A stretch of DNA of 64,000 nt from Marine Group II euryarchaeote MED-G38 (GTDB lineage: Archaea > Thermoplasmatota > Poseidoniia > Poseidoniales > Thalassarchaeaceae). The DNA lies in assembly GCA_002457145.1 (NCBI GenBank), contig NTJP01000005.1, forward strand, positions 43,255 to 107,254, read 5' to 3'. The notes under the pieces are model-generated. The model was not told the DNA's origin, ran no database searches, and was given only the letters and a program-made list of their open reading frames with translations. Made by a program: the position numbers and the translations under genes. Below are positions 1 through 64,000 of this stretch, piece after piece; position 1 is the first letter of the stretch, and each line of letters starts with the position of its first letter.

Positions 1-130
1 ACTATGATTATCAGAAATATGATGTTTGATGAGTTTATAATATAATGTAGATTTTCTATTATGTAATGTAATTATTGACAATGAAATATTATATAGGTAC
101 TTTCATATCTATAATTATTTATTAACAATT
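1..130. other. AT-rich intergenic window edge
   Basis: This stretch lies downstream of the minus-strand hutI stop and runs to the window edge. It is almost entirely A and T. I see no ORF, RNA gene or clear inverted repeat. It probably holds the 3' end region of the hutI transcript. Confidence 0.5.
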
Positions 131-1426
131 TTATATCGTCTTATTTGAATTTACAATAATTCCATTAATCATTGTTTTACTTATAGAATTAATACCAGGG
201 GTCTGACACCAACCATCAATATATGATGACGCAATAATATTCAAATCAGCAGGTGAACCTATAGATAGAGTTCCTCTCATCTCATTCGAATCAAATAATG
301 TTGAAGCTGGATTTCTAGTTGATGCTACTAAAGATGTTAATGGATTAATATCCAATCTGTGCGTTAGAAGACTACCAATGAATGGCATAGACAATGAAGA
401 GTAGTTAGGATTAAAATCAGATGCAATAGCAAAATTCCAACATTCATCAATACATTTCTGTATTGGTAAATCTATTTTTTTTCCTAAAATATATGGTGTA
501 CCGGGTAAAAAAGTTTGCATTGTACCATTTTTTGAGGCTAAATTTCTAGAATCATCATTTGAAAATGCCACATGATCGCCACTTACTGATCCTAATTCAG
601 AAGCAAGTTTCAAACCATTAGAATCCACAAACTCATCTACATGTAATCTAGATTTAAGTCCCACTTCATGCGATGCCTTAACAATTCTTTCAGTATCTTC
701 TAAACTAAACCAACCAGGCTCACAAAATACATCGACCCATTTAGCTAACTTATTTTCATATACATTAGGTAATTGAATTTCAATTAATTCTTCAATGTAT
801 TCGTTTTTATTTTTGTCTGTAGGAAAGTCATGTGCCCCTAACCATGTCGAAAATATATTACAATGTGAGGTCTCGGCTAATGATGATACAACCTTTAATA
901 ATATATCTTCAGTATTATTAGACAATCCATATCCACTTTTTGCTTCCAAAGTCGTAGTACCATGCATCATTGCAATATCTAATCTTTCACTAGCTTTTGA
1001 TAAAAGTTTAGAGAATTTGGTATTTCTTGTACTCTCAACAGTTTTTTTTATGCCCCCTCCTAATTTAGATATATCGTGATAAGATAAGCCTTGTTGTCTC
1101 ATAGATAACTCATTATATCTATCTCCCGACCAAACTAGATGTGTATGGCTATCAACTAATCCTGGTATAATCGCTTTTCCTTCAGCATCAATAATATCAT
1201 ACCCACTTCTCTTGATATTTCCTCCTTCATACCATGGTATGAATTCGTCTATTACTACATCATTTTGATTAATTGTCTTAATTTTACCATCTTTGATAAT
1301 TATAGCGTTATCCTTAGCATATACAAGGGATTCCTTATCTGACATTTCATAACCTGAAATTGGCTTAGTAATATCTCCTGTGGATAAGTGGGCGATTTCA
1401 CCACAGTTCGTGATGATGGTAGTCAT
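131..1426 (-). CDS. hutI: imidazolonepropionase
   Basis: Amidohydrolase that opens 4-imidazolone-5-propionate to N-formimino-L-glutamate, the third step of histidine degradation, in the cytoplasm. The 431-residue protein shows the metal-binding HTHLVWSG motif at the start of the barrel (about residue 93), an HVDEF motif further on and a C-terminal amidohydrolase strand region (SPADLNI). Length is slightly above the usual 405-415. It ends near the window edge, so hutU or hutH could lie just outside; no other hut gene is in the window. Its start faces kae1 across about 50 bp, so the two genes share a divergent promoter region. Recognition of the family is firm. Confidence 0.93.
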   Translation of the reverse strand: MTTIITNCGEIAHLSTGDITKPISGYEMSDKESLVYAKDNAIIIKDGKIKTINQNDVVIDEFIPWYEGGNIKRSGYDIIDAEGKAIIPGLVDSHTHLVWSGDRYNELSMRQQGLSYHDISKLGGGIKKTVESTRNTKFSKLLSKASERLDIAMMHGTTTLEAKSGYGLSNNTEDILLKVVSSLAETSHCNIFSTWLGAHDFPTDKNKNEYIEELIEIQLPNVYENKLAKWVDVFCEPGWFSLEDTERIVKASHEVGLKSRLHVDEFVDSNGLKLASELGSVSGDHVAFSNDDSRNLASKNGTMQTFLPGTPYILGKKIDLPIQKCIDECWNFAIASDFNPNYSSLSMPFIGSLLTHRLDINPLTSLVASTRNPASTLFDSNEMRGTLSIGSPADLNIIASSYIDGWCQTPGINSISKTMINGIIVNSNKTI

Positions 1427-1476
1427 GTCTTGTGGGAGCAGTTATACTTCAAAGGGATAACCCCCTACGGGTAAAC

Positions 1477-2484
1477 ATGAAGGGTGCGGTGTTAGGTATT
1501 GAAAGTACAGCACATACTCTCTCGTTTGGAATGGTCGATATGGATGGAAAACTATCATCCTCATTTTCAAATTTATTTAGACCAGAAGAAGGAGGCATTC
1601 ACCCAAGAGAAGCAGCTGATCATCATTGTCTAAAAGCTTCGAATTTACTAGAAAATATAATGTCCACTGAATTTTTTAATAGCAATGAAATTGAAGCAGT
1701 AGCATTTAGTCAAGGCCCGGGTTTAGGGCCATGTTTGAGAGTGGGTGCAAGTATTGCGCGTACTCTTTCAAAAGTATGGAATGTCCCTCTAATAGGAGTA
1801 AATCATTGTGTGGCTCATATTGAAATTGGTAAAAATCAAACAGGATGTAAAGATCCTGTTCTGTTGTACGTAAGTGGAGGAAATACTCAGGTTATAGCAA
1901 GCTCTAGGAATAAGTATAGAGTCATGGGTGAAACATTAGATATCGGAATAGGAAACATGTTAGATAAGTTTGCAAGAACACAAGGAATTCCATTTCCTGG
2001 AGGTCCAGAAATAGAGATTTTAGCGAATAGATTTGCATTAAATCATGATATCAATGCTAATTTTATTAATCTTCCATATGGAGTTCAAGGCATGGATATT
2101 GGTTTTTCAGGTATGTTAACTGCAGCCGAAAGAAAAATTATTGATGGAAATTCTCTCGAATCCATATGTTGGTCATTACAAGAGCATGCATTCGCTTCAT
2201 GTATTGAGGTTGCAGAAAGAGCGATGGCACATACAGGTAAGAATGAATTACTATTAGGAGGAGGAGTGGCGTGTAATTCCAGAATTCGGGAAATGGCAGA
2301 AATAATGTGCGAAGAACGCGGTGCCAAAGCATATTGGCCAGAAAAAAGATTTTGTATTGACAATGGTACTATGATTGCTGAATTAGGAAGATTATTGCAT
2401 AAAGTAGGATATAGTACTAATTTAAGTGATAGTGCTATTAATCCTATGTTAAGGACAGACCACACAGAAATAATATGGGATTAA
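1477..2484 (+). CDS. kae1: KEOPS subunit Kae1 (tRNA t6A synthesis)
   Basis: ASKHA-fold subunit of KEOPS that transfers threonylcarbamoyl to A37 of ANN-decoding tRNAs. It begins with the family signature LGIESTAHT, carries the iron-binding HCVAH motif and a C-terminal FCIDNGTMIAELG. The ORF track starts at a GTG (1432), but homologous sequence begins at MKGAVLGIES, so I choose ATG 1477 (335 residues). A TATA-like stretch near 1443 sits about 30 bp upstream, which would suit a leaderless mRNA. There is no Bud32 kinase fusion of the kind seen in some euryarchaea, and no other KEOPS gene in the window. Confidence 0.95.
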   Translation: MKGAVLGIESTAHTLSFGMVDMDGKLSSSFSNLFRPEEGGIHPREAADHHCLKASNLLENIMSTEFFNSNEIEAVAFSQGPGLGPCLRVGASIARTLSKVWNVPLIGVNHCVAHIEIGKNQTGCKDPVLLYVSGGNTQVIASSRNKYRVMGETLDIGIGNMLDKFARTQGIPFPGGPEIEILANRFALNHDINANFINLPYGVQGMDIGFSGMLTAAERKIIDGNSLESICWSLQEHAFASCIEVAERAMAHTGKNELLLGGGVACNSRIREMAEIMCEERGAKAYWPEKRFCIDNGTMIAELGRLLHKVGYSTNLSDSAINPMLRTDHTEIIWD

Positions 2485-2534
2485 GAAGACTTATCAAACC
2501 CTATTAATTGGAGAGTACGGAGATTGATTAAAAG

Positions 2535-3353
2535 GTGCAGCGTAGAAGGAGGCCTAAAGTAGCACCACGTAACGTTTTTGGAGGTAATATACCTCCAAGA
2601 CCTCAAAAAAAATCTAAAGATTCAGTTGCTAACAAAAATGTTAAGAAACCTAGTCAAGGTACATTAAAGGCCCCATTACCACCTAAAATTGTTCAGAAAG
2701 AAGAGCCAAAAAAACTTAGTGAAAATGAAATTATTATTAATAAAAGTAAAGAGGATAAAACTCTAATAAAAGACCATGAAGAAAATTTAGAAATAGAAAA
2801 AACTCAGAAGGATAATCTAACTGTAGAAGATAAGTTATCAGAAGATAATAAGATAATAGAAGAAAATATACTTGGTAGAAAATCTAAAAAGAAAAGTATA
2901 GGATTACAGAAGAAAGTAGAGCATGAAATTGAAGAAGAAGTGGTTTTACCTAGTTCAAAGGCCATGGAATTGATAGAAAAAAGTAGAATCCGAGCAACTG
3001 AAAAAACACAGATAAAAGTGACAGATAAAAAGCCCAAAACAGTTACTGAAGTAGTAAGAAAACCTAGACCTAGATCAAGGCAAAAAACATATCAACCAGC
3101 AACTAGGTTAAAACGTTTAGATAGAAGTAAACATATGGAATATAAGTATGAAATGCGTGCATTATTAGTTGAAATAAATGTAATGGAAGAATACAGATCA
3201 AATCTTTTAGCAAGTATTTGGGCAAAGGGAGAACGTAAATCTACAAAGGAAGCCAAAGGTTACATAGATGAAAAGCTACTCGAAGGTATTTTAGATGAAA
3301 AACAACATAAATCATTATCAAGAGTGATAGAGAACTATACAACAAGAAGGTGA
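2535..3353 (+). CDS. basic, charged hypothetical protein with conserved-looking C-terminus
   Basis: Function unknown. A GTG start gives 272 residues. The first ~180 are low complexity and rich in Lys, Glu and Pro (an Arg-rich RRRRPK start, then repeated KxxK/E stretches) and are probably disordered. The last ~80 residues look folded and helical (region LKRLDRSKHMEYKYEMRA onward). The basic N-terminus suggests nucleic-acid or ribosome association, but that is inference. It lies 50 bp after kae1 and 4 bp before the FKBP gene on the same strand, so co-transcription is likely. I do not recognise the family. Confidence 0.75.
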   Translation: MQRRRRPKVAPRNVFGGNIPPRPQKKSKDSVANKNVKKPSQGTLKAPLPPKIVQKEEPKKLSENEIIINKSKEDKTLIKDHEENLEIEKTQKDNLTVEDKLSEDNKIIEENILGRKSKKKSIGLQKKVEHEIEEEVVLPSSKAMELIEKSRIRATEKTQIKVTDKKPKTVTEVVRKPRPRSRQKTYQPATRLKRLDRSKHMEYKYEMRALLVEINVMEEYRSNLLASIWAKGERKSTKEAKGYIDEKLLEGILDEKQHKSLSRVIENYTTRR

Positions 3354-3357
3354 TTAT

Positions 3358-3837
3358 TTGAAAATAGAAAAAGATAAAGTAGTAACGGTACATTATACAG
3401 GAACATTTCCGAATTCTGATGAAATATTCGATTCAAGTAAAGATAGAGAGCCTATGGAATTTTTAGTTGGTCATAATAATATGATAATGGGCTTCGAACA
3501 AGAACTTTTGGGAGCTCAAAAAGGAGAAAAAAGAGATTTTACATTGATACCAGAACAAGCATACGGACATCGAAATGAAGATGCAATACAAGAAATGCCC
3601 AAAGATCAATTTCCTCCTGATTTAGAGGTTGGAATGATGTTCCAAGCGCAAAGTGACCAGGGGCCAATGCAATTTTCGATAAATGAAATATTAGAAGAAA
3701 CAGTCAAAATTGATTTTAACCATCCTATGGCAGGTAAAACATTACAATTTAGTGTAGATGTAATAAGCATAAGAGATGCAACTGAAGAAGAAATATTACA
3801 TGGTCACTCGCATGGAGCAAATGGGCACCAACATTGA
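3358..3837 (+). CDS. SlyD-like FKBP peptidyl-prolyl isomerase
   Basis: Peptidyl-prolyl cis-trans isomerase and chaperone of the archaeal short FKBP/SlyD type. The protein opens with VTVHYTGTFPNSDEIFDSS, the FKBP core strand, has GFEQELLGAQKGEKRDF, then an insert-in-flap (IF) domain around FPPDLEVGM, and closes the core with NHPMAGKTLQFSVDV. The C-terminus is His-rich (HGHSHGANGHQH), like metal-binding SlyD tails. The TTG start at 3358 is supported by a GGTGAT Shine-Dalgarno sequence just upstream, overlapping the stop of the previous gene. Its last codons overlap the start of the mutase gene by 4 bp. Confidence 0.92.
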   Translation: MKIEKDKVVTVHYTGTFPNSDEIFDSSKDREPMEFLVGHNNMIMGFEQELLGAQKGEKRDFTLIPEQAYGHRNEDAIQEMPKDQFPPDLEVGMMFQAQSDQGPMQFSINEILEETVKIDFNHPMAGKTLQFSVDVISIRDATEEEILHGHSHGANGHQH

Positions 3838-5378
3838 ACGCATATTTCATGACCAATTGCCTCTCCGATAGTTCTATGGGAAATATGAGTAGTCCTGGAA
3901 AACCACCTTTTACGAGTGGTATTTATCACGAAATGTACCGTAAAAAAGTTTGGACAATGAGGCAATATGCTGGTTTTTCATCTGCAAAAGAAACTAATTC
4001 GAGGTTTTTATCATTATTGACTAACGGGCAAACTGGCCTCTCTGTAGCATTTGATTTACCAACACAATTAGGACTTGATTCGGATGATGATTTATCATTA
4101 GGAGAGGTTGGTAAAGTGGGTGTCGCCATAGATTCTATTCATGATATGAAAATATTATTCAAAGATATCAACTTAGGAGAAATATCAACGTCTATGACGA
4201 TTAATGCACCGGCAACCACATTATTAGCGCTTTATGTAGCACTTGCAGATGAAAAAGGCATACCTAGGAAAGAACTGAGAGGAACTGTACAGAATGATAT
4301 ATTAAAAGAATATATTGCAAGAGGATTATACATTTTTCCTCCTGAACATTCTTTAAGACTCACTACAGATTTAATGAAATGGTGTAATAAAAATACTCCT
4401 AAATGGAATACTATTTCTATAAGTGGTTATCATCTTAGAGAAGCTGGTTGTACAGCATCCGAAGAGTTGGCCTTGACTCTTACAAACGCTTTATATTATA
4501 CTCGATGTGCAATCAATAGTGGACTAAAAATTGATGAATTTGCACCACGTATGTCATTCTTTTTTGGATGCCACAATAATTTCTTTGAAGAAATCTGTAA
4601 ATTTAGGGCTGCAAGAACTTTGTGGTATGATATCATGTCGGAATTTAATCCCAAAAATATTAAATCTTCGATGCTTAGATTCCATACTCAAACTTCTGGA
4701 GTAACATTAACAGCACAGCAGCCAATGGTGAATGCAATTAGAGTGGCATACCAAGCATTATCAGCAGTACTTGGAGGAACACAATCATTACACACCAATA
4801 GCTTTGATGAAGCATTAGGATTACCGACTGAAGAGTCAGCTACTCTTGCATTAAGAACTCAACAAATAATTGCATCTGAAATCGGAATAATAGAAAATAT
4901 AGATCCATTGACTGGATCTATAATGATAGAAAATAAAACTAAAAATATCATGGCTGAGGTTAGGAAGATAATGTCAGAAATTGAGGATAATGGGGGTTCT
5001 ATGAATTGTATTATTTCAGGATATCAACAAAAAATGATTCATGAGAGTGCGTGGAAACATATGAAAAATGTAGAAAATAAAGATATTGAGGTTGTAGGTG
5101 TCAACAAATATGAAGAAAATAATAAAGAAGATTTTGAAGCTCAACGATTGGATATAAATAATACTAGAAAGCAAATTATTCACTTACAAGAATTGAAAAA
5201 AAATAGAAATGAAGACGCCATCAAGAACGCATTACAAGAATTAAGTAGAGTATGTAAGAGTGAAGAAAATATTATGGATTCAATTATATCAGCAGTGAAG
5301 GCTGAAGCTACAGTGGGTGAAATTAATAATGTTATGAAAGACGTTTTTGGGACCTGGATATCTCCGAGTGGTGTTTAA
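3834..5378 (+). CDS. methylmalonyl-CoA mutase, catalytic (large) subunit
   Basis: Barrel subunit of adenosylcobalamin-dependent methylmalonyl-CoA mutase, interconverting methylmalonyl-CoA and succinyl-CoA. TMRQYAGFSSAKE contains the active-site Tyr typical of mutases that use methylmalonyl-CoA, followed by GTVQNDILKEY, SISGYHLREAG and TQSLHTNSFDEA. At 514 residues it stops after the barrel and lacks the C-terminal B12-binding domain, as in split archaeal enzymes; the small subunit is not in this window. The TTG start at 3834 overlaps the FKBP stop; ATG 3849 or 3876 are alternatives. The epimerase gene follows without a gap, which supports the assignment over isobutyryl-CoA mutase. Confidence 0.93.
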   Translation: MNAYFMTNCLSDSSMGNMSSPGKPPFTSGIYHEMYRKKVWTMRQYAGFSSAKETNSRFLSLLTNGQTGLSVAFDLPTQLGLDSDDDLSLGEVGKVGVAIDSIHDMKILFKDINLGEISTSMTINAPATTLLALYVALADEKGIPRKELRGTVQNDILKEYIARGLYIFPPEHSLRLTTDLMKWCNKNTPKWNTISISGYHLREAGCTASEELALTLTNALYYTRCAINSGLKIDEFAPRMSFFFGCHNNFFEEICKFRAARTLWYDIMSEFNPKNIKSSMLRFHTQTSGVTLTAQQPMVNAIRVAYQALSAVLGGTQSLHTNSFDEALGLPTEESATLALRTQQIIASEIGIIENIDPLTGSIMIENKTKNIMAEVRKIMSEIEDNGGSMNCIISGYQQKMIHESAWKHMKNVENKDIEVVGVNKYEENNKEDFEAQRLDINNTRKQIIHLQELKKNRNEDAIKNALQELSRVCKSEENIMDSIISAVKAEATVGEINNVMKDVFGTWISPSGV

Positions 5379-5780
5379 ATGAGTAATGTTGAAGTAGATC
5401 ATATAGGAATAGCCACGGAGTCTATAAAACATAGTAGTGTATTTTGGGAGTGTTTAGGATTCACTAGTTCGGGGGAAGAAATAGTAGAGGAACAGGGCGT
5501 AAAGATTAGATTTCTTACTGGAAAACAAGGTTCAAAGATAGAATTACTAGAGCCTCTAAAAGAAGATACTCCGATAGGAAAATTCATTAGAAATAGAGGC
5601 CCAGGAATACAACAATTAGCAATTAAAGTAGTTGATATAAATAAAATTGTTTTAGAATTAAAAAAGTCAGGTATAAGAATAATTAATGAAAAACCAAGTA
5701 TAGGTGCAAATGGGAAACTAATCTCATTTATTCACCCTTCCTCTACTGGAGGAGTCCTGGTAGAATTAATTCAAGATTAA
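5379..5780 (+). CDS. mce: methylmalonyl-CoA epimerase
   Basis: Vicinal-oxygen-chelate fold enzyme that racemises (S)- to (R)-methylmalonyl-CoA ahead of the mutase. The 133-residue protein begins VEVDHIGIATESIKHSS with the metal-binding His, has a mid-protein Glu in SKIELLEP, a GPGIQQLAIKV strand where the second His is usually found in bacterial homologs (here Gln), and ends with GVLVELIQD containing the metal-binding Glu. Its ATG directly follows the mutase stop, so translation is probably coupled. Length is normal for the family. Confidence 0.9.
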   Translation: MSNVEVDHIGIATESIKHSSVFWECLGFTSSGEEIVEEQGVKIRFLTGKQGSKIELLEPLKEDTPIGKFIRNRGPGIQQLAIKVVDINKIVLELKKSGIRIINEKPSIGANGKLISFIHPSSTGGVLVELIQD

Positions 5781-5819
5781 ATTAACAATAATCAAAAGTA
5801 AAAGACACTGGGCCGTATT

Positions 5820-6119
5820 ATGGAAACACTAATATGTCGTTTTGAAAAATTAGAAAATATCAAATCTGAAGTATTGGATAATGAAATTATGTTTCTGGCT
5901 GATACCTTAGAGATGTTAAGAATAACAGATGAAATATCTAACGATGCATTCTTAGATGCTGGTATGATACAAGGTGGATTATCGATAATATCTAATCTAT
6001 TATCTCAAGGCCTTAATCCAGAAGATGTTCGAAACCAAATAAATAGATTAAAACAAAAAAGTATTGCATTATCAAAAACTTATCCAGAATTAGATAAATT
6101 GATTGAAGAAAGAAGATAA
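5820..6119 (+). CDS. small helical hypothetical protein
   Basis: Function unknown. The 99-residue product is predicted by eye to be all-helical, acidic and without Cys or membrane segments; the C-terminal half has a QINRLKQKSIALSKTYPEL helix that could be a coiled coil. It starts at ATG 5820, 39 bp after mce, and its TAA stop is also the first bases of the 11-bp repeat array upstream of the preQ0 operon. It is probably the last gene of the kae1-mcm-mce run. No family recognised. Confidence 0.65.
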   Translation: METLICRFEKLENIKSEVLDNEIMFLADTLEMLRITDEISNDAFLDAGMIQGGLSIISNLLSQGLNPEDVRNQINRLKQKSIALSKTYPELDKLIEERR

Positions 6120-6160
6120 TACTTAGGTAATATTCAGGTAATACTTGAGTAATATTTAAT
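6117..6160. repeat. four tandem 11-bp repeats upstream of RHH gene (candidate operator)
   Basis: Four consecutive 11-bp units are visible: TAATACTTAGG, TAATATTCAGG, TAATACTTGAG and TAATATTTAAT. Each begins with TAATA. The period is about one DNA helical turn. The array ends 23 bp before the ATG of a ribbon-helix-helix gene, and the last unit overlaps an AT-rich stretch (TTTAATAATA) placed where a box A for a leaderless transcript would be. RHH dimers typically bind arrays of short repeats, so this looks like the operator for that protein. The binding is inference; the repeat is directly seen. Confidence 0.75.
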
Positions 6161-6183
6161 AATAAAATCTAGTTCCAATAATT

Positions 6184-6357
6184 ATGCCTAAAGTTAGTTT
6201 AGATATGCCTCAACAAATTATTGAGGACCTAAGAAAACATGTTGGAGACGATAGGAAATATGTAAGTTTGGCGGATGCCATTAGAACAGGTTGTAGAAAA
6301 TTGTTAGATCAATTGGATGAAATTGACGCACGTCATGGGAGGATTGAGAATGAATAA
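6184..6357 (+). CDS. ribbon-helix-helix (CopG/Arc-type) DNA-binding protein
   Basis: A 57-residue ORF below the cutoff of the supplied track. It reads MPKVSLDMPQQIIEDLRKHV, then a YVSLADAIRTGCRKLLDQLDEI helix pair. This is the RHH layout: an N-terminal strand with alternating residues (KVSLD), a first helix, a V/S turn and a second helix. There is no Shine-Dalgarno before ATG 6184 and a TATA-like sequence lies about 25 bp upstream, so the transcript may be leaderless. The stop overlaps the folE start by 8 bp, so it heads the preQ0 operon. Likely role: autoregulation and control of the folE-queE-queC-queD genes through the repeat array just upstream (inference). Confidence 0.8.
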   Translation: MPKVSLDMPQQIIEDLRKHVGDDRKYVSLADAIRTGCRKLLDQLDEIDARHGRIENE

Positions 6358-6925
6358 TATAGGACGAAAAGAAGCTGAATCTGCAATTAAGACTTTACTG
6401 AAATACTTAGAAGATGACTTTAATAGAGAAGGACTAAAAGAAACTCCTAAAAGAGTCATAGATTCATTTGATGAGATATTTGCTGGTTACCAGCAACGAC
6501 CATCAGAGGTTTTAGCATCAACGTTTAATGCAGAAGGTTACGATGGAATCGTTCTTCTGAGAGATATTGAATTTTATTCTACATGTGAACATCATTTACA
6601 ACCATTTAGCGGTCGAGCACATATTGCTTACATACCCACAGATAGAATTGTTGGGATCAGTAAATTAGCAAGGATTGTAGAATTATACGCGAGAAGATTA
6701 CAGAATCAAGAAAGAATAACAATATCTATTGTAGATGATATTGTTGAAAATTTAAATCCATTAGGAGCAGGGGTGATATTAGAAGCAAGACACGGATGTA
6801 TGCAATGTCGTGGCGTATCCAAACAAAATGCTGTTATGACAACCAGTGCTATGAGAGGGGTATTTTTCGAAGATTCTGGGGCCCGTTCTGAATTAATGCA
6901 ATTAATCAGGAGTAGGGAACTGTGA
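6350..6925 (+). CDS. folE: GTP cyclohydrolase I (type IA)
   Basis: Converts GTP to 7,8-dihydroneopterin triphosphate, here the first step toward preQ0 and possibly also folate. The zinc site is visible as CEHHLQPFSG (Cys and His) and HGCMQCRG (second Cys). The family motif VGISKLARIVELYARRLQ is intact. The track extends upstream to 6317, but ATG 6350 has a GGGAGGA Shine-Dalgarno at good spacing and matches the family N-terminus, giving 191 residues. It overlaps the RHH gene upstream and queE downstream (GTGA). Most archaea use MptA or a type IB enzyme, so a type IA protein points to transfer from bacteria or a bacterial-like pathway. Confidence 0.95.
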   Translation: MNNIGRKEAESAIKTLLKYLEDDFNREGLKETPKRVIDSFDEIFAGYQQRPSEVLASTFNAEGYDGIVLLRDIEFYSTCEHHLQPFSGRAHIAYIPTDRIVGISKLARIVELYARRLQNQERITISIVDDIVENLNPLGAGVILEARHGCMQCRGVSKQNAVMTTSAMRGVFFEDSGARSELMQLIRSREL

Positions 6926-7518
6926 GCACCTACCCCATTGTTGAGATATTTCACTCAGTTCAAGGTGAAGCATTTCATACTGGGGTTCCACATGTATTTA
7001 TCAGATTTGGTAACTGTAATTTAAGATGTGAATGGTGTGATACAGACTTTCTAACATTTCATGAAATGTCGTTAGAACAAATAATCAATCAAGTAGTATC
7101 ATACAATTGTAAAAGAGTTATTTTTACAGGTGGAGAACCTTGTATGCAGGATTTGAATACAATAGGTAAAGAATTAAAGAAATATGATATTCATCTCTCT
7201 GTCGAAACCAACGGAACTATAAGAGTCCCAAATATCATAGATTGGATTTGCGTCTCTCCAAAAGATCAAATTTATCCAAATGTGAATATTGAACAACGTA
7301 CTGGAGACGAATTAAAGGTTGTTTATTGTGGACAAGATCTTTCAATTTATGATGATATTAAAAAAGGATTCAAACATCATTACATACAACCTTGTTACAT
7401 AGAGAACGATAGTATTGAATCGAATGGAAGAAGTTTTAGTATAGTTGAAAAAGTGGTAAAGTCTAATCCGGGATGGAGACTATCATTACAAACTCATAAA
7501 TGGATGGGAGTTGATTGA
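6922..7518 (+). CDS. queE: 7-carboxy-7-deazaguanine synthase (radical SAM)
   Basis: Radical SAM enzyme that contracts 6-carboxytetrahydropterin to 7-carboxy-7-deazaguanine (CDG). The N-terminus has VEIFHSVQGEAFHTG and the cluster motif CNLRCEWCDT (CxxxCxxC), followed by IFTGGEPCMQ and SVETNGT. The GTG start at 6922 overlaps the folE stop by 4 bp. At 198 residues it is a typical short QueE. The next gene starts directly after the stop. Position between folE and queC leaves little doubt about its role in preQ0 synthesis. Confidence 0.95.
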   Translation: MSTYPIVEIFHSVQGEAFHTGVPHVFIRFGNCNLRCEWCDTDFLTFHEMSLEQIINQVVSYNCKRVIFTGGEPCMQDLNTIGKELKKYDIHLSVETNGTIRVPNIIDWICVSPKDQIYPNVNIEQRTGDELKVVYCGQDLSIYDDIKKGFKHHYIQPCYIENDSIESNGRSFSIVEKVVKSNPGWRLSLQTHKWMGVD

Positions 7519-8607
7519 ATGAGAGTAGTTATGGCATTAAGCGGAGGAATGGATTCTACAGGGCTATTACTACGTCTTTTATCAGATGGATATAAAGTGA
7601 CATGTTTAATATATGATTATGGTCAAAAGCATATTATAGAAATTGAAAGGGCTCTTCAGAATTTAACTTATATAAATAATAACGGGATCAAAGTAGACCA
7701 TAAAGTAGTAAATCTATCTAGTGTAATGGGATTATTTCATTCATCATTAATTAAAAATAATGAAGAAATTCCTGAAGGCCACTATGAGGAAGAACAAATG
7801 AAATCAACAGTTGTGCCAAATAGGAATGCGATTTTCGCCTCAATTTTGTATGGTTATGCGTTGAGTATTGGATTAAAAGAAGATACTAATGTAAAAATAG
7901 CATTAGGAGTTCACTCAGGAGACCACGTTATATATCCAGATTGCAGACCAGAGTTTTATGAGTTATTAGAACAAGCCTTTGCAAAAGGCAATTGGAACTC
8001 CGAAAAAGTTTCTTTGCACTTGCCTTATATTGATGGAAATAAAGAAACAATATTAAGGGATTCTATCAATTCATGTAGAAAATTAAGACTTGATTTTGAT
8101 ACTGTTTTTGCTAATACGAATACCTCTTATAACCCTGATTCTAATGGTAGATCTTCGGGCACTAGTGGTGCCGATATTGAAAGAATACTAGCATTCTATT
8201 CTATTGGTAAGAAAGACCCAGTGGAATATGTAAAGCCATGGGAAAATGTATTATCTGAAGCTTTAAAAACTAAATTAAGATATAATGTAATGAAAGAAAA
8301 TGGAACCGAGCAGCCATTCACAGGTGAGTATGATAAACACTTCAAAGAAGGGGTTTATACCTGTTATGATTGTGGTAAGAAATTATTTTCATCTAAATCT
8401 AAATTTGATTCCGGATGTGGCTGGCCAGCATTTTCTGAAGAATTTGATAATGCAGGTATAATAAAAATAAATGATAATTCCTATGGAATGAATAGAATTG
8501 AAGTAAGATGTAGTGGATGTGAATCACATTTAGGCCATCTTTTCCATGAATCAAAAGGTCCAAGATATTGCATAAATTCTATATGTTTAAAATTCGAGGG
8601 AAAGTAA
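7519..8607 (+). CDS. queC: QueC-MsrB fusion: preQ0 synthase domain plus methionine-(R)-sulfoxide reductase
   Basis: A single 362-residue reading frame with two enzymes. Residues 1 to about 235 are 7-cyano-7-deazaguanine synthase: ATP pyrophosphatase loop ALSGGMDSTG, VVPNRNAIFASI and a C-terminal DPVEY. The usual Cys motif of QueC is aligned but replaced: Ser203, Ser213, Ser216 and Asp219 sit where the four zinc Cys are normally found. Residues about 250-362 are MsrB: GTEQPFTGEYDKHF, zinc pairs CYDC and CSGC, FDSGCGWPAF and the catalytic RYCINS (Cys351). The fusion junction lies exactly where QueC normally ends. It sits between queE and queD, so the QueC half is expected to be functional; whether it still uses zinc is open. 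Confidence 0.9.
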   Translation: MRVVMALSGGMDSTGLLLRLLSDGYKVTCLIYDYGQKHIIEIERALQNLTYINNNGIKVDHKVVNLSSVMGLFHSSLIKNNEEIPEGHYEEEQMKSTVVPNRNAIFASILYGYALSIGLKEDTNVKIALGVHSGDHVIYPDCRPEFYELLEQAFAKGNWNSEKVSLHLPYIDGNKETILRDSINSCRKLRLDFDTVFANTNTSYNPDSNGRSSGTSGADIERILAFYSIGKKDPVEYVKPWENVLSEALKTKLRYNVMKENGTEQPFTGEYDKHFKEGVYTCYDCGKKLFSSKSKFDSGCGWPAFSEEFDNAGIIKINDNSYGMNRIEVRCSGCESHLGHLFHESKGPRYCINSICLKFEGK

Positions 8608-9063
8608 ATGGTAACTAAAATAATGAGATGGGTAGAAACTGATACAGGGCATAGAGTTCCTAATCATAAAAGTAAATGTAGACATTTTCATGGCCATAGA
8701 TATAGATGGGAGGCCGTTATTGAGGGTGATGTTGTTAGTCAAAAAGGTGTTTCTGATGAAGGTATGTTAATGGATTTTTCAGATATTTCAATTATTCTTA
8801 ATACGGAGATACACGACATAGTAGATCATTCATTCTTAGTTTATGAGAATGATTTGGAGGCGCTTAAAGCACTAGAAATATTGGAACCGGGACATAGAAC
8901 CTTGGTATTACCATTCATCCCAACAGCTGAAAACCTAGCCAGATGGGCTTTTGAAAAAGTTGAGAAACATATTAAAAGTTCGTATCAAAACAAGTTAAGG
9001 TTAGTTTCTTTTAATGTTAGAGAAACCCCCAAATCATGGGCTAGTTGGACTCCTGATCTTTAG
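8608..9063 (+). CDS. queD: 6-carboxy-5,6,7,8-tetrahydropterin synthase
   Basis: PTPS-family enzyme that turns dihydroneopterin triphosphate into 6-carboxytetrahydropterin, between FolE and QueE in the preQ0 pathway. Zinc ligands are seen as GHRVPNH and FHGHRYRWE, with the catalytic Cys in KCRHFHGH. Downstream are MDFSDISIIL, a DHSFL segment with the catalytic His, and PTAENLARWAF. At 151 residues it is slightly longer than many QueD. It starts directly after the queC-msrB stop. Its last 23 bp overlap the end of the convergent methyltransferase gene. Confidence 0.95.
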   Translation: MVTKIMRWVETDTGHRVPNHKSKCRHFHGHRYRWEAVIEGDVVSQKGVSDEGMLMDFSDISIILNTEIHDIVDHSFLVYENDLEALKALEILEPGHRTLVLPFIPTAENLARWAFEKVEKHIKSSYQNKLRLVSFNVRETPKSWASWTPDL

Positions 9064-9793
9064 TAAATGACTTATTTGCACTTTTAATTACTCCTAAAAT
9101 ACGATGTATTTCATCGTCTTTAGGTAGACCTCTTAAGATTACTCTAAATAGCGTTTCTTCAATACCTTTCTTTGAATGAGATTTTACAGGGAGTACTTGT
9201 GATAATTGAAAAATTTCTTCTCTTAATTGCTTTCTTAGGTCAGGAGATAAAATTCTGTCTGTAGCAATATTATCAGCATTCTGAAACCATTCATAGCATA
9301 TTATTGAGACTGCATGGCTCAAATTCATTATAGGATATCCTTCCCATGTAGGAATTGATAGTAGAATATCACATTTTTGCAATTCTTCATTTAATAAACC
9401 GATACCTTCTGGACCAAAAATTAATGCTATTTTATTATCACTTTTTTTTAAATTATTGGATAGTTCTTTGGGGTCGAGAAAATGTCTAAAAGATATTTTA
9501 CTGCCAAATTCTCTTTTACCTGAAGTACCAACCAATAAAGAACAATCTTTGCTTGCACTTGGAATGTCATCAAAGAATGATGTATTATCTAAGACACTTT
9601 GAGCGTGTTTAGCCCTATTTCTGGTTTCATTTGACCAAGATTTAGAATTTCCTATGATACGAAGATCTGTTACACCAAAATTTAACATTGAACGTGCAAC
9701 TGCGCCAATATTTCCATCAAATTGTGGTCTTACTAGTATTATACACAATTTATTCCCATATTCAGGAAGTGGAACTTCAAGCCTTTCACCCAT
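9041..9793 (-). CDS. TrmJ-like SPOUT tRNA/rRNA 2'-O-methyltransferase
   Basis: SpoU-family 2'-O-methyltransferase with the trefoil knot, most like TrmJ (tRNA Nm32). Motif 1 is RPQFDGNIGAVARSMLNFG, motif 2 is ALIFGPEGIGLLNEEL and motif 3 is LSIPTWEGYPIMNLSHAV, where the typical P-x-x-x-x-P-x-x-NLS pattern of TrmJ is seen. A C-terminal tail of about 70 residues is helical and basic. It is the last gene of a ribosomal operon, 24 bp after eS17. A hairpin that includes its AGGAG Shine-Dalgarno lies upstream. Target nucleotide cannot be read from sequence. Confidence 0.88.
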   Translation of the reverse strand: MGERLEVPLPEYGNKLCIILVRPQFDGNIGAVARSMLNFGVTDLRIIGNSKSWSNETRNRAKHAQSVLDNTSFFDDIPSASKDCSLLVGTSGKREFGSKISFRHFLDPKELSNNLKKSDNKIALIFGPEGIGLLNEELQKCDILLSIPTWEGYPIMNLSHAVSIICYEWFQNADNIATDRILSPDLRKQLREEIFQLSQVLPVKSHSKKGIEETLFRVILRGLPKDDEIHRILGVIKSANKSFTKDQESN

Positions 9794-9795
9794 AT

Positions 9796-9816
9796 GTACT
9801 CTCCTAATAGGAGTAC
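9796..9816 (-). promoter_or_regulatory. inverted repeat enclosing the SD of the TrmJ-like gene
   Basis: Between the eS17 stop and the methyltransferase ATG, GTACTC (9796-9801) and GAGTAC (9811-9816) form a perfect 6-bp inverted repeat. On the coding strand the loop side holds AGGAG, the likely ribosome-binding site. A folded RNA could reduce translation of the enzyme relative to the ribosomal proteins ahead of it. The repeat is seen; the control role is inference. Confidence 0.4.
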
Positions 9817-9817
9817 C

Positions 9818-10033
9818 TTAATCAACACGTCTTTGTTTATATCGCGTAATATATCCTGCTATCCAGTTACGCATTTTCTTATTTGTAACTTCTTCTCCTT
9901 CGGAATTACCTAAATCTGTATACATAGAGACATATTTCTTGTTATTTTCAAAATCACCGGTGAATTTGTCTGGATAATCATCCACCAATCTTAATGCTCT
10001 AATTTTAATAAAAGAAGGTCGAATATTACCCAT
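9818..10033 (-). CDS. rps17e: ribosomal protein eS17
   Basis: Small-subunit ribosomal protein shared by archaea and eukaryotes. [32 protein letters not shown] and the C-terminal [15 protein letters not shown] are the diagnostic segments. At 71 residues it is a few residues longer than usual because of an insert ([11 protein letters not shown]) in the middle. The ATG is 1 bp after the eL31 stop, with a GAGGAAT ribosome-binding site inside the end of eL31. Confidence 0.95.
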
Positions 10034-10034
10034 A

Positions 10035-10310
10035 TTATTCCTCCATTAATTTAACTTCAAGGATATTAAAACCTTCTTCTCTAGTGCAAATGACTCTTAT
10101 TTTTCGAGGAGGTTTTTGTGCTCCTCTTGCCCAAATAATTTTATTTATTTCTTCATCAATCCAAACCTTTTCGTCTTCAGTTTTCTTCATATGTTGCGAA
10201 ACATGTTTTTTAATTTCAGAAATGGCTCTGTTGGCTCTATGATTTCTTGTAACGCTCCAGGCCGCCCTCAATGGGATTGTTAATTCTCTAACTTCTGCCA
10301 TATCTTTCAT
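10035..10310 (-). CDS. rpl31e: ribosomal protein eL31
   Basis: Large-subunit ribosomal protein near the exit tunnel. Family segments are [36 protein letters not shown] and [15 protein letters not shown]. The supplied ORF starts at 10388, but the first 26 residues of that ORF are an out-of-frame reading of eL39. The true start is ATG 10310 ([10 protein letters not shown]), which overlaps the eL39 stop as ATGA; ATG 10301 (MAEV) is the alternative. This gives 91 residues, normal for the family. Confidence 0.95.
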
Positions 10311-10462
10311 CTCTGTAATTTGGAACGTCGCCACATATGTCTTTTGGGATGTGTACTGGTATTTCGGTTGGTACGTAGCATGACCCAAACAGGTACCCTT
10401 CTATTTTGATTTGTTACTTTTATCAATCGCTTCTTTTTAGCATATGGTTTATTTCTTGCCAA
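10307..10462 (-). CDS. rpl39e: ribosomal protein eL39
   Basis: A 51-residue protein absent from the ORF track because it is short and starts with TTG. The translation contains [17 protein letters not shown] and [11 protein letters not shown], both hallmark eL39 segments lining the peptide exit tunnel. The TTG at 10462 is preceded by GAGGTGAT, a strong Shine-Dalgarno. It lies 12 bp after eS19 and overlaps eL31 by 4 bp, the expected eS19-eL39-eL31 order of archaea. Identification is firm. Confidence 0.95.
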
Positions 10463-10474
10463 ATAATCACCTCA

Positions 10475-10945
10475 TTAATAATTTGAAAGTCCTGGATACT
10501 TCTCTTCTGCAACTTTTCTTACGGAATGTGCTACATTGTTGAGTAATTTATGTCCTTCCGGAGTAAGTATTTTTCCATAATTTACGGTTCCTGCCGCATT
10601 ATGGGAACTAGTAATAAGACCAGAATCAGTTAATTGTCGTAGAATAGTTCTAGCAATATTCCGTGAACCCGCTGCAGCCCTGTTGGGTTTCACGCCTCTA
10701 TCTCTTGGTCCACCAAATTCTTGAGCCATGTGATTTGTACCAATTGGTCCTTTAAATGCTACTTTACGCAGTATTGCTGCAGATCTAATTAACCACCAAT
10801 TCTCTTGATTAGGTGGTCTTTCTCTATGAGTACCTGTTTTTACAAATGCAGCCCAATCAGGTGCTACTATGGAATCGAATGATGACAATTCCTCTAACAA
10901 ACCGTCAATTAGAATGTTAGCAGGAATATCGTTGAATGTCGTCAA
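10475..10945 (-). CDS. rps19e: ribosomal protein eS19
   Basis: Small-subunit ribosomal protein required for 40S/30S head maturation. Diagnostic segments: DWAAFVKTGTHRERPP, NWWLIRSAAILRKVAF, GPIGTNHMAQEFGG and GSRNIARTILRQL, with a winged-helix C-terminus ending LTPEGHKLL. The start is TTG 10945 with AGGTGAT upstream. It is the promoter-proximal gene of eS19-eL39-eL31-eS17-TrmJ. AT-rich box A candidates lie upstream on the minus strand (for example ATTAAATAG near 10985). The PDCD5-like gene often found next to eS19 and the aIF6 gene usually after eL31 are absent here. Confidence 0.95.
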   Translation of the reverse strand: MTTFNDIPANILIDGLLEELSSFDSIVAPDWAAFVKTGTHRERPPNQENWWLIRSAAILRKVAFKGPIGTNHMAQEFGGPRDRGVKPNRAAAGSRNIARTILRQLTDSGLITSSHNAAGTVNYGKILTPEGHKLLNNVAHSVRKVAEEKYPGLSNY

Positions 10946-11067
10946 AGCATCACCTATTGTGAACGCCCGTCTTAGGGAGTCTATTTAATCGTGATGACTG
11001 AACCATATTATAAAAATGAATAATTGTATGAACAAGTATTCAAAAAAAGAGACCACTACCAACACCT

Positions 11068-11862
11068 ATGAAGAAGTCATTAGCGAAGAATCCTAATATG
11101 CTTAGGACGATGATTGGAACTGGTCTAGTTCTAGTATTGATACTATCTTATGCTGTGTATTCTAATACCTTAGATTCGGAATATTATGGATACAATACTA
11201 CTAATGAATCAGAAACTATAAACCTCCAGTCAAATGAAGAAGGACAAGCTAATTGGTATTTTACCTCTAAGGAGGCCATTACATGGATTAACGTTACAAT
11301 TGAAGGAGTAGGAGCAGAATCCTCTACACTGATTATCGAAGCATCTGGAGTGGAATGGTATTATTCATCTTTATTGGGCATCGAAGGTGCCGACTTCTTC
11401 AATTGTGAAGACGGGGGATTTTCTGAAGTATCTGAATCTTGTTTGAGAGCATCTGTTCACGAGATTCCCATTGATAATGAAGGAGAACAGATAATCCATG
11501 GCAGAGTTTCATTAAATCTTCCCATTGAAGGACTAGGATATATTCAGAGTGATAATACTGCATTAGCAGAAGAAGAAGCTAGAAATATAATAGATAATGA
11601 AAAGAAAACTGTAACATGGAATTTAAAGGTTGTAAATAATGGAGGAGTTATTTCCGATGACAATATTACAATTAGTACTAGTATTGTCAAACATGAATTT
11701 GTTTCTATTGAAGAATTCAAATTAAATCCAGTTCAAGAATCTATTTACAGTCTTGCAACTTTAATTGGCTGTTTCTTCTTGCTTCTTTTTGTTCCATTAA
11801 CAATATATTTCTCAGCACTGTATAAATCTAAAAATGATGATAAATTAAGACTTGAAAAGTAA
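11068..11862 (+). CDS. hypothetical membrane-anchored protein
   Basis: Function unknown. Of 264 residues, residues about 13-31 form a membrane segment (TMIGTGLVLVLILSYAVY) and residues about 226-250 form a second (LATLIGCFFLLLFVPLTIYF). The ~195 residues between are acidic, Asn-Ser-Thr-rich and beta-like with two Cys, which would place them outside the cell. A short basic tail follows the second segment. It reads divergently from the eS19 operon. No family recognised. Confidence 0.75.
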   Translation: MKKSLAKNPNMLRTMIGTGLVLVLILSYAVYSNTLDSEYYGYNTTNESETINLQSNEEGQANWYFTSKEAITWINVTIEGVGAESSTLIIEASGVEWYYSSLLGIEGADFFNCEDGGFSEVSESCLRASVHEIPIDNEGEQIIHGRVSLNLPIEGLGYIQSDNTALAEEEARNIIDNEKKTVTWNLKVVNNGGVISDDNITISTSIVKHEFVSIEEFKLNPVQESIYSLATLIGCFFLLLFVPLTIYFSALYKSKNDDKLRLEK

Positions 11863-11867
11863 AAAAA

Positions 11868-12242
11868 TTAATCACTATATTCCCCTATATGCCAAGAAAT
11901 ATATGCCTTAGGTTTAACTATAGTGCACAAACGAAGATCTATAAAATTTATTATAGATGTTTTGATCCTTTGTTTTGAGGGTAATATTTGCTCATTAAAT
12001 TCTAATTCCATAATTTTTACAATTTCTACAAAACTATTTTTACCGTCCATCAAAAACCATAATCTTGAATTCATTAAATCTAAACGTCTTTTAATATATC
12101 TAGGAGATTTAAGTAAATTTGAAAGGATTGATTCAAGATTAGAGAAATCTTTCTTATACTCAATTATTATTTCATTTGATATGGTATCATAATACCATTT
12201 AACTGGCAACCTTACAGGTATATCATTATCTAAAATTAACAT
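11868..12242 (-). CDS. PqqD-like small protein
   Basis: A 124-residue protein whose C-terminal half resembles PqqD-type peptide-binding domains: LMNSRLWFLMDGKNSFVEIV followed by a helix and KTSIINFIDLRLC. In known systems such domains present a substrate peptide to a radical SAM or similar enzyme. No such enzyme or precursor peptide is nearby; the genes upstream on the same strand are a two-segment membrane protein (1 bp overlap) and an FMN-reductase family protein. Family assignment is by pattern only and is moderate. Confidence 0.55.
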   Translation of the reverse strand: MLILDNDIPVRLPVKWYYDTISNEIIIEYKKDFSNLESILSNLLKSPRYIKRRLDLMNSRLWFLMDGKNSFVEIVKIMELEFNEQILPSKQRIKTSIINFIDLRLCTIVKPKAYISWHIGEYSD

Positions 12243-12424
12243 TAATTATCACCAAGTATCCAAATTAGCAATGATACCATAGATGAAACTCCTAACCATG
12301 CAAAGAATTTTGTTATATGGATTTTTTTTGTAAAATTTGATGTCCACCAAGTTATAGAAGCAGATATAGCAGAAATTAATAGTAAAAATTCACTTCCATG
12401 AGGTAATGAAGTCAAATGATACAC
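12242..12424 (-). CDS. small two-span membrane protein
   Basis: A 60-residue protein with two hydrophobic segments (FLLLISAISASITWW and FAWLGVSSMVSLLIWIL) joined by a short basic loop. The GTG/ATG-region start at 12424 directly follows the FMN-reductase stop, and its stop overlaps the PqqD-like start, so the three genes are probably translated from one mRNA. Function unknown. Confidence 0.6.
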   Translation of the reverse strand: MYHLTSLPHGSEFLLLISAISASITWWTSNFTKKIHITKFFAWLGVSSMVSLLIWILGDN

Positions 12425-12970
12425 CTAACGTCTTAGCTTTAATGAATTAGAATTAAGTGATTCAGCGAATTTAATTAATCTATCATTCAATTTTTCATCT
12501 ATTATTTGACCGTTATCATTGAAGGAATTTTTTATATCAGCCATTACCAATTGTTCAGGAATAGTCCAGCCATGCATCCAACGTACAGAAGTTCTCATAT
12601 GGTTGAGTGTAGTAGTATTAGATTGACCTCCGAGAGTACTAATAAGGCCGAAAACTTTTCCAGATGTTTGATCAAAGGAGAGCCAGTCTATGGAATTTTT
12701 CATGACACCACTCATAGTACCATGATATTCAGGACTAGATAAAATAAATGCATCAACTGAATTAGCCATTTCTTTGAATAATTTCACATTGGGATGTTCC
12801 CAACACCCATCTTCACCTACAAAAGGTAATGGATTTTTTTCATTATCCCAAATAACTACTTCACAACCTAATTTTTTACATTCTTCTTTTACTAAATTAA
12901 TCATATGGCCATTTGCTGATTCAAGACTGTAGGAACCACAGATTCCCATAATACGAATAGACTCAATCAT
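12425..12970 (-). CDS. NAD(P)H-dependent FMN reductase family protein
   Basis: Flavodoxin-fold flavoprotein of the NADPH-dependent FMN/chromate/quinone reductase family. The FMN phosphate loop is near GICGSYSLESANG, and the diagnostic SPEYHGTMSGVMKNSIDWLS binds the isoalloxazine. LISTLGGQSN follows, as in the family. At 181 residues the length is typical. It is the first gene of a three-gene minus-strand unit with a small membrane protein and a PqqD-like protein. Substrate cannot be assigned. Confidence 0.88.
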   Translation of the reverse strand: MIESIRIMGICGSYSLESANGHMINLVKEECKKLGCEVVIWDNEKNPLPFVGEDGCWEHPNVKLFKEMANSVDAFILSSPEYHGTMSGVMKNSIDWLSFDQTSGKVFGLISTLGGQSNTTTLNHMRTSVRWMHGWTIPEQLVMADIKNSFNDNGQIIDEKLNDRLIKFAESLNSNSLKLRR

Positions 12971-13085
12971 ATATTACCGTAGGGTACATAATTATTCAAC
13001 CCATTCATTAAAATATTAAATATTGATAATTATGATAAAATCATAATCAGAAAATACTTATGGATAATGTGTTAGGCGTGGAATC

Positions 13086-14345
13086 ATGACGAAAGTAGAA
13101 TCGGCTTCAGATTCTAGCATCACAGAGATTATTCAAGAAGCATTAGAACTCTATTCAAAAGGAGAACATTCAAGATCATTAGAACTGTATAATTCTATAC
13201 TTTTAATAGATAAAAATAATGTAAATGCTCTATATTCCAAAGGTGTAATCAAGGTACATCAAAATAAGATTAATGAAGCAATAAAATATTTTGAGAAAGT
13301 TAATTTTATTATGCCAAATCATCCCCCAACAATAGCTAATCTTTCTTACCTTTTAGAGAACATTTCTCCAAAAAAAGCTTCAGATTATGCCAAAATAGCA
13401 TTAATTACTTATCCTGATATGGTTGAATTAAAAAGAATATCTAACATTAAGATAAAAGAATTAAAAGATCATATTCACGATGACGGTTTGGGAATACAAA
13501 ACCAAAAATTAGTTGAATCTCCTGTTACTGTAGAAAAAGAAGAAGAGGAACAAGAAGAAGTGTTATTAATTTCCAAACCAGTTCAAAATGAAGACATAGA
13601 TGTTTTGGACCTATTAACATTGAATCAAAAGACCTCTGAAGAAAAAGCTAGAGAATTAAATGATATAGGAGATTATATTGGTGCTGTAAAAATATGGAAA
13701 GAGATACTTGAAAGAAAATCTAAATCTCCTGAAGCATGGAATGGACTTTCTGATTCATTACAAAAGGCTGGTTACATTGAAAAAGCGATACAATGTAAAA
13801 ATAAAGCAAAAATGTTAGAGGCCGAGAATAAATCCACAAATATAGAAAACAGCATTAAAAATAACATGGAAAATGAGTCAGAAGAAATATTGTATCATGA
13901 AAAAATTGAAGAAGATTTGAATTACAAAGAAAGTGTAAATACCTCAATTGAATGGTACAATAAGGGAATAAATTTCCTTTCAGAAGAAAAAAGTAGTGAC
14001 GCATTAAGTTGCTTCGAGAAGTCTATTGGAGGCTGCCCTAAAGAAGAAAAAGAACTACGTGTGAGAAGCCAGAATGGTCGTGGAGATGCATTATATCAAA
14101 TGGGGAAATATTCAGAAAGCATTCTAGCATACCATGCCGCGATATCTCTAGAACCTTCTTTTCTAACTGGTAGAACTCTGTATAATATGGGTCAATCATA
14201 TGCTTTTTTAGAGTTATATGAAGATGCATTAAAATGTTTTGAACAATCAATCGGAAGAGGATTAGAAAAGGATGGAATAGAACTTTGTAAAACCCAAATA
14301 AATAGATGCAAGTTACTTTTAAGGGAACAAAATAAAAGAAAATAG
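13086..14345 (+). CDS. tetratricopeptide-repeat protein
   Basis: A 419-residue soluble protein with TPR motifs in three blocks: residues about 14-90 (ALELYSKGEHSRSLELYN, ALYSKGVIKVHQNKINEA), a middle repeat (GDYIGAVKIWKEILERK), and C-terminal repeats from about residue 285 (EWYNKGINFLSEEKSSDA, GDALYQMGKYSESILAYH). Acidic linkers separate them. TPR arrays act as protein-binding scaffolds; the partner is not evident. It is a lone + strand gene between two minus-strand groups, ending 3 bp from the convergent oxidoreductase gene. Confidence 0.88.
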   Translation: MTKVESASDSSITEIIQEALELYSKGEHSRSLELYNSILLIDKNNVNALYSKGVIKVHQNKINEAIKYFEKVNFIMPNHPPTIANLSYLLENISPKKASDYAKIALITYPDMVELKRISNIKIKELKDHIHDDGLGIQNQKLVESPVTVEKEEEEQEEVLLISKPVQNEDIDVLDLLTLNQKTSEEKARELNDIGDYIGAVKIWKEILERKSKSPEAWNGLSDSLQKAGYIEKAIQCKNKAKMLEAENKSTNIENSIKNNMENESEEILYHEKIEEDLNYKESVNTSIEWYNKGINFLSEEKSSDALSCFEKSIGGCPKEEKELRVRSQNGRGDALYQMGKYSESILAYHAAISLEPSFLTGRTLYNMGQSYAFLELYEDALKCFEQSIGRGLEKDGIELCKTQINRCKLLLREQNKRK

Positions 14346-14348
14346 TTT

Positions 14349-16658
14349 TTATTCAATTGATTTACTAATAGTTATTATTACAGATTTACTAGTTGGGGTG
14401 TTACTCCTATCTGCTACGCTATCTAATGGTATCAAAGAATTAGACTCAGGAAAATATGTTGCAATATTACTTTTAGGAATGTCATACGGAATGACAAACC
14501 ATTTATGTGAAATTCTATTTTCACCTCGAAAATGTGAGGTTAGATCAACTAACTGAAATTTTTCAAAGTTATTATCTTTAATATCTTCGGGATTCATAAA
14601 TACTACTCTCCTTCCATTAGAAATACCCCTATATCTATCATTTAAACCATATATTGTGGTATTATATTGGTCATGAGAACGTATTGTCATCATTAAGAAT
14701 TGATTTAATTTGGCCTTCTTACTTGAGATATTGTGTTTAACAAACTCAGCTTTACCCGATTTAGTATTAAATGTCAAACTATCTCTAGGAGGATTTGGTA
14801 AATAAAAACCTCCATTATTTCGTAGTTTATTGTTGTAATTATCAAAACCACCAATACAAGAACTAATTAGATTTCTAATGTTATCGTAATCAATAGATAA
14901 ATTATGCCACTGTATTTTATTACGAGAGATTTTATTCTCTAAAGATAAAGCAATACCTGCTACTATGGCAGTTTCTGATTTTAAATTATTACTAATTGGT
15001 TTAGAATTACCACGTGATGAGTGAACAACACCCATTGAATTTTCTACTGAAATAATCTGATTACCTTGAGAAGTGTTGTCTATTTCTGTCCTACCCAAAC
15101 ATGGTAATATCAATGCTTTTTTCCCAGTAACAAGATGAGATCTATTAGGTTTTGTAGAAATTTGAACTGTTAACTTACAATTTTTTAGTGCACTTGCAGT
15201 TAATTTAGTATCTGACATTGCAGATAAAAAATTTCCTCCCATAGATAAAAATACTGTGTTATTATTATTTTTCATTAATTTTACTGCACCCACAGTATCG
15301 ACACCATGATCAATTGGTGCATCTATTCCTGTATTTGCTGTTAAAGATGATAAAAAATCTAAGTTAGGTTTATGATTTATCCCCATTGTTCTATCTCCTT
15401 GGACATTAGAATGGCCTCTGACCGGACAAATTCCAGCGCCAGGACGGCCTATGTGGCCACCTAATAATTGTAAATTAACTATTTCTTGAATTGTAGCAAC
15501 AGAATTTTTATGTTGTGTAATACCCATTGCCCAACAAACTATAGTAGATTTTGATTTGGAAATTATTGCACCTAATCTCTTGATATCTTGTATACTAACT
15601 CCGGAATGAACAGATATCTCTTCCCAATCGGTATTAATAACTTCTTCCAAATATTCATTAAAACCATTAGTATATTTTTTAATAAATTCTTTATCATAAT
15701 TTTCCCCTTCAATTATAACTTTTGAAAAACCTCTGAATAATGCCATATCTCCATTAATATTTACGGAAATATGCTCATCAGAAATTTTAACACCTTTACC
15801 CAATAAGTCTAATGGTTTTTGAGGGTGCTTGAATCCTACCATTCCTGTTTCTTTTAATGGATTGATACTTATTACTGAAGCTCCAGATTTCTTTGCATCA
15901 CTTAATGCTGAAAGCATTCGAGGATGGTTAGTTCCAGGATTTTGGCCTATTACTATAATTAAATCAGCCTTGTTAAAATCATCTAATTTTACTGTTCCTT
16001 TTCCTATTCCTATAGATTCAGTTAATGCTACCCCGGAAGATTCATGGCACATATTTGAACAATCAGGGAGGTTATTTGTACCGAACCATCTAGCAAGTAA
16101 CTGCCATAAAAAAGCTGCTTCATTACTAGTTCTACCAGATGTATAAAAAATTGATTGATTTATATCTTCTAAACTAGCTAGTTCGGTAGCAATAATATCG
16201 AAAGCTTCATCCCAACTTATTTTAGTATAATGCATACTGTTGGGCATTAAAACCATTGGATCGGTTATTCTACCTTGTTTATTTAACCAATTATCTGATT
16301 TTAGAGATAGTTCATTCACAGACCAATTTGACCAAAAATCCGGATCTGCCTTATTACTAGTTCTTTCATCGGCAACAGCTTTAGCACCATTCTCACAAAA
16401 TTCAAATCGTGAACGGTGATTATCAGGGTCGGGCCATGCGCACCCAGGGCAATCAAAACCTTGGAACCTATTCACTTTAGATAAATTATAAATTGAGGAG
16501 ACAAGATTATTACTCACACTATGAGAAAACGAAGCAAGAACTCCTGGGATTCCGGCCGCTGTCGATTTAGGTTTACTCAACTTTGGAGGATTTTTTTCCA
16601 AAGGTGTAAGCTCATTTACAGGACCCCTCATAGTAGTTGACAGTGATGACGTGTACAT
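14349..16658 (-). CDS. FdhA/YdeP-type molybdopterin oxidoreductase
   Basis: Molybdopterin oxidoreductase of the FdhF/YdeP alpha-subunit family, cytoplasmic by lack of a Tat signal. The N-terminal region has FDCPGCAWPDP and FCENGAKAVADE, typical of this subgroup, then SWDEAFDIIATEL, FYTSGRTSNEA and SNMCHESSG, where Cys rather than selenocysteine occupies the position near the metal. Later segments GAGICPVRGHSNVQGDRTMG and NRSHLVTGKKALILPCLGR are also typical. Start at 16658 is used; MRGPVNELTP (10th codon) is possible. fdhD lies directly upstream on the same strand. Formate is the default guess, but YdeP-like enzymes have uncertain substrates. Confidence 0.9.
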   Translation of the reverse strand: MYTSSLSTTMRGPVNELTPLEKNPPKLSKPKSTAAGIPGVLASFSHSVSNNLVSSIYNLSKVNRFQGFDCPGCAWPDPDNHRSRFEFCENGAKAVADERTSNKADPDFWSNWSVNELSLKSDNWLNKQGRITDPMVLMPNSMHYTKISWDEAFDIIATELASLEDINQSIFYTSGRTSNEAAFLWQLLARWFGTNNLPDCSNMCHESSGVALTESIGIGKGTVKLDDFNKADLIIVIGQNPGTNHPRMLSALSDAKKSGASVISINPLKETGMVGFKHPQKPLDLLGKGVKISDEHISVNINGDMALFRGFSKVIIEGENYDKEFIKKYTNGFNEYLEEVINTDWEEISVHSGVSIQDIKRLGAIISKSKSTIVCWAMGITQHKNSVATIQEIVNLQLLGGHIGRPGAGICPVRGHSNVQGDRTMGINHKPNLDFLSSLTANTGIDAPIDHGVDTVGAVKLMKNNNNTVFLSMGGNFLSAMSDTKLTASALKNCKLTVQISTKPNRSHLVTGKKALILPCLGRTEIDNTSQGNQIISVENSMGVVHSSRGNSKPISNNLKSETAIVAGIALSLENKISRNKIQWHNLSIDYDNIRNLISSCIGGFDNYNNKLRNNGGFYLPNPPRDSLTFNTKSGKAEFVKHNISSKKAKLNQFLMMTIRSHDQYNTTIYGLNDRYRGISNGRRVVFMNPEDIKDNNFEKFQLVDLTSHFRGENRISHKWFVIPYDIPKSNIATYFPESNSLIPLDSVADRSNTPTSKSVIITISKSIE

Positions 16659-16684
16659 CAGGTCTTTTATAGAAATGTATAAAA

Positions 16685-17485
16685 TTATTGAATTCTCTTG
16701 GAACCTGAAAAAATTGTTATCTTATTTTTCTTAGCGAATCCAATTAGTGTCATTCCATGTTCTGTGGCTAAGTCAATTGCTAAACTACTTGGTGCACCTA
16801 TGGCAATCATTATTGGAAACCCAGCCCTAAGAGATTTTTGGACAAGTTCAAAAGAGGCTCTGCCAGAGATGACTACGATTTCTTCTCTTATAGGTAAATT
16901 ATCATTATTTAATGCATCTCCAATTAATTTATCCATGGCATTATGCCTTCCTATGTCTTCTGCAATGGAGATTAATGAACCTGAAATATCTATTCTGGCG
17001 CATGCATGAGTTCCGCCAGTAGAAGAAAAGAAGTTTTGTCCATTCTGCAGAGCGGACAATGCATTAGCGATTATATTGATATTAATATGAATATTATCCG
17101 ATAGTTCGGGGCCATGAAGGTGTATTAAATTAGATATAGATTCCTTACCACAAATGCCACAAGAAGATGTCATGGTTAGTTTTCTATTGTGTTCTTGTGG
17201 GTTAAATTCTACATTATTAGATAAAATTACTTTATTATAATCAGTATTTTCTATTATTTCAATTATGTCAGACTTAGATGAGATTATTCCCTCATTGTAC
17301 AACAATCCTTTAATTAGATCGGAGTCATTTCCAGGTGTTCGCATCAATAAACCTAGTGAAAAATCTAAGTTATCTTTACTAGAAATTTTTATTGACAATG
17401 GAGATTCTACAGAAACATAATCTATATCTCTTTTGATTGAGTCATCTTCAATTCTAATTATGTCCCTAGATTCGATGCCTTCCAT
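16685..17485 (-). CDS. fdhD: FdhD sulfurtransferase
   Basis: Transfers sulfur to the molybdenum cofactor of formate dehydrogenase-type enzymes. The active-site loop SSCGICGKESI carries the essential CxxC, and later GGTHACARID and DIGRHNAMDKLIG are family signatures, with ISGRASFELVQKSLRAG near the end. At 266 residues the length is normal. It precedes the FdhA-like gene by 26 bp on the same strand, so the pair forms a functional unit. It is divergent from the Fe-S carrier gene across about 90 bp. Confidence 0.95.
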   Translation of the reverse strand: MEGIESRDIIRIEDDSIKRDIDYVSVESPLSIKISSKDNLDFSLGLLMRTPGNDSDLIKGLLYNEGIISSKSDIIEIIENTDYNKVILSNNVEFNPQEHNRKLTMTSSCGICGKESISNLIHLHGPELSDNIHININIIANALSALQNGQNFFSSTGGTHACARIDISGSLISIAEDIGRHNAMDKLIGDALNNDNLPIREEIVVISGRASFELVQKSLRAGFPIMIAIGAPSSLAIDLATEHGMTLIGFAKKNKITIFSGSKRIQ

Positions 17486-17575
17486 GTTACTCCGCAGAGG
17501 GTTTTCCGTTATGATTAATGGGTAGAGGAAGTATCAAACACAATTATTCAAATAACCCCTACACTACAGCGATAT

Positions 17576-17962
17576 ATGGGTCTGTTAGATGGTTCTGGAT
17601 TTTCATTACCAGTTTTCTCAGAAGTTAATGTAGTAGATGTTCAAATTGATGTTACTGAATCAGCTCAGTTAGCAATGAAAAAATCGATGGAGGGAGATGA
17701 AAACACTCATGTATTGATAATAAGTGCTGAAGCAGGTGGATGCTCAGGATATTTATATGATATGAAAATTACTGAAGATCCGAAAGATGATAATTTCCAA
17801 AGAATAAGAATTGGAAATGTTAGCATACTAATTCACAATAAAGATAGTTCATTATTAAACGGGATAAAGCTAGATTACAAAGACACCCTTATGGGAGGTG
17901 GATTTCAAATTGAAAATCCTAGTGCTGATCGGGAATGTGGTTGTGGACAATCATTCGGCTAA
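17576..17962 (+). CDS. A-type Fe-S cluster carrier (IscA/SufA/ErpA family)
   Basis: Carrier that accepts and delivers Fe-S clusters. The three conserved Cys are visible in EAGGCSGYLYDM and the C-terminal ECGCGQSF. The core begins around residue 22 with VTESAQLAMKK; the first ~20 residues (GLLDGSGFSLPVF) are extra. Length 128. The gene lies 14 bp before a YgfZ/Iba57-like gene on the same strand, the known partner of A-type carriers in mitochondria and bacteria. The ORF reads divergently from fdhD. Confidence 0.93.
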   Translation: MGLLDGSGFSLPVFSEVNVVDVQIDVTESAQLAMKKSMEGDENTHVLIISAEAGGCSGYLYDMKITEDPKDDNFQRIRIGNVSILIHNKDSSLLNGIKLDYKDTLMGGGFQIENPSADRECGCGQSFG

Positions 17963-17976
17963 GGTGTTGAAAATTC

Positions 17977-18912
17977 TTGTTAAATTTATATCCCACAGAT
18001 TTTTATTATGAAATAAAATCTAGTTATACAATTATCCGAGGAAAAGATGGAATTAAACATCTGGAAAGAGTACTGACAACCAAAATTGAGAATATTGAAT
18101 TTGGAAATAAGCATGAGTCGCTTTTGTGTGATTTAAATGGAAGGGTTATTGATCTTTTGACCATATACATTATTAAAAATGAATTATTAATTGTTGGTAA
18201 TTCTATAAAAGGAGACGAAGTAAGAAGAATATTATCAACAGGAATACCGTGGAATGAAGATATAATTGTACTAAATGCGGACGAAAGTATAAGAAAAGTT
18301 ATATTATCAGGTGATAAAATAAATAGAATATTTAAAAATATTTATGATTCCATACTAAAATTAAAAGATTTTGACTGGTTGGAAAGTGGAGATAATATTA
18401 TTTCCACGAATAATCGACATAAAATTACTTCAATAGAAATTTTAATGCCTAAAAATGAAATGAATATTATTAAAGAAAAATTGATAGAAAATAAATTTAA
18501 GATGATTAATGAAAAAGAATGGAATAAGTTTAGAATAGACGTTGGAATTATCAATCACAAAGAAATAGACAATAGGATACCATTTAATGTAGGGATGAAA
18601 GAGTTAGTTAAGATGGATAAAGGATGTTATCCGGGGCAAGAAATACATGCTCGACTAGAAAGTCGGGGAAAATTAACAAAAACCCTAGTTAGGTTAAGCT
18701 GTCAAAATTTTCTGAAGGAAGGAGAATATAAAATTGATGGGGGCGGAAAAATAATAATTACAACTGCATATGATGGAAAAGGTAATAAATCTAAATTCTT
18801 AGGGATTATACCCATTAAATATGTTGAAATGGATAAAATAGTACTAACTAATGGAATTGAAATGGTAATAGAAGAAGTCGTTAGTTTTCAATCTCTAAAT
18901 TTTCACCGCTAG
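17977..18912 (+). CDS. YgfZ/Iba57-like GcvT-fold protein
   Basis: Folate-binding GcvT-superfamily protein of the YgfZ/Iba57 (COG0354) type, needed for maturation or repair of certain Fe-S enzymes. The signature KGCYPGQEIHAR (about residue 213) is present, with the conserved Cys. N-terminal folds (SLLCDLNGRVIDLLTIY) fit the family. The start is TTG 17977 with AAGGTG upstream. At 311 residues it is of normal length. It follows the A-type carrier gene immediately, matching the ISCA-IBA57 partnership. The last 32 bp overlap the end of the convergent membrane-protein gene. Confidence 0.88.
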   Translation: MLNLYPTDFYYEIKSSYTIIRGKDGIKHLERVLTTKIENIEFGNKHESLLCDLNGRVIDLLTIYIIKNELLIVGNSIKGDEVRRILSTGIPWNEDIIVLNADESIRKVILSGDKINRIFKNIYDSILKLKDFDWLESGDNIISTNNRHKITSIEILMPKNEMNIIKEKLIENKFKMINEKEWNKFRIDVGIINHKEIDNRIPFNVGMKELVKMDKGCYPGQEIHARLESRGKLTKTLVRLSCQNFLKEGEYKIDGGGKIIITTAYDGKGNKSKFLGIIPIKYVEMDKIVLTNGIEMVIEEVVSFQSLNFHR

Positions 18913-19945
18913 ATATCCATTCAGATAAAGGCATGACTGGAGACAAGTGCAATGAACCTTTATCCCTGGTAAATAGGTATAATGTAGGTTTGAAGATGTC
19001 AATCATTTGTTTTTGGAAAGAATTCCTTACTGAGGACCCTCTTAACCTGAAAAATATTAATTCAACTGTTATTCCTATTACTGTGGCCGTATAAAGAACA
19101 AGTAGAACACTTATTGAGAATGCAACGGGATCTGACAAGGATTGATCTGCTCTTATCTGACCTCCATACATCAATTGCCTTGATAATAAAAATAGTAATC
19201 CAACTCCAACCCATGGACCTAATGCATTTTCAACGAAAGTATCCATAGGAATTAGTCTACGATTAGTTGGATCTGCAAAAACCAATGAGCTCGCCGTTGC
19301 CGCTCTAATAACCGAAATAAATGAAACTAAAAAAATATAAACAATTGCACTAACTAACATAATATTCTTTGCACTAATGGGCATGTATGATATAATCAGA
19401 TAAGTGAATAATCCCAAAAAAACTGTAATTGGCATCCTATGTATTGAGGCTAAAACTCTGTCTAATTCTTTGGCACCATCATCCAATCTAGGTATTCCTA
19501 TAATTTCCCAACGTGTTAATTTTTGAACAATTCTGGCAACCATAGATAAGAGTGATTTTTCTATTAATAACCATTCAATTAATCTTAAAACGGGCATCAT
19601 TGGTAATGTTATTATAGCCGCAAATAATCCTACTAATGGCCAAACTATTAGGCTAGGGAAAAGTAAAAAATGCGATAATCTGAGAGGGTGTAAAAGGTCT
19701 GATTCTATACGTGCCTGTCTGTCAGAAGTTAAGTGAACTTTACGGGCCTCTGCATCTAATTGGGATCGATATTTACGAATGGGTATCCCTGCATCCAATA
19801 CTCTTCTTACTTTCTCCCTGTAATCTTCTTGTTCAGGCTCCATCCCTACCCACCAGCGCCATGCAAAAGATACTGGAAGAGCAAGAATAACCGGACCTAA
19901 TAGAATGAGTACTGCTGTAAAAAGTGTCTCAAGTGATTCCGCCAT
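18881..19945 (-). CDS. multi-span membrane protein, unknown
   Basis: A 354-residue integral membrane protein. Hydrophobic segments are seen near residues 8-28, 93-120, 180-200, 202-222, 250-268 and 285-305, with cytoplasmic basic stretches between them. Base use looks a little less AT-rich than its neighbours. The N-terminal loop (EDYREKVRRVLDAG) is charged. No transporter or enzyme motif was recognised. It ends inside the 3' end of the YgfZ-like gene and starts about 100 bp from serA, divergently. Confidence 0.75.
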   Translation of the reverse strand: MAESLETLFTAVLILLGPVILALPVSFAWRWWVGMEPEQEDYREKVRRVLDAGIPIRKYRSQLDAEARKVHLTSDRQARIESDLLHPLRLSHFLLFPSLIVWPLVGLFAAIITLPMMPVLRLIEWLLIEKSLLSMVARIVQKLTRWEIIGIPRLDDGAKELDRVLASIHRMPITVFLGLFTYLIISYMPISAKNIMLVSAIVYIFLVSFISVIRAATASSLVFADPTNRRLIPMDTFVENALGPWVGVGLLFLLSRQLMYGGQIRADQSLSDPVAFSISVLLVLYTATVIGITVELIFFRLRGSSVRNSFQKQMIDIFKPTLYLFTRDKGSLHLSPVMPLSEWISSGENLEIEN

Positions 19946-20049
19946 GTGTCACGCTGAAGATGTCATAGTCAATAATAAAGCGGTTAGAAAATCAATTAAT
20001 TGTATGATTATAGATAAAGTTCATTGAATAGGCACCAGTGAGAATCTAC

Positions 20050-21024
20050 ATGGCTAGAATATTAGTTAGTGATGGTATGGCAAAAAAAGCTATCGAGAGG
20101 CTTAAAGAAATTGGCTTTGAAGTTACGGAAAAACATTATTCACATGAAGAATTATCATCTGGAATTCTAAATAACTATGATGCGATAGTAGTTAGAAGTG
20201 CTACAAAACTAACTGAAAAGGTATTATCAACTATTGAAAATGAAAAAGGTATTAGATTTATTGGTAGAGCAGGTGTTGGAATTGATAATATTAATCTTGA
20301 AGAGGCATCTAGAAGAGGTATATTAGTGTGTAATACCCCCCAATCATCCACGCAAAGTGTTGTTGAGTTGACAATAGGACACCTAATCACATCTACTAGA
20401 CATATTGCTACAGGAGATAGAAAATTAAGAGAAAATAACTGGGCAAAAAAAGAATTAAGAGGTACCGAATTGTCAGGAAAAAATTTGGGATTAATTGGGT
20501 ATGGAAGGATTGCCCAAGGAGTAAGTGGAGTTGCAAAGGCCTTTGGAATGAATATTCATTGTTATGATCCATATATATCTAAGGAGTTCGCAAAAAAGGA
20601 TGATTGTATTATTCATAAAAATATTGATGATGTATTTAAAAATTGTACTCACATATCAATACATTGTAATCTTAACGAAGAGACATATCATTTAGTCAAT
20701 GAAGAAAGAATAGAAATGATGCCCGAATATGGCTCAGATGGAATGAAATGTGGAAGGCATATTGTAAATTGTGCCAGAGGGGGAATTGTTGATGAGGAAT
20801 CAATAATAAGAACACTAAAGAATGGAGTTTTATCTTCTGCGGCACTTGATGTTTTTGAGCAGGAACCATTGAATTTAAGTTTATTATTAGAGCAAGAGAA
20901 CTTTCATGGTACACCTCATATTGGGGCTTCAACAATAGAAGCCCAAAGTAGAATTGGTGATGAAATGGTGATATTACTAAAAGATTTTTTCAATGGTGAG
21001 AGACCTCATTCAGCAATTAACTAA
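20050..21024 (+). CDS. serA: D-3-phosphoglycerate dehydrogenase (short form)
   Basis: First enzyme of serine synthesis, NAD-dependent 2-hydroxyacid dehydrogenase. Features: AIVVRSATKLTEKVL, GRAGVGIDNIN, the Rossmann glycine motif GLIGYGRIAQGV, NCARGGIVDEESI with the catalytic Arg, and HIGASTIEAQSRIG with the His near the end. It lacks the C-terminal ACT regulatory domain, so serine feedback through ACT is not expected. The start is ATG 20050 (MARILVSDG); the track extends to GTG 20038. A role on a related 2-hydroxyacid cannot be fully excluded. Confidence 0.88.
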   Translation: MARILVSDGMAKKAIERLKEIGFEVTEKHYSHEELSSGILNNYDAIVVRSATKLTEKVLSTIENEKGIRFIGRAGVGIDNINLEEASRRGILVCNTPQSSTQSVVELTIGHLITSTRHIATGDRKLRENNWAKKELRGTELSGKNLGLIGYGRIAQGVSGVAKAFGMNIHCYDPYISKEFAKKDDCIIHKNIDDVFKNCTHISIHCNLNEETYHLVNEERIEMMPEYGSDGMKCGRHIVNCARGGIVDEESIIRTLKNGVLSSAALDVFEQEPLNLSLLLEQENFHGTPHIGASTIEAQSRIGDEMVILLKDFFNGERPHSAIN

Positions 21025-21025
21025 A

Positions 21026-23500
21026 TCATTCTAGATTATGCATCCTTACTAAAGCAACGGATATTATTTCAAGTTCTTTAGGAATTTCTACACCAGAAAT
21101 TGCAGATTTTAAGGAAAGCCCATTATCTTTCTTTTTCTTCCAAACGGAAGAATTGAAATCTATTATAAGTTGGGATATAGTATCTAAATTTATAAAGTGA
21201 CTAGGTACATTGAGATCTAAATTTGGATATTTATCTGCTGTAATACTGCTTTTATTATATAATGTTAAAGATATATGGTGGCAAAAGAATGGGCAAATAG
21301 GTGTAAAAACAGTAATTATATCCTTTACAATCCTATGTAACGTCCATGAAGCATTTGCGTCATCGGAATATAATCTGGTTTTAGCCATCTCTAACCAATG
21401 GCTTGGAAATATCCCAGTTGCAAAATTCTTAATTGATTGAGCAGCGGTATATATATCAATATCTATCCAGGATTTATGTATGTTTTCCATATTTCTAATA
21501 TGTTCAGATAAAATCCAAATGTCTTCTGCCGGTAAATCTACAGGTTGAGTATCTAGATTAATAGGTACATCAAACTGGCTAGCAAATCTTGCAACATTAA
21601 ATATTTTAGTTAAAACTCCAAAATATTTTGATTCAATTTCTTCTGGGTTGATATGGAAATCATCGCCAACCTGAGCATCACATGCTTTCCACAAACGAAA
21701 ACATTCACTACCTATTTTCTTAGCTTGCAAATGAACCTGTTTACCGTCTGGACCCTTAATTTTCCATGAGCCGGTTCTACCTCCAAAGCCACATTCTAAA
21801 ACAGAATTTGCATCTATGCCGTTACCAACAGATTTAGACATTTTTCTGCCCCAAGGATCCATTCCTAGACCATCTATCCAAATATGATTAAATGCAGGTT
21901 TGTCTAGTAAGAGTGTACTCTTTAGCATTGTATAATAAAGCCAGGTCCTTACTATTTCTTTACCTTGAGGTCTGAGGGCTGTTGGAAAAGATCTTCTAAA
22001 TAAGTCATTATCGTTTAGATATCCTGAAACAAATAAATTAGAGTTTGATGAGTCCATCCATGTATCAAAAACTTTATTTTCACCTTTAATCAATCCAAGA
22101 TGTGGAAGATCTTTATCATATTTGCAGATAAATTCTCTAGATTTTCTATCCAATACTTCTGAGCCTGCAGGTGGTAAATCTTTCCATGGCTGGACATATT
22201 TTCCCGTAGGAGGAAGAATTATTTTAGTTCCATCTTCAGAATACCAAATAGGTATTTCTGTGTGATACCAACGTCTTCTACTTATTGGCCAATCTATTGA
22301 AATACCCTCCATCCAGTCATTAAGAAATTGTCTATTTCTTTCAGGTATTACACGACTTTGTTTTGAAAGTTCTAGAATTCGGTTCTGTATATGAGTTTGT
22401 TTCACGTACCATTCTTTTAGTAAAATTATTTCTATAGGATTATTTCCTCTTTCACTTACAGGAATTTCTTGTATATGATCTTGAATTGTGGAAATTAAAT
22501 TATTATCTGACAATAGTTCAATGGCCTTATCACGCGCATCCATCACCGATAGGCCAAAAAGAGGTCCGGAAATAGATGTCAATTTACCTTCTAAGTCTAT
22601 AGCTTGAAATGGTTTTAATTTTAATTCTCTGAATATAGATACATCATTTTGATCGCCGAAAGAACAGACCATTAAAACACCAGAACCAAAATCCATTTTT
22701 ACTGATGGGTGTGAAACGATTTTTACAGTTTTTGTTCTATTTTTTACCTCAATTGGTAAAAAAATATTTTTACCAATTAATTCTTTGTATCTAGAATCTT
22801 CTGGATGTACAACTACTACGCCACATGCACAAATCATTTCCGGCCTTGTTGTTGTAATTATTACTTCTTGATTATCTTCAGTGAACCATCTTACATCGCA
22901 TAATTTAGTATTTCTTTTAACTCTATGAACTTCTGCATCAGCTATTGTAGTTCCTTCTACTGGGTCATATATATTTGGTCTTAAATCCTCAATAATCTCT
23001 CCTTTTTTGAATAAATCTACGAAAATTGCCTGTGTAATGGCCCTATAATTTGGAGAATCTGTATGATATTCCTTATCAAAATCACATGATAATCCTACTC
23101 TTTTAGCGGTAAGTTTCATTTCCTGTGTATATCCTTCTATGGTTTCTTTACATAAATTTAGGAATTCTTCTCTATCAAATGTTCGCATCTTTCGACCCAT
23201 CTTTTTTTCTACAGTAAATTCTATATTTATTCCATTTCTATCAACTCCCCATGGAAAAAATACTTCTTTACCAAGGAGTCTTTGACTTCTGGCTATGACG
23301 TCGATCATACTATATTGTGCAACTGCACCAATATGCCAGGTTCCACTTGGATATGGCGGAGGAGTATCTATAACGAATATCTCTTTCTTACTTTTTGGAT
23401 TAAACGTATATACATCACCTATGTCATTGTAATGATTTTCTTGAATTATCTTTTCCAAATCTATTGACCATCTCTTTTCAGAAATTTTGGGATTACTCAT
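21026..23500 (-). CDS. valS: valyl-tRNA synthetase
   Basis: Class I aminoacyl-tRNA synthetase. The HIGH motif appears as TWHIGA, KMSKS as RKMSKSVGNG, and the ValRS core DWPISRRRWYHTEIPIW is diagnostic. An editing (CP1) domain with TTTRPEMICACGVVVVHP and GVLMVCSFGDQND lies between. The C-terminal anticodon domain is present, and the long coiled-coil of bacterial ValRS is absent. The start is ATG 23500, preceded by GAGGGGAAG; the track's upstream start (23530) adds residues unlike the family. Length 824. Confidence 0.95.
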   Translation of the reverse strand: MSNPKISEKRWSIDLEKIIQENHYNDIGDVYTFNPKSKKEIFVIDTPPPYPSGTWHIGAVAQYSMIDVIARSQRLLGKEVFFPWGVDRNGINIEFTVEKKMGRKMRTFDREEFLNLCKETIEGYTQEMKLTAKRVGLSCDFDKEYHTDSPNYRAITQAIFVDLFKKGEIIEDLRPNIYDPVEGTTIADAEVHRVKRNTKLCDVRWFTEDNQEVIITTTRPEMICACGVVVVHPEDSRYKELIGKNIFLPIEVKNRTKTVKIVSHPSVKMDFGSGVLMVCSFGDQNDVSIFRELKLKPFQAIDLEGKLTSISGPLFGLSVMDARDKAIELLSDNNLISTIQDHIQEIPVSERGNNPIEIILLKEWYVKQTHIQNRILELSKQSRVIPERNRQFLNDWMEGISIDWPISRRRWYHTEIPIWYSEDGTKIILPPTGKYVQPWKDLPPAGSEVLDRKSREFICKYDKDLPHLGLIKGENKVFDTWMDSSNSNLFVSGYLNDNDLFRRSFPTALRPQGKEIVRTWLYYTMLKSTLLLDKPAFNHIWIDGLGMDPWGRKMSKSVGNGIDANSVLECGFGGRTGSWKIKGPDGKQVHLQAKKIGSECFRLWKACDAQVGDDFHINPEEIESKYFGVLTKIFNVARFASQFDVPINLDTQPVDLPAEDIWILSEHIRNMENIHKSWIDIDIYTAAQSIKNFATGIFPSHWLEMAKTRLYSDDANASWTLHRIVKDIITVFTPICPFFCHHISLTLYNKSSITADKYPNLDLNVPSHFINLDTISQLIIDFNSSVWKKKKDNGLSLKSAISGVEIPKELEIISVALVRMHNLE

Positions 23501-23639
23501 ATTCTTCCCCTCTATTATTATATGTGGCATACTAAGTTACTCTTGACCGTTACCAATCATTCATAGAAATATAGACCTTTTTTGAATTGAACAGACGAGA
23601 GGTTGAAGTTCTTGGTTCATACAGGTAGCATTGAGTGGC

Positions 23640-26516
23640 ATGGTTGTTGGAAGCGATGACACTAGTTTAATTATTGATAAACTTAAATATTTTATCAATG
23701 ATATTAGGAGAAAATCTAGAGATTTGACTCCGAATAAGGCATTAACAATGTTTCCAGCCATACCAGTTGTGATATGTTTGATTATAACAGGATTTTTTAC
23801 TGCGCATTCTGGTGTGAACGACTGTAGAGATGGTTATGAACCATCTTGGTGTAGCGAAGAAGGAGCATTAAATGTTAATGGGGAAATGGAAATTTACCTT
23901 CCTGAATCTACTGATCCCATTGGTTCAAAGAATTTACTACAAGAAGTTGGAGAAAACTGGACTACAAATATAATGGTGATATATGTCGAATCCGAAAATT
24001 ATAATGTTACAGATACAAGAATACTCGATGAAATAGACATTATCGAAAGAAGCGTTAACAACATCAGAGACGATGCTGGAGATGAAGATTCAATAGTTTA
24101 TGTATTATCAATCTCTACAGTGATTAAGGAAGTTAACTCAAGTGCAGGTAGAGTTACTAAAGCGTTCTTTAATGGATTAGCAGAAGCAACTGGTAATGAG
24201 GATCTATCAGAAAATATTAACGAAACCATAGATCAACAATCGGATATATTAGGAAATTATGCAATACCCGATGAGCAAGACAGGGTTGACAGGATTTTAG
24301 CTGAGATGCCACAAAATGCCCTAGATAAATTAGTTAGAGATGTAGGTACATTTGATGCCGAAGGAAATCAAGTCAATATTTCATCCAAAAAATGGAATAG
24401 GGCTGTTATTATAATCGGTATTTCAGATAATCTAGATAAAAATGGAGATGGGATAGAGGATATTTCAATACCTGATATAATTCAAGAAACCCAAATGAAC
24501 ATTGATAAATTATCAATAGAAAATGACTGGGAAGGAAAAAATCTCACAATGACTTTAACTGGACCAGTGCCACTAACTAATGCAATTACTGAGGAGTCTT
24601 TCAAATTATTTTGGAAGGTTTTTCCTTATGGAGTAATTGCAGTGGCTGCAGGATTATTCATTTTCCATTGTGATATTTTACAAACCGGAAGACCCAGAAT
24701 AGTACAAGGCATAAAAACAGTAATTATCACTGGATTACCTACCTTATGTTCAGTTTGGGTAACTTTAGGCATAATAGGATTTTCAGATTATGAAGTAACA
24801 ATGACTGTTATTATTGTAGGCCCGATAGTCTTAGCATTGGGTGTATCTTATGGATTACACATTACAAATAGATATGCAGAGGCCAAAGGAACTCCTAAGG
24901 ATAAAATTAATGAAGCTTTAAATTCTACAGGAAGAGCAGTTTTTCTCTCAGCAATTACGACTATAATTGGATTTATTTCTTTAGTTTTTACTCCGATGAG
25001 GCCTATACAAACAGTTGGTTGGTCTTTGGCAGGAGGAATAGTAGTAGTATATTTTATGACTATGTTAATGGTTCCTAATTTAACATTATTATTAGATTTA
25101 AAGAAACCTTCACATCCCCCTCCTAAACTATTTACTTCTGCAGTTAACGTGCCAGTAAATTGGACAAAGACTAGTTTGAGTATATTTGTCTTATTATTAT
25201 TACTTTCTTCTGGAATTTCTAGACAGAACATTGAAGAAAATATTGATCTTTTAGATATGGCACCAGAAGAAGTTGGTGCAGTTCAAAAAATGAAAGTATA
25301 TTCTAACGAGTTCGAGTCGGGGCAACCTGGATTTATTTTGGTTAAAGCACCAATTGGGGCAGAACCTTCATTCTCATTTACTGCCGAACATCCATATGCC
25401 AATTTAGAAGGTATTGAAAATTTAGAAACAGAATGTGATAGAGTTGACAATACTACAGCGGTTTCTATAGTATTTTTAATGAAAGCCATTGCCGTTGGCG
25501 TAAATTTATCTGGGTCTCCGATACTGGACATTATAGACAATTCTCCGGTTCCAGTACCATCTCCAATACAAGATGTAGCAGAATTGATATTTGACAGAGA
25601 AGCATCAGGTAATGCATCTTTTTGGGCTGCTTTAGATACTTTAGATGCTCAAGAAGATGATGGAGGAAGACAAGTACAAAATTTCCTCTTATATGTCTTT
25701 TACAATAGCTTAACAACCGAAATGAGAGAATTATTTATATCATCAGATTTTTCAAGAAATTTAATTTATGTAGATATGCCTTTTATGGACAGTAAAACTA
25801 CAGATATCGCTGTAACAGAATTAAATTTAAAAACAGAAGCGGCAGGTAAAAATGAAAACTCGATAGATGCATCAAGTTTAATCGGAGTAGCTCCAATAAC
25901 GATAGAAATTAATCAACTCATAGTAGGCTCACAATGGAATTCGTTATTTTTTGCATTGGCATTTACTGTAATTACTTTAGCATTAGTATTTAGAGACCTA
26001 AGATATGCATTATTGACTACAATGCCTGTAGGATTTACAGTGGGAATGCAGTGGATCGTTATGGATTCTAACGGCGTACCATTAAATTTGGTAACAGTCA
26101 TGATTGGTTCGATACTTGTCGGCGTTGGAGTAGATTTTTCAATCCACATAGCAAATAGGGTTAAAGAATTAGGAGGTACATTAGATGCTATAAAAACAGC
26201 TTGTGCAAGCACCGGAATGAGTTTAGCAGAAGCAACTACTGTAACTGCATTAGGAATGTCTTGTGCATTCCTAATACCAATTCCAGCAATTCAACCATTT
26301 ATTGCAGTAATTATCATATTACTAATTGTTGCTGCTCTATCTGCGTTATTATTATTACCTGCAATTTATGCTATTATGGTAAAGACGAATTGGGGCCTAA
26401 CTGGAGGAGTAGAAAATATGGTGAAAAGTGCTGGACTTAGAAGGGCTATCGCTAGAGATGAGATTGATGCCTTAGATGCATCTTTAATTTTGGGTACTTC
26501 AGAAGACGCGTGGTAA
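23640..26516 (+). CDS. RND/MMPL-family exporter
   Basis: Integral membrane transporter of the RND superfamily, HAE3/MMPL type. One N-terminal span (TMFPAIPVVICLIITGFF) precedes a large exterior loop of ~270 residues, then a sterol-sensing-like bundle (FPYGVIAVAAGLFIF to LTLLLDL) with GVSYGLHITNRYAEA. The layout repeats in the second half, where GVGVDFSIHIANRVKE is seen. About 12 spans in all, 958 residues. The start ATG 23640 follows a TTG at 23631. Substrate unknown; lipids, isoprenoids and hydrophobic compounds are typical for the family. Confidence 0.9.
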   Translation: MVVGSDDTSLIIDKLKYFINDIRRKSRDLTPNKALTMFPAIPVVICLIITGFFTAHSGVNDCRDGYEPSWCSEEGALNVNGEMEIYLPESTDPIGSKNLLQEVGENWTTNIMVIYVESENYNVTDTRILDEIDIIERSVNNIRDDAGDEDSIVYVLSISTVIKEVNSSAGRVTKAFFNGLAEATGNEDLSENINETIDQQSDILGNYAIPDEQDRVDRILAEMPQNALDKLVRDVGTFDAEGNQVNISSKKWNRAVIIIGISDNLDKNGDGIEDISIPDIIQETQMNIDKLSIENDWEGKNLTMTLTGPVPLTNAITEESFKLFWKVFPYGVIAVAAGLFIFHCDILQTGRPRIVQGIKTVIITGLPTLCSVWVTLGIIGFSDYEVTMTVIIVGPIVLALGVSYGLHITNRYAEAKGTPKDKINEALNSTGRAVFLSAITTIIGFISLVFTPMRPIQTVGWSLAGGIVVVYFMTMLMVPNLTLLLDLKKPSHPPPKLFTSAVNVPVNWTKTSLSIFVLLLLLSSGISRQNIEENIDLLDMAPEEVGAVQKMKVYSNEFESGQPGFILVKAPIGAEPSFSFTAEHPYANLEGIENLETECDRVDNTTAVSIVFLMKAIAVGVNLSGSPILDIIDNSPVPVPSPIQDVAELIFDREASGNASFWAALDTLDAQEDDGGRQVQNFLLYVFYNSLTTEMRELFISSDFSRNLIYVDMPFMDSKTTDIAVTELNLKTEAAGKNENSIDASSLIGVAPITIEINQLIVGSQWNSLFFALAFTVITLALVFRDLRYALLTTMPVGFTVGMQWIVMDSNGVPLNLVTVMIGSILVGVGVDFSIHIANRVKELGGTLDAIKTACASTGMSLAEATTVTALGMSCAFLIPIPAIQPFIAVIIILLIVAALSALLLLPAIYAIMVKTNWGLTGGVENMVKSAGLRRAIARDEIDALDASLILGTSEDAW

Positions 26517-26553
26517 TTTATAATATCATAATATATTGGATAGTGAGATAAAA

Positions 26554-27030
26554 ATGAGAAAGTATTGGCTTATGAAAAGTGAACTAGATGTTTATCCATG
26601 GGAGGCATTAGTTTCCGAAGGTAGGACGCATTGGGATGGAGTTAGAAATTATCAAGCTAGAAACATGATGAGAGATAAAATGAAAAAAGGAGACTTGGTA
26701 TTATTTTATCATTCAAATTGTAAACCACCACACATAGCAGGTATAGCAAAAATAGTTAGAGAATCATATGCAGATTTCACATCCTGGGATGTAAAATCGA
26801 AATATTTTGACCCTAAATCTACTCCTGAAAATCCAAGATGGTTTATGGTTGATATAGAACCCTTAATAAAAATTGATAATATTGGTTTACCTGATTTAAG
26901 ATCTAACCCTCTTTTAGAAGGTATGCCGCTTCTTAAGAAAGGTAGTAGATTGTCAGTTCAACCAGTACCAGAAGAATATTTTAGTGTAATATGTACTATT
27001 AGTGGAATAAATAATTTCGAAACATTATAG
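26554..27030 (+). CDS. EVE-domain protein
   Basis: PUA-related EVE fold that binds modified bases. It starts KYWLMKSELDVYPWEAL, followed by WDGVRNYQARNMMRD and KGDLVLFYHSN, then GIAKIVRESYADFT, all typical of the Thy28/EVE family. A single domain fills the 158 residues. The track start is TTG 26536, but ATG 26554 is preceded by GTGAGAT and matches homologs. Its stop is directly next to the 3' end of the SRP RNA gene on the other strand. The bound base is unknown. Confidence 0.9.
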   Translation: MRKYWLMKSELDVYPWEALVSEGRTHWDGVRNYQARNMMRDKMKKGDLVLFYHSNCKPPHIAGIAKIVRESYADFTSWDVKSKYFDPKSTPENPRWFMVDIEPLIKIDNIGLPDLRSNPLLEGMPLLKKGSRLSVQPVPEEYFSVICTISGINNFETL

Positions 27031-27355
27031 TGGGCATGTTCTCGGTGGACGTACGTTGCCAAAAATGTTGAGACATCAATCTCCTCAGCCCCGCTATCCC
27101 AAGGCATCCAGCATCCCCGGTCGGGTTGCTCGCTTCCGCGCCTGACCTGGTTCCCGGGTATAAAAAAGTCAATTCTTCCCTCCGGAAGGACATCCTATCA
27201 ACCTGGATCTCTTGGGGGCGAAGCGTCGACGTTAACTGATGAGACATCAGAGGCTCGTCTACGCCGCCCTCGAACTTCAGGCCACCATTATCAACGATTT
27301 GTGGAAAATAGAACACGTCAACGCTCCCCCTAGCCCGTGCTAGGGATAAGCCCAT
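27031..27355 (-). ncRNA. ffs: SRP RNA (7S RNA)
   Basis: About 325 nt, markedly richer in G+C than the surroundings. On the minus strand the S-domain is clear: ACCAGGTCAGGCGCGGAAGC followed by GAGCAACC is helix 8 with its GGAA tetraloop and the conserved asymmetric loop that binds SRP54. CCTTCCGGAGGG is a good helix 6 candidate for SRP19. The 5' end TGGGC pairs with the 3' GCCCA (helix 1), setting the ends near 27355 and 27031. The reading frame of 119 residues listed here by the track is a shadow. A box A candidate (TTAAAC) lies about 25 bp upstream. Confidence 0.93.
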
Positions 27356-27378
27356 CACGTATCAATTAATCCATTTGT

Positions 27379-27768
27379 TTAAGAATCAACTGTCTCATAT
27401 TTAGAAGGACATCCGGTGATAACTTCAGAAGCTTGAATATTCCAAGAATTATTGATTTTAACTAACTTTCCTTTAACAGCAACTGGTAAACCCTCTTGAA
27501 ATCCCTCTGGTATTGATGCAGCAGAAAAATCAATAATTAAATATTGATTAGTTCCGGATATCGTGAATATATTTTCTTCAATAATCAGACTATTATTTAG
27601 CACATCACCTCTGACAAATAATTCCTTATTTTCATAATTATCTGGGTTAGTCATTATTTCATCGACTGAATATTGAACCTCGGGTTCCACTGATATAAAC
27701 ATCAATAAAAGTAATGAAGACATTGCTATTGAGATAATAATTAATTTAGTTTTTTTATTTGCTACCAT
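27379..27768 (-). CDS. ccmE: CcmE-like heme chaperone, Cys-type (CxxxY)
   Basis: Membrane-anchored OB-fold protein resembling cytochrome c maturation factor CcmE. An N-terminal span (LIIISIAMSSLLLLMFI) is followed by YSVDEIMTNP, LFVRGDVLNN and PVAVKGKLV. The C-terminal heme-binding motif is GCPSKYE, where Cys replaces the His of the common HxxxY, as described for archaeal and some bacterial CcmE. The ATG at 27768 is preferred; a GTG at 27795 overlaps the pyrD stop. No other ccm gene is in the window. Alternative: a generic OB-fold exported protein. Confidence 0.7.
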   Translation of the reverse strand: MVANKKTKLIIISIAMSSLLLLMFISVEPEVQYSVDEIMTNPDNYENKELFVRGDVLNNSLIIEENIFTISGTNQYLIIDFSAASIPEGFQEGLPVAVKGKLVKINNSWNIQASEVITGCPSKYETVDS

Positions 27769-27791
27769 GTCGCACAACTCTAAAAAAATAA

Positions 27792-28892
27792 TCACTTATG
27801 TTTGTATCCTACTGCCTCGGAAATACTACTAAAGCCTTCTTCGATACGTTTCTCTTTAATCCCTTTAACAATTGTAGATACAACAGATGGTCCTTGAAAA
27901 ACTAAGGATGAATATAATTGTATTAGAGAAGCTCCGGATGTTATTGAAGACCACGCGGTTTCTGGAGATTCTATTCCTCCAACTCCAATGATGGGGATTT
28001 TCCCATGAGTATGATTAAAAATTAATTCTATTACTTCCTTTGATCTATTATGAAGTGGCCTTCCTGATAGGCCGCCTTCTTCTGAAAAAATACGTCTAGA
28101 TTGGGCATTAGTAGGATTAGGTTTTACTACAGTAGTATTTGTTGCCACAAAACCATCTATATGATTTCTAGTTGCAACATTAAGAGAATCTAATATCTGA
28201 TCATTTGTCCTGTCGGGAGATAATTTCAATAATATAGGTTTATGTTCATTCATGTGGCGTATGTGGTTGCATTCTTTTAGGATAGAATTGAGATAAGTTT
28301 CACCTTGAAGATCTCGTAAGTTAGGCGTATTAGGGGATGATACGTTTAATACAAAAAAATCAGCATAATCCCATAGAATTTTCAACGTTTCGGAATAATC
28401 ATTTGGGGAGTCTGTATTTGACACTTTACTAGACCTCCCAATATTAGCAGCAATTGGTATATTGGGCCAATTATTAGATAATTTACGTGCAAGTAATTTA
28501 TCTTTAATTGCCAAGGCCCCGGGATTATTAAGTCCCATTCTATTTACCAATGCATTTTCTTTATTTGCCCTAAACATCCTTGGTTTTGGATTACCTTCTT
28601 GAGGGAATCTAGTTATCCCCCCATACTCCCCCCAGGAGAAGCCTAAGGCTGGCCAAGAGGATAATGCATCCGCCCCTTTATCGAATCCAGCTGCCAAACC
28701 TAAAGGGTGTTGAAATGACGTATTGAAAACATCTATTGGTTCTGGTGATGCCGCATATGCAGAATTTAGAATTTTTTGTCCGATATTTTTTTGACCGAAT
28801 TTAGTGAGTAAATTAATACTCATTTTATGAGACTTTTCTGAACTAAATCCTCTGAGTAGCGGAAATATAAGAGTTCTGTAAGGCAGACCCAT
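27792..28892 (-). CDS. pyrD: dihydroorotate dehydrogenase (quinone), class 2
   Basis: Oxidises dihydroorotate to orotate in pyrimidine synthesis, passing electrons to membrane quinone. GLAAGFDKGADAL, NRMGLNNPG, NVSSPNTPNLRDLQ with the class 2 catalytic Ser, KLSPD, and GVGGIESPETAW are all visible. The N-terminal ~45 residues with SEKSHKMSINLL match the class 2 membrane-binding region. The CcmE-like gene follows, overlapping by GTGA. A quinone-linked enzyme fits with mqnC elsewhere in the window. Confidence 0.95.
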   Translation of the reverse strand: MGLPYRTLIFPLLRGFSSEKSHKMSINLLTKFGQKNIGQKILNSAYAASPEPIDVFNTSFQHPLGLAAGFDKGADALSSWPALGFSWGEYGGITRFPQEGNPKPRMFRANKENALVNRMGLNNPGALAIKDKLLARKLSNNWPNIPIAANIGRSSKVSNTDSPNDYSETLKILWDYADFFVLNVSSPNTPNLRDLQGETYLNSILKECNHIRHMNEHKPILLKLSPDRTNDQILDSLNVATRNHIDGFVATNTTVVKPNPTNAQSRRIFSEEGGLSGRPLHNRSKEVIELIFNHTHGKIPIIGVGGIESPETAWSSITSGASLIQLYSSLVFQGPSVVSTIVKGIKEKRIEEGFSSISEAVGYKHK

Positions 28893-28944
28893 TGATAACC
28901 CGAGAAGGCAATATTCTTCAATAGTTGTGTATCATAGTTATATT

Positions 28945-29367
28945 ATGTCCTCTTCTGCATACGATTTATCTCTCTGGGAAATTTCTCGAAGAGCATTAAG
29001 ATCTGAAAAATTAAAATTTTCTTTTGATGAAAAAACCAAAATAAATATACAAAAATTAAGTAATCTTATTTCGGACTCAGCACCATCGATAATAATTGAA
29101 ATGAATAAAGATGGATATGGCAAAAATAATCATATTGAAATCTTTAATAATGAAAAAAGAATAGGAATTATAGGTCTTGAAGAACCTAATAATATTGATT
29201 GTTTATGGATTCCGACAGATATTAGTACATTTTGGGAAGATTTTGAAAATAAAATATTACATTTAGTTGAAGCAGGATATCCTGGTTGCATTGGATGTGG
29301 CGGGCCTGGTTCAGAAGAGGTATGGAATGAAAATAAATACCGAATTCAAATTCGAGAAAATAAGTAA
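28945..29367 (+). CDS. hypothetical protein with C-terminal Cys motif
   Basis: Function unknown. The 140-residue soluble protein has a mixed fold pattern and a distinctive C-terminal AGYPGCIGCGGPGSEEVW. The CxxC-like pair could bind metal or act in redox. Start ATG 28945 is chosen over GTG 28927. It is divergent from pyrD by about 50 bp and followed after 100 bp by topA. The family is not recognised. Confidence 0.65.
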   Translation: MSSSAYDLSLWEISRRALRSEKLKFSFDEKTKINIQKLSNLISDSAPSIIIEMNKDGYGKNNHIEIFNNEKRIGIIGLEEPNNIDCLWIPTDISTFWEDFENKILHLVEAGYPGCIGCGGPGSEEVWNENKYRIQIRENK

Positions 29368-29471
29368 GCTAAAAACTATGGTTATCAATAATGGATAGTT
29401 ACTCACATTTATACATAGAATATTATTCGACAATTAATAGTGAGTACCATAGATAAGGAGGATGAAGTGAT

Positions 29472-31736
29472 TTGAAATTGATGATTATGGAATCTGGTGC
29501 TAAAGCTAAGACTGTTAAAAAATATCTAGGAAAAGGTTGGATTGTTGATGCATGTGGTGGTCACATTGACAGATTACCGTCAAAAAAAGGAGAGAAGGGT
29601 AAAAATGAAGCTATGTGGAAATCTGAGCCTGATAAACTTCCGGATGCACCTTGGACCTCAGATAGAAATAAAAAAGAAAAAATTAATAAAATTATAAAAA
29701 ATGCAAAATCTAAAAAAGTTGATGAGGTATTTATTGCTACAGATCCCGATAGAGAAGGAGAATTTATTGCATGGAGATTAAGTGAAACTTTTATCAAGGC
29801 AGGATTTAAAAATCAAAGAAGAGTTGTATTTAATGAAGTTACTGAGGAATCTGTACTAGATGCTCTAACAAGAAATGATGGAATAGATTTCAAGATAGTT
29901 GATGCGGCAAAAGTTAGAATGTTTATGGATCGCCTAATAGGATGGGAATGTGCTAATGTTAGTAGAAGATCTGGTATTGGATCCATGGGCCGTGTGCAAA
30001 CGCCAACATTAGGTTTCATAGTTGAAAAAGAGTTAGAAAGAGAAAGTCATATTCCAAAGAAATATCATAGTGTTAATTTTAATTCAGGTGAAGTTAAATT
30101 CAAAATCAGATTTCATGAAAAGAATGATAAGAATGCTTGGATAGATGATTCAAGCACAAAACCTAAACATTTCCCTGACAGAACCTTTGACTTAGATTTG
30201 GCTGAAAAATCAATTAAATTACTTAAGGAAAATAAAAAAATTCAACTAAAATCTATTAAAAATAGTAAACAACATAGAAAACCGAAACCTCCCTTTACCA
30301 CAGATACGTTATTACAAGCATCTAATTCTTCATTGGGTTGGTCATTGAAGAAGACTAGTGATATAGCTGGAGAATTATATAATTTGGGGCATATTACCTA
30401 CATAAGAACGGATTCAACTAGAACTAATCAAGATGCTCGTAAAGAAATTAAAGAATATATATCAAATGAATTTGGTAATGATTATATTGGTCAAGGAGTA
30501 CTAGGGAACGATACCAAGAAGGAATCATCAAAAATTCAGGATGCTCACGAGGCTATAAGACCAACTAGACCTAAAATTAATGAAATAGATGAAAAAGATG
30601 ATGATTTAAAGAAGTTATATAGACTAATTTGGTCACGTTTCGCAGGAAGTCAAATGTCTGATTCAATTAGAGAGAATAGATCAATAAATGCCGTCACAAA
30701 AGGTTTGGACAAGGACATTACAGGATCTCTTTCTTGGAGAATTCATTCAGGATGGGAAGAAGTATTTCAAGAATATCATGGAAAAGTAAGAACAAAACCT
30801 CCTGAGAATAAATTAGAAATTGACGAAGTATGGTCAATTGATATAAACAATGATAATCCAGAATTAATTAGTGAACAAACAAAACCCCCGAGAAGATATT
30901 CAGAAAGTTCCATAGTACAAGAAATGAAAAGAGCAGGAATTGGTAGACCGTCAACCTATGTTTCTATGGTTCAAAGAATACTTGCAAAAGGATATGTTGA
31001 AAAGAAAAATGGTTCATTAATTCCTACTGAAAATGGAAAGAGGTTGTGGTTAGAAGTAGTTCCATTGTATAATAATCATTCAGAGAAAGTTGAATTATTT
31101 AGTACTAAATTTACATCAATAATGGAGTCTAAGCTAGATAATATAGCTAATAATAATGATAATTCTTCTAAAGTATGGCATGAATTTGTTAAAGATTTTT
31201 ATAATATACATACTAAAGCAGATGATGATTCCAAAAACATACCCTCTATAAAGCAAATTAATCTTCTAAAAGATCTTTTGAGCAATATAAGTAAAGTAGA
31301 ACAGGAAAGTATGTTAAGAGGGAAAGAAATAAATTTATTGACCAGGGATGAAATTAAACCGATTATAGATAATGCAATTAAAATATCTGGACCAAGGAGA
31401 GCGAGTAAAAAACAGATTGATTTGATAATTAAAAAATGTAATCAATTAGGAATAATTTTAGATGATTTTCTAAATGAAAATAACGTAGATGATTTAGAGT
31501 CTTTGACTGGAGGGAGTAACGGAACAGCAAGCCTAATCATTGGACAATTATTTGATATTGGTGGTAAAGAACCAGCAACTGAAAATCAAATAAAAGCAAT
31601 TAGAAATATATCAAAATATCTAGAAATTAAAATAGAAGATGCAATGGCAATAGTAAAAGCTACAACAATTGAAGAAATTAATAAAAAAGATGCTAGTGAT
31701 TTGATTGGGAAAATGAAGAAAATGAAAAAGAAATAG
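29472..31736 (+). CDS. topA: DNA topoisomerase I (type IA) with C-terminal helical repeats
   Basis: Relaxes negative supercoils through a Tyr-DNA intermediate. Toprim domain: MIMESGAKAKTVKKYLG at the start and ATDPDREGEFIAWRL; active-site Tyr in GHITYIRTDSTRTN; later DAHEAIRPTRP and GIGRPSTYVSMVQRI. Residues about 590-750 hold no zinc fingers but three related segments (SIKQINLLKDLL, ASKKQIDLIIKKC, ATENQIKAIRNIS), each ending in a short D/ExxxLI-type helix. Start TTG 29472 follows AAGTGAT. The 754-residue protein is bacterial-like and lacks a reverse-gyrase helicase, in line with a mesophile. Confidence 0.94.
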   Translation: MKLMIMESGAKAKTVKKYLGKGWIVDACGGHIDRLPSKKGEKGKNEAMWKSEPDKLPDAPWTSDRNKKEKINKIIKNAKSKKVDEVFIATDPDREGEFIAWRLSETFIKAGFKNQRRVVFNEVTEESVLDALTRNDGIDFKIVDAAKVRMFMDRLIGWECANVSRRSGIGSMGRVQTPTLGFIVEKELERESHIPKKYHSVNFNSGEVKFKIRFHEKNDKNAWIDDSSTKPKHFPDRTFDLDLAEKSIKLLKENKKIQLKSIKNSKQHRKPKPPFTTDTLLQASNSSLGWSLKKTSDIAGELYNLGHITYIRTDSTRTNQDARKEIKEYISNEFGNDYIGQGVLGNDTKKESSKIQDAHEAIRPTRPKINEIDEKDDDLKKLYRLIWSRFAGSQMSDSIRENRSINAVTKGLDKDITGSLSWRIHSGWEEVFQEYHGKVRTKPPENKLEIDEVWSIDINNDNPELISEQTKPPRRYSESSIVQEMKRAGIGRPSTYVSMVQRILAKGYVEKKNGSLIPTENGKRLWLEVVPLYNNHSEKVELFSTKFTSIMESKLDNIANNNDNSSKVWHEFVKDFYNIHTKADDDSKNIPSIKQINLLKDLLSNISKVEQESMLRGKEINLLTRDEIKPIIDNAIKISGPRRASKKQIDLIIKKCNQLGIILDDFLNENNVDDLESLTGGSNGTASLIIGQLFDIGGKEPATENQIKAIRNISKYLEIKIEDAMAIVKATTIEEINKKDASDLIGKMKKMKKK

Positions 31737-31745
31737 TTGATATTT

Positions 31746-32951
31746 ATGATTTATAATTATGATGTAGTAGTAATAGGGGCAGGACCGATTGGAGGTTACC
31801 TCTCCAAAAATCTTTCTGAGCTTGGCCATAGTGTACTATTAATTGAAGAGCATGCAGAAATAGGTAGACCATTTCAATGTGCAGGATTGGTTAACCCAGG
31901 AGCAATGGAAAAAGTCAATTTAGAAGAAACTGCACTGACTAGAATTTGGGGGGCAAGACTACATAGTCCTTCGGGTTCTTTTATAGAGATAGGAGATCCT
32001 TCCATAACTAGAACCTGGTCAGTATGTAGGAAATTATTCGATGAGCAGGTGGTGATACAATCAATTAAATCCGGAACTGATTTGTGGTTGTCGAGCAATC
32101 CAATATCGGCAGTTGTAAAAGAAGATTATGTGGATTTAATTATAAATGTAGATGGTTCAAAAACAGAAGTAAGAACCAAATTATTATGTGGAGCCGATGG
32201 TGCACACTCGTGGGTAAGACGGTATTTCAAAATGGGACGGCCGAAAGAGATGATGATCGGTTTACAAATAGAAGTTACCGGATATGAATCTCAAGACGGC
32301 CGTTTGGAATTATTTACCGGAGATAATATATCACCAGGTTTTTTTTCTTGGGCGATTCCTTCAGGAGATACTACTAGGATTGGAGTGTGGAGTAAACCAA
32401 ATTTACTTGGTGAAGAATCATGTGAAAATTTCTTAAATAATTTAATGAATAATTCTCCATGGAAAAATAAATTTTCTGAGTGTAAAGAGGTTGGTAGATT
32501 TTGTGGGCCAGTTCCCAGCGGGATATTGAAAAAGACAATGATAGAAAGAGTAGCATTATTTGGAGATGCAGCCGGAATTTGTAAACCTACCACTGGAGGA
32601 GGCATTGGCCCCGGGTTTAAGCAAGTAGATATTTTGGTTCCCTTATTAAGTAAAGCAATTTCAGACAATAAATTATCAAACAAGAAAATGATACAAATGT
32701 CTAATAGTTTAAATGAAATGAAAAGAAATCATAGAAGAAAAAGAGCGCTAAGAGATGCATTTCTAACAGAAGTGAGCCAAGAAGAATTGGATAACATTTT
32801 TGAAATTTGGTCAAGACCTGAAGTGATTAAATTAATAAATGAATTAGGAGATATAGAAAATCCTATTCCTTTAGGGCTGAGAATGTTAAAGGATGTTCCG
32901 GAATTTAGAAAATTTGCAAAAAAAGCTGCAATGGCTATTTTATGGGGATAA
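31746..32951 (+). CDS. geranylgeranyl reductase family protein
   Basis: FAD-dependent reductase that saturates isoprenoid chains of archaeal lipids. It has VVVIGAGPIGGYLSKNL for FAD, EIGRPFQCAGLV, the CGADGAHSWVRR motif, and GDAAGICKPTTGGGIGPG near the flavin. The start may be TTG 31737, which immediately follows topA, or ATG 31746. Length 401. Neighbours (topA upstream, a membrane protein downstream with no gap) suggest an operon without an obvious common theme. Confidence 0.88.
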   Translation: MIYNYDVVVIGAGPIGGYLSKNLSELGHSVLLIEEHAEIGRPFQCAGLVNPGAMEKVNLEETALTRIWGARLHSPSGSFIEIGDPSITRTWSVCRKLFDEQVVIQSIKSGTDLWLSSNPISAVVKEDYVDLIINVDGSKTEVRTKLLCGADGAHSWVRRYFKMGRPKEMMIGLQIEVTGYESQDGRLELFTGDNISPGFFSWAIPSGDTTRIGVWSKPNLLGEESCENFLNNLMNNSPWKNKFSECKEVGRFCGPVPSGILKKTMIERVALFGDAAGICKPTTGGGIGPGFKQVDILVPLLSKAISDNKLSNKKMIQMSNSLNEMKRNHRRKRALRDAFLTEVSQEELDNIFEIWSRPEVIKLINELGDIENPIPLGLRMLKDVPEFRKFAKKAAMAILWG

Positions 32952-32953
32952 AT

Positions 32954-34042
32954 ATGAATAAGTATATTCAAAAAATAAGATATCCGCCCTTTGAATATTC
33001 ACATGTGAATGCAAATAAAGTTCCCTTAATTGAAGTCGTTATAGAATCTGAATGTGAATTGGATAATGAATTTAAGATAGGTGAAGAAGATTCTTGGTAT
33101 GTTGAATGGAGTAAATTTAGAGAAGAAAATGGTAATAATCTAACTAAAATAGAATGTGAAGTGAAGAAAGATGTTTTACCCTTTTTAATGAAGACAAGAA
33201 ATGGTTGGTATATTAGTCCCGACCCATTACATCAAATTTCAAGAAAAATTATTCCTCCGACAGTAATTATTCTAATTTTATCAATATTAATTCATGCTAC
33301 TGAACCAGGATTATTGGAATTAGGGATTATTTCTAATTCATTCGCTGGATCTTATCGTTTAGGCCCGTTAGACTATCCAAAATTACTATTATTCTCTTTC
33401 CCTATTTTTTTATTGCCTATATTTTTTCGAATGATTGCAAACATGAGAGATATTTCAAAACAGAATAATTTTAAAAAAAATCCATTAAAGGCTCCGGAAA
33501 TAAATATATCAAAGGGGATTAATACTATCACTATAATTATAAACAACATTCCAGAAAAAATTAAACTAAAAAAAGCTAGATTACAGGTCGGTGTTGCTGT
33601 TCCTGAAAGAGAGAAAATATTGAATGCTCTTGGAAGAACTGAGGGGAAACAACCTGCCCCCGGAATGTCTACTAAACCACCAGAAAAAAGAATAAGTACT
33701 GGAGATGAAATTGGTACTGGCGTAGGAGAAGCAACGCCTATGGCGGTTACACACAGAAGGTCGTTGATGTTAGAGTCATTGAGAGTTCTAGATTCAGGAG
33801 ACTGGGTAAAAATTAATCAAATTGGTAGTCAAATGATATTAAAAGGGCCAAAAGAATGTTGGCCGAGTTCCATTTATTCATCTTTAATTACCATACATTG
33901 GGAACTTATGATAGAAGCCATAAAAGACGACGGTACAAAAATGAAATGGGTAAGGCCGGTAATAATGAAATCAGAAAATAGTAATATAAATATTTCAAAA
34001 CTACCAGTTAGGAGCGGAAGAATTGAAATGTCGGATTACTAG
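32954..34042 (+). CDS. membrane protein, unknown
   Basis: About 362 residues. The first ~105 residues are soluble, then two membrane segments (PPTVIILILSILIHA and LLLFSFPIFLLPIFF), then a ~200-residue soluble part with a Gly-Thr-rich linker (STGDEIGTGVGEATP) and a basic region. ATG 32954 is preceded by GGGGAT; the track starts at 32942 inside the end of the reductase gene. The last 4 bp overlap mqnC convergently. No family recognised. Confidence 0.7.
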   Translation: MNKYIQKIRYPPFEYSHVNANKVPLIEVVIESECELDNEFKIGEEDSWYVEWSKFREENGNNLTKIECEVKKDVLPFLMKTRNGWYISPDPLHQISRKIIPPTVIILILSILIHATEPGLLELGIISNSFAGSYRLGPLDYPKLLLFSFPIFLLPIFFRMIANMRDISKQNNFKKNPLKAPEINISKGINTITIIINNIPEKIKLKKARLQVGVAVPEREKILNALGRTEGKQPAPGMSTKPPEKRISTGDEIGTGVGEATPMAVTHRRSLMLESLRVLDSGDWVKINQIGSQMILKGPKECWPSSIYSSLITIHWELMIEAIKDDGTKMKWVRPVIMKSENSNINISKLPVRSGRIEMSDY

Positions 34043-35205
34043 TTTTGCACTGGTATTATTGCTGAGATATTATTATCTGGAGTAACAATAACAGGTATTA
34101 AATTGTATTCCGAATCACGTTTACTGGGAATAAAACCTGCCCGTAAAATTGTTCTCTGAAGCTCTATTTCATTTGCCTGAGTTTTATCAGTACCAGATGC
34201 AGAGACAACGTTTTCTTCCATCATAGTTGAACCGGCATCATCCGCTCCAGCAAAAAAAGCCATTTGGGCTATTCCCAGTCCCATTGTAGGCCATGATGCT
34301 TGGATATGATCTATATTATCGAAAAATAATCTAGAAATCGCAACATGTCTCAAATATTCTTTGGGCCCTGTTTCTAACTCTAACCTATTATTTCCTTTAT
34401 TTCTTTTTCCAAAAACATTATTCTCTAACTGAACTGGCCAAGATATGAAGGAAGTAAAACCAAGAAAACCATTTTTGATAGTTGAGTCTTGTAACTTTCT
34501 AATTTTGTCCATATGAGATATTCTATCACCGTTAGTTTCGCCAAATCCTATTACATTAGTTGCTGAAGTAACTAGCCCCAAAGATTGTGCTTCTTCCATT
34601 ATTCTCAACCAATTTTCAGAGCCGCCTTTTTTTGGAGATATATCCAACCTAATATCATCAACTAATAATTCAGCACCTCCGCCAGGTAAACCATGTAATC
34701 CTACGTTTTTCATTTTTTCAAGTACTTCGAATGTAGATAAATTGCAAACTTCAGCTATTCCTTCAATTTCAATTGGAGAGAAACAATCTAACTCTATTGA
34801 TGGATGGTTTTTTCTAAGACTTTTTATTAAATCAAGATACCAATTTAATTCTAAATCAGGATTAACACCTCCTTGCATTAAAATTCTTGATCCTCCTATT
34901 TGTTCCAATTCACTAATTCTAGTGCTAATTTCTTGGAATGTTTGAGTGTAAGTTTCGGAATGGCCAGGTGGCCTATAGAAAGAGCAAAATTGACAGTTGA
35001 TAGTACAAATATTTGTATAATTAATATTCCTATCTACTAGATATGTTATTTTGTTTCCTGGCACTTGTTTTCTTCTACGAGATAATGCAGCATCCATCAA
35101 ATCGTTTAAGTCTGATTCATCATAAAGAATATTAGCATCTTTAATTGTAAGTCTAGGAGGATTAGCAGAGATTTGTTCTTTAAGTATATTTTTCCAATTT
35201 GTCAG
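34039..35205 (-). CDS. mqnC: cyclic dehypoxanthinyl futalosine synthase (MqnC), likely CTG start
   Basis: Radical SAM enzyme of the futalosine route to menaquinone. TYLVDRNINYTNIC is diagnostic; the cluster motif is CTINCQFC (CxxxCxxC), then ILMQGGVNPDLELNWY, GGGAELLVDD, and DDAGSTMMEENVVSASG. The track starts at TTG 35100, but the frame continues upstream for 35 codons of good family sequence (PPRLTIKDANILYDESDLND) with no ATG, GTG or TTG. A strong GAGGAGGG sits 7 nt before CTG 35205, which I take as the start (388 residues); ATT 35211 is an alternative. It lies 1 bp after aminopeptidase P. CofH is the main alternative but fits less well. Confidence 0.88.
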   Translation of the reverse strand: MTNWKNILKEQISANPPRLTIKDANILYDESDLNDLMDAALSRRRKQVPGNKITYLVDRNINYTNICTINCQFCSFYRPPGHSETYTQTFQEISTRISELEQIGGSRILMQGGVNPDLELNWYLDLIKSLRKNHPSIELDCFSPIEIEGIAEVCNLSTFEVLEKMKNVGLHGLPGGGAELLVDDIRLDISPKKGGSENWLRIMEEAQSLGLVTSATNVIGFGETNGDRISHMDKIRKLQDSTIKNGFLGFTSFISWPVQLENNVFGKRNKGNNRLELETGPKEYLRHVAISRLFFDNIDHIQASWPTMGLGIAQMAFFAGADDAGSTMMEENVVSASGTDKTQANEIELQRTILRAGFIPSKRDSEYNLIPVIVTPDNNISAIIPVQN

Positions 35206-35206
35206 A

Positions 35207-36598
35207 TTAATTCCCTCCTCTAATTATATTCTCTATTTCATCAACTTCTTTTGGACAGTTAGTTAAAATCACGGGACCATCATTTGTAATCAAAATATCA
35301 TCTTCTACTCTAATGCCGATTCCAGCATATTTTGATGGAAAATTAATATCTGTGCGCCAATCAGCAAAATATAATCCGGGTTCAACAGTCAGGACCATAC
35401 CTGCTTCTAATCTTCGTCCATGTTCTTCATTATTAGGAGAAATTATGCCAACATCATGTACATCTAGGCCCAAAGAATGACTAGTTCCATGCATGAAAAA
35501 GTTTCTGAATGGGCCATCATAATTATCCCCCAATGCTTCTTCTAGAGTGCATTCAAGTATTCCTAATTGTATCAATCCTTTTGCGATAACTTTGGAAGCA
35601 GCATAATGTGAAGATTTCCAATTATTTCCTACCTGGCATGCTTTAATACCTGCTAATTCAGCATCTAAAACTAGTTCGTAGATTTCTCGTTGTTCTTTGG
35701 AAAACTTACCATTTATTGGCCAAGTTCTAGTTATATCTGATGCATAACCATCTATTTCACATCCAGCGTCAATTAAGACCAAGTCACTATCATTTATCAA
35801 AGAATTATTAGATGTATAATGTAAAATTGTTCCATTAGACCCTCCTCCAACAATAGAGCCGTAACTGCATCTACTCTTATTAGAAATAAAGTGGCTTTCT
35901 ATAATTGCCTGTATATCCCATTCTGCATCTCCTAATTTAGATTTTGACATTGCATTATAATGCGCTTGAGAAGCTATATCCGATGCTTTTTGCATTATTT
36001 CAATTTCTTTATTAGATTTAATAAGTCTTAATTCATCTAATATGTATGAAGGATCTCCTATACTTACTGGACCCTTTCCATTAGTATTTCTCTTTCTGGA
36101 TTTATTCGTTAATGAATGATTAATTAAGTTATCCAGCTTAGAATTTAGACCTTGAATAATGAATACATTTTTTGATTCATTAACTAAATCCTGAATGGCA
36201 TCAAAACTATTTGTAATTGAATAAGCATTATTAACGGGCAAATATTTCATAGCATTTTTAACACCTATTCTTCGACCTTCCCATATCTCTGCTAGATGGT
36301 CATTTGGTTGAACATAAATAGCGGTAGTCCAAGAGCCAGATAGGTTAGAGCTGACAAAAATTGCTTCAGGATATCTCCAGCCACATAAGTATAACATGTA
36401 TGAATTTGCCCTGTATGGGAAATTTGTATCATTTGATCTTTTTGCATATGGATTACTGGGGATTATCACAATACTATTTTCAGGTAGTTGAGAATGTAAT
36501 TTAGACTGACGCGCATGATATTCATCTACTTCAAAAGGCAGAGTTAATATGTCATCCACATTTATATCTGGAATACTCCCATTAATAGGTGTATTCAT
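35207..36598 (-). CDS. pepP: Xaa-Pro aminopeptidase (M24B)
   Basis: Metallopeptidase that removes N-terminal residues before proline. The N-terminal domain has the creatinase fold (FPYRANSYMLYLCGW). The pita-bread catalytic domain shows DLVLIDAGCEIDGYASDITR with two metal Asp, HGTSHSLGLDVHDVG with metal His, MVLTVEPGLYF and GIGIRVEDDILIT with metal Glu residues. The start is ATG 36598; the track's TTG adds five residues. It lies between the exported PKD-like protein gene and mqnC with gaps under 20 bp. Confidence 0.93.
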   Translation of the reverse strand: MNTPINGSIPDINVDDILTLPFEVDEYHARQSKLHSQLPENSIVIIPSNPYAKRSNDTNFPYRANSYMLYLCGWRYPEAIFVSSNLSGSWTTAIYVQPNDHLAEIWEGRRIGVKNAMKYLPVNNAYSITNSFDAIQDLVNESKNVFIIQGLNSKLDNLINHSLTNKSRKRNTNGKGPVSIGDPSYILDELRLIKSNKEIEIMQKASDIASQAHYNAMSKSKLGDAEWDIQAIIESHFISNKSRCSYGSIVGGGSNGTILHYTSNNSLINDSDLVLIDAGCEIDGYASDITRTWPINGKFSKEQREIYELVLDAELAGIKACQVGNNWKSSHYAASKVIAKGLIQLGILECTLEEALGDNYDGPFRNFFMHGTSHSLGLDVHDVGIISPNNEEHGRRLEAGMVLTVEPGLYFADWRTDINFPSKYAGIGIRVEDDILITNDGPVILTNCPKEVDEIENIIRGGN

Positions 36599-36616
36599 AA
36601 GAAATATATACAAAAA

Positions 36617-38104
36617 TTACCATTTAGGAATTTTTTCTTCATTAACACTATATCTTTTATATAATCCATATGATACAAATAATAGAGAAAACAGTAAAAG
36701 GGCGAGTGCGAAATAAGTACTATTCCTTGATGAGTCTGATGTGATAATCACAGATATTTGTGAAATAATATTATCGTTATCTGAAACTTCAAGAGACAAT
36801 GTAAACTCTTTCGATTCTACAGAATCTGGCCATGAAAAAGTTCTAACACAGCCTTCATAAAAAGGTACATTATTAACTTTCCAAATACAACTTAATGAGT
36901 TTATATCATTTTCTGTATCGGTCGACCCAGATGCATCTAATTCTAATTCCTCATCAGCAAGTAGTTCAATTGATTCACCATTAAATACTTCTAATTGATT
37001 GATAGATAATCTAGCTACGGGGGCCATATTAATTATAGAAAAAGATATCGAAGACGAATTACTAAGTCCGCATTCATCAGTAACTGTTAGAATTAAAGTA
37101 TAATTACCCGCATTAAGTTCGTTAATTAAAAAAGTTCTTTCATCACTTCCTGATGTAACATTTCTTACTTCCATGTGAAATTTATCGTCATTGATATTTG
37201 GAATTATCTGACTAAGAACCCATACAAAATTTAGATTTGCACGACCAAAGAATGGATCTGAAGAAATACTGCCATCAAATAAAATCGGGTCAAACCCTTC
37301 TAAAATAATTAAATTATTTTGGGCTTGTATTTCTGAAGATGGTGCATTATTATCTATCTTTACAAAAGAGCAATGCAATTTAGAATTTAGTTGTTCGGAA
37401 TCAATTATAATATTAGACCATGTATATAATGAATAATAACCATCTTTAAGGTCGGATATATCTAGACTAGACTGGAATGTATTTGAATCTTGGTAAGGAG
37501 ATATTAGTTTAATTGAATTAGTTAAAATTTGAGATATTTCAACATCACATGATGCTGCGTTTGAATTGGTTTGGAAAATATTCCAGTAGACATCGGGAAG
37601 ATAACCATTCGGTGACCACGAACTTCCATAAATAGGAATATTTCCTGAGAATAAATTATTTTCGGACTGTTTAGATAGTATAAAGGCAGGATTGAATATT
37701 TGTTCAGTAGATGAATAAAAAATTGGTTTTATTATCGATTGAGGAATTTCAGATTCTAAAGTAACTGTTAGATAGCAGGTGCAATCAATTCCATAGGATG
37801 AAAAATCTAAGAATATTTCCCACTGATAGGTTGGATTCTGTAAACTTTCCGATAAAAAGTCAAGTGATAGTTCTCCAGTATCTATAATAACGTTTGAGGA
37901 TTCAAGTTGCCATGTTATCATTATTGAAATTTCACTAGAAGTAGCGAAACCAGATACTATTGTAGAATTATCAACTTCTGAAGGAGAATTTGAGTTAAAG
38001 GAAATACTTTGATATAAACCGTCATCTTCCGCATTTACTTCATTTAATATTGGATTTGTTACATTCAGAAATAAGAAAATCATAAATAATCTTACATATT
38101 TCAT
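36617..38104 (-). CDS. exported protein with PKD-like domains and C-terminal anchor
   Basis: A signal sequence (LFMIFLFLNVTNPILNEVNA) is followed by ~440 residues of beta-rich, Asn/Ser-rich exterior sequence. Two PKD-like segments are visible around ILFDGSISSDPFFG and LELDASGSTDTENDIN, the latter a clear PKD core. A C-terminal span (YFALALLLFSLLFVSYGLY) and a short basic tail anchor it in the membrane. Five to six Cys could form disulfides. Function unknown; surface adhesion or substrate binding would be usual for such architecture. Confidence 0.8.
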   Translation of the reverse strand: MKYVRLFMIFLFLNVTNPILNEVNAEDDGLYQSISFNSNSPSEVDNSTIVSGFATSSEISIMITWQLESSNVIIDTGELSLDFLSESLQNPTYQWEIFLDFSSYGIDCTCYLTVTLESEIPQSIIKPIFYSSTEQIFNPAFILSKQSENNLFSGNIPIYGSSWSPNGYLPDVYWNIFQTNSNAASCDVEISQILTNSIKLISPYQDSNTFQSSLDISDLKDGYYSLYTWSNIIIDSEQLNSKLHCSFVKIDNNAPSSEIQAQNNLIILEGFDPILFDGSISSDPFFGRANLNFVWVLSQIIPNINDDKFHMEVRNVTSGSDERTFLINELNAGNYTLILTVTDECGLSNSSSISFSIINMAPVARLSINQLEVFNGESIELLADEELELDASGSTDTENDINSLSCIWKVNNVPFYEGCVRTFSWPDSVESKEFTLSLEVSDNDNIISQISVIITSDSSRNSTYFALALLLFSLLFVSYGLYKRYSVNEEKIPKW

Positions 38105-38155
38105 GTTTTTGGGACGTAAGGCATATTTAATTAAACCAGTGTATTACTGATTACT

Positions 38156-39217
38156 TCATCTTTCAGAAATTTGCATGCGCCATGATAAGTCATCAAGCCA
38201 TAATGAAAGTGAGTCCTTAGAGATAAATTCCTTAGAAGTTGCTGCTGATAATATGCAGTCACAGGCTGCAGATGCTAAAGTAACTGATTCTTGTAATTTA
38301 AGACCATTGCCCAGAGATATAGCCAAAGCGGCTGCAGCTGCATCATGGAGGCCAATTTGTTGTTCTGGTGAGCTTGCATTACAGGGAAAATATATATCTT
38401 CATCATTATTTGTGTAAAGAGTCATGCCTTCTATTCCACCAAGAACTAGTAGAGAACCCCAACCATAATTGTCGATGAGATATTGGGCGGTTGCTTTACT
38501 ATCAACTAGGTCTAAACGACGTTGTAATAATTCTAAACCTCTTATCTCAAATAATACAATTGTAGCTCCTCTACTCTTCTCAAGTCCAGTTAATTTTGGA
38601 TCTACAATAATCGGAATTTTTTTCATTTTAGCCTTTTCAATTAAATCTAATGCCCCTTCTGTAGAAATTACGCCTTTATCATAATCTGAAATAACTAAAA
38701 CGTTGCTGTTATCTAAAGAATTCATTGCTTTTGAAACTAATTCAGAACTAATATCCCTAGATAAGGGAATTAAAGACCCTCTATCTGCCTGTAGAAGTAT
38801 CTGACTATTTTTTAATAGACTCTCTCGGCTACCATAAAATCTTATTTTAGTAAGAGTTTTATGATCATCAATAACTAAAATATTAGAAACATCAACACCG
38901 GTTAAAGATAGTTTTGTTAAGATAGATTTACCTTCCAAATCATTACCTACACATGAAAAAAAATCTAATGACATTCCAAGAGAATTCAAACTTAAAGCTA
39001 TGTGAGCAGCAGCACCTGGAGACTCCTCGGAATCTGTTATTTTTAGGACTGGAACTGGTGCCGTAGATGTTAGATTATTTGCAAATCCATGATGGTATCT
39101 ATCTAACATAATATCTCCAATTAGCGTTACTCTGGATTTATTAGTTTTATTTAGTAAATTTCTTAATTTTTTTAGTGTTTTAGATTTCAAATCTTGCCCC
39201 GGGTCCATTTTAATCAA
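38156..39217 (-). CDS. divergent PfkB-family kinase, HldE/RfaE-N-like
   Basis: Ribokinase-fold sugar kinase closest in pattern to ADP-heptose pathway kinase RfaE domain I: VTLIGDIMLDRYHHG, APVPVLKITDSEESPGAAAHIA, FFSCVGNDLEGKSI, VISDYDKGVIS and PIIVDPK. The usual tPNxxE nucleotide segment is replaced by VLFEIRGLEL, and the C-terminal GAGD anion hole by GLHDAAAA, keeping only the Asp. Activity may be altered. Nearby genes give no pathway. The + strand endA begins 74 bp away, divergently. Confidence 0.82.
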   Translation of the reverse strand: MIKMDPGQDLKSKTLKKLRNLLNKTNKSRVTLIGDIMLDRYHHGFANNLTSTAPVPVLKITDSEESPGAAAHIALSLNSLGMSLDFFSCVGNDLEGKSILTKLSLTGVDVSNILVIDDHKTLTKIRFYGSRESLLKNSQILLQADRGSLIPLSRDISSELVSKAMNSLDNSNVLVISDYDKGVISTEGALDLIEKAKMKKIPIIVDPKLTGLEKSRGATIVLFEIRGLELLQRRLDLVDSKATAQYLIDNYGWGSLLVLGGIEGMTLYTNNDEDIYFPCNASSPEQQIGLHDAAAAALAISLGNGLKLQESVTLASAACDCILSAATSKEFISKDSLSLWLDDLSWRMQISER

Positions 39218-39291
39218 TCAGCCGTGAGAGTCATTACGAATGATATTTGGGGGAACCAATGGTATGAAATCATGAACATATACCCGTAAAC

Positions 39292-40314
39292 ATGGAGTCG
39301 GATATGGGAGGATGGGAATATAAGGGCTCAGCTTCTAATAGATTGTGGCATAAATCCGCTTTGGGGAAAGTAATCTCTGAAGAAATCTTATACTTGACAG
39401 ATGCAGAAGTTATTTTTTGTCATGAGCATAGAAATATTCAATTGCCATATGAAGAATGGATCACAGAATGCATAAAGAGAAATCCTTCGATTTTAGATGA
39501 ATACACAATTCTGGAGTCTTTAAGAAAACCTGGTAACAAGATAATGATTACTGAAAATGCTGATTTGTATAATTTTAAGGAAGAATATAATACTTGGGGC
39601 CTAAGATGGCCTTCTGATATTCATCCTAGAGATGGAGAGCCAATTGCTGAAATAAGATGGTTTCACTCGTCAGAGAAATTAGATATAGAAGAGATTTTTT
39701 CTTGGGCATCCAATATAAGAGATAAGAATAGGATTGCTGAAATATTAATAATTGATAATGAATTATCTGTAGTTACTTACAGAATAGAAATAATTAATCC
39801 AAAAGGTAATTTGATTATTCCAACTTTGAAAGATTATATTGAAATAGAATCTATTGAAGAAAAAATTAAACTCAATAATGATAATATATTTATTCCAAAT
39901 AATATCGAATGGAAACATGAAAATATAGGAATTCCCTACTCAAATGGAAGAATATTAGATGGCGACACAAAAAGAATGATATATAATATTACTAATCAAA
40001 AAGAACATGAGATGGATATTTCAGAAAGTATAATTTATGATTTACTAAAAAAAGGACTTCATCCAAGGCCAGGTTTCAAGTATGGATCTAAATGGAGATG
40101 TTATGAAACTGGTATTGAAGAAGATCACGCGCCATGGTTAGTTGTTCATCCTGATGATGGCCCTAAAAACTGGGAGGAAGCATGTTTAATCTCAAGACTT
40201 ACAGCAGGAGTGAATAAAAAGTGGCTATTTCCAATAATGAAAGATAATTGGTTTTATGTGTCAATAACTAGACCACCAGCAGATTCAAGGTGGAATAACC
40301 CCATCAGAAGATGA
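39292..40314 (+). CDS. endA: tRNA-splicing endonuclease, two-repeat form
   Basis: Cuts the bulge-helix-bulge motif of archaeal tRNA introns. The C-terminal repeat is catalytic: LLKKGLHPRPGFKYGSKW, then the triad Tyr271 (CYETG), His279 (DHAPWL) and Lys309/310 (VNKKWLF). The N-terminal ~165 residues repeat the fold without those residues, as in the fused two-unit enzymes of several euryarchaea. Length 340. The 3' end overlaps the convergent M6 peptidase gene by 30 bp. Confidence 0.9.
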   Translation: MESDMGGWEYKGSASNRLWHKSALGKVISEEILYLTDAEVIFCHEHRNIQLPYEEWITECIKRNPSILDEYTILESLRKPGNKIMITENADLYNFKEEYNTWGLRWPSDIHPRDGEPIAEIRWFHSSEKLDIEEIFSWASNIRDKNRIAEILIIDNELSVVTYRIEIINPKGNLIIPTLKDYIEIESIEEKIKLNNDNIFIPNNIEWKHENIGIPYSNGRILDGDTKRMIYNITNQKEHEMDISESIIYDLLKKGLHPRPGFKYGSKWRCYETGIEEDHAPWLVVHPDDGPKNWEEACLISRLTAGVNKKWLFPIMKDNWFYVSITRPPADSRWNNPIRR

Positions 40315-42279
40315 TTTATTTTTTATGGATTTATTCCCTATTAGAGATAATGCAGCTAAAATACAAATTATGAATATTCCGTTAGAAGGTTGTGAAATCC
40401 AAGGTAGGATACCTTTCCCTATAAAAGGAGATTCGCTTTGTAATATAATAGGAATTCTTTCTTCCATTGAATTAGAATCTGTAAGTATCAAATCTCCTTT
40501 AGCAATCATGCCTTGTTTCAGTAATCCATTTGGAGATACTGCAATAACTATGGGGTCACCAGGGCTAATATTTCCCTGAGTTATGGGTGTACAAATCCTA
40601 CTTATAGCACCGGATAATGAAATTGTATATATTCTTGAACCGTTACCTATAAATTCAGGATGAAGAATTACTTCTGAATCTTCATCCCATGGAATGATTG
40701 TTTCTATGGTATCATTACTTATCTTGTGACCAACTTTAATCCAATCAAGATCAATATCTAATAGATTAGAATTTTTACATCCCATTTGGCCCCTTAAATG
40801 ACCTTTGGATTGAGAAAATATGGATGAATTAATAATTTCAATAATATTCTTGCCTGGAATAATATCAATATATTTAGTGATATAATTTCCCTGTGAATTT
40901 AAATTTATATACAACTCACATTCTTCTTCTGCCTCTACTATTGCATAGGATTTATCATTAGGCAGTAATAGAATTGGAGTTCTTGGAGTAAGTATTTCTA
41001 AATTTTCAATGGGTTGGTTTACGAATGAAATGGTAGCTTCATTCCAAGAGCCATTCTCAGAGATATTTGCATTTATAATCGATGCTGCCCATGTTACTAA
41101 TCGACCTCTATTATCTCTAATTTGGACGCCCTCGTTTCCAAAAGAATCTCCTAACGAAAATAAATCTCCAACCTCGCCAGAATTTCTTCCCCTAATCAAT
41201 GCGTCATTACCATCGGCTTCTATGATTTTAACCCAAGCCACTTCTGGATCTATATTCACAAGGTTATTATCTAAATTACCATTATTCTTATCTTGATATT
41301 CTACTAAAATACCTGACCCAGGAAGTTCGGAATCGAAACCACCTGAGCGTAAGGAAATATGTATTTTCTCATTGGGTGCAATATCAATAGTAATTGAGTT
41401 TCCTCCTGAAGATAATGGGTAAATTGAAACCGAATTATCATTTGGTATAACATTGAAAGATCTTTGAGAACCAATTAATTCCAGAGTAGATGCACTAGGT
41501 AACGCAGGCACCATTCCATCACCATTCCAGTTACCACTTGCCATAATATCCCAATCTCCAAGACCGTTCCAATTAGAAGTAGGAGTATCACTGTGAACAT
41601 CATATAAATCGACCGCTCCCATTTGATGCAACATTTCGTGCATTAAAGTTCCTAAACCTGAAGATAGTGAAACCAAAGTATAATGCTCAACTGACCACTT
41701 AGAAATTTCTATTGGTTCATCGAGTCCTGAAAAATGACTCCAAATAGATGACGATTGTCCATTAGATTCTTGTGCAGATCCAGAATGTAATATTAATAAC
41801 CTGTCTAAAGTACCATCATTATTAAGATCCCATTTAGATAAATCGATATCATTTAATAGATATGGGACTGAACTATGAATTAAATCTTGGATTCCATTTT
41901 CAACACCTACATCCCTTCCATCCTGGGAATCTTGACCCCAAAATGAATCTGATTTTGGTGAATCCCAAGATTCTTCGATAATTGTAACGTTTAATGAAGA
42001 GTTTTTATTTAAAGATTTGATATATTTTTCAGCAGAGTAAGGGCCTTCAAATAATTTATTCAATTCATTGGAGTCAAATGGTTTATTTGGGAATGAAATC
42101 TTTAAAATTAGCCATTCTTCATTATCTTGTAAGTTTAATAAATCATGATTAGAATTATGTATATGATTTCTTTCTAATGCGTCATCGACGTAATTAGGGT
42201 TACTGTATGACAATAGGCCAACGATTAATAGTAAAAGAGCGAATACTACTCTAACCTTGCCCATATACGCACGAGACAT
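40285..42279 (-). CDS. M6-family secreted metallopeptidase with C-terminal anchor
   Basis: Immune-inhibitor-A-like metalloprotease. A signal segment (VVFALLLLIVGLLSYS) is followed by a catalytic domain with LMHEMLHQMGAVDLYD, an HExxH-type zinc motif (HEMLH), and GDWDIMASGNWNGDG with the Met turn. The last ~40 residues hold a membrane span (WISQPSNGIFIICILAALSLIG). Length 664; ATG 42264 is also possible. It is the last gene of the Reeler-like/TatC/M6 group and probably degrades extracellular protein. Confidence 0.87.
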   Translation of the reverse strand: MSRAYMGKVRVVFALLLLIVGLLSYSNPNYVDDALERNHIHNSNHDLLNLQDNEEWLILKISFPNKPFDSNELNKLFEGPYSAEKYIKSLNKNSSLNVTIIEESWDSPKSDSFWGQDSQDGRDVGVENGIQDLIHSSVPYLLNDIDLSKWDLNNDGTLDRLLILHSGSAQESNGQSSSIWSHFSGLDEPIEISKWSVEHYTLVSLSSGLGTLMHEMLHQMGAVDLYDVHSDTPTSNWNGLGDWDIMASGNWNGDGMVPALPSASTLELIGSQRSFNVIPNDNSVSIYPLSSGGNSITIDIAPNEKIHISLRSGGFDSELPGSGILVEYQDKNNGNLDNNLVNIDPEVAWVKIIEADGNDALIRGRNSGEVGDLFSLGDSFGNEGVQIRDNRGRLVTWAASIINANISENGSWNEATISFVNQPIENLEILTPRTPILLLPNDKSYAIVEAEEECELYINLNSQGNYITKYIDIIPGKNIIEIINSSIFSQSKGHLRGQMGCKNSNLLDIDLDWIKVGHKISNDTIETIIPWDEDSEVILHPEFIGNGSRIYTISLSGAISRICTPITQGNISPGDPIVIAVSPNGLLKQGMIAKGDLILTDSNSMEERIPIILQSESPFIGKGILPWISQPSNGIFIICILAALSLIGNKSIKNKSSSDGVIPP

Positions 42280-42312
42280 TATTGGGATTTTAATTAGATG
42301 TAAAGATGCATC

Positions 42313-43413
42313 CTAAGAATAAGAATCCTCTAAGGAGTTAAGTTTCCAAGAAATATCACTAGAAAGTTCTGAATCAAGCCATTCTAAACCTTTTAAATTA
42401 CAATTATGATTATTTAAGGAATTTTGAAAAAAACTTGGTATTGGCTTTCCATCACACCCTGTAATAATAAGTGATGAAATATCATAATTAACTACTAGAT
42501 CTAATAAGGAATTTTGTTCTTGTGGATATAAGCACAGGGCTTTACATGTTGGAATAGCAATTCCTTTTTTTTCGAAATTTTCTGGCATTTTAGGACAGGC
42601 CCCTTCGCAATTACAATCAACTATTGCTATACGATTACATTCACCACTACTGGAAATAATATCATCTACATTGAAAGAACGTAAACCCAATGGTGATGAA
42701 GGTAAAGTTCTTGAAACTAGATCAGAAAGATAAATGATGAATAATGCGATGACTATACGAAGGCCCTCGAATTCATTCGGTAGAGAAAGGATGACCAGAC
42801 TGCAAGAAACTGTGACTATTTTTAATTTCATAGTTGAATTTTTAATATCAAATACTCCAATTAGTCTAGATAATCCCAGAGAAATACTACTTAAAGAAAA
42901 AAGAATGAAAATCCATGAAAATCCTAGAGTTAGTTTGAAAATAGCAGATGCGTCATAATTTTTACCAACTCCTTCAACAGAGCTCAAAGTATCAAAAGAT
43001 GAGAGAAAGTTAGGTAGAAAAAATATCCAGGTAATGATTAATATTAATGGGATTACAAACAATGTAAATATTAACAAAACTGTAAACCATATCTTTTCTT
43101 TAGGCAATAATCCAATGGTAGTAAATTTAAGAAGTGAATAGGAAATAGATGGCATTGTAGATATAATTGCCAATAAAAACATCGTAGACCATTGTATTTC
43201 TATCCAATCATATGGCCCATAAATGGAGAGATTGAGAGACAAATCTGATAATGGAATACTATGTAACCATTTTGAAATTAAATCTTCTATAAAAAATGAC
43301 CATATAATTGAAAAAAATATGAATAAAAGTATATTAATTTTTATTATTTTAATCAATTCATTCATGTGTTCTGTGAAGGGTGCGGGAATATCATTGGAAA
43401 CAGAAATGACCAT
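42313..43413 (-). CDS. tatC: TatC translocase with C-terminal HdrA-like Cys-rich domain
   Basis: Residues about 1-250 are a six-span TatC: EHMNELIKIIKINIL near the start, then a Trp/Ile-rich segment with ISTMPSISYSLLKFTTIGLL and PKEKIWF. The last ~115 residues form a soluble domain not normally in TatC, with VDCNCEGAC, IPTCKALCLYPQEQ and SLIITGCDGKPI. Cys spacing resembles the N-terminal domain of heterodisulfide reductase subunit HdrA (CxC, later C, then AxC). The domain could bind an Fe-S cluster or be redox-active (inference). The gene is between an exported Reeler-like protein and the M6 peptidase. No tatA is in the window. Confidence 0.8.
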   Translation of the reverse strand: MVISVSNDIPAPFTEHMNELIKIIKINILLFIFFSIIWSFFIEDLISKWLHSIPLSDLSLNLSIYGPYDWIEIQWSTMFLLAIISTMPSISYSLLKFTTIGLLPKEKIWFTVLLIFTLFVIPLILIITWIFFLPNFLSSFDTLSSVEGVGKNYDASAIFKLTLGFSWIFILFSLSSISLGLSRLIGVFDIKNSTMKLKIVTVSCSLVILSLPNEFEGLRIVIALFIIYLSDLVSRTLPSSPLGLRSFNVDDIISSSGECNRIAIVDCNCEGACPKMPENFEKKGIAIPTCKALCLYPQEQNSLLDLVVNYDISSLIITGCDGKPIPSFFQNSLNNHNCNLKGLEWLDSELSSDISWKLNSLEDSYS

Positions 43414-43414
43414 A

Positions 43415-44467
43415 TCACAAAATATCCTTAACTTTAGGTTCTCTGCTAGCGGCTAATATAGTTCTGTAAACTCCATACGCAAACCATGCACTGATAAAAA
43501 AGAAGCACCCGATAATAAATACCGTTAGATCTGTCACTTCTGCATCGGGACCAACAATGGAAGGAGGAGGAAACTGTATTACTGCATCATTTATTGTCCA
43601 TCTGTAAGCCATGATAAATGTAATTATTGAACCAAGTGACCTACGAATTGCTTGGGGAATGGCTAATTCCCTAGCTAAGTATTCAGGGCCTTCATCGTAG
43701 CGTCTTTCTAAGATTTCTCTCTGAAAAGCACCCCCTACAATTAATGCAACAAGACTAGTCCAGAAAAATAAATTACCTTGTTTAAAAATTTCATGTGAAA
43801 GTTTGTTTTGGCGCTCTTGTTCTAATTGTTCTTCTGTTATTTCTAGAACAAAGAGAGAATCGTAATCTCCTACTGATATGGTTCTAGTTTGTAATGTTGA
43901 ATCTGATTCAGTAGTAGTAATTGTTCCGGGTTCGTTTATTGAAAATGAGACCAGGTTCCAATAATCATTTTCATCAGGTATTCCAGCTCCATCCACTGAA
44001 TTACCGGCTAGCCAGAAGTTAACTTGGCCAACATTTTCTGATGGTGCGGTCCACTTGAAGTCCCAAACTCCATCTGAATCAGTTTCTGAATGAGATATAT
44101 CATCTGGTCTATCTTCGGCCTGTCTTATATCCTGATCATCGTTCCATGAAAATATCCCTACTGCATCCGAAGATAATAAAAATCCTGCTTTCACATTACC
44201 ATCTCCTCCAGATAATGTTAGGGAATCTGCAACTCTTACGGTCAAATTATAAGTCTCTGATAAGTCATACATTATTGGGACACCAGTTATCATTACTACT
44301 ACTCTTGGGGATGATGCCCCGTTATTATGACAATTACAACCATATTTGACTGTTAATTCTTCGTCTGAATTTAATGCAGAGGGGCCGCCACTTAAACCAT
44401 ATACTGGTATAATTAGTAATCCCATTACGAGTAAAATAATACCAAAACGAGGAATGGTCTTATTCAT
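43415..44467 (-). CDS. exported Reeler-like protein with GCNCH motif and C-terminal spans
   Basis: A signal segment (FGIILLVMGLLIIPVYGLSGG) leads into a beta-sandwich resembling the Reeler-type domain. Its N-terminal part has KYGCNCHNNG, then PRVVVMITGVPIMYDL and a DGVWDFKWTAP strand. GCNCH is CxCH, not the standard CxxCH heme motif. Residues about 235-345 hold two or three membrane spans. Start at ATG 44467 has TAGGTGAT upstream. It is followed with no gap by tatC. Function unknown; a metal or heme role is possible but unproven. Confidence 0.7.
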   Translation of the reverse strand: MNKTIPRFGIILLVMGLLIIPVYGLSGGPSALNSDEELTVKYGCNCHNNGASSPRVVVMITGVPIMYDLSETYNLTVRVADSLTLSGGDGNVKAGFLLSSDAVGIFSWNDDQDIRQAEDRPDDISHSETDSDGVWDFKWTAPSENVGQVNFWLAGNSVDGAGIPDENDYWNLVSFSINEPGTITTTESDSTLQTRTISVGDYDSLFVLEITEEQLEQERQNKLSHEIFKQGNLFFWTSLVALIVGGAFQREILERRYDEGPEYLARELAIPQAIRRSLGSIITFIMAYRWTINDAVIQFPPPSIVGPDAEVTDLTVFIIGCFFFISAWFAYGVYRTILAASREPKVKDIL

Positions 44468-44545
44468 TGGCATCACCTATTATTATATTCGGAGGAGTAA
44501 GTCTCATAACTATTACCCGTAAGTCCTCTCCTAAATACCTAAAAT

Positions 44546-45970
44546 CTATATTTCCTTGATTGCTGAGTTTAAACTATTCATCATAACCTTTCCATCTCCA
44601 AATAACATCATTGTTTTATCTTCATAAAATAAATCATTATCCACTCCTGCATATCCTACAGATAAACTTCTTTTTATTATTACAACTGATCTTGCTTTAT
44701 CTGCATCTATTATAGGCATACCCGCCAAAGGCCCTTCACCACTTCTTGCTGCGGGATTACATGTATCATTAGCACCAATAATTACTGCCATATCACATTC
44801 TGAAAATTCTTGATTTATTTCCTCCATTTCTATCAATTGTTCATATGGGACATTAGCCTCTGCAAGTAATACATTCATGTGACCTGGCATTCTTCCAGCC
44901 ACAGGATGTATAGCAAATTTTACCTCGGTATCAAATTTTTCTTTTAGTAAATCTGCAAATTCTTTAACTTGATGTTGACATTGACTAACTGCCATACCGT
45001 AACCAGGGATAATGATGACTTTCTGTGCGCCATCTATCATCATAGCTACTTCTTCAGAGTCAGCACCAACTTTTGTCCTAGTAAGTACCTCCTTTTCTGA
45101 ACTACCAAATGATTTGAAAAGTACATCAATTAAAGATCTATTCATAGCTCTGCACATTATGAAAGTAAGAATAAGCCCTGATGCGCCTACGAGTGAACCA
45201 GCCACTATCAATACACTATTTGATATAATGAATCCAGTAAATGCAGCCGCTATACCTGAAAGAGAGTTTAGTAGAGATACAACAACTGGCATATCTGCAC
45301 CTCCAATTGGAAGTACCAATAATAATCCCAAAATACAAGATATTATGATAATTGCCCAGAGAAATGTTGCATTTGTGGGGTCATTTAGTGAAAGATAAAT
45401 GAATACTATGATACTTAAAAAGAAAACAATTTTTATAGAATTTAGCCAACTAGGGCCCCATGTTGGAGTTCTGAACCATTTACCAAATACAGTAACTCCC
45501 CCTTTGAGTTTATACATTGCTAGTATGGAACCAGTCAGTGTCATCCAACCCACAAGAGCAGAAAGTCCCGCTGCAATATATATCACAGTCAAATCCAAAC
45601 CTGTAGGGATATTATTGGATTCGTATATATATCTCCAACTTTCAGATAAAGCAACTAAAGCAGAAGCAGCACCTCCAAAACCATTGAATAATGCCACTAG
45701 CTCAGGCATTCCGGTCATTTCTACTCTTATTGCCATTATATAGCCAATTATTGAACCAATCAATAATCCAGAAATTATCAATTCCCAACCGATTATTCCT
45801 TCACCAACAAGATTCATTTCTAAAATGGTGGTAATAATTGCAACTGCCATTCCAGAAGCCCCGAGTAGATTGCCACGAGGTGCAGTTTTGGGATGACCTA
45901 GATTTTTGAGACCAAAGATGAATAAAGATGCAGATATAAGATAACCAAGTGAAATCCAATCTTCGAACAT
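44546..45970 (-). CDS. pntB: NAD(P) transhydrogenase beta subunit
   Basis: Membrane and NADP-binding subunit of the proton-translocating transhydrogenase that makes NADPH from NADH at the expense of proton-motive force. The first ~260 residues contain nine or so spans with GFGGAASALVALSE and PIGGADMPVVVSLLNSLSG. The NADP domain shows VIIIPGYGMAVSQCQHQV, HPVAGRMPGHMNVLLAEA and VIGANDTCNPAA. The start is ATG 45970 with AAGGGGAATT upstream, 1 bp after pntAB. Three-gene order is pntAA-pntAB-pntB. Confidence 0.96.
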   Translation of the reverse strand: MFEDWISLGYLISASLFIFGLKNLGHPKTAPRGNLLGASGMAVAIITTILEMNLVGEGIIGWELIISGLLIGSIIGYIMAIRVEMTGMPELVALFNGFGGAASALVALSESWRYIYESNNIPTGLDLTVIYIAAGLSALVGWMTLTGSILAMYKLKGGVTVFGKWFRTPTWGPSWLNSIKIVFFLSIIVFIYLSLNDPTNATFLWAIIIISCILGLLLVLPIGGADMPVVVSLLNSLSGIAAAFTGFIISNSVLIVAGSLVGASGLILTFIMCRAMNRSLIDVLFKSFGSSEKEVLTRTKVGADSEEVAMMIDGAQKVIIIPGYGMAVSQCQHQVKEFADLLKEKFDTEVKFAIHPVAGRMPGHMNVLLAEANVPYEQLIEMEEINQEFSECDMAVIIGANDTCNPAARSGEGPLAGMPIIDADKARSVVIIKRSLSVGYAGVDNDLFYEDKTMMLFGDGKVMMNSLNSAIKEI

Positions 45971-45971
45971 A

Positions 45972-46280
45972 TTAATTCCCCTTCTTTTTACCTGCAATCA
46001 TATTTAGCATTCTATTTGTAACTGCAAATCCACCAATAACATTTATCATCGCTAGAACAATAGCAATAAAGGCTAAAATTCCAGAGGTATTTGTATCCAA
46101 TCCATTAAATATTACATTAGCGCCTATTAGTGCTCCTACAACGCTAATTCCAGAAATAGCATTTGCGCCACTCATGAGAGGAGTATGCAACATTGCAGGG
46201 ACTTTAGTGATTAATTCAAAGCCAAGGAAAATTGCCAAAACAAACAAGGTAATTGAACCAATTAATAATTCTGGAGTCAT
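45972..46280 (-). CDS. pntAB: NAD(P) transhydrogenase alpha subunit, membrane part
   Basis: Small membrane subunit of the split PntA. Its 102 residues hold three hydrophobic segments, with SGANAISGISVVGALIGAN matching the conserved region. Its ATG overlaps the last base of pntAA. In bacteria with fused PntA this is the C-terminal domain. It contributes transmembrane helices of the proton channel. Confidence 0.95.
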   Translation of the reverse strand: MTPELLIGSITLFVLAIFLGFELITKVPAMLHTPLMSGANAISGISVVGALIGANVIFNGLDTNTSGILAFIAIVLAMINVIGGFAVTNRMLNMIAGKKKGN

Positions 46281-47440
46281 TAAAGTATTCCTCCTAGTCT
46301 AGATTGTTTAGAGTGCATATTACCATTTTGACAAATAAGAACCCCTCCCATGCCAGGAATATGAAATTCAGATTCTTCTGGGGCACCAACTAATATATCA
46401 TCTTCTTCAGAAATAATTATTTCACCATCTTTGAAAATTGATGTTATGAAATTAGTAAGATTATTGGAATAAAGCATACTTGCTGTATTTGCAAGAGTAC
46501 CAGGTAAGTTAGAAGTTCCAACGACTACAACTCCATTATCTGTTGTAATAATTTTTCCTGCTTGAGTTATTTCGCAATTACCTCCTACATCGGCATTCAT
46601 ATCTACTACTACTGCCCCAGATTTGAATTTAGATATAGCACTCTCAGGAATAGTAATAGGAGCAGGTCTGCCAAATATCCTTGCCGTGGTAATTATTATA
46701 TCTGCATCTGAAGCAACATCGCATACTTTATCATTGACTTTTTGAATAAATTCTGGAGTAAGAGGTTTTGCATATCCAGATTCATCTTCAAAATCATCCA
46801 TCCCATCTACTTCAATAAAACGCCCTCCAACAGACTCTATTTGCTCAGCTGCAGATTTACGAACATCTGACGCATAAACTACTGCCCCTAGTCTTTTTGC
46901 AGTTGCAATGGCTTGTAATCCCGCTACACCACTACCCATTATGACAATTTTTGCAGGCCTTATAGTTCCTGCAGAGGTAGTCATCATAGGTATTCCTCTA
47001 GAAACATGAGCGGCCCCAAGTAGGACCGCCTTATACCCAGATAAATTATCTTGACTGGAATTGACATCCATAGATTGTGCACGGGAAAGTCTACGAGGAA
47101 TCATATCCATAGAAAATAATGTAATTTTATTATCTAATGATGAATTAACTTTCTCAGGATGTCTAAATGGATCGGCAATACATGCTAATACCAATCCATG
47201 TCTAAGCTCATCATTTTCTAACATATTAATTGTAATTAAAATATCTGATGCCAATACTTCGGTTCTTGAGCCTAATTTAGCACCTGAAGCAGAATATTCT
47301 GCATCTGAATAATTTGCATTTATTCCTGCACCTTTTTCAAAAATAACATTGAAGCCGGATTTTATGAGTTTTTTAACTGAATTAGGTACAATTGCTACTC
47401 TATTTTCTCCATCAGGTTCTAACAAAATTCCTAGTAACAT
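46280..47440 (-). CDS. pntAA: NAD(P) transhydrogenase alpha subunit, NAD-binding part
   Basis: Cytoplasmic NAD-binding subunit, related to alanine dehydrogenase. GENRVAIVPNSVKKLIKSGF at the N-terminus, then KIVIMGSGVAGLQAIATAKRLGA for NAD, DVRKSAAEQIESVGG, and VVVDMNADVGGNCE. The first gene of the pnt operon, with a TATA-like GATATATTAAG about 45 bp upstream. It will work with PntAB and PntB to supply NADPH. Length 386 is typical of the split form. Confidence 0.96.
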   Translation of the reverse strand: MLLGILLEPDGENRVAIVPNSVKKLIKSGFNVIFEKGAGINANYSDAEYSASGAKLGSRTEVLASDILITINMLENDELRHGLVLACIADPFRHPEKVNSSLDNKITLFSMDMIPRRLSRAQSMDVNSSQDNLSGYKAVLLGAAHVSRGIPMMTTSAGTIRPAKIVIMGSGVAGLQAIATAKRLGAVVYASDVRKSAAEQIESVGGRFIEVDGMDDFEDESGYAKPLTPEFIQKVNDKVCDVASDADIIITTARIFGRPAPITIPESAISKFKSGAVVVDMNADVGGNCEITQAGKIITTDNGVVVVGTSNLPGTLANTASMLYSNNLTNFITSIFKDGEIIISEEDDILVGAPEESEFHIPGMGGVLICQNGNMHSKQSRLGGIL

Positions 47441-47545
47441 TTACAAAAACCTCGTATATTCTACTCACGGTGACTTAATATATCTTTATCGAAAAGAATA
47501 CACTTATTGAAACCGCCGGCGAGTAGTTATCAAACAAATTAAAAT

Positions 47546-48121
47546 TTACATGAAAAGTACACGAAATCCAATTGAAAAAACAACTATATCACATATTGCA
47601 TGTGATAACCAACATACCCATATTGATTCATATTTCAAATATAACCATGACCATATCGCAGCAGCGGTTAAAAGACCGAAGGAAGCAATAAATATTTGCC
47701 AAAATATGAAACCAAAGAAATATAACGCTATAGCATGATGTAGTGTAAATAGAAATGCTGAAAAGATTATTGCATAGTAATCATTCCCAAATAAAATACT
47801 TGCCTTGGTGGTGATAAACCATCGAAAAACATATTCTTCCAAGAGGCTATTAATAAAAATCCAATAAATCATTCCGAAAACGTATAGATAAAAATTAGAA
47901 AGACCTTGGGATTCTAAAATAACTTTCATTTCATCCAAATTTATAGAGTTTTCAAAAATTAACCATGTGATTATGATAATTATCGACATTCCAACTCCAG
48001 TTATGGTACCCATTTTTAATCCATCAATAGTTGGTAATGATCTTGAAAAAATATTATTATCAACCTTTAGATACCAAATAGTGGGAATTATAAATATCCA
48101 AAATTTACATAATATGAACAA
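47546..48121 (-). CDS. CPBP intramembrane metalloprotease, N-terminus frameshifted
   Basis: CAAX-protease-like (CPBP/ABI) integral membrane protease. Motifs: LLEEYVFRW (EExxxR), FTLHHAIAL (FxxxH) and SHAICDIVVF near the end. About five spans in 191 residues. The TTG at 48121 is a late start: the frame remains open upstream through another span (PLIAILLVAFVPSISVIFG) to 48242 without any canonical start. An ATG at 48245 reads MTSIY and then goes out of frame at a TATATAT run; adding one TA would join it to the frame. The short form could be translated, or the gene may be damaged. Confidence 0.78.
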   Translation of the reverse strand: MFILCKFWIFIIPTIWYLKVDNNIFSRSLPTIDGLKMGTITGVGMSIIIIITWLIFENSINLDEMKVILESQGLSNFYLYVFGMIYWIFINSLLEEYVFRWFITTKASILFGNDYYAIIFSAFLFTLHHAIALYFFGFIFWQIFIASFGLLTAAAIWSWLYLKYESIWVCWLSHAICDIVVFSIGFRVLFM

Positions 48122-48245
48122 AATTTGAGAGTGAACTTCATTTTCAAAAATTTTAATTCCAAATATAACAGAAATTGAGGGTACGAATGCAACTAAAAGG
48201 ATTGCAATTAAAGGATTATTATGAACTCTGATATATACTCGTCAT
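48122..48245 (-). pseudogene. out-of-frame N-terminal segment of the CPBP gene
   Basis: On the minus strand, ATG 48245 reads M-T-S-I-Y and hits a TAA three codons after the AT run. In the neighbouring frame the sequence IRVHNNPLIAILLVAF continues open into the CPBP protease gene. A single missing TA unit within ATATATAT (48231-48237) would explain it. This may be a natural slip, a phase-variable tract or a sequencing error; the sequence alone cannot decide. Confidence 0.5.
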
Positions 48246-48339
48246 ACTACCTGTAAAAAAAATTTTCCACTGCATCAATTTCTGATATAGCATTACCAAA
48301 GGCTAAGTCCTGTGTCTCAATCGTAGCGTTTGAATTACC

Positions 48340-49278
48340 ATGGCGAGAGGTTCGAGAAAAGTAGCAATAATTGGAGCAGGGAATGTTGGAGCAACATGTG
48401 CATTTGTTTTAGCCGAAAGAAAAATTGGAGAAATAGTACTTTTAGATATATTTGAAGGATTTGCAAAAGGAAAAGCGCTTGATATGAGTCAAGGCGGTAA
48501 AATTCTAAATTATGATGGAAAGATAATTGGAACAAAAGATTATGCCGATATAGCAGGTTCTGAAGTGGTGATTGTTACATCTGGCTTTCCAAGACAACCT
48601 GGTATGAGTAGAGAAGATTTGATCGGTAAAAATGCTGAAATAGTTTCACAAGTTGGTGAGGGCATTAAAAAATATGCTCCCGAGTCAATAATTATTATGG
48701 TTACAAATCCTCTTGATTTGATGACATATCATATGCAAAAAGTGACTGGTTTCTCTCACAAAAAAGTAATCGGACAAGCCGGGATATTAGATTCTGCAAG
48801 AATGACACATTTTGTGGCTGATGCATTAGGATGTAGTAATGAAGATGTACAAGCAATGGTACTTGGAGGCCATGGAGACACTATGGTCCCACTGCCTCGA
48901 TACACTACTGTTGGAGGAATTCCTATAACTCAATTACTTTCACGAGAAGAAATAGAGGCAATAAGTACTAGGACGGCAAATGGCGGTGGAGAAATAGTAA
49001 AATTATTGGAAAGAGGTAGTGCTTTCTATGCTCCTGGTAGTGCAGCTGCAATAATGGCTGAATCAGTACTTAATGATCGAAGGAGACTACTACCTTGCAG
49101 CGCATATCTAAATGGAGAATATGGCATGGAAGATGTTTACATTGGCGTTCCAATAATATTAGGTAAAAACGGAGTTGAGGAAATTATTCAATTAGATCTT
49201 AAGGAAATAGAAATAAACAAATTACAAAATTCTGGTTCATTCTACAAAGAGCAATTACAGAGTATTTTACAATATTAA
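48340..49278 (+). CDS. mdh: malate dehydrogenase (LDH-like type)
   Basis: Interconverts malate and oxaloacetate with NAD(P) in the TCA cycle. KVAIIGAGNVGATCAFVLA binds the cofactor, DIFEGFAKGKALDMSQ contains the specificity Asp for NAD, SGFPRQPGMSREDL carries the malate-specific Arg (where lactate dehydrogenases have Gln), and VLGGHGDTMVPL has the catalytic His. Length 312 is standard. It starts at ATG 48340 after about 200 bp of region shared with the CPBP N-terminus. Confidence 0.95.
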   Translation: MARGSRKVAIIGAGNVGATCAFVLAERKIGEIVLLDIFEGFAKGKALDMSQGGKILNYDGKIIGTKDYADIAGSEVVIVTSGFPRQPGMSREDLIGKNAEIVSQVGEGIKKYAPESIIIMVTNPLDLMTYHMQKVTGFSHKKVIGQAGILDSARMTHFVADALGCSNEDVQAMVLGGHGDTMVPLPRYTTVGGIPITQLLSREEIEAISTRTANGGGEIVKLLERGSAFYAPGSAAAIMAESVLNDRRRLLPCSAYLNGEYGMEDVYIGVPIILGKNGVEEIIQLDLKEIEINKLQNSGSFYKEQLQSILQY

Positions 49279-49292
49279 TTTTAGTGAGACAT

Positions 49293-50066
49293 ATGGAAAT
49301 AGGAAATAAATATCTATATCTAGAACATGATGGTAAAATATTGTTAGTTGATAACTATGGAAGAGGGCCTATGATACCCAAAATGGGCAGAATAGAATAT
49401 GAAAATAGTAATGGTATGCTAAGACTTCCGACCGTAGAAGAAGTTCAAGATATGAATATTGATTGGAAATATGTGCGAACCAATAATCTTACATTTGGAG
49501 ATAAAAAATATAATGTTACCATGGGTGAACCAAACATAAGTTGGCCAGAAAATTGGGCATGGAAAGATGGTGTAATTAGTGATAATAATGTAGAGCCACT
49601 AGTACGAGAATGCGTATATAGAACCATTCATAGAATAGTCAGTAAGGTTATAATTATTAATGAAAAAAAAGAAATACTAATGGCGAAGGTATCAAGAGGA
49701 TTTTTCAAAGGTTTTTGGACTTTACCTGGAGGGTTTGTAAACTATGGGGAACATCCACGTAAAGGTGCTGAAAGAGAGGTTTTAGAAGAGTTAGGAATTA
49801 ATATAAAAATTGCTGATAATAATGGCGAATCGGGCAATATTATTCAAGGAGATGATGGTCTGTTTATTCAGCATGAAATTTTTAATGAAGAGGGGATTAG
49901 CTGGGTTTCTTTTACTTACAGGTGTGAAGTTGATATAGATATCGACTTTAAACTAAAAGAAGATGAAATTGAAGAAGTAATGTGGTTTGAGGTAAGTACT
50001 GCTATGCAAAATGCAGTATCAGCTTTTGATATTAATGCAATTAAATATTTAATTAATAAAAATTAG
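49293..50066 (+). CDS. Nudix hydrolase with N-terminal extension
   Basis: The Nudix box is complete: GGFVNYGEHPRKGAEREVLE followed by ELGI. It is preceded by KGFWTLPGG. About 115 residues come before the Nudix domain (start YLYLEHDGKILLVDNYG), with a PNISWPENWAW segment; this part may set substrate specificity. Start ATG 49293 rather than GTG 49284. Length 257. It lies 14 bp after mdh, so the two may be co-transcribed. Substrate unknown; NADH pyrophosphatase-like or ADP-sugar are possibilities. Confidence 0.87.
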   Translation: MEIGNKYLYLEHDGKILLVDNYGRGPMIPKMGRIEYENSNGMLRLPTVEEVQDMNIDWKYVRTNNLTFGDKKYNVTMGEPNISWPENWAWKDGVISDNNVEPLVRECVYRTIHRIVSKVIIINEKKEILMAKVSRGFFKGFWTLPGGFVNYGEHPRKGAEREVLEELGINIKIADNNGESGNIIQGDDGLFIQHEIFNEEGISWVSFTYRCEVDIDIDFKLKEDEIEEVMWFEVSTAMQNAVSAFDINAIKYLINKN

Positions 50067-50370
50067 TGATGTGGGAACCGAATATCAAGCGGACGAAAAC
50101 ATAACTAAACAATCCACCCGGACATATCCGGCCCCCGGTTTTTTGTCCGGGCAGAGTTAGGTGAAGATACATCATGCTTAAGTCCTGTTAAGAGAAGTTT
50201 TACTCAAAGGTTAAAAAAAGTAATATAATGATAAAAATAATAATTAACCATAAAAATGGTTTGATACTTTTGACAAAACCGATAAAAAATGATACCACTG
50301 AACTAGTATTTCCCACGTTTACAGATGGGGGTGTTAGATATAGCATCTATGGAAATTTTAAAAAAAATTA
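50067..50370. other. 304-bp gene-free region between Nudix gene and tRNA-Pro
   Basis: The region has no convincing ORF. It holds one GC-rich hairpin element (listed separately) at its left part. The rest is AT-rich with T and A runs, including TTAAAAAAAGTAATATAATG. The listed 66-residue minus-strand ORF crosses the tRNA and is a shadow. Confidence 0.6.
50117..50151. other. GC-rich inverted-repeat element (terminator or small RNA candidate)
   Basis: CCCGGACA (50117-50124) and TGTCCGGG (50144-50151) form a perfect 8-bp inverted repeat. Its interior contains further CCGG copies, so CCGGACATATCCGG alone could fold as a smaller hairpin, giving two competing structures. A TTTTTT run lies inside the loop. 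This stands out in an AT-rich neighbourhood and lies 50 bp after the Nudix stop. It may be a terminator or part of a small RNA; no known RNA family was recognised. Confidence 0.5.
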
Positions 50371-50448
50371 TGGTGGGCCTGCCTGGATTTGAACCAGAGT
50401 CTGTTCGTCCCAAACGAACAAGCATAGACCAGACTAACCCACAGGCCC
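50371..50448 (-). tRNA. tRNA-Pro (UGG), CCA encoded
   Basis: On the minus strand GGGCCTG (acceptor) pairs with CAGGCCC, the anticodon stem is GTTCG/CGAAC around loop TTTGGGA giving anticodon UGG, and the T-arm reads CTGG-TTCAAAT-CCAG. A14, G15, G18-G19 and A21 are present; G15 is the archaeosine site. CCA is encoded at 50373-50371. The D-stem is weak (G-U pairs). No intron is seen. The gene lies 40 bp after the stop of the Zn-ribbon gene on the same strand. Confidence 0.93.
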
Positions 50449-50487
50449 GTGGTAAGCCGTCCACTAACTGATATCTCATGAAGGTTA

Positions 50488-50925
50488 CTAGAGCCAGGTC
50501 CATTGATTGATACCTGAACGAATGATGTAACCTTCAGATTCAGATATTTGTATTAATTCTTCGGCACCTATATTCTCAATAGAATTATTCTTTAGTACTA
50601 GTTTTAGATTATCTAAAGTTAAAATTCCAATCTTATTGGTGGCATTTTTCATTAAAATTTGTAATTTTGTAATATTTCCATTCTCAAAATTATTTTTTCT
50701 TCTTTTTTTCTCTATTTTTCTTAACTTTGAATTAATTATTTGGTTGATTTCATCTGGTGCATTTGCAGCCGATACTGCAGAATGTAGTTCTTTGGATGTA
50801 GAGAAAGTATGTGAAATAATAAATTCATTTTTTCCGCCGCACCTAGAACAAGAGATACGTGAGTTCTTCTTTACCCCATAGTAATTACCGCAATCACATT
50901 TGACTAATAACCACTCTAGTGCCAC
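50488..50925 (-). CDS. zinc-ribbon hypothetical protein
   Basis: The first ~35 residues form a zinc ribbon (CDCGNYYGV and SCSRCGG). The rest of the 145 residues is helical and basic (KLRKIEKKRRKNN) with a possible winged-helix-like C-terminus (LILTLDNL... to SEGYIIRSG). Such architecture points to nucleic-acid binding, but I do not recognise the family. It is directly upstream of tRNA-Pro and divergent from a small membrane-protein gene. Confidence 0.65.
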   Translation of the reverse strand: MALEWLLVKCDCGNYYGVKKNSRISCSRCGGKNEFIISHTFSTSKELHSAVSAANAPDEINQIINSKLRKIEKKRRKNNFENGNITKLQILMKNATNKIGILTLDNLKLVLKNNSIENIGAEELIQISESEGYIIRSGINQWTWL

Positions 50926-51016
50926 AAATACCTGTAAATATCATAGTTCAATAATTTGTCTGAGATTTAGTCAAAAAAAGGCTGTGTTATTGAACTAAGT
51001 ACTTCCGGACTGTATT

Positions 51017-51289
51017 ATGATGCCAAGTAGGGCGGTCGTTGGAAGTGTCATATCTATAATTTTGATTTTATTATCAATATATAACTTTACTGTAGATAAT
51101 ACATCATCAACTCAAGCATGGAGTTATCTTTTATTAACTCCTTTACCGCTTATTTTTGCTTTTACTCCGTATAAATTTTCCAAAACCAACAATGTAGAAG
51201 ATATTTACGATTGGGAAGAAGAAACGGAAGAAATTGAAAACAAAAATATTGATCCAATAGAGTCTGGGTACGATGTACCAATATTATAA
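51017..51289 (+). CDS. small two-span membrane protein
   Basis: A 90-residue protein with two spans (VVGSVISIILILLSIYNF and WSYLLLTPLPLIFAF) and an acidic cytoplasmic tail (YDWEEETEEIENKN). The start may be either of two consecutive ATG codons (51017, 51020). Its stop directly abuts the stop of fttA on the other strand. Function unknown. Confidence 0.6.
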   Translation: MMPSRAVVGSVISIILILLSIYNFTVDNTSSTQAWSYLLLTPLPLIFAFTPYKFSKTNNVEDIYDWEEETEEIENKNIDPIESGYDVPIL

Positions 51290-53206
51290 TTATGATAATC
51301 TAAGTGTTTCTAGATTATTTGGAGCATATGTTTGGACTTTGAATTTCTCTCTTAACCCTTGTCTAAATGCATTACATGTCTGAGGATCTCCATGATGACA
51401 AATTATTTTCCTGGGAGTAGGATGTAAAGCAGAGACATAATCCATCAGTTGATTTCTATCTGAATGGCCACTGAATCCATCTATAATAACCATATTACAA
51501 TTTACTTCTATCATTAATGTTTGGCCTCTGTCCATTAAAGGTACTTGTGCATGACCATCTTGTAATCTACGCCCCAACGTTCCTGAGGCTTGATAGCCTA
51601 CAAAACAAAGAGTATTTCCATGTTCAGGGGCCCAGTGTTTGAAGTATTCGACAATAGGGCCTCCGGTCATCATACCACTAGTTGCTAAAACAATACATGA
51701 GTTGGTATCCAAAAGTATAGATTCTCTTTGCTTATGAGATTCAACCTGTTTAAACCAAGGTGAATTGAAAGGGTTTTGATCACCGCCTTTCAGCAGCTGT
51801 TTCCTTAATTCTCTGTTTAAGAAATTAGGATGACTTGAATGTATAGCAGTTGCTTCTGATATCATCCCATCAAGCCACACTGTAACTGGTTTTACTTTAC
51901 CGGATTTAAACAATTCATCAATAGCAATCATCACTTCCTGAGATCTCCCAACTGCAAAAACTGGACTGAATATTTTACCCCCTCTATTTAGAGTATCTAT
52001 AATTAAGTCCTGGAGTTCATGACTTGCTTGTTGTCTAGTTGGTTGGATATTTTGAGGACCGCCATATGTAGATTCTATAACTAAAGTATCAACTTTAGGG
52101 AAGCGAACAGTGGCCGCATCAAATAACCAAGACTTTTCATACTTTATATCACCAGAGAATAATAATTTATGCTCATAGTTTCCTTCACCTATTTGGGTAT
52201 AAACGCTTGAAGAACCAAGAATATGTCCTGCATTTTCGAGAGTTATTTTAACATCTGGAGCGATGTCAGTCTTATCTCCCCATTCAATATCAATGGTATG
52301 TTTTATGCACTCTTGTATATCAGCCTTAGAATATGGAGGATCATTTCCCTCTGCCTGTGCCACTTTTATATAGTCAATTTGTAATAAAGTCATTAAATCC
52401 CTAGTTGGAGGAGTACAATACACAGGACCTCTGTATCCATATTTGAATAAAACGGGCAACATCCCTATGTGATCAACGTGAGCATGAGTAATTACTATAG
52501 CATCTAAATTGTCCAATGGTAATAGCTCTGGAGCTGAAAAGAATGGTTGTGTTTCATTTCTATTAGTAGTTGGTTTGGCTCCACAATCAATAAGAATTTT
52601 TGATTCATTTGTTGTAACTAAATGCATAGCTCTTCCAACTTCCCTGTAGGATCCAAGTGCAGTTACTCTTACCCATGGGACACTATTCCGTTTTGGACGA
52701 TAAATTCTAGTACCAAATTTACGTAAAAGAGACTTGCGATCATCAGACATTTCTTTACGATACCTACGAATATCATGCTGAGTTCTACTTGCAATAGCAG
52801 GAGCCCTAACTACCTTTACTAACCAACCTATTTCATCCCTGAGGGATTGAATATTAATTCCTTTGGGGCCTACTGCTGTAGAAGGATCATCGCATTCAAG
52901 GATAATTTCAGATAAAGCTGGATCTAACCAAGTATTAACAATGCCTACTTCTGGCGGGATGAATTTTGTTATTGCTTGATGAATTGATGCTTCATCAGCT
53001 AGAATACTTGAATGTGGACGGATTACAACTCGCCGTTTAATCGACTTTGCTATTTGAACAGTTAAACTATCCCCACTTCCGATAAATAAAGAAGGTTTTT
53101 TAGTAATTATTGATATTGAACCTGCTTCTAAATCTACCTCGTAATCAATATCGCTAGGTATTAATTTACTTATTCTTTTTTTAATCTCAGTTAATGTTAA
53201 ACGCAT
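51290..53206 (-). CDS. fttA: transcription termination factor FttA (aCPSF1), KH/beta-CASP nuclease
   Basis: Archaeal CPSF73-like factor that ends transcription by cleaving nascent RNA after U-rich tracts. Two KH-type domains fill the first ~170 residues (GPKGINIQSLRDEIGWLV). The metallo-beta-lactamase core shows VITHAHVDHIGMLP and GHILGSSSVY; the beta-CASP part shows VFAVGRSQEVM, SGMMTGGP and GFSGHSDRNQL and HHGDP with metal His. Length 638 is standard. It is downstream of psmB on the same strand with 66 bp between. In this window convergent genes almost touch, so efficient termination matters. Confidence 0.96.
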   Translation of the reverse strand: MRLTLTEIKKRISKLIPSDIDYEVDLEAGSISIITKKPSLFIGSGDSLTVQIAKSIKRRVVIRPHSSILADEASIHQAITKFIPPEVGIVNTWLDPALSEIILECDDPSTAVGPKGINIQSLRDEIGWLVKVVRAPAIASRTQHDIRRYRKEMSDDRKSLLRKFGTRIYRPKRNSVPWVRVTALGSYREVGRAMHLVTTNESKILIDCGAKPTTNRNETQPFFSAPELLPLDNLDAIVITHAHVDHIGMLPVLFKYGYRGPVYCTPPTRDLMTLLQIDYIKVAQAEGNDPPYSKADIQECIKHTIDIEWGDKTDIAPDVKITLENAGHILGSSSVYTQIGEGNYEHKLLFSGDIKYEKSWLFDAATVRFPKVDTLVIESTYGGPQNIQPTRQQASHELQDLIIDTLNRGGKIFSPVFAVGRSQEVMIAIDELFKSGKVKPVTVWLDGMISEATAIHSSHPNFLNRELRKQLLKGGDQNPFNSPWFKQVESHKQRESILLDTNSCIVLATSGMMTGGPIVEYFKHWAPEHGNTLCFVGYQASGTLGRRLQDGHAQVPLMDRGQTLMIEVNCNMVIIDGFSGHSDRNQLMDYVSALHPTPRKIICHHGDPQTCNAFRQGLREKFKVQTYAPNNLETLRLS

Positions 53207-53272
53207 AAGAAGTCCTCTAGATAAATCCTACAGTATTATGTGCACCCAAATTGCACTAAGGAAGGAATGTGA

Positions 53273-53899
53273 TTATAGTGAAGAAACTAGATTCGTTAAT
53301 TCATTCTCAGATAATAATTGGAAACCATTGTCCATGGTTATTACGGCTAAGTCCATACCATTTCCACTTGCCGCATCTCTTTGAGCGGAGGCTAACAATG
53401 ATTTGGCTGCTACTCTAAGTGCTTCGTCTTTTGTCATATTATCTTTATACTGATCTTCTAAAACACCATACATAAAAGGGCTACCAGAACCAGTAGCACA
53501 ATAAACATCTGGTATTGAACCTCCCGCGGAATCTATGCTGTAGACACTAGGTCCACTATCATCCACTCCTACAATAAGCAATTGTACATGATGTGGTCTA
53601 CCCACTAAAATATTGGCAGTGAGAGTGGCGGCTCCTTTCACAGACATTGGAGAATCTCTCTTCAACTCATATAACCTTAATTCAGACGCTAACGTTCTTG
53701 AAAGAGATTGAGCATGCCCAACTAATCCTGCTGTGGTAAGAGCAATGTTTTCTGATATCTTGAAGACTTTTTGAACACTTTTATTTGCAATAAAGTGACC
53801 CATGGTAGCTCTATGATCTGCACCAACTACTACACCTCCATCAAATGTAATTCCTATAGTGCTAGTTCCAGTTTTTATCGCTTGAGAAGAGGTATCCAT
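53273..53899 (-). CDS. psmB: proteasome beta subunit
   Basis: Catalytic subunit of the archaeal 20S proteasome. The propeptide is short (MDTSSQAIKTG) and cleavage before TSTIGITF would expose the catalytic Thr; the core has DGGVVVGADHRAT with the essential Asp and a Lys in the KVFKISENIAL strand, and GSGSPFMYGVLED. The track starts at 53932; ATG 53899 with GGTGAT upstream is the real start (208 residues). It lies upstream of fttA. Confidence 0.95.
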   Translation of the reverse strand: MDTSSQAIKTGTSTIGITFDGGVVVGADHRATMGHFIANKSVQKVFKISENIALTTAGLVGHAQSLSRTLASELRLYELKRDSPMSVKGAATLTANILVGRPHHVQLLIVGVDDSGPSVYSIDSAGGSIPDVYCATGSGSPFMYGVLEDQYKDNMTKDEALRVAAKSLLASAQRDAASGNGMDLAVITMDNGFQLLSENELTNLVSSL

Positions 53900-54062
53900 A
53901 AAAATCACCTGTCGGGGAAGAGTTCCCAACAAACTCTACTGAAATCCGACCCTTTATGAATGCGACGGGAAAATAAGTCTTAAAATATAAAAGAGTAGTA
54001 AAACATGAGTTGAAGTTTTAATATATAGAAGGAGTCAAGTCTGTGAGATAAGTCGAGAGTAC

Positions 54063-54449
54063 ATGGCTAGAAGAGAAGAGGGCCCTCGTTGGATAGAAAT
54101 GTCCCAAACCTCCAATTCTAATGAAGCAGATATTGCCCCAGGAGAAAATTATCATGACTTAGGTTCAAAATATCCTGATGCACCAATACCGAGAGAATTT
54201 GGTGATGTAATAATAAGAAGGTCTGTACTTGAAGACTTGACTGGTGTCTCGACCATAATGAATTGGACCTCTGATGGTGACTTGGTAATTGTAGAAATGT
54301 CTGCATTGATGAAAAGAGAAACAGAATTGCACATAGCTGTTAGTAAAATTAAAGATTTTGTTGAGTTGGATTTAGGAGGTAGTCTATTGCAATTGGGGAA
54401 AACTAGGCTGCTAATATTACCACCAGATTTTGATACCAATGAGATGTAA
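54063..54449 (+). CDS. hypothetical protein
   Basis: Function unknown. The 128-residue acidic protein has an unstructured N-terminal third and a beta-alpha C-terminal part (REFGDVIIRRSVLEDLTG onward; HIAVSKIKDFVELDLGG). No Cys, no membrane segment. It precedes the ZPR1 gene by about 20 bp, so a joint role is possible. Start ATG 54063 is chosen; the second Met in WIEMSQ is an alternative. Confidence 0.65.
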   Translation: MARREEGPRWIEMSQTSNSNEADIAPGENYHDLGSKYPDAPIPREFGDVIIRRSVLEDLTGVSTIMNWTSDGDLVIVEMSALMKRETELHIAVSKIKDFVELDLGGSLLQLGKTRLLILPPDFDTNEM

Positions 54450-54473
54450 AGAGAATATTTGAAAGGAATGAAT

Positions 54474-55073
54474 ATGGAAAGTATTATTGATCAATCTTGT
54501 CCGATTTGTTCATCGAAAAAAGGTTTAAAATTGTATGTTCATATTTCAGAAATTCCATATTTTGGAGAACACACCCAAATGACAATGATGTGTGATTCCT
54601 GTGGATGGAAGAATACTGATTTTATACCTGCAGAAGGTAAGAAGCCAGGAAGTTGGTCATTGAGAATTAATAATGTCGAACACATGTCGGCTAGAGTTGT
54701 GAGATCTTCGTCATGTACAATAAGGATAGAGGAGATAGGACTGGAGGTTGAACCGGGAGGAAATTCGAGTGGTTATATTACAAATATTGAAGGAGTATTG
54801 AATAGATTTAGCGATATTGTAAAGATGATATTAAGACAAGCAAGAAGAGATGGAGAAGAAACTGTTGAAAATTGTATGTTACTTCTAGAAAAAATATATC
54901 AGATTAAGAATGGAGAGAGAGAAGTTGATATGATATTATTAGATCCTATGGGACATAGTCAAATTTTACATGATGATGCTATATCAAGAGAATTATTAGA
55001 GGATGAGCTTTCAGATTTAGAAATTGGCAATAGTATCCCAGTTTTTGATATCAATAGTGAAGAGATTCTTTAA
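54474..55073 (+). CDS. zpr1: ZPR1-type zinc finger protein
   Basis: Archaeal single-module homolog of eukaryotic ZPR1. The zinc finger is SCPICSSKKG paired with MCDSCGWKN, and the following IPAEGKKPGSWSLRIN region with SCTIRIEEIGLEVEPG matches the ZPR1 double-stranded beta-helix domain, then GYITNIEGVLNRF. Start ATG 54474 is preceded by AAAGG; 54468 is an alternative. Eukaryotic ZPR1 binds the translation factor eEF1A; a similar archaeal partner is likely but not shown here. Confidence 0.9.
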   Translation: MESIIDQSCPICSSKKGLKLYVHISEIPYFGEHTQMTMMCDSCGWKNTDFIPAEGKKPGSWSLRINNVEHMSARVVRSSSCTIRIEEIGLEVEPGGNSSGYITNIEGVLNRFSDIVKMILRQARRDGEETVENCMLLLEKIYQIKNGEREVDMILLDPMGHSQILHDDAISRELLEDELSDLEIGNSIPVFDINSEEIL

Positions 55074-55079
55074 TTAACA

Positions 55080-56462
55080 CTAAATTGAATCGTTTGCTAG
55101 AAATTCATCTAATCTTCCTGACCACTCATCTCTTTTCTCGGAAATATCGTTTAGCCAAATTGTTGCCTTATCAATACAAAGTTGTTTCATTTCACCGGCT
55201 AAAATTCTACCACTTTCATAATTTTTTCGTATTTTTTCTAATTCCGTATCATCACTTTCGAAGAAAAATTGGAGATATTGAAACGCTACATCTTTGGAAC
55301 AATCTCCGCCGAGACGCCTATGTTCTTCGACAGTAGATTGTCCACCACTGTGTGCTCTTTTCACTTTCCTTGACATAATTTCTATGGAATCATCCATGAA
55401 AATTGTAGTTTCTGGTTTTGAAGAGGACATTTTATCACCCGTCATTCCAACAACAAATCGATGATATGTAGAACATGGAGGTAACAAACCCATACCACCT
55501 AAACTTCGTTCTAAAGTCAATAATTCGATTTTTAATTTATATTTATCACTCGAAGTTGCCCCTGGAATTGTTATTGTACCATGTTTAAGATTTGATAAAA
55601 TATCAGCATAACCTAACTTTAAAATACAATTTTTTATTTTTTCAAAAATAATTTTTCTATCTTCAAGAACTAGTTTACCATTGTTGGATATTCCAAAAAT
55701 TTTTTCATTTTCAGGTTGAATAGATAGCGCAATAATTAGTCCTCCATTTTTTTGGTCTTTCAGATTAAACCAATTTGTTTTACTTACTAAACCCCTAGTT
55801 AATCTCAAATGAGGATCTTGATCTACTCCAACAGGTACAACTACTGGACGTAATCCTCCAAATTCTTCTAATTGTGGATGAGTAATATCTCCGGCTTGTA
55901 TGAGAGGTGATTGAACGTGAGCAAGATTGGTATCGCCTTGGAAGCCATAAATGGATTCTAATTCTGAGAGATTTGTTTTACGGCCCAAGGTAAATGCTAG
56001 TCTTTGTACTTCTGATCTCTTACTTTGAAAATATACATTAGTGGTTTCAGGCCTTAAACCTAAGGCAGCGTAGTTAATTATGTAATCTTCAATTGCGGTT
56101 TTACGGCCTCCTTCAAGAGATTTAGAGCGTGTAGCCAAAGCCTCTAAATCTGCTACAGCTACATTAATATCACCTCCATGTTGCTGAAACCATTTTACCT
56201 GTTGAATAACCATACTATGGCCAAGATGCATTTTTCCACTTGGCATTAAGCCAGTTAAAACACCAAAATTTTCATTATTTTTTATAGAATTTAATATTAA
56301 ATCAAAATCTCTATGTGCGAATATTATTCCCCTTCTATGAAGCATGCTAGGATTAGGTATCAATGATAAATCAATAGACCCTAAACCAAATTTTTGAATT
56401 AATCTTTGATAATCTGTAGACTGTTCAGACGACCAAGGATCAATCCGCTGGACATCTTCCAT
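55080..56462 (-). CDS. trpS: tryptophanyl-tRNA synthetase
   Basis: Class I synthetase of the archaeal/eukaryotic type. The N-terminal part has IDPWSSEQSTDYQRLIQKFG, as in archaeal TrpRS; GLMPSGKMHLGHSMV is the HIGH-type motif, PVGVDQDPHLRLTR binds Trp-AMP and MTGDKMSSSKPETTI is the KMSKS motif. Length 460 is typical. It is convergent with ZPR1, gap 6 bp. Confidence 0.95.
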   Translation of the reverse strand: MEDVQRIDPWSSEQSTDYQRLIQKFGLGSIDLSLIPNPSMLHRRGIIFAHRDFDLILNSIKNNENFGVLTGLMPSGKMHLGHSMVIQQVKWFQQHGGDINVAVADLEALATRSKSLEGGRKTAIEDYIINYAALGLRPETTNVYFQSKRSEVQRLAFTLGRKTNLSELESIYGFQGDTNLAHVQSPLIQAGDITHPQLEEFGGLRPVVVPVGVDQDPHLRLTRGLVSKTNWFNLKDQKNGGLIIALSIQPENEKIFGISNNGKLVLEDRKIIFEKIKNCILKLGYADILSNLKHGTITIPGATSSDKYKLKIELLTLERSLGGMGLLPPCSTYHRFVVGMTGDKMSSSKPETTIFMDDSIEIMSRKVKRAHSGGQSTVEEHRRLGGDCSKDVAFQYLQFFFESDDTELEKIRKNYESGRILAGEMKQLCIDKATIWLNDISEKRDEWSGRLDEFLANDSI

Positions 56463-56556
56463 AGCAATGGGCTTACGATATATGAAATCAATCCATCGAT
56501 GAGGATATCAAATAAACACAGTTAAAACAATAACCCTTATCATTTTGTCACAGTAT

Positions 56557-57615
56557 ATGGCGATCATTCATTGTTTAGGCGTCGGACTTGTTGGATCATA
56601 TGTGGCTAAGAAATTATCTGCTAATGGGCATCAAGTTCATGCTCATGATTTGAATCCAGATAATGTATTTTCAGAATATCCAAGAATTATTATTCATAAA
56701 GGAGATGTTCTTGAGAGTTCTAAAGATAAAAATAATTTTGGAGAAGTGGACATAATAGTCAATATGCTTCCTGGCGAAATAGGGCACACTGTGATGAAAA
56801 ATATTTGTAAATATGGATTTAGAATAGTAGATTTAAGTTTTAGTGAGATTTCTCCAGACGTTTTGAAGGAGGAAACAATAGAAAATAAATCAACTATATT
56901 GTGGGATGTTGGTATAGCACCAGGGTTGTCTAATATGTTTCTTTCACTCGCTGTAGAAGATATGGGGCATTTAGAAAAAGGAGAAATTAGAGTGGGAGGG
57001 AACCCTGTAGAAAAAAAAGGAGGTTGGAACTATTTTGCTCCTTTTTCGCCTAAAGATGTAATTGCAGAATATACAAGACCTGCAAGGGTAGTTCGAGATA
57101 AAAAAATTATAACTTTAGATGCGTTGTCTGAACGGCATATAATAAATGTTCATGGAATAGGCGAAATGGAAGCTTTTCTTACCGATGGTTTACGAAGCGT
57201 ACTTTACACGATTCCATCGACAAATTTATCAGAATATACAGTGAGATGGCCTGGGCATATTCAGAAATTTATTGATGAAAGGGATAAAAATAATTTAAAC
57301 TATGAACAATTGTTGAAAGAATGGGAATACAGTCCTGAGATATCAGAATTCACATGGTTAGAGGTTGTAGCATATGGTTGTGAAGGAAAGAAAATACGTT
57401 GGATTGTTTCAGATGAAGGTGGTTCTGATGGGCATTCTATGGCCAGATGCACCGGATTAGTTACTGTATTTTGTATAGAGGAGTGGATATCAAATCCTAA
57501 AATGTTGAAAATTGGAATTCATCCTCCAGAGAACTTAGATGCGAATGTAATTAATACAATAGTTTCGAAAATGAAAGATCAAAATATTTCAATATTTAAA
57601 GAAATAATAAATTAG
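56557..57615 (+). CDS. saccharopine dehydrogenase-like oxidoreductase
   Basis: Rossmann NAD(P)-binding protein of the saccharopine dehydrogenase/reductase family. IHCLGVGLVGSYVAKKLSA is the nucleotide loop, followed by VDIIVNMLPGEIG and DVGIAPGLSNMFLSLA, both typical; the C-terminal part has EWEYSPEISEFTWLEVVAYG. Start ATG 56557 is used instead of TTG 56545. The chemical role (lysine pathway, carboxynorspermidine or other) cannot be told from sequence. It is divergent from trpS. Confidence 0.85.
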   Translation: MAIIHCLGVGLVGSYVAKKLSANGHQVHAHDLNPDNVFSEYPRIIIHKGDVLESSKDKNNFGEVDIIVNMLPGEIGHTVMKNICKYGFRIVDLSFSEISPDVLKEETIENKSTILWDVGIAPGLSNMFLSLAVEDMGHLEKGEIRVGGNPVEKKGGWNYFAPFSPKDVIAEYTRPARVVRDKKIITLDALSERHIINVHGIGEMEAFLTDGLRSVLYTIPSTNLSEYTVRWPGHIQKFIDERDKNNLNYEQLLKEWEYSPEISEFTWLEVVAYGCEGKKIRWIVSDEGGSDGHSMARCTGLVTVFCIEEWISNPKMLKIGIHPPENLDANVINTIVSKMKDQNISIFKEIIN

Positions 57616-58736
57616 TCTTCATAATTGATGATTTGTTTTGCATCCATTACTATTAACCACTTTATTGCAATCGGTGTTGCAATTAAAGTTCCAATTGCGA
57701 TTATAATAATTGGCCAATTGAAGTTTGGCTCTGATGCCCGCTCTATCAGCCATGTGAATAATATTGGAGATTCCAGAAAATCTGATGCCCATTCTCGCAT
57801 ATTAGTAACATGGTGACCTACGATAGTTACTGAATGATGTAAATCATTAAAGGTGTACAAAGGATTACTAATTAGTGAAAAATTAGATAAATTTTGCATT
57901 TCTAAAACTATGGTTTCACCTGGGTTAATAGTTGCAACTATTCCACTTTCAACCTGACGCCATCCATTTTTTAAATTTTGATCATTTTTTGATAGAACAG
58001 AATAATTATTACCTTCAATATCTTTAACTGATATTATCGATTTATTAGAATGAATATGAATACTTCCTGGAACTTTCCAAGAGTTGTTATAATCTATTGG
58101 AAGCGTAACATGTACTGAAGAATTATCAATAGTTATCTCAATATTATTACTAGATGATTTGTGATTATACCATTCTCCCCAGGTCGTAAACCAGATAGAT
58201 GCATTATTTTCAAGACTTTCCATAAACTGTTTATCTTCTCTAACTCTTAAGTCATGGATTCTGGCAATCCAATATACACTCACAAGTGAATCTTTTGGAG
58301 ATTCCTCAATAAGAGAAATATTAGCAATATTTTTTTCAATACTCCCTCCATTTCTCTCGACGGTAAACAATCCTGAAGGATTATTAGATACCATATCTCC
58401 AATTATTTTGAATCCGTTGTCGATTAATTCGGATGAGGTTTTATCATTGATAAATCCAGAAGGAGTTCCGAATGAAATAGGATCTTTTCCCCATCTAGAA
58501 GCATTGGTATTTGATAAAAGATAATCTTTACATTCTTCAATAATCCATAAATCCTCGTTAATATCCTTATTTTCAAATCCATGACATCCAAATTCATCAC
58601 CTATTGCTAACCTATCTGGTCCAATCAAATTTTTTATCCAGCCATCAGATTCCCACTCAGCAGCAACTAAAGATGAAAAAGTGGGAAGAGAGAATATAAT
58701 AATCATTACAAAACTTACAACCCTCACCTTTTCCAT
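57612..58736 (-). CDS. exported, membrane-anchored hypothetical protein
   Basis: A signal peptide (VRVVSFVMIIIFSLPTFSSL, from ATG 58736 with GGAGAG upstream), a ~310-residue exterior region rich in Asn, Ser and Trp with two or three Cys, and a C-terminal span (WPIIIIAIGTLIATPIAIKW). The N-terminal MEKVRVV resembles that of the M6 peptidase (MGKVRVV), a weak hint of shared export. Function unknown. Its end overlaps the preceding convergent gene by 4 bp. Confidence 0.72.
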   Translation of the reverse strand: MEKVRVVSFVMIIIFSLPTFSSLVAAEWESDGWIKNLIGPDRLAIGDEFGCHGFENKDINEDLWIIEECKDYLLSNTNASRWGKDPISFGTPSGFINDKTSSELIDNGFKIIGDMVSNNPSGLFTVERNGGSIEKNIANISLIEESPKDSLVSVYWIARIHDLRVREDKQFMESLENNASIWFTTWGEWYNHKSSSNNIEITIDNSSVHVTLPIDYNNSWKVPGSIHIHSNKSIISVKDIEGNNYSVLSKNDQNLKNGWRQVESGIVATINPGETIVLEMQNLSNFSLISNPLYTFNDLHHSVTIVGHHVTNMREWASDFLESPILFTWLIERASEPNFNWPIIIIAIGTLIATPIAIKWLIVMDAKQIINYED

Positions 58737-58815
58737 GGCTCTCCGAAATAAGATTGGAATATGAGTACTTGCCATGTTTAGTAAAGGCTAAACAGTAAAG
58801 TCATTACGATAGAAT

Positions 58816-59592
58816 ATGGATGAGAGGATAAACTTTGATATTAATGAATTCTCCAATCAAGTAAAAATACAAGGAACAGGGGAGGAATTTAAAACACCTT
58901 TTTTCTATAAAATACTAGTAAAATATATTCGTATAATTGGACGTAGTCTGACAAGGGTAAGTTACATTGGAATAGAAAAAATCCCGAAAAAAGGACCTAT
59001 GATAATTGTAGGAAACCATATTTCAAACATTGACCCTATTGTCAAAATAATGGGAATTGGTAGACCTGTACACTATTTGGCTAAAGAGGGCCATTTTACC
59101 AAGGAGCCTAACAGAACAATAATGAAATTAACAGGACAGATTGAAACGTTTAGAGATAATGGAGCAAGAGATGCATTGGCAAGGGCTTCCGATGTGTTAG
59201 AATCAGGATTATGCCTAGGACTATTTCCCGAAGGCACAAGATCTAGAAATACAAGTCCACCATTCTTACAAAACGGTAAAACTGGAGTTGCTAGATTATC
59301 AGCTAGTTTTCCAGATATTCCGGTAATACCAATGGCATTAATTGGTACACGAGACATGATGAAACCCGGTGATAATATAATAAAAATATGGAAAAAAATT
59401 GAGGTTAACATAGATGAGCCGATAACTTTCAATCAATGGTTAATAGATTCCAATGGTGGCAACATGGATAAAAACGAAATATATAAAATAACAAAATTAA
59501 GTGATGAGGAAAGAGAAGTATTTATGAAAAATATTTATAGAAAGTTTACAAACCAAATTATGGAAAATTTAAAGCAATTAGGTGCCCCTTAA
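58816..59592 (+). CDS. PlsC-like 1-acylglycerol-3-phosphate acyltransferase
   Basis: Lysophosphatidic-acid acyltransferase fold. The catalytic motif NHISNIDPI (HxxxxD) and the substrate motif LFPEGTRSRN are both complete, with PVIPMALIGT further on. The N-terminal ~60 residues hold a membrane-associated helix (YKILVKYIRIIGRSLTRV). Length 258. Canonical archaeal lipids are ethers with no acyl chains, so its substrate here is an open question; such genes have been noted in marine group II archaea. It reads toward thyA. Confidence 0.9.
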   Translation: MDERINFDINEFSNQVKIQGTGEEFKTPFFYKILVKYIRIIGRSLTRVSYIGIEKIPKKGPMIIVGNHISNIDPIVKIMGIGRPVHYLAKEGHFTKEPNRTIMKLTGQIETFRDNGARDALARASDVLESGLCLGLFPEGTRSRNTSPPFLQNGKTGVARLSASFPDIPVIPMALIGTRDMMKPGDNIIKIWKKIEVNIDEPITFNQWLIDSNGGNMDKNEIYKITKLSDEEREVFMKNIYRKFTNQIMENLKQLGAP

Positions 59593-59643
59593 GTAATAAC
59601 CTCCGTAGCGTTGAAGGACTGTCTAGTCACACGATAAAAATAC

Positions 59644-60438
59644 ATGCGGCAGTATCTTGACTTCCTCAAAAAGATTCTAGAGGATGGAGAAGAGAAAAGT
59701 GATAGAACTGGCACAGGTACTAAATCCATATTTGGCTATCAAATGAGGTTTGATTTGACCAATGGCTTTCCAGCTATTACCACAAAGAAGATTCATTGGC
59801 CTAGTGTAATTCATGAATTATTATGGATTTTATCTGGAGATACGAATATTGATTATCTTAAAAAAAATGGAGTAAAGATTTGGAATGAATGGGCTGATTC
59901 TGATGGGAATTTGGGACCCGTATATGGCGAACAGTGGAGAAAATGGAGGACCAAAGATAACAAGAGTGTTGATCAGATAAAACAAGCAATTGAAATGATT
60001 AAGCAAGAACCGAACAGCAGAAGGATTATCATTTCAGCCTGGAATGTAGGTGAATTAAATGAAATGGCTTTAATGCCATGTCATGCATTTTTTCAATTTT
60101 ATGTTAATAATGGAAAATTATCATGCCAGTTGTATCAAAGAAGTGCTGATGCTTTTCTTGGAGTTCCTTTCAATATTTCATCATATAGTCTCCTTACGTG
60201 TATGATTGCTCAAGTCTGTGGCCTAGAACCTGGAGAATTCATTTGGACTGGAGGTGACTGTCATTTATATTTGAATCATATTGAACAGGCAAAAATACAA
60301 GTTGATAGAGAACCTCTGAAGTCTCCTACCTTAATTATTAATAATGATATAAAATCTATCGATGATTTTCGTTATGAAGATATATCAATACAAGAATATC
60401 AACATCACCCACACATATCAGCACCAATTTCCATATGA
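59644..60438 (+). CDS. thyA: thymidylate synthase (ThyA)
   Basis: Methylates dUMP with methylene-tetrahydrofolate. [18 protein letters not shown] binds the phosphate, [12 protein letters not shown] has the catalytic Cys, and [14 protein letters not shown] with [13 protein letters not shown] completes the site. Length 264, the bacterial-type ThyA rather than ThyX found in many archaea. It forms a pair with dihydrofolate reductase 9 bp downstream, which regenerates the folate consumed. Confidence 0.96.
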
Positions 60439-60447
60439 GGCTTAAAT

Positions 60448-60957
60448 ATGCTTATTGCAATGATAGTAGCAATGGATAATGATAGTTCAATAGGACAAAA
60501 TGGAGGTTTACCTTGGAAATTATCAAGTGATATTAAAAGATTTAAGAAAATTACTCAAGGTGAAGGCTATAATGCCGTTATAATGGGGAGAAAGACTTGG
60601 AATAGTCTACCTAGTAAGTATCGGCCTTTATCTGGAAGGATCAATATCGTGATGTCAAGAGATTCTGATTGGTCCGATGAAGGTGCATGGAACGCACTTT
60701 ATCCTGGAAGAGCGATTGAAATTGCATATTCAGAAGGTTGTGAAGAATGCTGGATTATTGGCGGATCTCAAATATATGAATTATTTATTGATATGGTAGA
60801 TGAAATACATATCACTGAAGTGGACACATATAATAGCGGTGAAATTAAATTCCCTAAATGGCCACGAGAAGGTTGGAGTGAATATATTATAGAAAAAATA
60901 CAAAAAAATAGAGAAAATGATTTTGATACTAAATATTCTATTTGGAAAAAAGACTAG
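60448..60957 (+). CDS. folA: dihydrofolate reductase
   Basis: Reduces dihydrofolate to tetrahydrofolate. MIVAMDNDSSIGQNGGLPWKL is the N-terminal signature with the catalytic acid (Asp in LSSDIKRF), VIMGRKTWNSLP binds NADPH and CWIIGGSQIYELF is diagnostic. Length 169. It follows thyA closely, so both are likely co-transcribed. Together with FolE-I in the preQ0 operon this points to a tetrahydrofolate-type C1 metabolism rather than tetrahydromethanopterin alone. Confidence 0.95.
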   Translation: MLIAMIVAMDNDSSIGQNGGLPWKLSSDIKRFKKITQGEGYNAVIMGRKTWNSLPSKYRPLSGRINIVMSRDSDWSDEGAWNALYPGRAIEIAYSEGCEECWIIGGSQIYELFIDMVDEIHITEVDTYNSGEIKFPKWPREGWSEYIIEKIQKNRENDFDTKYSIWKKD

Positions 60958-60958
60958 T

Positions 60959-61345
60959 CTAATTTTCATAATCTGTAACACGAATTCCTAAATTAGTTAT
61001 CTTTGACTTTCTTTTAGATAATATGCTCATCTTATCGTGAAATTCCTTTTCTAAATCAATTTCAAGTGCTAATGCATGACCCATTATTAAAATTAAAAGA
61101 TCTGCTAATTCTTCAGAAATATTGTTTTTTGGTTTACCCTTTGTAATTGCTGCCGAGAACTCTCCTAACTCTTCAACAGTTAATGCGATTCTATAACCCA
61201 TATCATGACCTTTATGTTCAGATTTTGAAAATTCATGTTTATTATGAAAAATTGCTACTCTCCCCATCATAGATGTCCAAAGTCCATCTGGTAAATCTAA
61301 CTCTTCTTCCGGCAACCAATCTTCGACACTCAAAAGCCTATCCAT
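60959..61345 (-). CDS. MazG-like nucleotide pyrophosphohydrolase
   Basis: All-alpha NTP pyrophosphohydrolase of the MazG/dUTPase-like group. The metal-binding pairs are EELGEFSAA and EELADLLI (ExxE...ExxD), spaced as usual, with an FHDKMSILSKRKSK tail. At 128 residues it is a single-domain protein. It is convergent with folA and near thyA; control of dUTP or damaged dNTPs is a reasonable inference. Exact substrate unknown. Confidence 0.75.
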   Translation of the reverse strand: MDRLLSVEDWLPEEELDLPDGLWTSMMGRVAIFHNKHEFSKSEHKGHDMGYRIALTVEELGEFSAAITKGKPKNNISEELADLLILIMGHALALEIDLEKEFHDKMSILSKRKSKITNLGIRVTDYEN

Positions 61346-61380
61346 ATATTTCAGACTGCAACCAAGTCAACAAAGTTATC

Positions 61381-62145
61381 TCAGACTTGATAATTAGTAA
61401 TTAAATAATTTATACATTCAAGAATCATTTTTTCCATCGAATTAGAAATACTTTGAACTTCCTCATGATTTATTCTAATTTTGGGTCCTTTGGGATTTTT
61501 TCCAGCTGCCCAATTAGAGGAACAAAGCATTGATACGTGAGGAATAGATAATTCCGATATCAATCTAGATTCAGGACCTAATGTCATATTAACTACTTCT
61601 GCACCCAAAATTTCCAAAGCATTGATCTCTGCAGGACTTTCAAATTGCGGGCCTTTACATTGAGCAACTACCAGCTTCTTTGCCTCACGACCTTGAATTT
61701 CTTTCAATGCCTTAGAAAATATGTCAATGGCATTTATATCAAAAGTTGAGGTTCTATCGGAGTGATACGTAATAATATCATGAAAAGACCAAGCATATTC
61801 TGTGAAATCGATGATATCAGATGCCAAACCAATCTCACCAGGTTTTATCTCTGATGAAATAGAACCAACAGAATTTATACTTATTATGATGTTTGGAGAA
61901 AAACTTGCAACTGCATGTATATTCCCTCTATGTTCTATAGAATGGGGCGGCGTGATGTAATTGTTTATTGAATGGTGGCGATGTAAGAAAGATATATGAA
62001 AATTATTTTTTTTGATAATAGAAAGGGGGACTGTCCCCCAATTAGAATCGCATCTAATATTTATTAAAGGAGAATTTAATGAATCAGAAAATAGGTTTGG
62101 TAGATTAGACATCCCAGTTCCATAAATTACTGATAGGCGTAGCAT
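61381..62145 (-). CDS. purine nucleoside / methylthioadenosine phosphorylase family
   Basis: PNP/MTAP-type phosphorylase in purine or methylthioadenosine salvage. The N-terminus VIYGTGMSNLP, then FLHRHHSINNY near the phosphate-binding RH, SIEHRGNIHAVAS, GPQFESPAEI and VNMTLGPESRL are family features. Length 254 is a bit below the usual MTAP size. The specificity (MTA, inosine or guanosine) cannot be read here. It lies between a MazG-like gene and eS1 on the same strand. Confidence 0.85.
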   Translation of the reverse strand: MLRLSVIYGTGMSNLPNLFSDSLNSPLINIRCDSNWGTVPLSIIKKNNFHISFLHRHHSINNYITPPHSIEHRGNIHAVASFSPNIIISINSVGSISSEIKPGEIGLASDIIDFTEYAWSFHDIITYHSDRTSTFDINAIDIFSKALKEIQGREAKKLVVAQCKGPQFESPAEINALEILGAEVVNMTLGPESRLISELSIPHVSMLCSSNWAAGKNPKGPKIRINHEEVQSISNSMEKMILECINYLITNYQV

Positions 62146-62185
62146 AATAATTAACCGAGACGGTATTGATAAAAGTAATTAGGGG

Positions 62186-63088
62186 TCATTCATTTAACCG
62201 GGCTATTAAATCTGCCTTTTTACCAGAAACAGGTTTTCCTGATTCTTTTAACAATTCTTTCAATTGAGGAACTGTCATCAAAGTGTAATCGATATCATTA
62301 ACCGGTTCTTCTTCTTTTTCTTCTTCTTGTGTTACATTTTCAATATCAGAAGTTGAAACGGCTAACTCTGAAATTTCTGCACCCGCTTCAGCTGCTACCA
62401 AGACATCACTTTCTTGCTCTACTACAGAATGTTTTGATTTTTCTAACTCATGAATTTCATCTAATGTTGGTCCTTCATCAACCAAAACGCCAGATTGTAA
62501 CAATTGTACTCTTCTGAATAGAAGATTTTTTACTGGTTGAATTATTGATACTTCTTCTTTGATAGTATTTTCTAAAGTTCCATCAAACAATGATTTTTGA
62601 ATATCTAGCCATGTTGAACTGGCGCCAACTCTCAATATAACATTTCTAGCAATAGTTCTCATTTGTTGTTTTTGACTAGCTTTAATACGTCCGCGAGAGA
62701 TAATTAATGGCTTAAATCTAATATAGAAACCATCTTTGGAGACTAAATCCACTGTATCGTCAATTTTTCCTCTTTCCCTACGAACTAGTCTTCGTACATG
62801 ATCTTTCATCAAATCGTATCCTATGAACTCTGTGAGTGCATCTTTATTGACAACTTCAATAACATTAAATTTTATTTTCACATGCATTTTTGAAAAATCT
62901 CCATCTAATTCGTTTTGCATTAATTCATAATGACGGCCAATTACCAAATCATCTTCCTCCGCAAGAGTTTCGCCTATCATCTTAAATGACCAAGGGTTTC
63001 TAGGTGCCCTGATAGAATACCAACGTTTAGCTTTCCACTTGTCTTTTTGTTTTCTAGCTGCTGCCCTCGATATTGCTCCTTTTGCCAT
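62186..63088 (-). CDS. rps3ae: ribosomal protein eS1 with C-terminal SAP domain
   Basis: Small-subunit ribosomal protein eS1 (S3Ae). MAKGAISRAAARKQKDKWKA, then FKMIGETLAEEDDLVIGRHYE, SLFDGTLE are typical of the family up to about residue 205. An acidic Glu-rich linker follows, and the last 35 residues form a SAP motif (LMTVPQLKELLKESGKPV, SGKKADLIARL), which usually binds DNA or RNA. This fusion is unusual in ribosomal proteins. The track's upstream start (63127) is replaced by ATG 63088 to match the family. Total 300 residues. Confidence 0.92.
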   Translation of the reverse strand: MAKGAISRAAARKQKDKWKAKRWYSIRAPRNPWSFKMIGETLAEEDDLVIGRHYELMQNELDGDFSKMHVKIKFNVIEVVNKDALTEFIGYDLMKDHVRRLVRRERGKIDDTVDLVSKDGFYIRFKPLIISRGRIKASQKQQMRTIARNVILRVGASSTWLDIQKSLFDGTLENTIKEEVSIIQPVKNLLFRRVQLLQSGVLVDEGPTLDEIHELEKSKHSVVEQESDVLVAAEAGAEISELAVSTSDIENVTQEEEKEEEPVNDIDYTLMTVPQLKELLKESGKPVSGKKADLIARLNE

Positions 63089-63220
63089 AATAAAGACCTC
63101 TGGTGTTGGGGGCTGCCCCAATTGCAAGCCTTGCGAAATGAGTCGAGTATTTGAACAAGTGACATAAATAAGAAATATTATAATGAATTATTTGAAAGAC
63201 TTGGTGGTTTTGGGGAGGTT

Positions 63221-63655
63221 ATGAGTTTACATAGCGCGATATGGAGAGTTCACATAAGTGAAATCGATGATATGTCATTAATTATGAAAGGTATCGAATG
63301 GATTGCAGGAGAAAATTCATCAATAAAAATAGATAAGGGTAAATCAATCCATGGTGCAATTCAAAACACGATTACTGCTAAAGTTGACAATAAGAAAAAT
63401 GCATATGAGTCATTTATGAGACTAGGTAAAGAAGCACTTACTCAAATAATGGAGGATGATATATACAAAAGAATAGATGGAAATAAAAATTTTCATATAA
63501 GGTTAGACATTTCAAGTTTAGTCTCAGAGAAAATATCCATCAATGAAAATAAAGGATATTTAATCGCTAAAGGCGTATTTAAAATTGAATGTTATCCTGG
63601 AAATAATCCTGAAGATATTATCTCGGAATTGATAAGGAAAAATATTGGTGATTGA
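63221..63655 (+). CDS. COG1325-like RNA-binding protein (predicted exosome-related)
   Basis: Resembles the archaeal family once described as a predicted exosome subunit. SAIWRVHISEIDDMSLIMKG and IEWIAGENSSIKIDKGKSI, then FHIRLDISSL and YLIAKGVFKIECYPG, fit the family pattern of a small two-layer RNA-binding domain. Length 144. Start ATG 63221. It overlaps an upstream-extended ferredoxin ORF, whose real start is further on. The biochemical role of the family is not settled. Confidence 0.75.
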   Translation: MSLHSAIWRVHISEIDDMSLIMKGIEWIAGENSSIKIDKGKSIHGAIQNTITAKVDNKKNAYESFMRLGKEALTQIMEDDIYKRIDGNKNFHIRLDISSLVSEKISINENKGYLIAKGVFKIECYPGNNPEDIISELIRKNIGD

Positions 63656-63710
63656 AATAATTAGACAAGTATTCAAATGGATTGAATGCTTCGGAGGTGT
63701 GAGGGAAAGT

Positions 63711-63986
63711 ATGACTCATGTAGTAACAGAGGCCTGTGTAGGGCATAAATATCAAGATTGTGTAGCAGTTTGTCCAGTGGAGGCATTTCGTGAAGCCGAT
63801 ACCTATCTTGTAATAGATCCAGATGAGTGTATTGATTGTGCAGCATGCATCCCCGAATGTCCCGTAGATGCAATATTTGCAGATACGGATTTGCCTGACG
63901 AACAAGAAAGTTGGTTACAAAAGAATGAAGATGAAGCACCTAACTTAGAGATTGCAGAAGGAGATTCTCCGGTTTTAGCAGACTGA
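63711..63986 (+). CDS. fdxA: 7Fe ferredoxin (FdxA type)
   Basis: Small iron-sulfur electron carrier. THVVTEACVGHKYQDC with CVAVCPVEAF supplies the 3Fe-4S cluster ligands and one 4Fe ligand, and CIDCAACIPECPVDAIF the 4Fe-4S cluster. The position often occupied by an extra non-ligand Cys (CxxC) is His. Start ATG 63711 with GGAGGTG upstream; the track extends to GTG 63645. The C-terminal tail is acidic. Length 91. It is the last gene, ending 14 bp before the window end. Confidence 0.92.
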   Translation: MTHVVTEACVGHKYQDCVAVCPVEAFREADTYLVIDPDECIDCAACIPECPVDAIFADTDLPDEQESWLQKNEDEAPNLEIAEGDSPVLAD

Positions 63987-64000
63987 AATAGAGTTATCAA

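Follow-up and report, generated by a model that had tools for sequence, protein, structure and literature searches.

A recurrent QueC–MsrB fusion in the preQ0 operon of Marine Group II archaea, most likely a bifunctional protein without chemical coupling

The window analysed here is a 64,000-nt stretch of contig NTJP01000005.1 (positions 43,255 to 107,254) from the Marine Group II euryarchaeote MED-G38. It contains a gapless preQ0 operon with the order folE-queE-queC=msrB-queD, in which queC and msrB are fused into one gene. The folE gene (6317..6925, + strand) encodes a GTP cyclohydrolase I (PF01227) that scored over the cut-off of the NCBIfam FolE model. It overlaps by 4 bases with queE (6922..7518, +), which encodes a radical SAM 7-carboxy-7-deazaguanine synthase (PF04055) whose best NCBIfam matches were all QueE models, under their cut-offs. 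The fused ORF begins directly 3' of queE and stops directly 5' of queD (8608..9063, +), a 6-carboxytetrahydropterin synthase gene (PF01242; best match TIGR03367, 77.4 bits versus a cut-off of 89.25). These FolE, QueE and QueD neighbours, abutting or overlapping by a few bases, bear out the preQ0 operon proposed in the original prediction, and a folE/queD/queE setting of this kind is one of the marks of a canonical QueC. A 99-aa ORF just 5' of the operon (5820-6119) gave no Pfam match. The window also codes for an archaeal SRP RNA and two archaeal ribosomal proteins, S19e and L31e. A TgtA of the archaeal tRNA-guanine-15 type, over the curated cut-off of TIGR00432, is present, so preQ0 most likely feeds archaeosine. 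Separately, in two TgtA proteins of 720-780 residues (L318, 1393-3558; L323, 1357-3708), the transglycosylase domain is set apart from the C-terminal PUA-like part by a long intervening stretch.

The fused gene (7519..8607, +) is a single frame from ATG to TAA that encodes 362 aa and contains no internal stop and no N. Its QueC-like (7-cyano-7-deazaguanine synthase-like) domain comprises residues 1-245 (7519..8253, +), with a Pfam QueC match (PF06508) at residues 3-227 far over the curated cut-off (E = 1.1e-39). The MsrB domain comprises residues 252-362 (8272..8604, +) as judged by PF01641, TIGR00357 and invariant columns. The SelR/MsrB model PF01641 matched residues 252-360 (E = 1.7e-42; 144.4 bits versus a cut-off of 24.9), TIGR00357 gave 143.3 bits, over its cut-off of 113.05, and both models indicated a complete domain at about residues 247-360. 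This half carries the zinc-binding CxxC pairs C282/C285 and C331/C334, C300, and the catalytic C351 within RYCINS. An AlphaFold model of the fused protein had a mean pLDDT of 84.5 and a pTM of 0.81, and Foldseek matched its halves to MsrB (6qa0) and QueC (2pg3). The two-domain reading of one uninterrupted frame and the placing of the junction at the natural QueC end, both made from the sequence beforehand, were thus upheld by the Pfam domains, their limits and the model. In the model, a single continuous helix (residues 241-259; 8239..8295, +; the short junction type, of constant spacing) leads from the QueC end into MsrB. Because one helix spans the junction, the halves are probably held rigidly. 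The catalytic residues of QueC and MsrB are invariant across an alignment of 38 fused proteins and nearly invariant in 112 QueC domains and 99 MsrB domains of the order. The dN/dS ratio was about 0.03-0.16 in both halves for close pairs with usable dS, indicating strong purifying selection. From these patterns, both halves look active.

A family study lists SGGxDS, YxQxHxxE, VPxRN, YPDC, a zinc-region tyrosine and zinc cysteines as the canonical QueC motifs (PMC13329287, 2026). The window protein contains the ATP/phosphate loop SGGMDS (residues 8-13), YGQKHIIE, VPNRN and YPDC, and the invariant Y204 corresponds to the zinc-region tyrosine of Escherichia coli (Y189). The 38 aligned fused proteins keep all four motifs and the tyrosine; throughout the order, SGGxDS was found in 111, YxQxHxxE in 110, VPxRN in 111 and YPDC in all of 112 QueCs. 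The zinc motif C(x)8CxxCxxC is absent. In the former zinc loop (residues 203-219, SYNPDSNGRSSGTSGAD; 8125..8175, +), alignment to a cysteine-bearing viral relative (TCYQPNEFGESCGRCGSC) placed S, S, S and D at the cysteine positions. With 53% identity across the domain, this relative has NTCYQPNEFGESCGRCGSCNER at the site of NTSYNPDSNGRSSGTSGADIER in the window protein. None of the 112 Poseidoniales QueCs examined had a cysteine in the loop. Because the zinc motif is absent, the protein also falls under the cut-off of the NCBI QueC equivalog TIGR00364 (128.7 versus 150.3 bits). The expectation of an intact QueC therefore stood for the ATP loop and the other catalytic motifs and failed for the zinc site, all four ligand cysteines being replaced. 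As C(x)8CxxCxxC is missing, we file the QueC half outside canonical QueC, as a zinc-less relative that would work like QueC; with the zinc site gone, its activity is less certain than the motifs suggest.

QueC was detected in 123 of 146 genomes of the order (Marine Group II). We examined the locus in 112 genomes: queC and msrB were fused in 59, roughly half of the species sampled, msrB followed directly downstream of queC in its own frame on the same strand in 40, and no msrB was found beside queC in 13; one or two of these 13 sit on contigs that stop short of the expected msrB start. The gene order was folE queE queC msrB queD in fused and split loci alike, and folE queE queC queD where msrB was missing. 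Nine further genomes beyond the 112 gave full-length matches to the fused protein. The fusion was thus seen in many separate assemblies, including that of G002, a genome in one 2.06-Mb contig; it is real and recurrent, no assembly error, and not confined to the present assembly, as the original prediction had allowed. Among the best 80 close relatives, nearly all named public genomes were Euryarchaeota, Poseidoniales, Poseidoniaceae or Thalassarchaeaceae. The genome-contig scan covered these best 80, and unrelated QueC-MsrB fusions may occur elsewhere. Two records named Phycisphaerae (L138) and Deltaproteobacteria (L182) carry queC operons of the Marine Group II type; they are probably mislabelled or contaminated, or else reflect recent transfer.

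The junction, measured in residues from the end of QueC (ERILAF) to the CGWP of MsrB, was exactly 73 residues long in 22 of the 59 fused proteins, including that of the window, and exactly 87 in the other 37. The existence of exactly two lengths indicates a single origin of the fusion, or very few. In approximately unbiased (AU) tests, a single clade of all fused forms was not rejected (p-AU 0.875 for MsrB and 0.693 for QueC). Several independent fusions, for which quick trees gave 7 changes for QueC and 2-4 for MsrB, were consequently not upheld. Each junction type, 14 residues apart, occurs in both families of the order without a strict split by genus, suggesting that the fused gene or its operon moved between genera. 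The simplest history is one fusion and one 14-residue linker change followed by transfer and loss; a second fusion is also possible.

Outside the order, MsrB and QueC matches lay at different loci in 28 other genomes of the phylum, whose QueCs were about 30-40% identical and had the usual zinc motif where the loop was readable. In one Marine Group III genome (G274), QueC was of the Marine Group II type and no msrB accompanied it. We found at least 81 viral relatives of the QueC half (L201 and L238-L317 among the matches listed). The zinc loop was cysteine-less in 79 of these 81 listed matches, only L247 and L252 keeping the cysteines, and no MsrB lay beside any of the 81. Phage and plasmid collections gave QueC relatives alone, at <60% identity. 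We accordingly rejected the idea that the fusion itself came from a virus or plasmid. Marine Group II archaea share a zinc-less loop of the form TNTSYKP...SDYKSASSVERVEAF or TNTSYNPD..GRSSGKSGADVERILAF with many viral contigs of marine origin. The viral contigs L238, L240 and L201, with QueCs about 60% identical to that of the window and the same cysteine-less motif, are probably from Marine Group II viruses with their own deazaguanine genes. Since unfused QueCs and viral relatives share the loss of the zinc site, this loss is independent of MsrB, and we discarded the idea that it was a consequence of the fusion.

A SelR search detected the fusion as the only MsrB of the genome; MsrA lies at a separate locus (genome contig C1, the fusion being on C17). 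Separate msrB genes, whose absence the original prediction proposed to check, are likewise missing from the other genomes with the fusion, with as a rule one SelR match per genome, the fusion itself. With contig-end cases set aside, MsrA was also missing in 11 of the 12 QueC-bearing genomes without MsrB versus 15 of the 108 with MsrB (Fisher p = 7e-8, kinship ignored). On the tree, these co-losses make up two to four independent pairs only, for which the sign test was not significant, and MAG incompleteness inflates gene absences. No MsrB was found in the 23 genomes without QueC; adjacency can explain this, and missing contigs would look alike. The genomes of genus g5 and G017, G122, G069 and G027 had QueC while MsrA and MsrB were undetected; they are possibly marine archaea without peptide methionine sulfoxide reductases. 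In seven genomes (G024, G026, G032, G089, G091, G066 and G074), QueC, QueD and MsrB were undetected and TgtA was kept, which suggests that they salvage preQ0 or have lost the entire operon, or else that contigs are missing from the assemblies. Methionine made up 2.08% of fused QueCs versus 2.41% and 2.47% of unfused ones, which does not support a methionine-rich QueC in need of protection.

The reading that we favour, and regard as likely, is a bifunctional protein in which two independent housekeeping enzymes were merged from neighbouring operon genes without chemical coupling. It rests on the findings that MsrB does not follow QueC and that fused QueCs contain less methionine. The N-terminal half would be a QueC-type enzyme that converts 7-carboxy-7-deazaguanine to preQ0 with ATP and ammonia, and the separate archaeal TgtA would insert preQ0 at tRNA position 15 for archaeosine. 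The C-terminal half would be an ordinary MsrB that draws on an outside thiol reductant to reduce the methionine-R-sulfoxide of proteins, alongside the separate MsrA; as MsrB-less genomes nearly always lack MsrA and keep QueC, it is most likely at its ordinary job. A rigid helix would join the halves, which probably have no substrates in common; we infer both activities and no channelling. In this order, an msrB gene would first have come to lie between queC and queD and later have fused with queC, once or in very few events; a single 14-residue change of the linker would have followed, and the fused gene or its operon seems to have passed from genus to genus. The reason why the fusion persisted we likewise infer: it is most readily seen as a harmless outcome of tight operon packing, possibly kept for equal dosage and as one transferable unit. 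Of the two explanations originally offered, a neutral gene fusion thus fits best.

The other explanation, in which an oxidation-prone step on the way to preQ0 is shielded by MsrB, was not supported. In a broader version, the MsrB half would specifically repair or regulate the enzymes QueE, QueC or TgtA when light and oxygen cause stress, and so tie tRNA modification to redox state. Genes that share an operon throughout an order may be functionally linked, and here msrB adjoins or fuses with queC order-wide, always in the same slot, and was never found without queC. The rigid helical link of the model (pTM 0.81) and two invariant methionines of the QueC half, M11 and M94, also agree with such coupling. 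However, 12 genomes, several of them of one genus, have kept QueC and lack MsrB, the absence of MsrB tracks that of MsrA, and methionine is slightly scarcer in fused QueCs; moreover, queC and msrB lie at different loci outside the order, and no msrB was near the viral relatives among the matches listed. We therefore consider coupling unlikely, and the fusion is most likely no evidence that preQ0 synthesis needs methionine repair. That the fusion is a true functional unit, in which MsrB sustains preQ0 and archaeosine synthesis or senses its redox in sunlit oxic water, on a zinc-less QueC lineage common to marine viruses, we regard as quite improbable.

Three further explanations concern the protein itself. 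The zinc-bearing MsrB half might stand in structurally for the zinc site lost by the QueC half, given that all QueCs of the order lack the four zinc cysteines and MsrB supplies a CxxC/CxxC site. The QueCs of QueC-only and split genomes and of 79 of the 81 listed viral relatives, which have no MsrB, are equally cysteine-less; zinc loss neither needs nor follows fusion, and a structural replacement is very hard to credit. Translation might also begin within the frame, for instance at M255 (VMKENGT), and give MsrB as a product of its own, which would leave the fused frame of little meaning. Many short-linker fusions share this methionine, which stands just ahead of the core of MsrB, but long-linker fusions have VTRE there, without methionine; by eye, no ribosome-binding-like sequence was seen upstream, and the AlphaFold helix passes through M255, so that two products seem improbable. 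Finally, assembly or binning errors, or a frameshift hiding two genes, have a precedent in the same operon: the apparent fusions queE=queC (L107), folE=queE (L149) and msrB=queD (L190) were rejected as products of single N or runs of N in the assemblies. Against 59 genomes, two exact linker lengths, the single contig of G002 and a window frame without stops or N, the likelihood of an artefact here is negligible.

Canonical QueC (PF06508; E. coli and Bacillus subtilis; 2pg3, 3bl5) shares with the fused protein its fold, SGGxDS, YxQxHxxE, VPxRN, YPDC, the Y189 equivalent and the preQ0 operon; the fused protein differs in lacking C(x)8CxxCxxC, in its C-terminal MsrB and in falling under the NCBI equivalog cut-off. 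Compared with MsrB proteins (PF01641/TIGR00357; 6qa0, 6sym), the domain is complete, with the RYCINS catalytic cysteine, C300 before GWP and both CxxC pairs, but here forms the C-terminal half of a QueC fusion. In bifunctional MsrA-MsrB proteins (PilB of Neisseria, 3e0m, 5fa9, 7e43), MsrB is also a domain of a multi-domain protein; their partner repairs the S-sulfoxide, whereas the partner here is an enzyme of nucleobase synthesis and MsrA is encoded elsewhere. QatC and Cap9, repurposed QueC paralogues, share the scaffold but are defence proteins, QatC being without canonical motifs that the window QueC keeps, and no defence genes were seen beside the preQ0 operon.

The original prediction knew of no evident precedent for a link between QueC and MsrB, and this holds: the open-licence papers searched contained no report of a QueC-MsrB fusion and no description of a zinc-less QueC lineage. 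The fusion joins two known enzymes in an architecture that has apparently not been described, in archaea that rank among the most abundant of the surface ocean. As the QueC half scores below the NCBI cut-off for QueC, automatic annotation may name the protein MsrB only. Of the two findings, the zinc-less QueC lineage may be the more interesting. It connects an enzyme of archaeal cells with QueCs from marine viruses that modify their DNA and, if active, would mean that the family-defining zinc site is dispensable for preQ0 synthesis.
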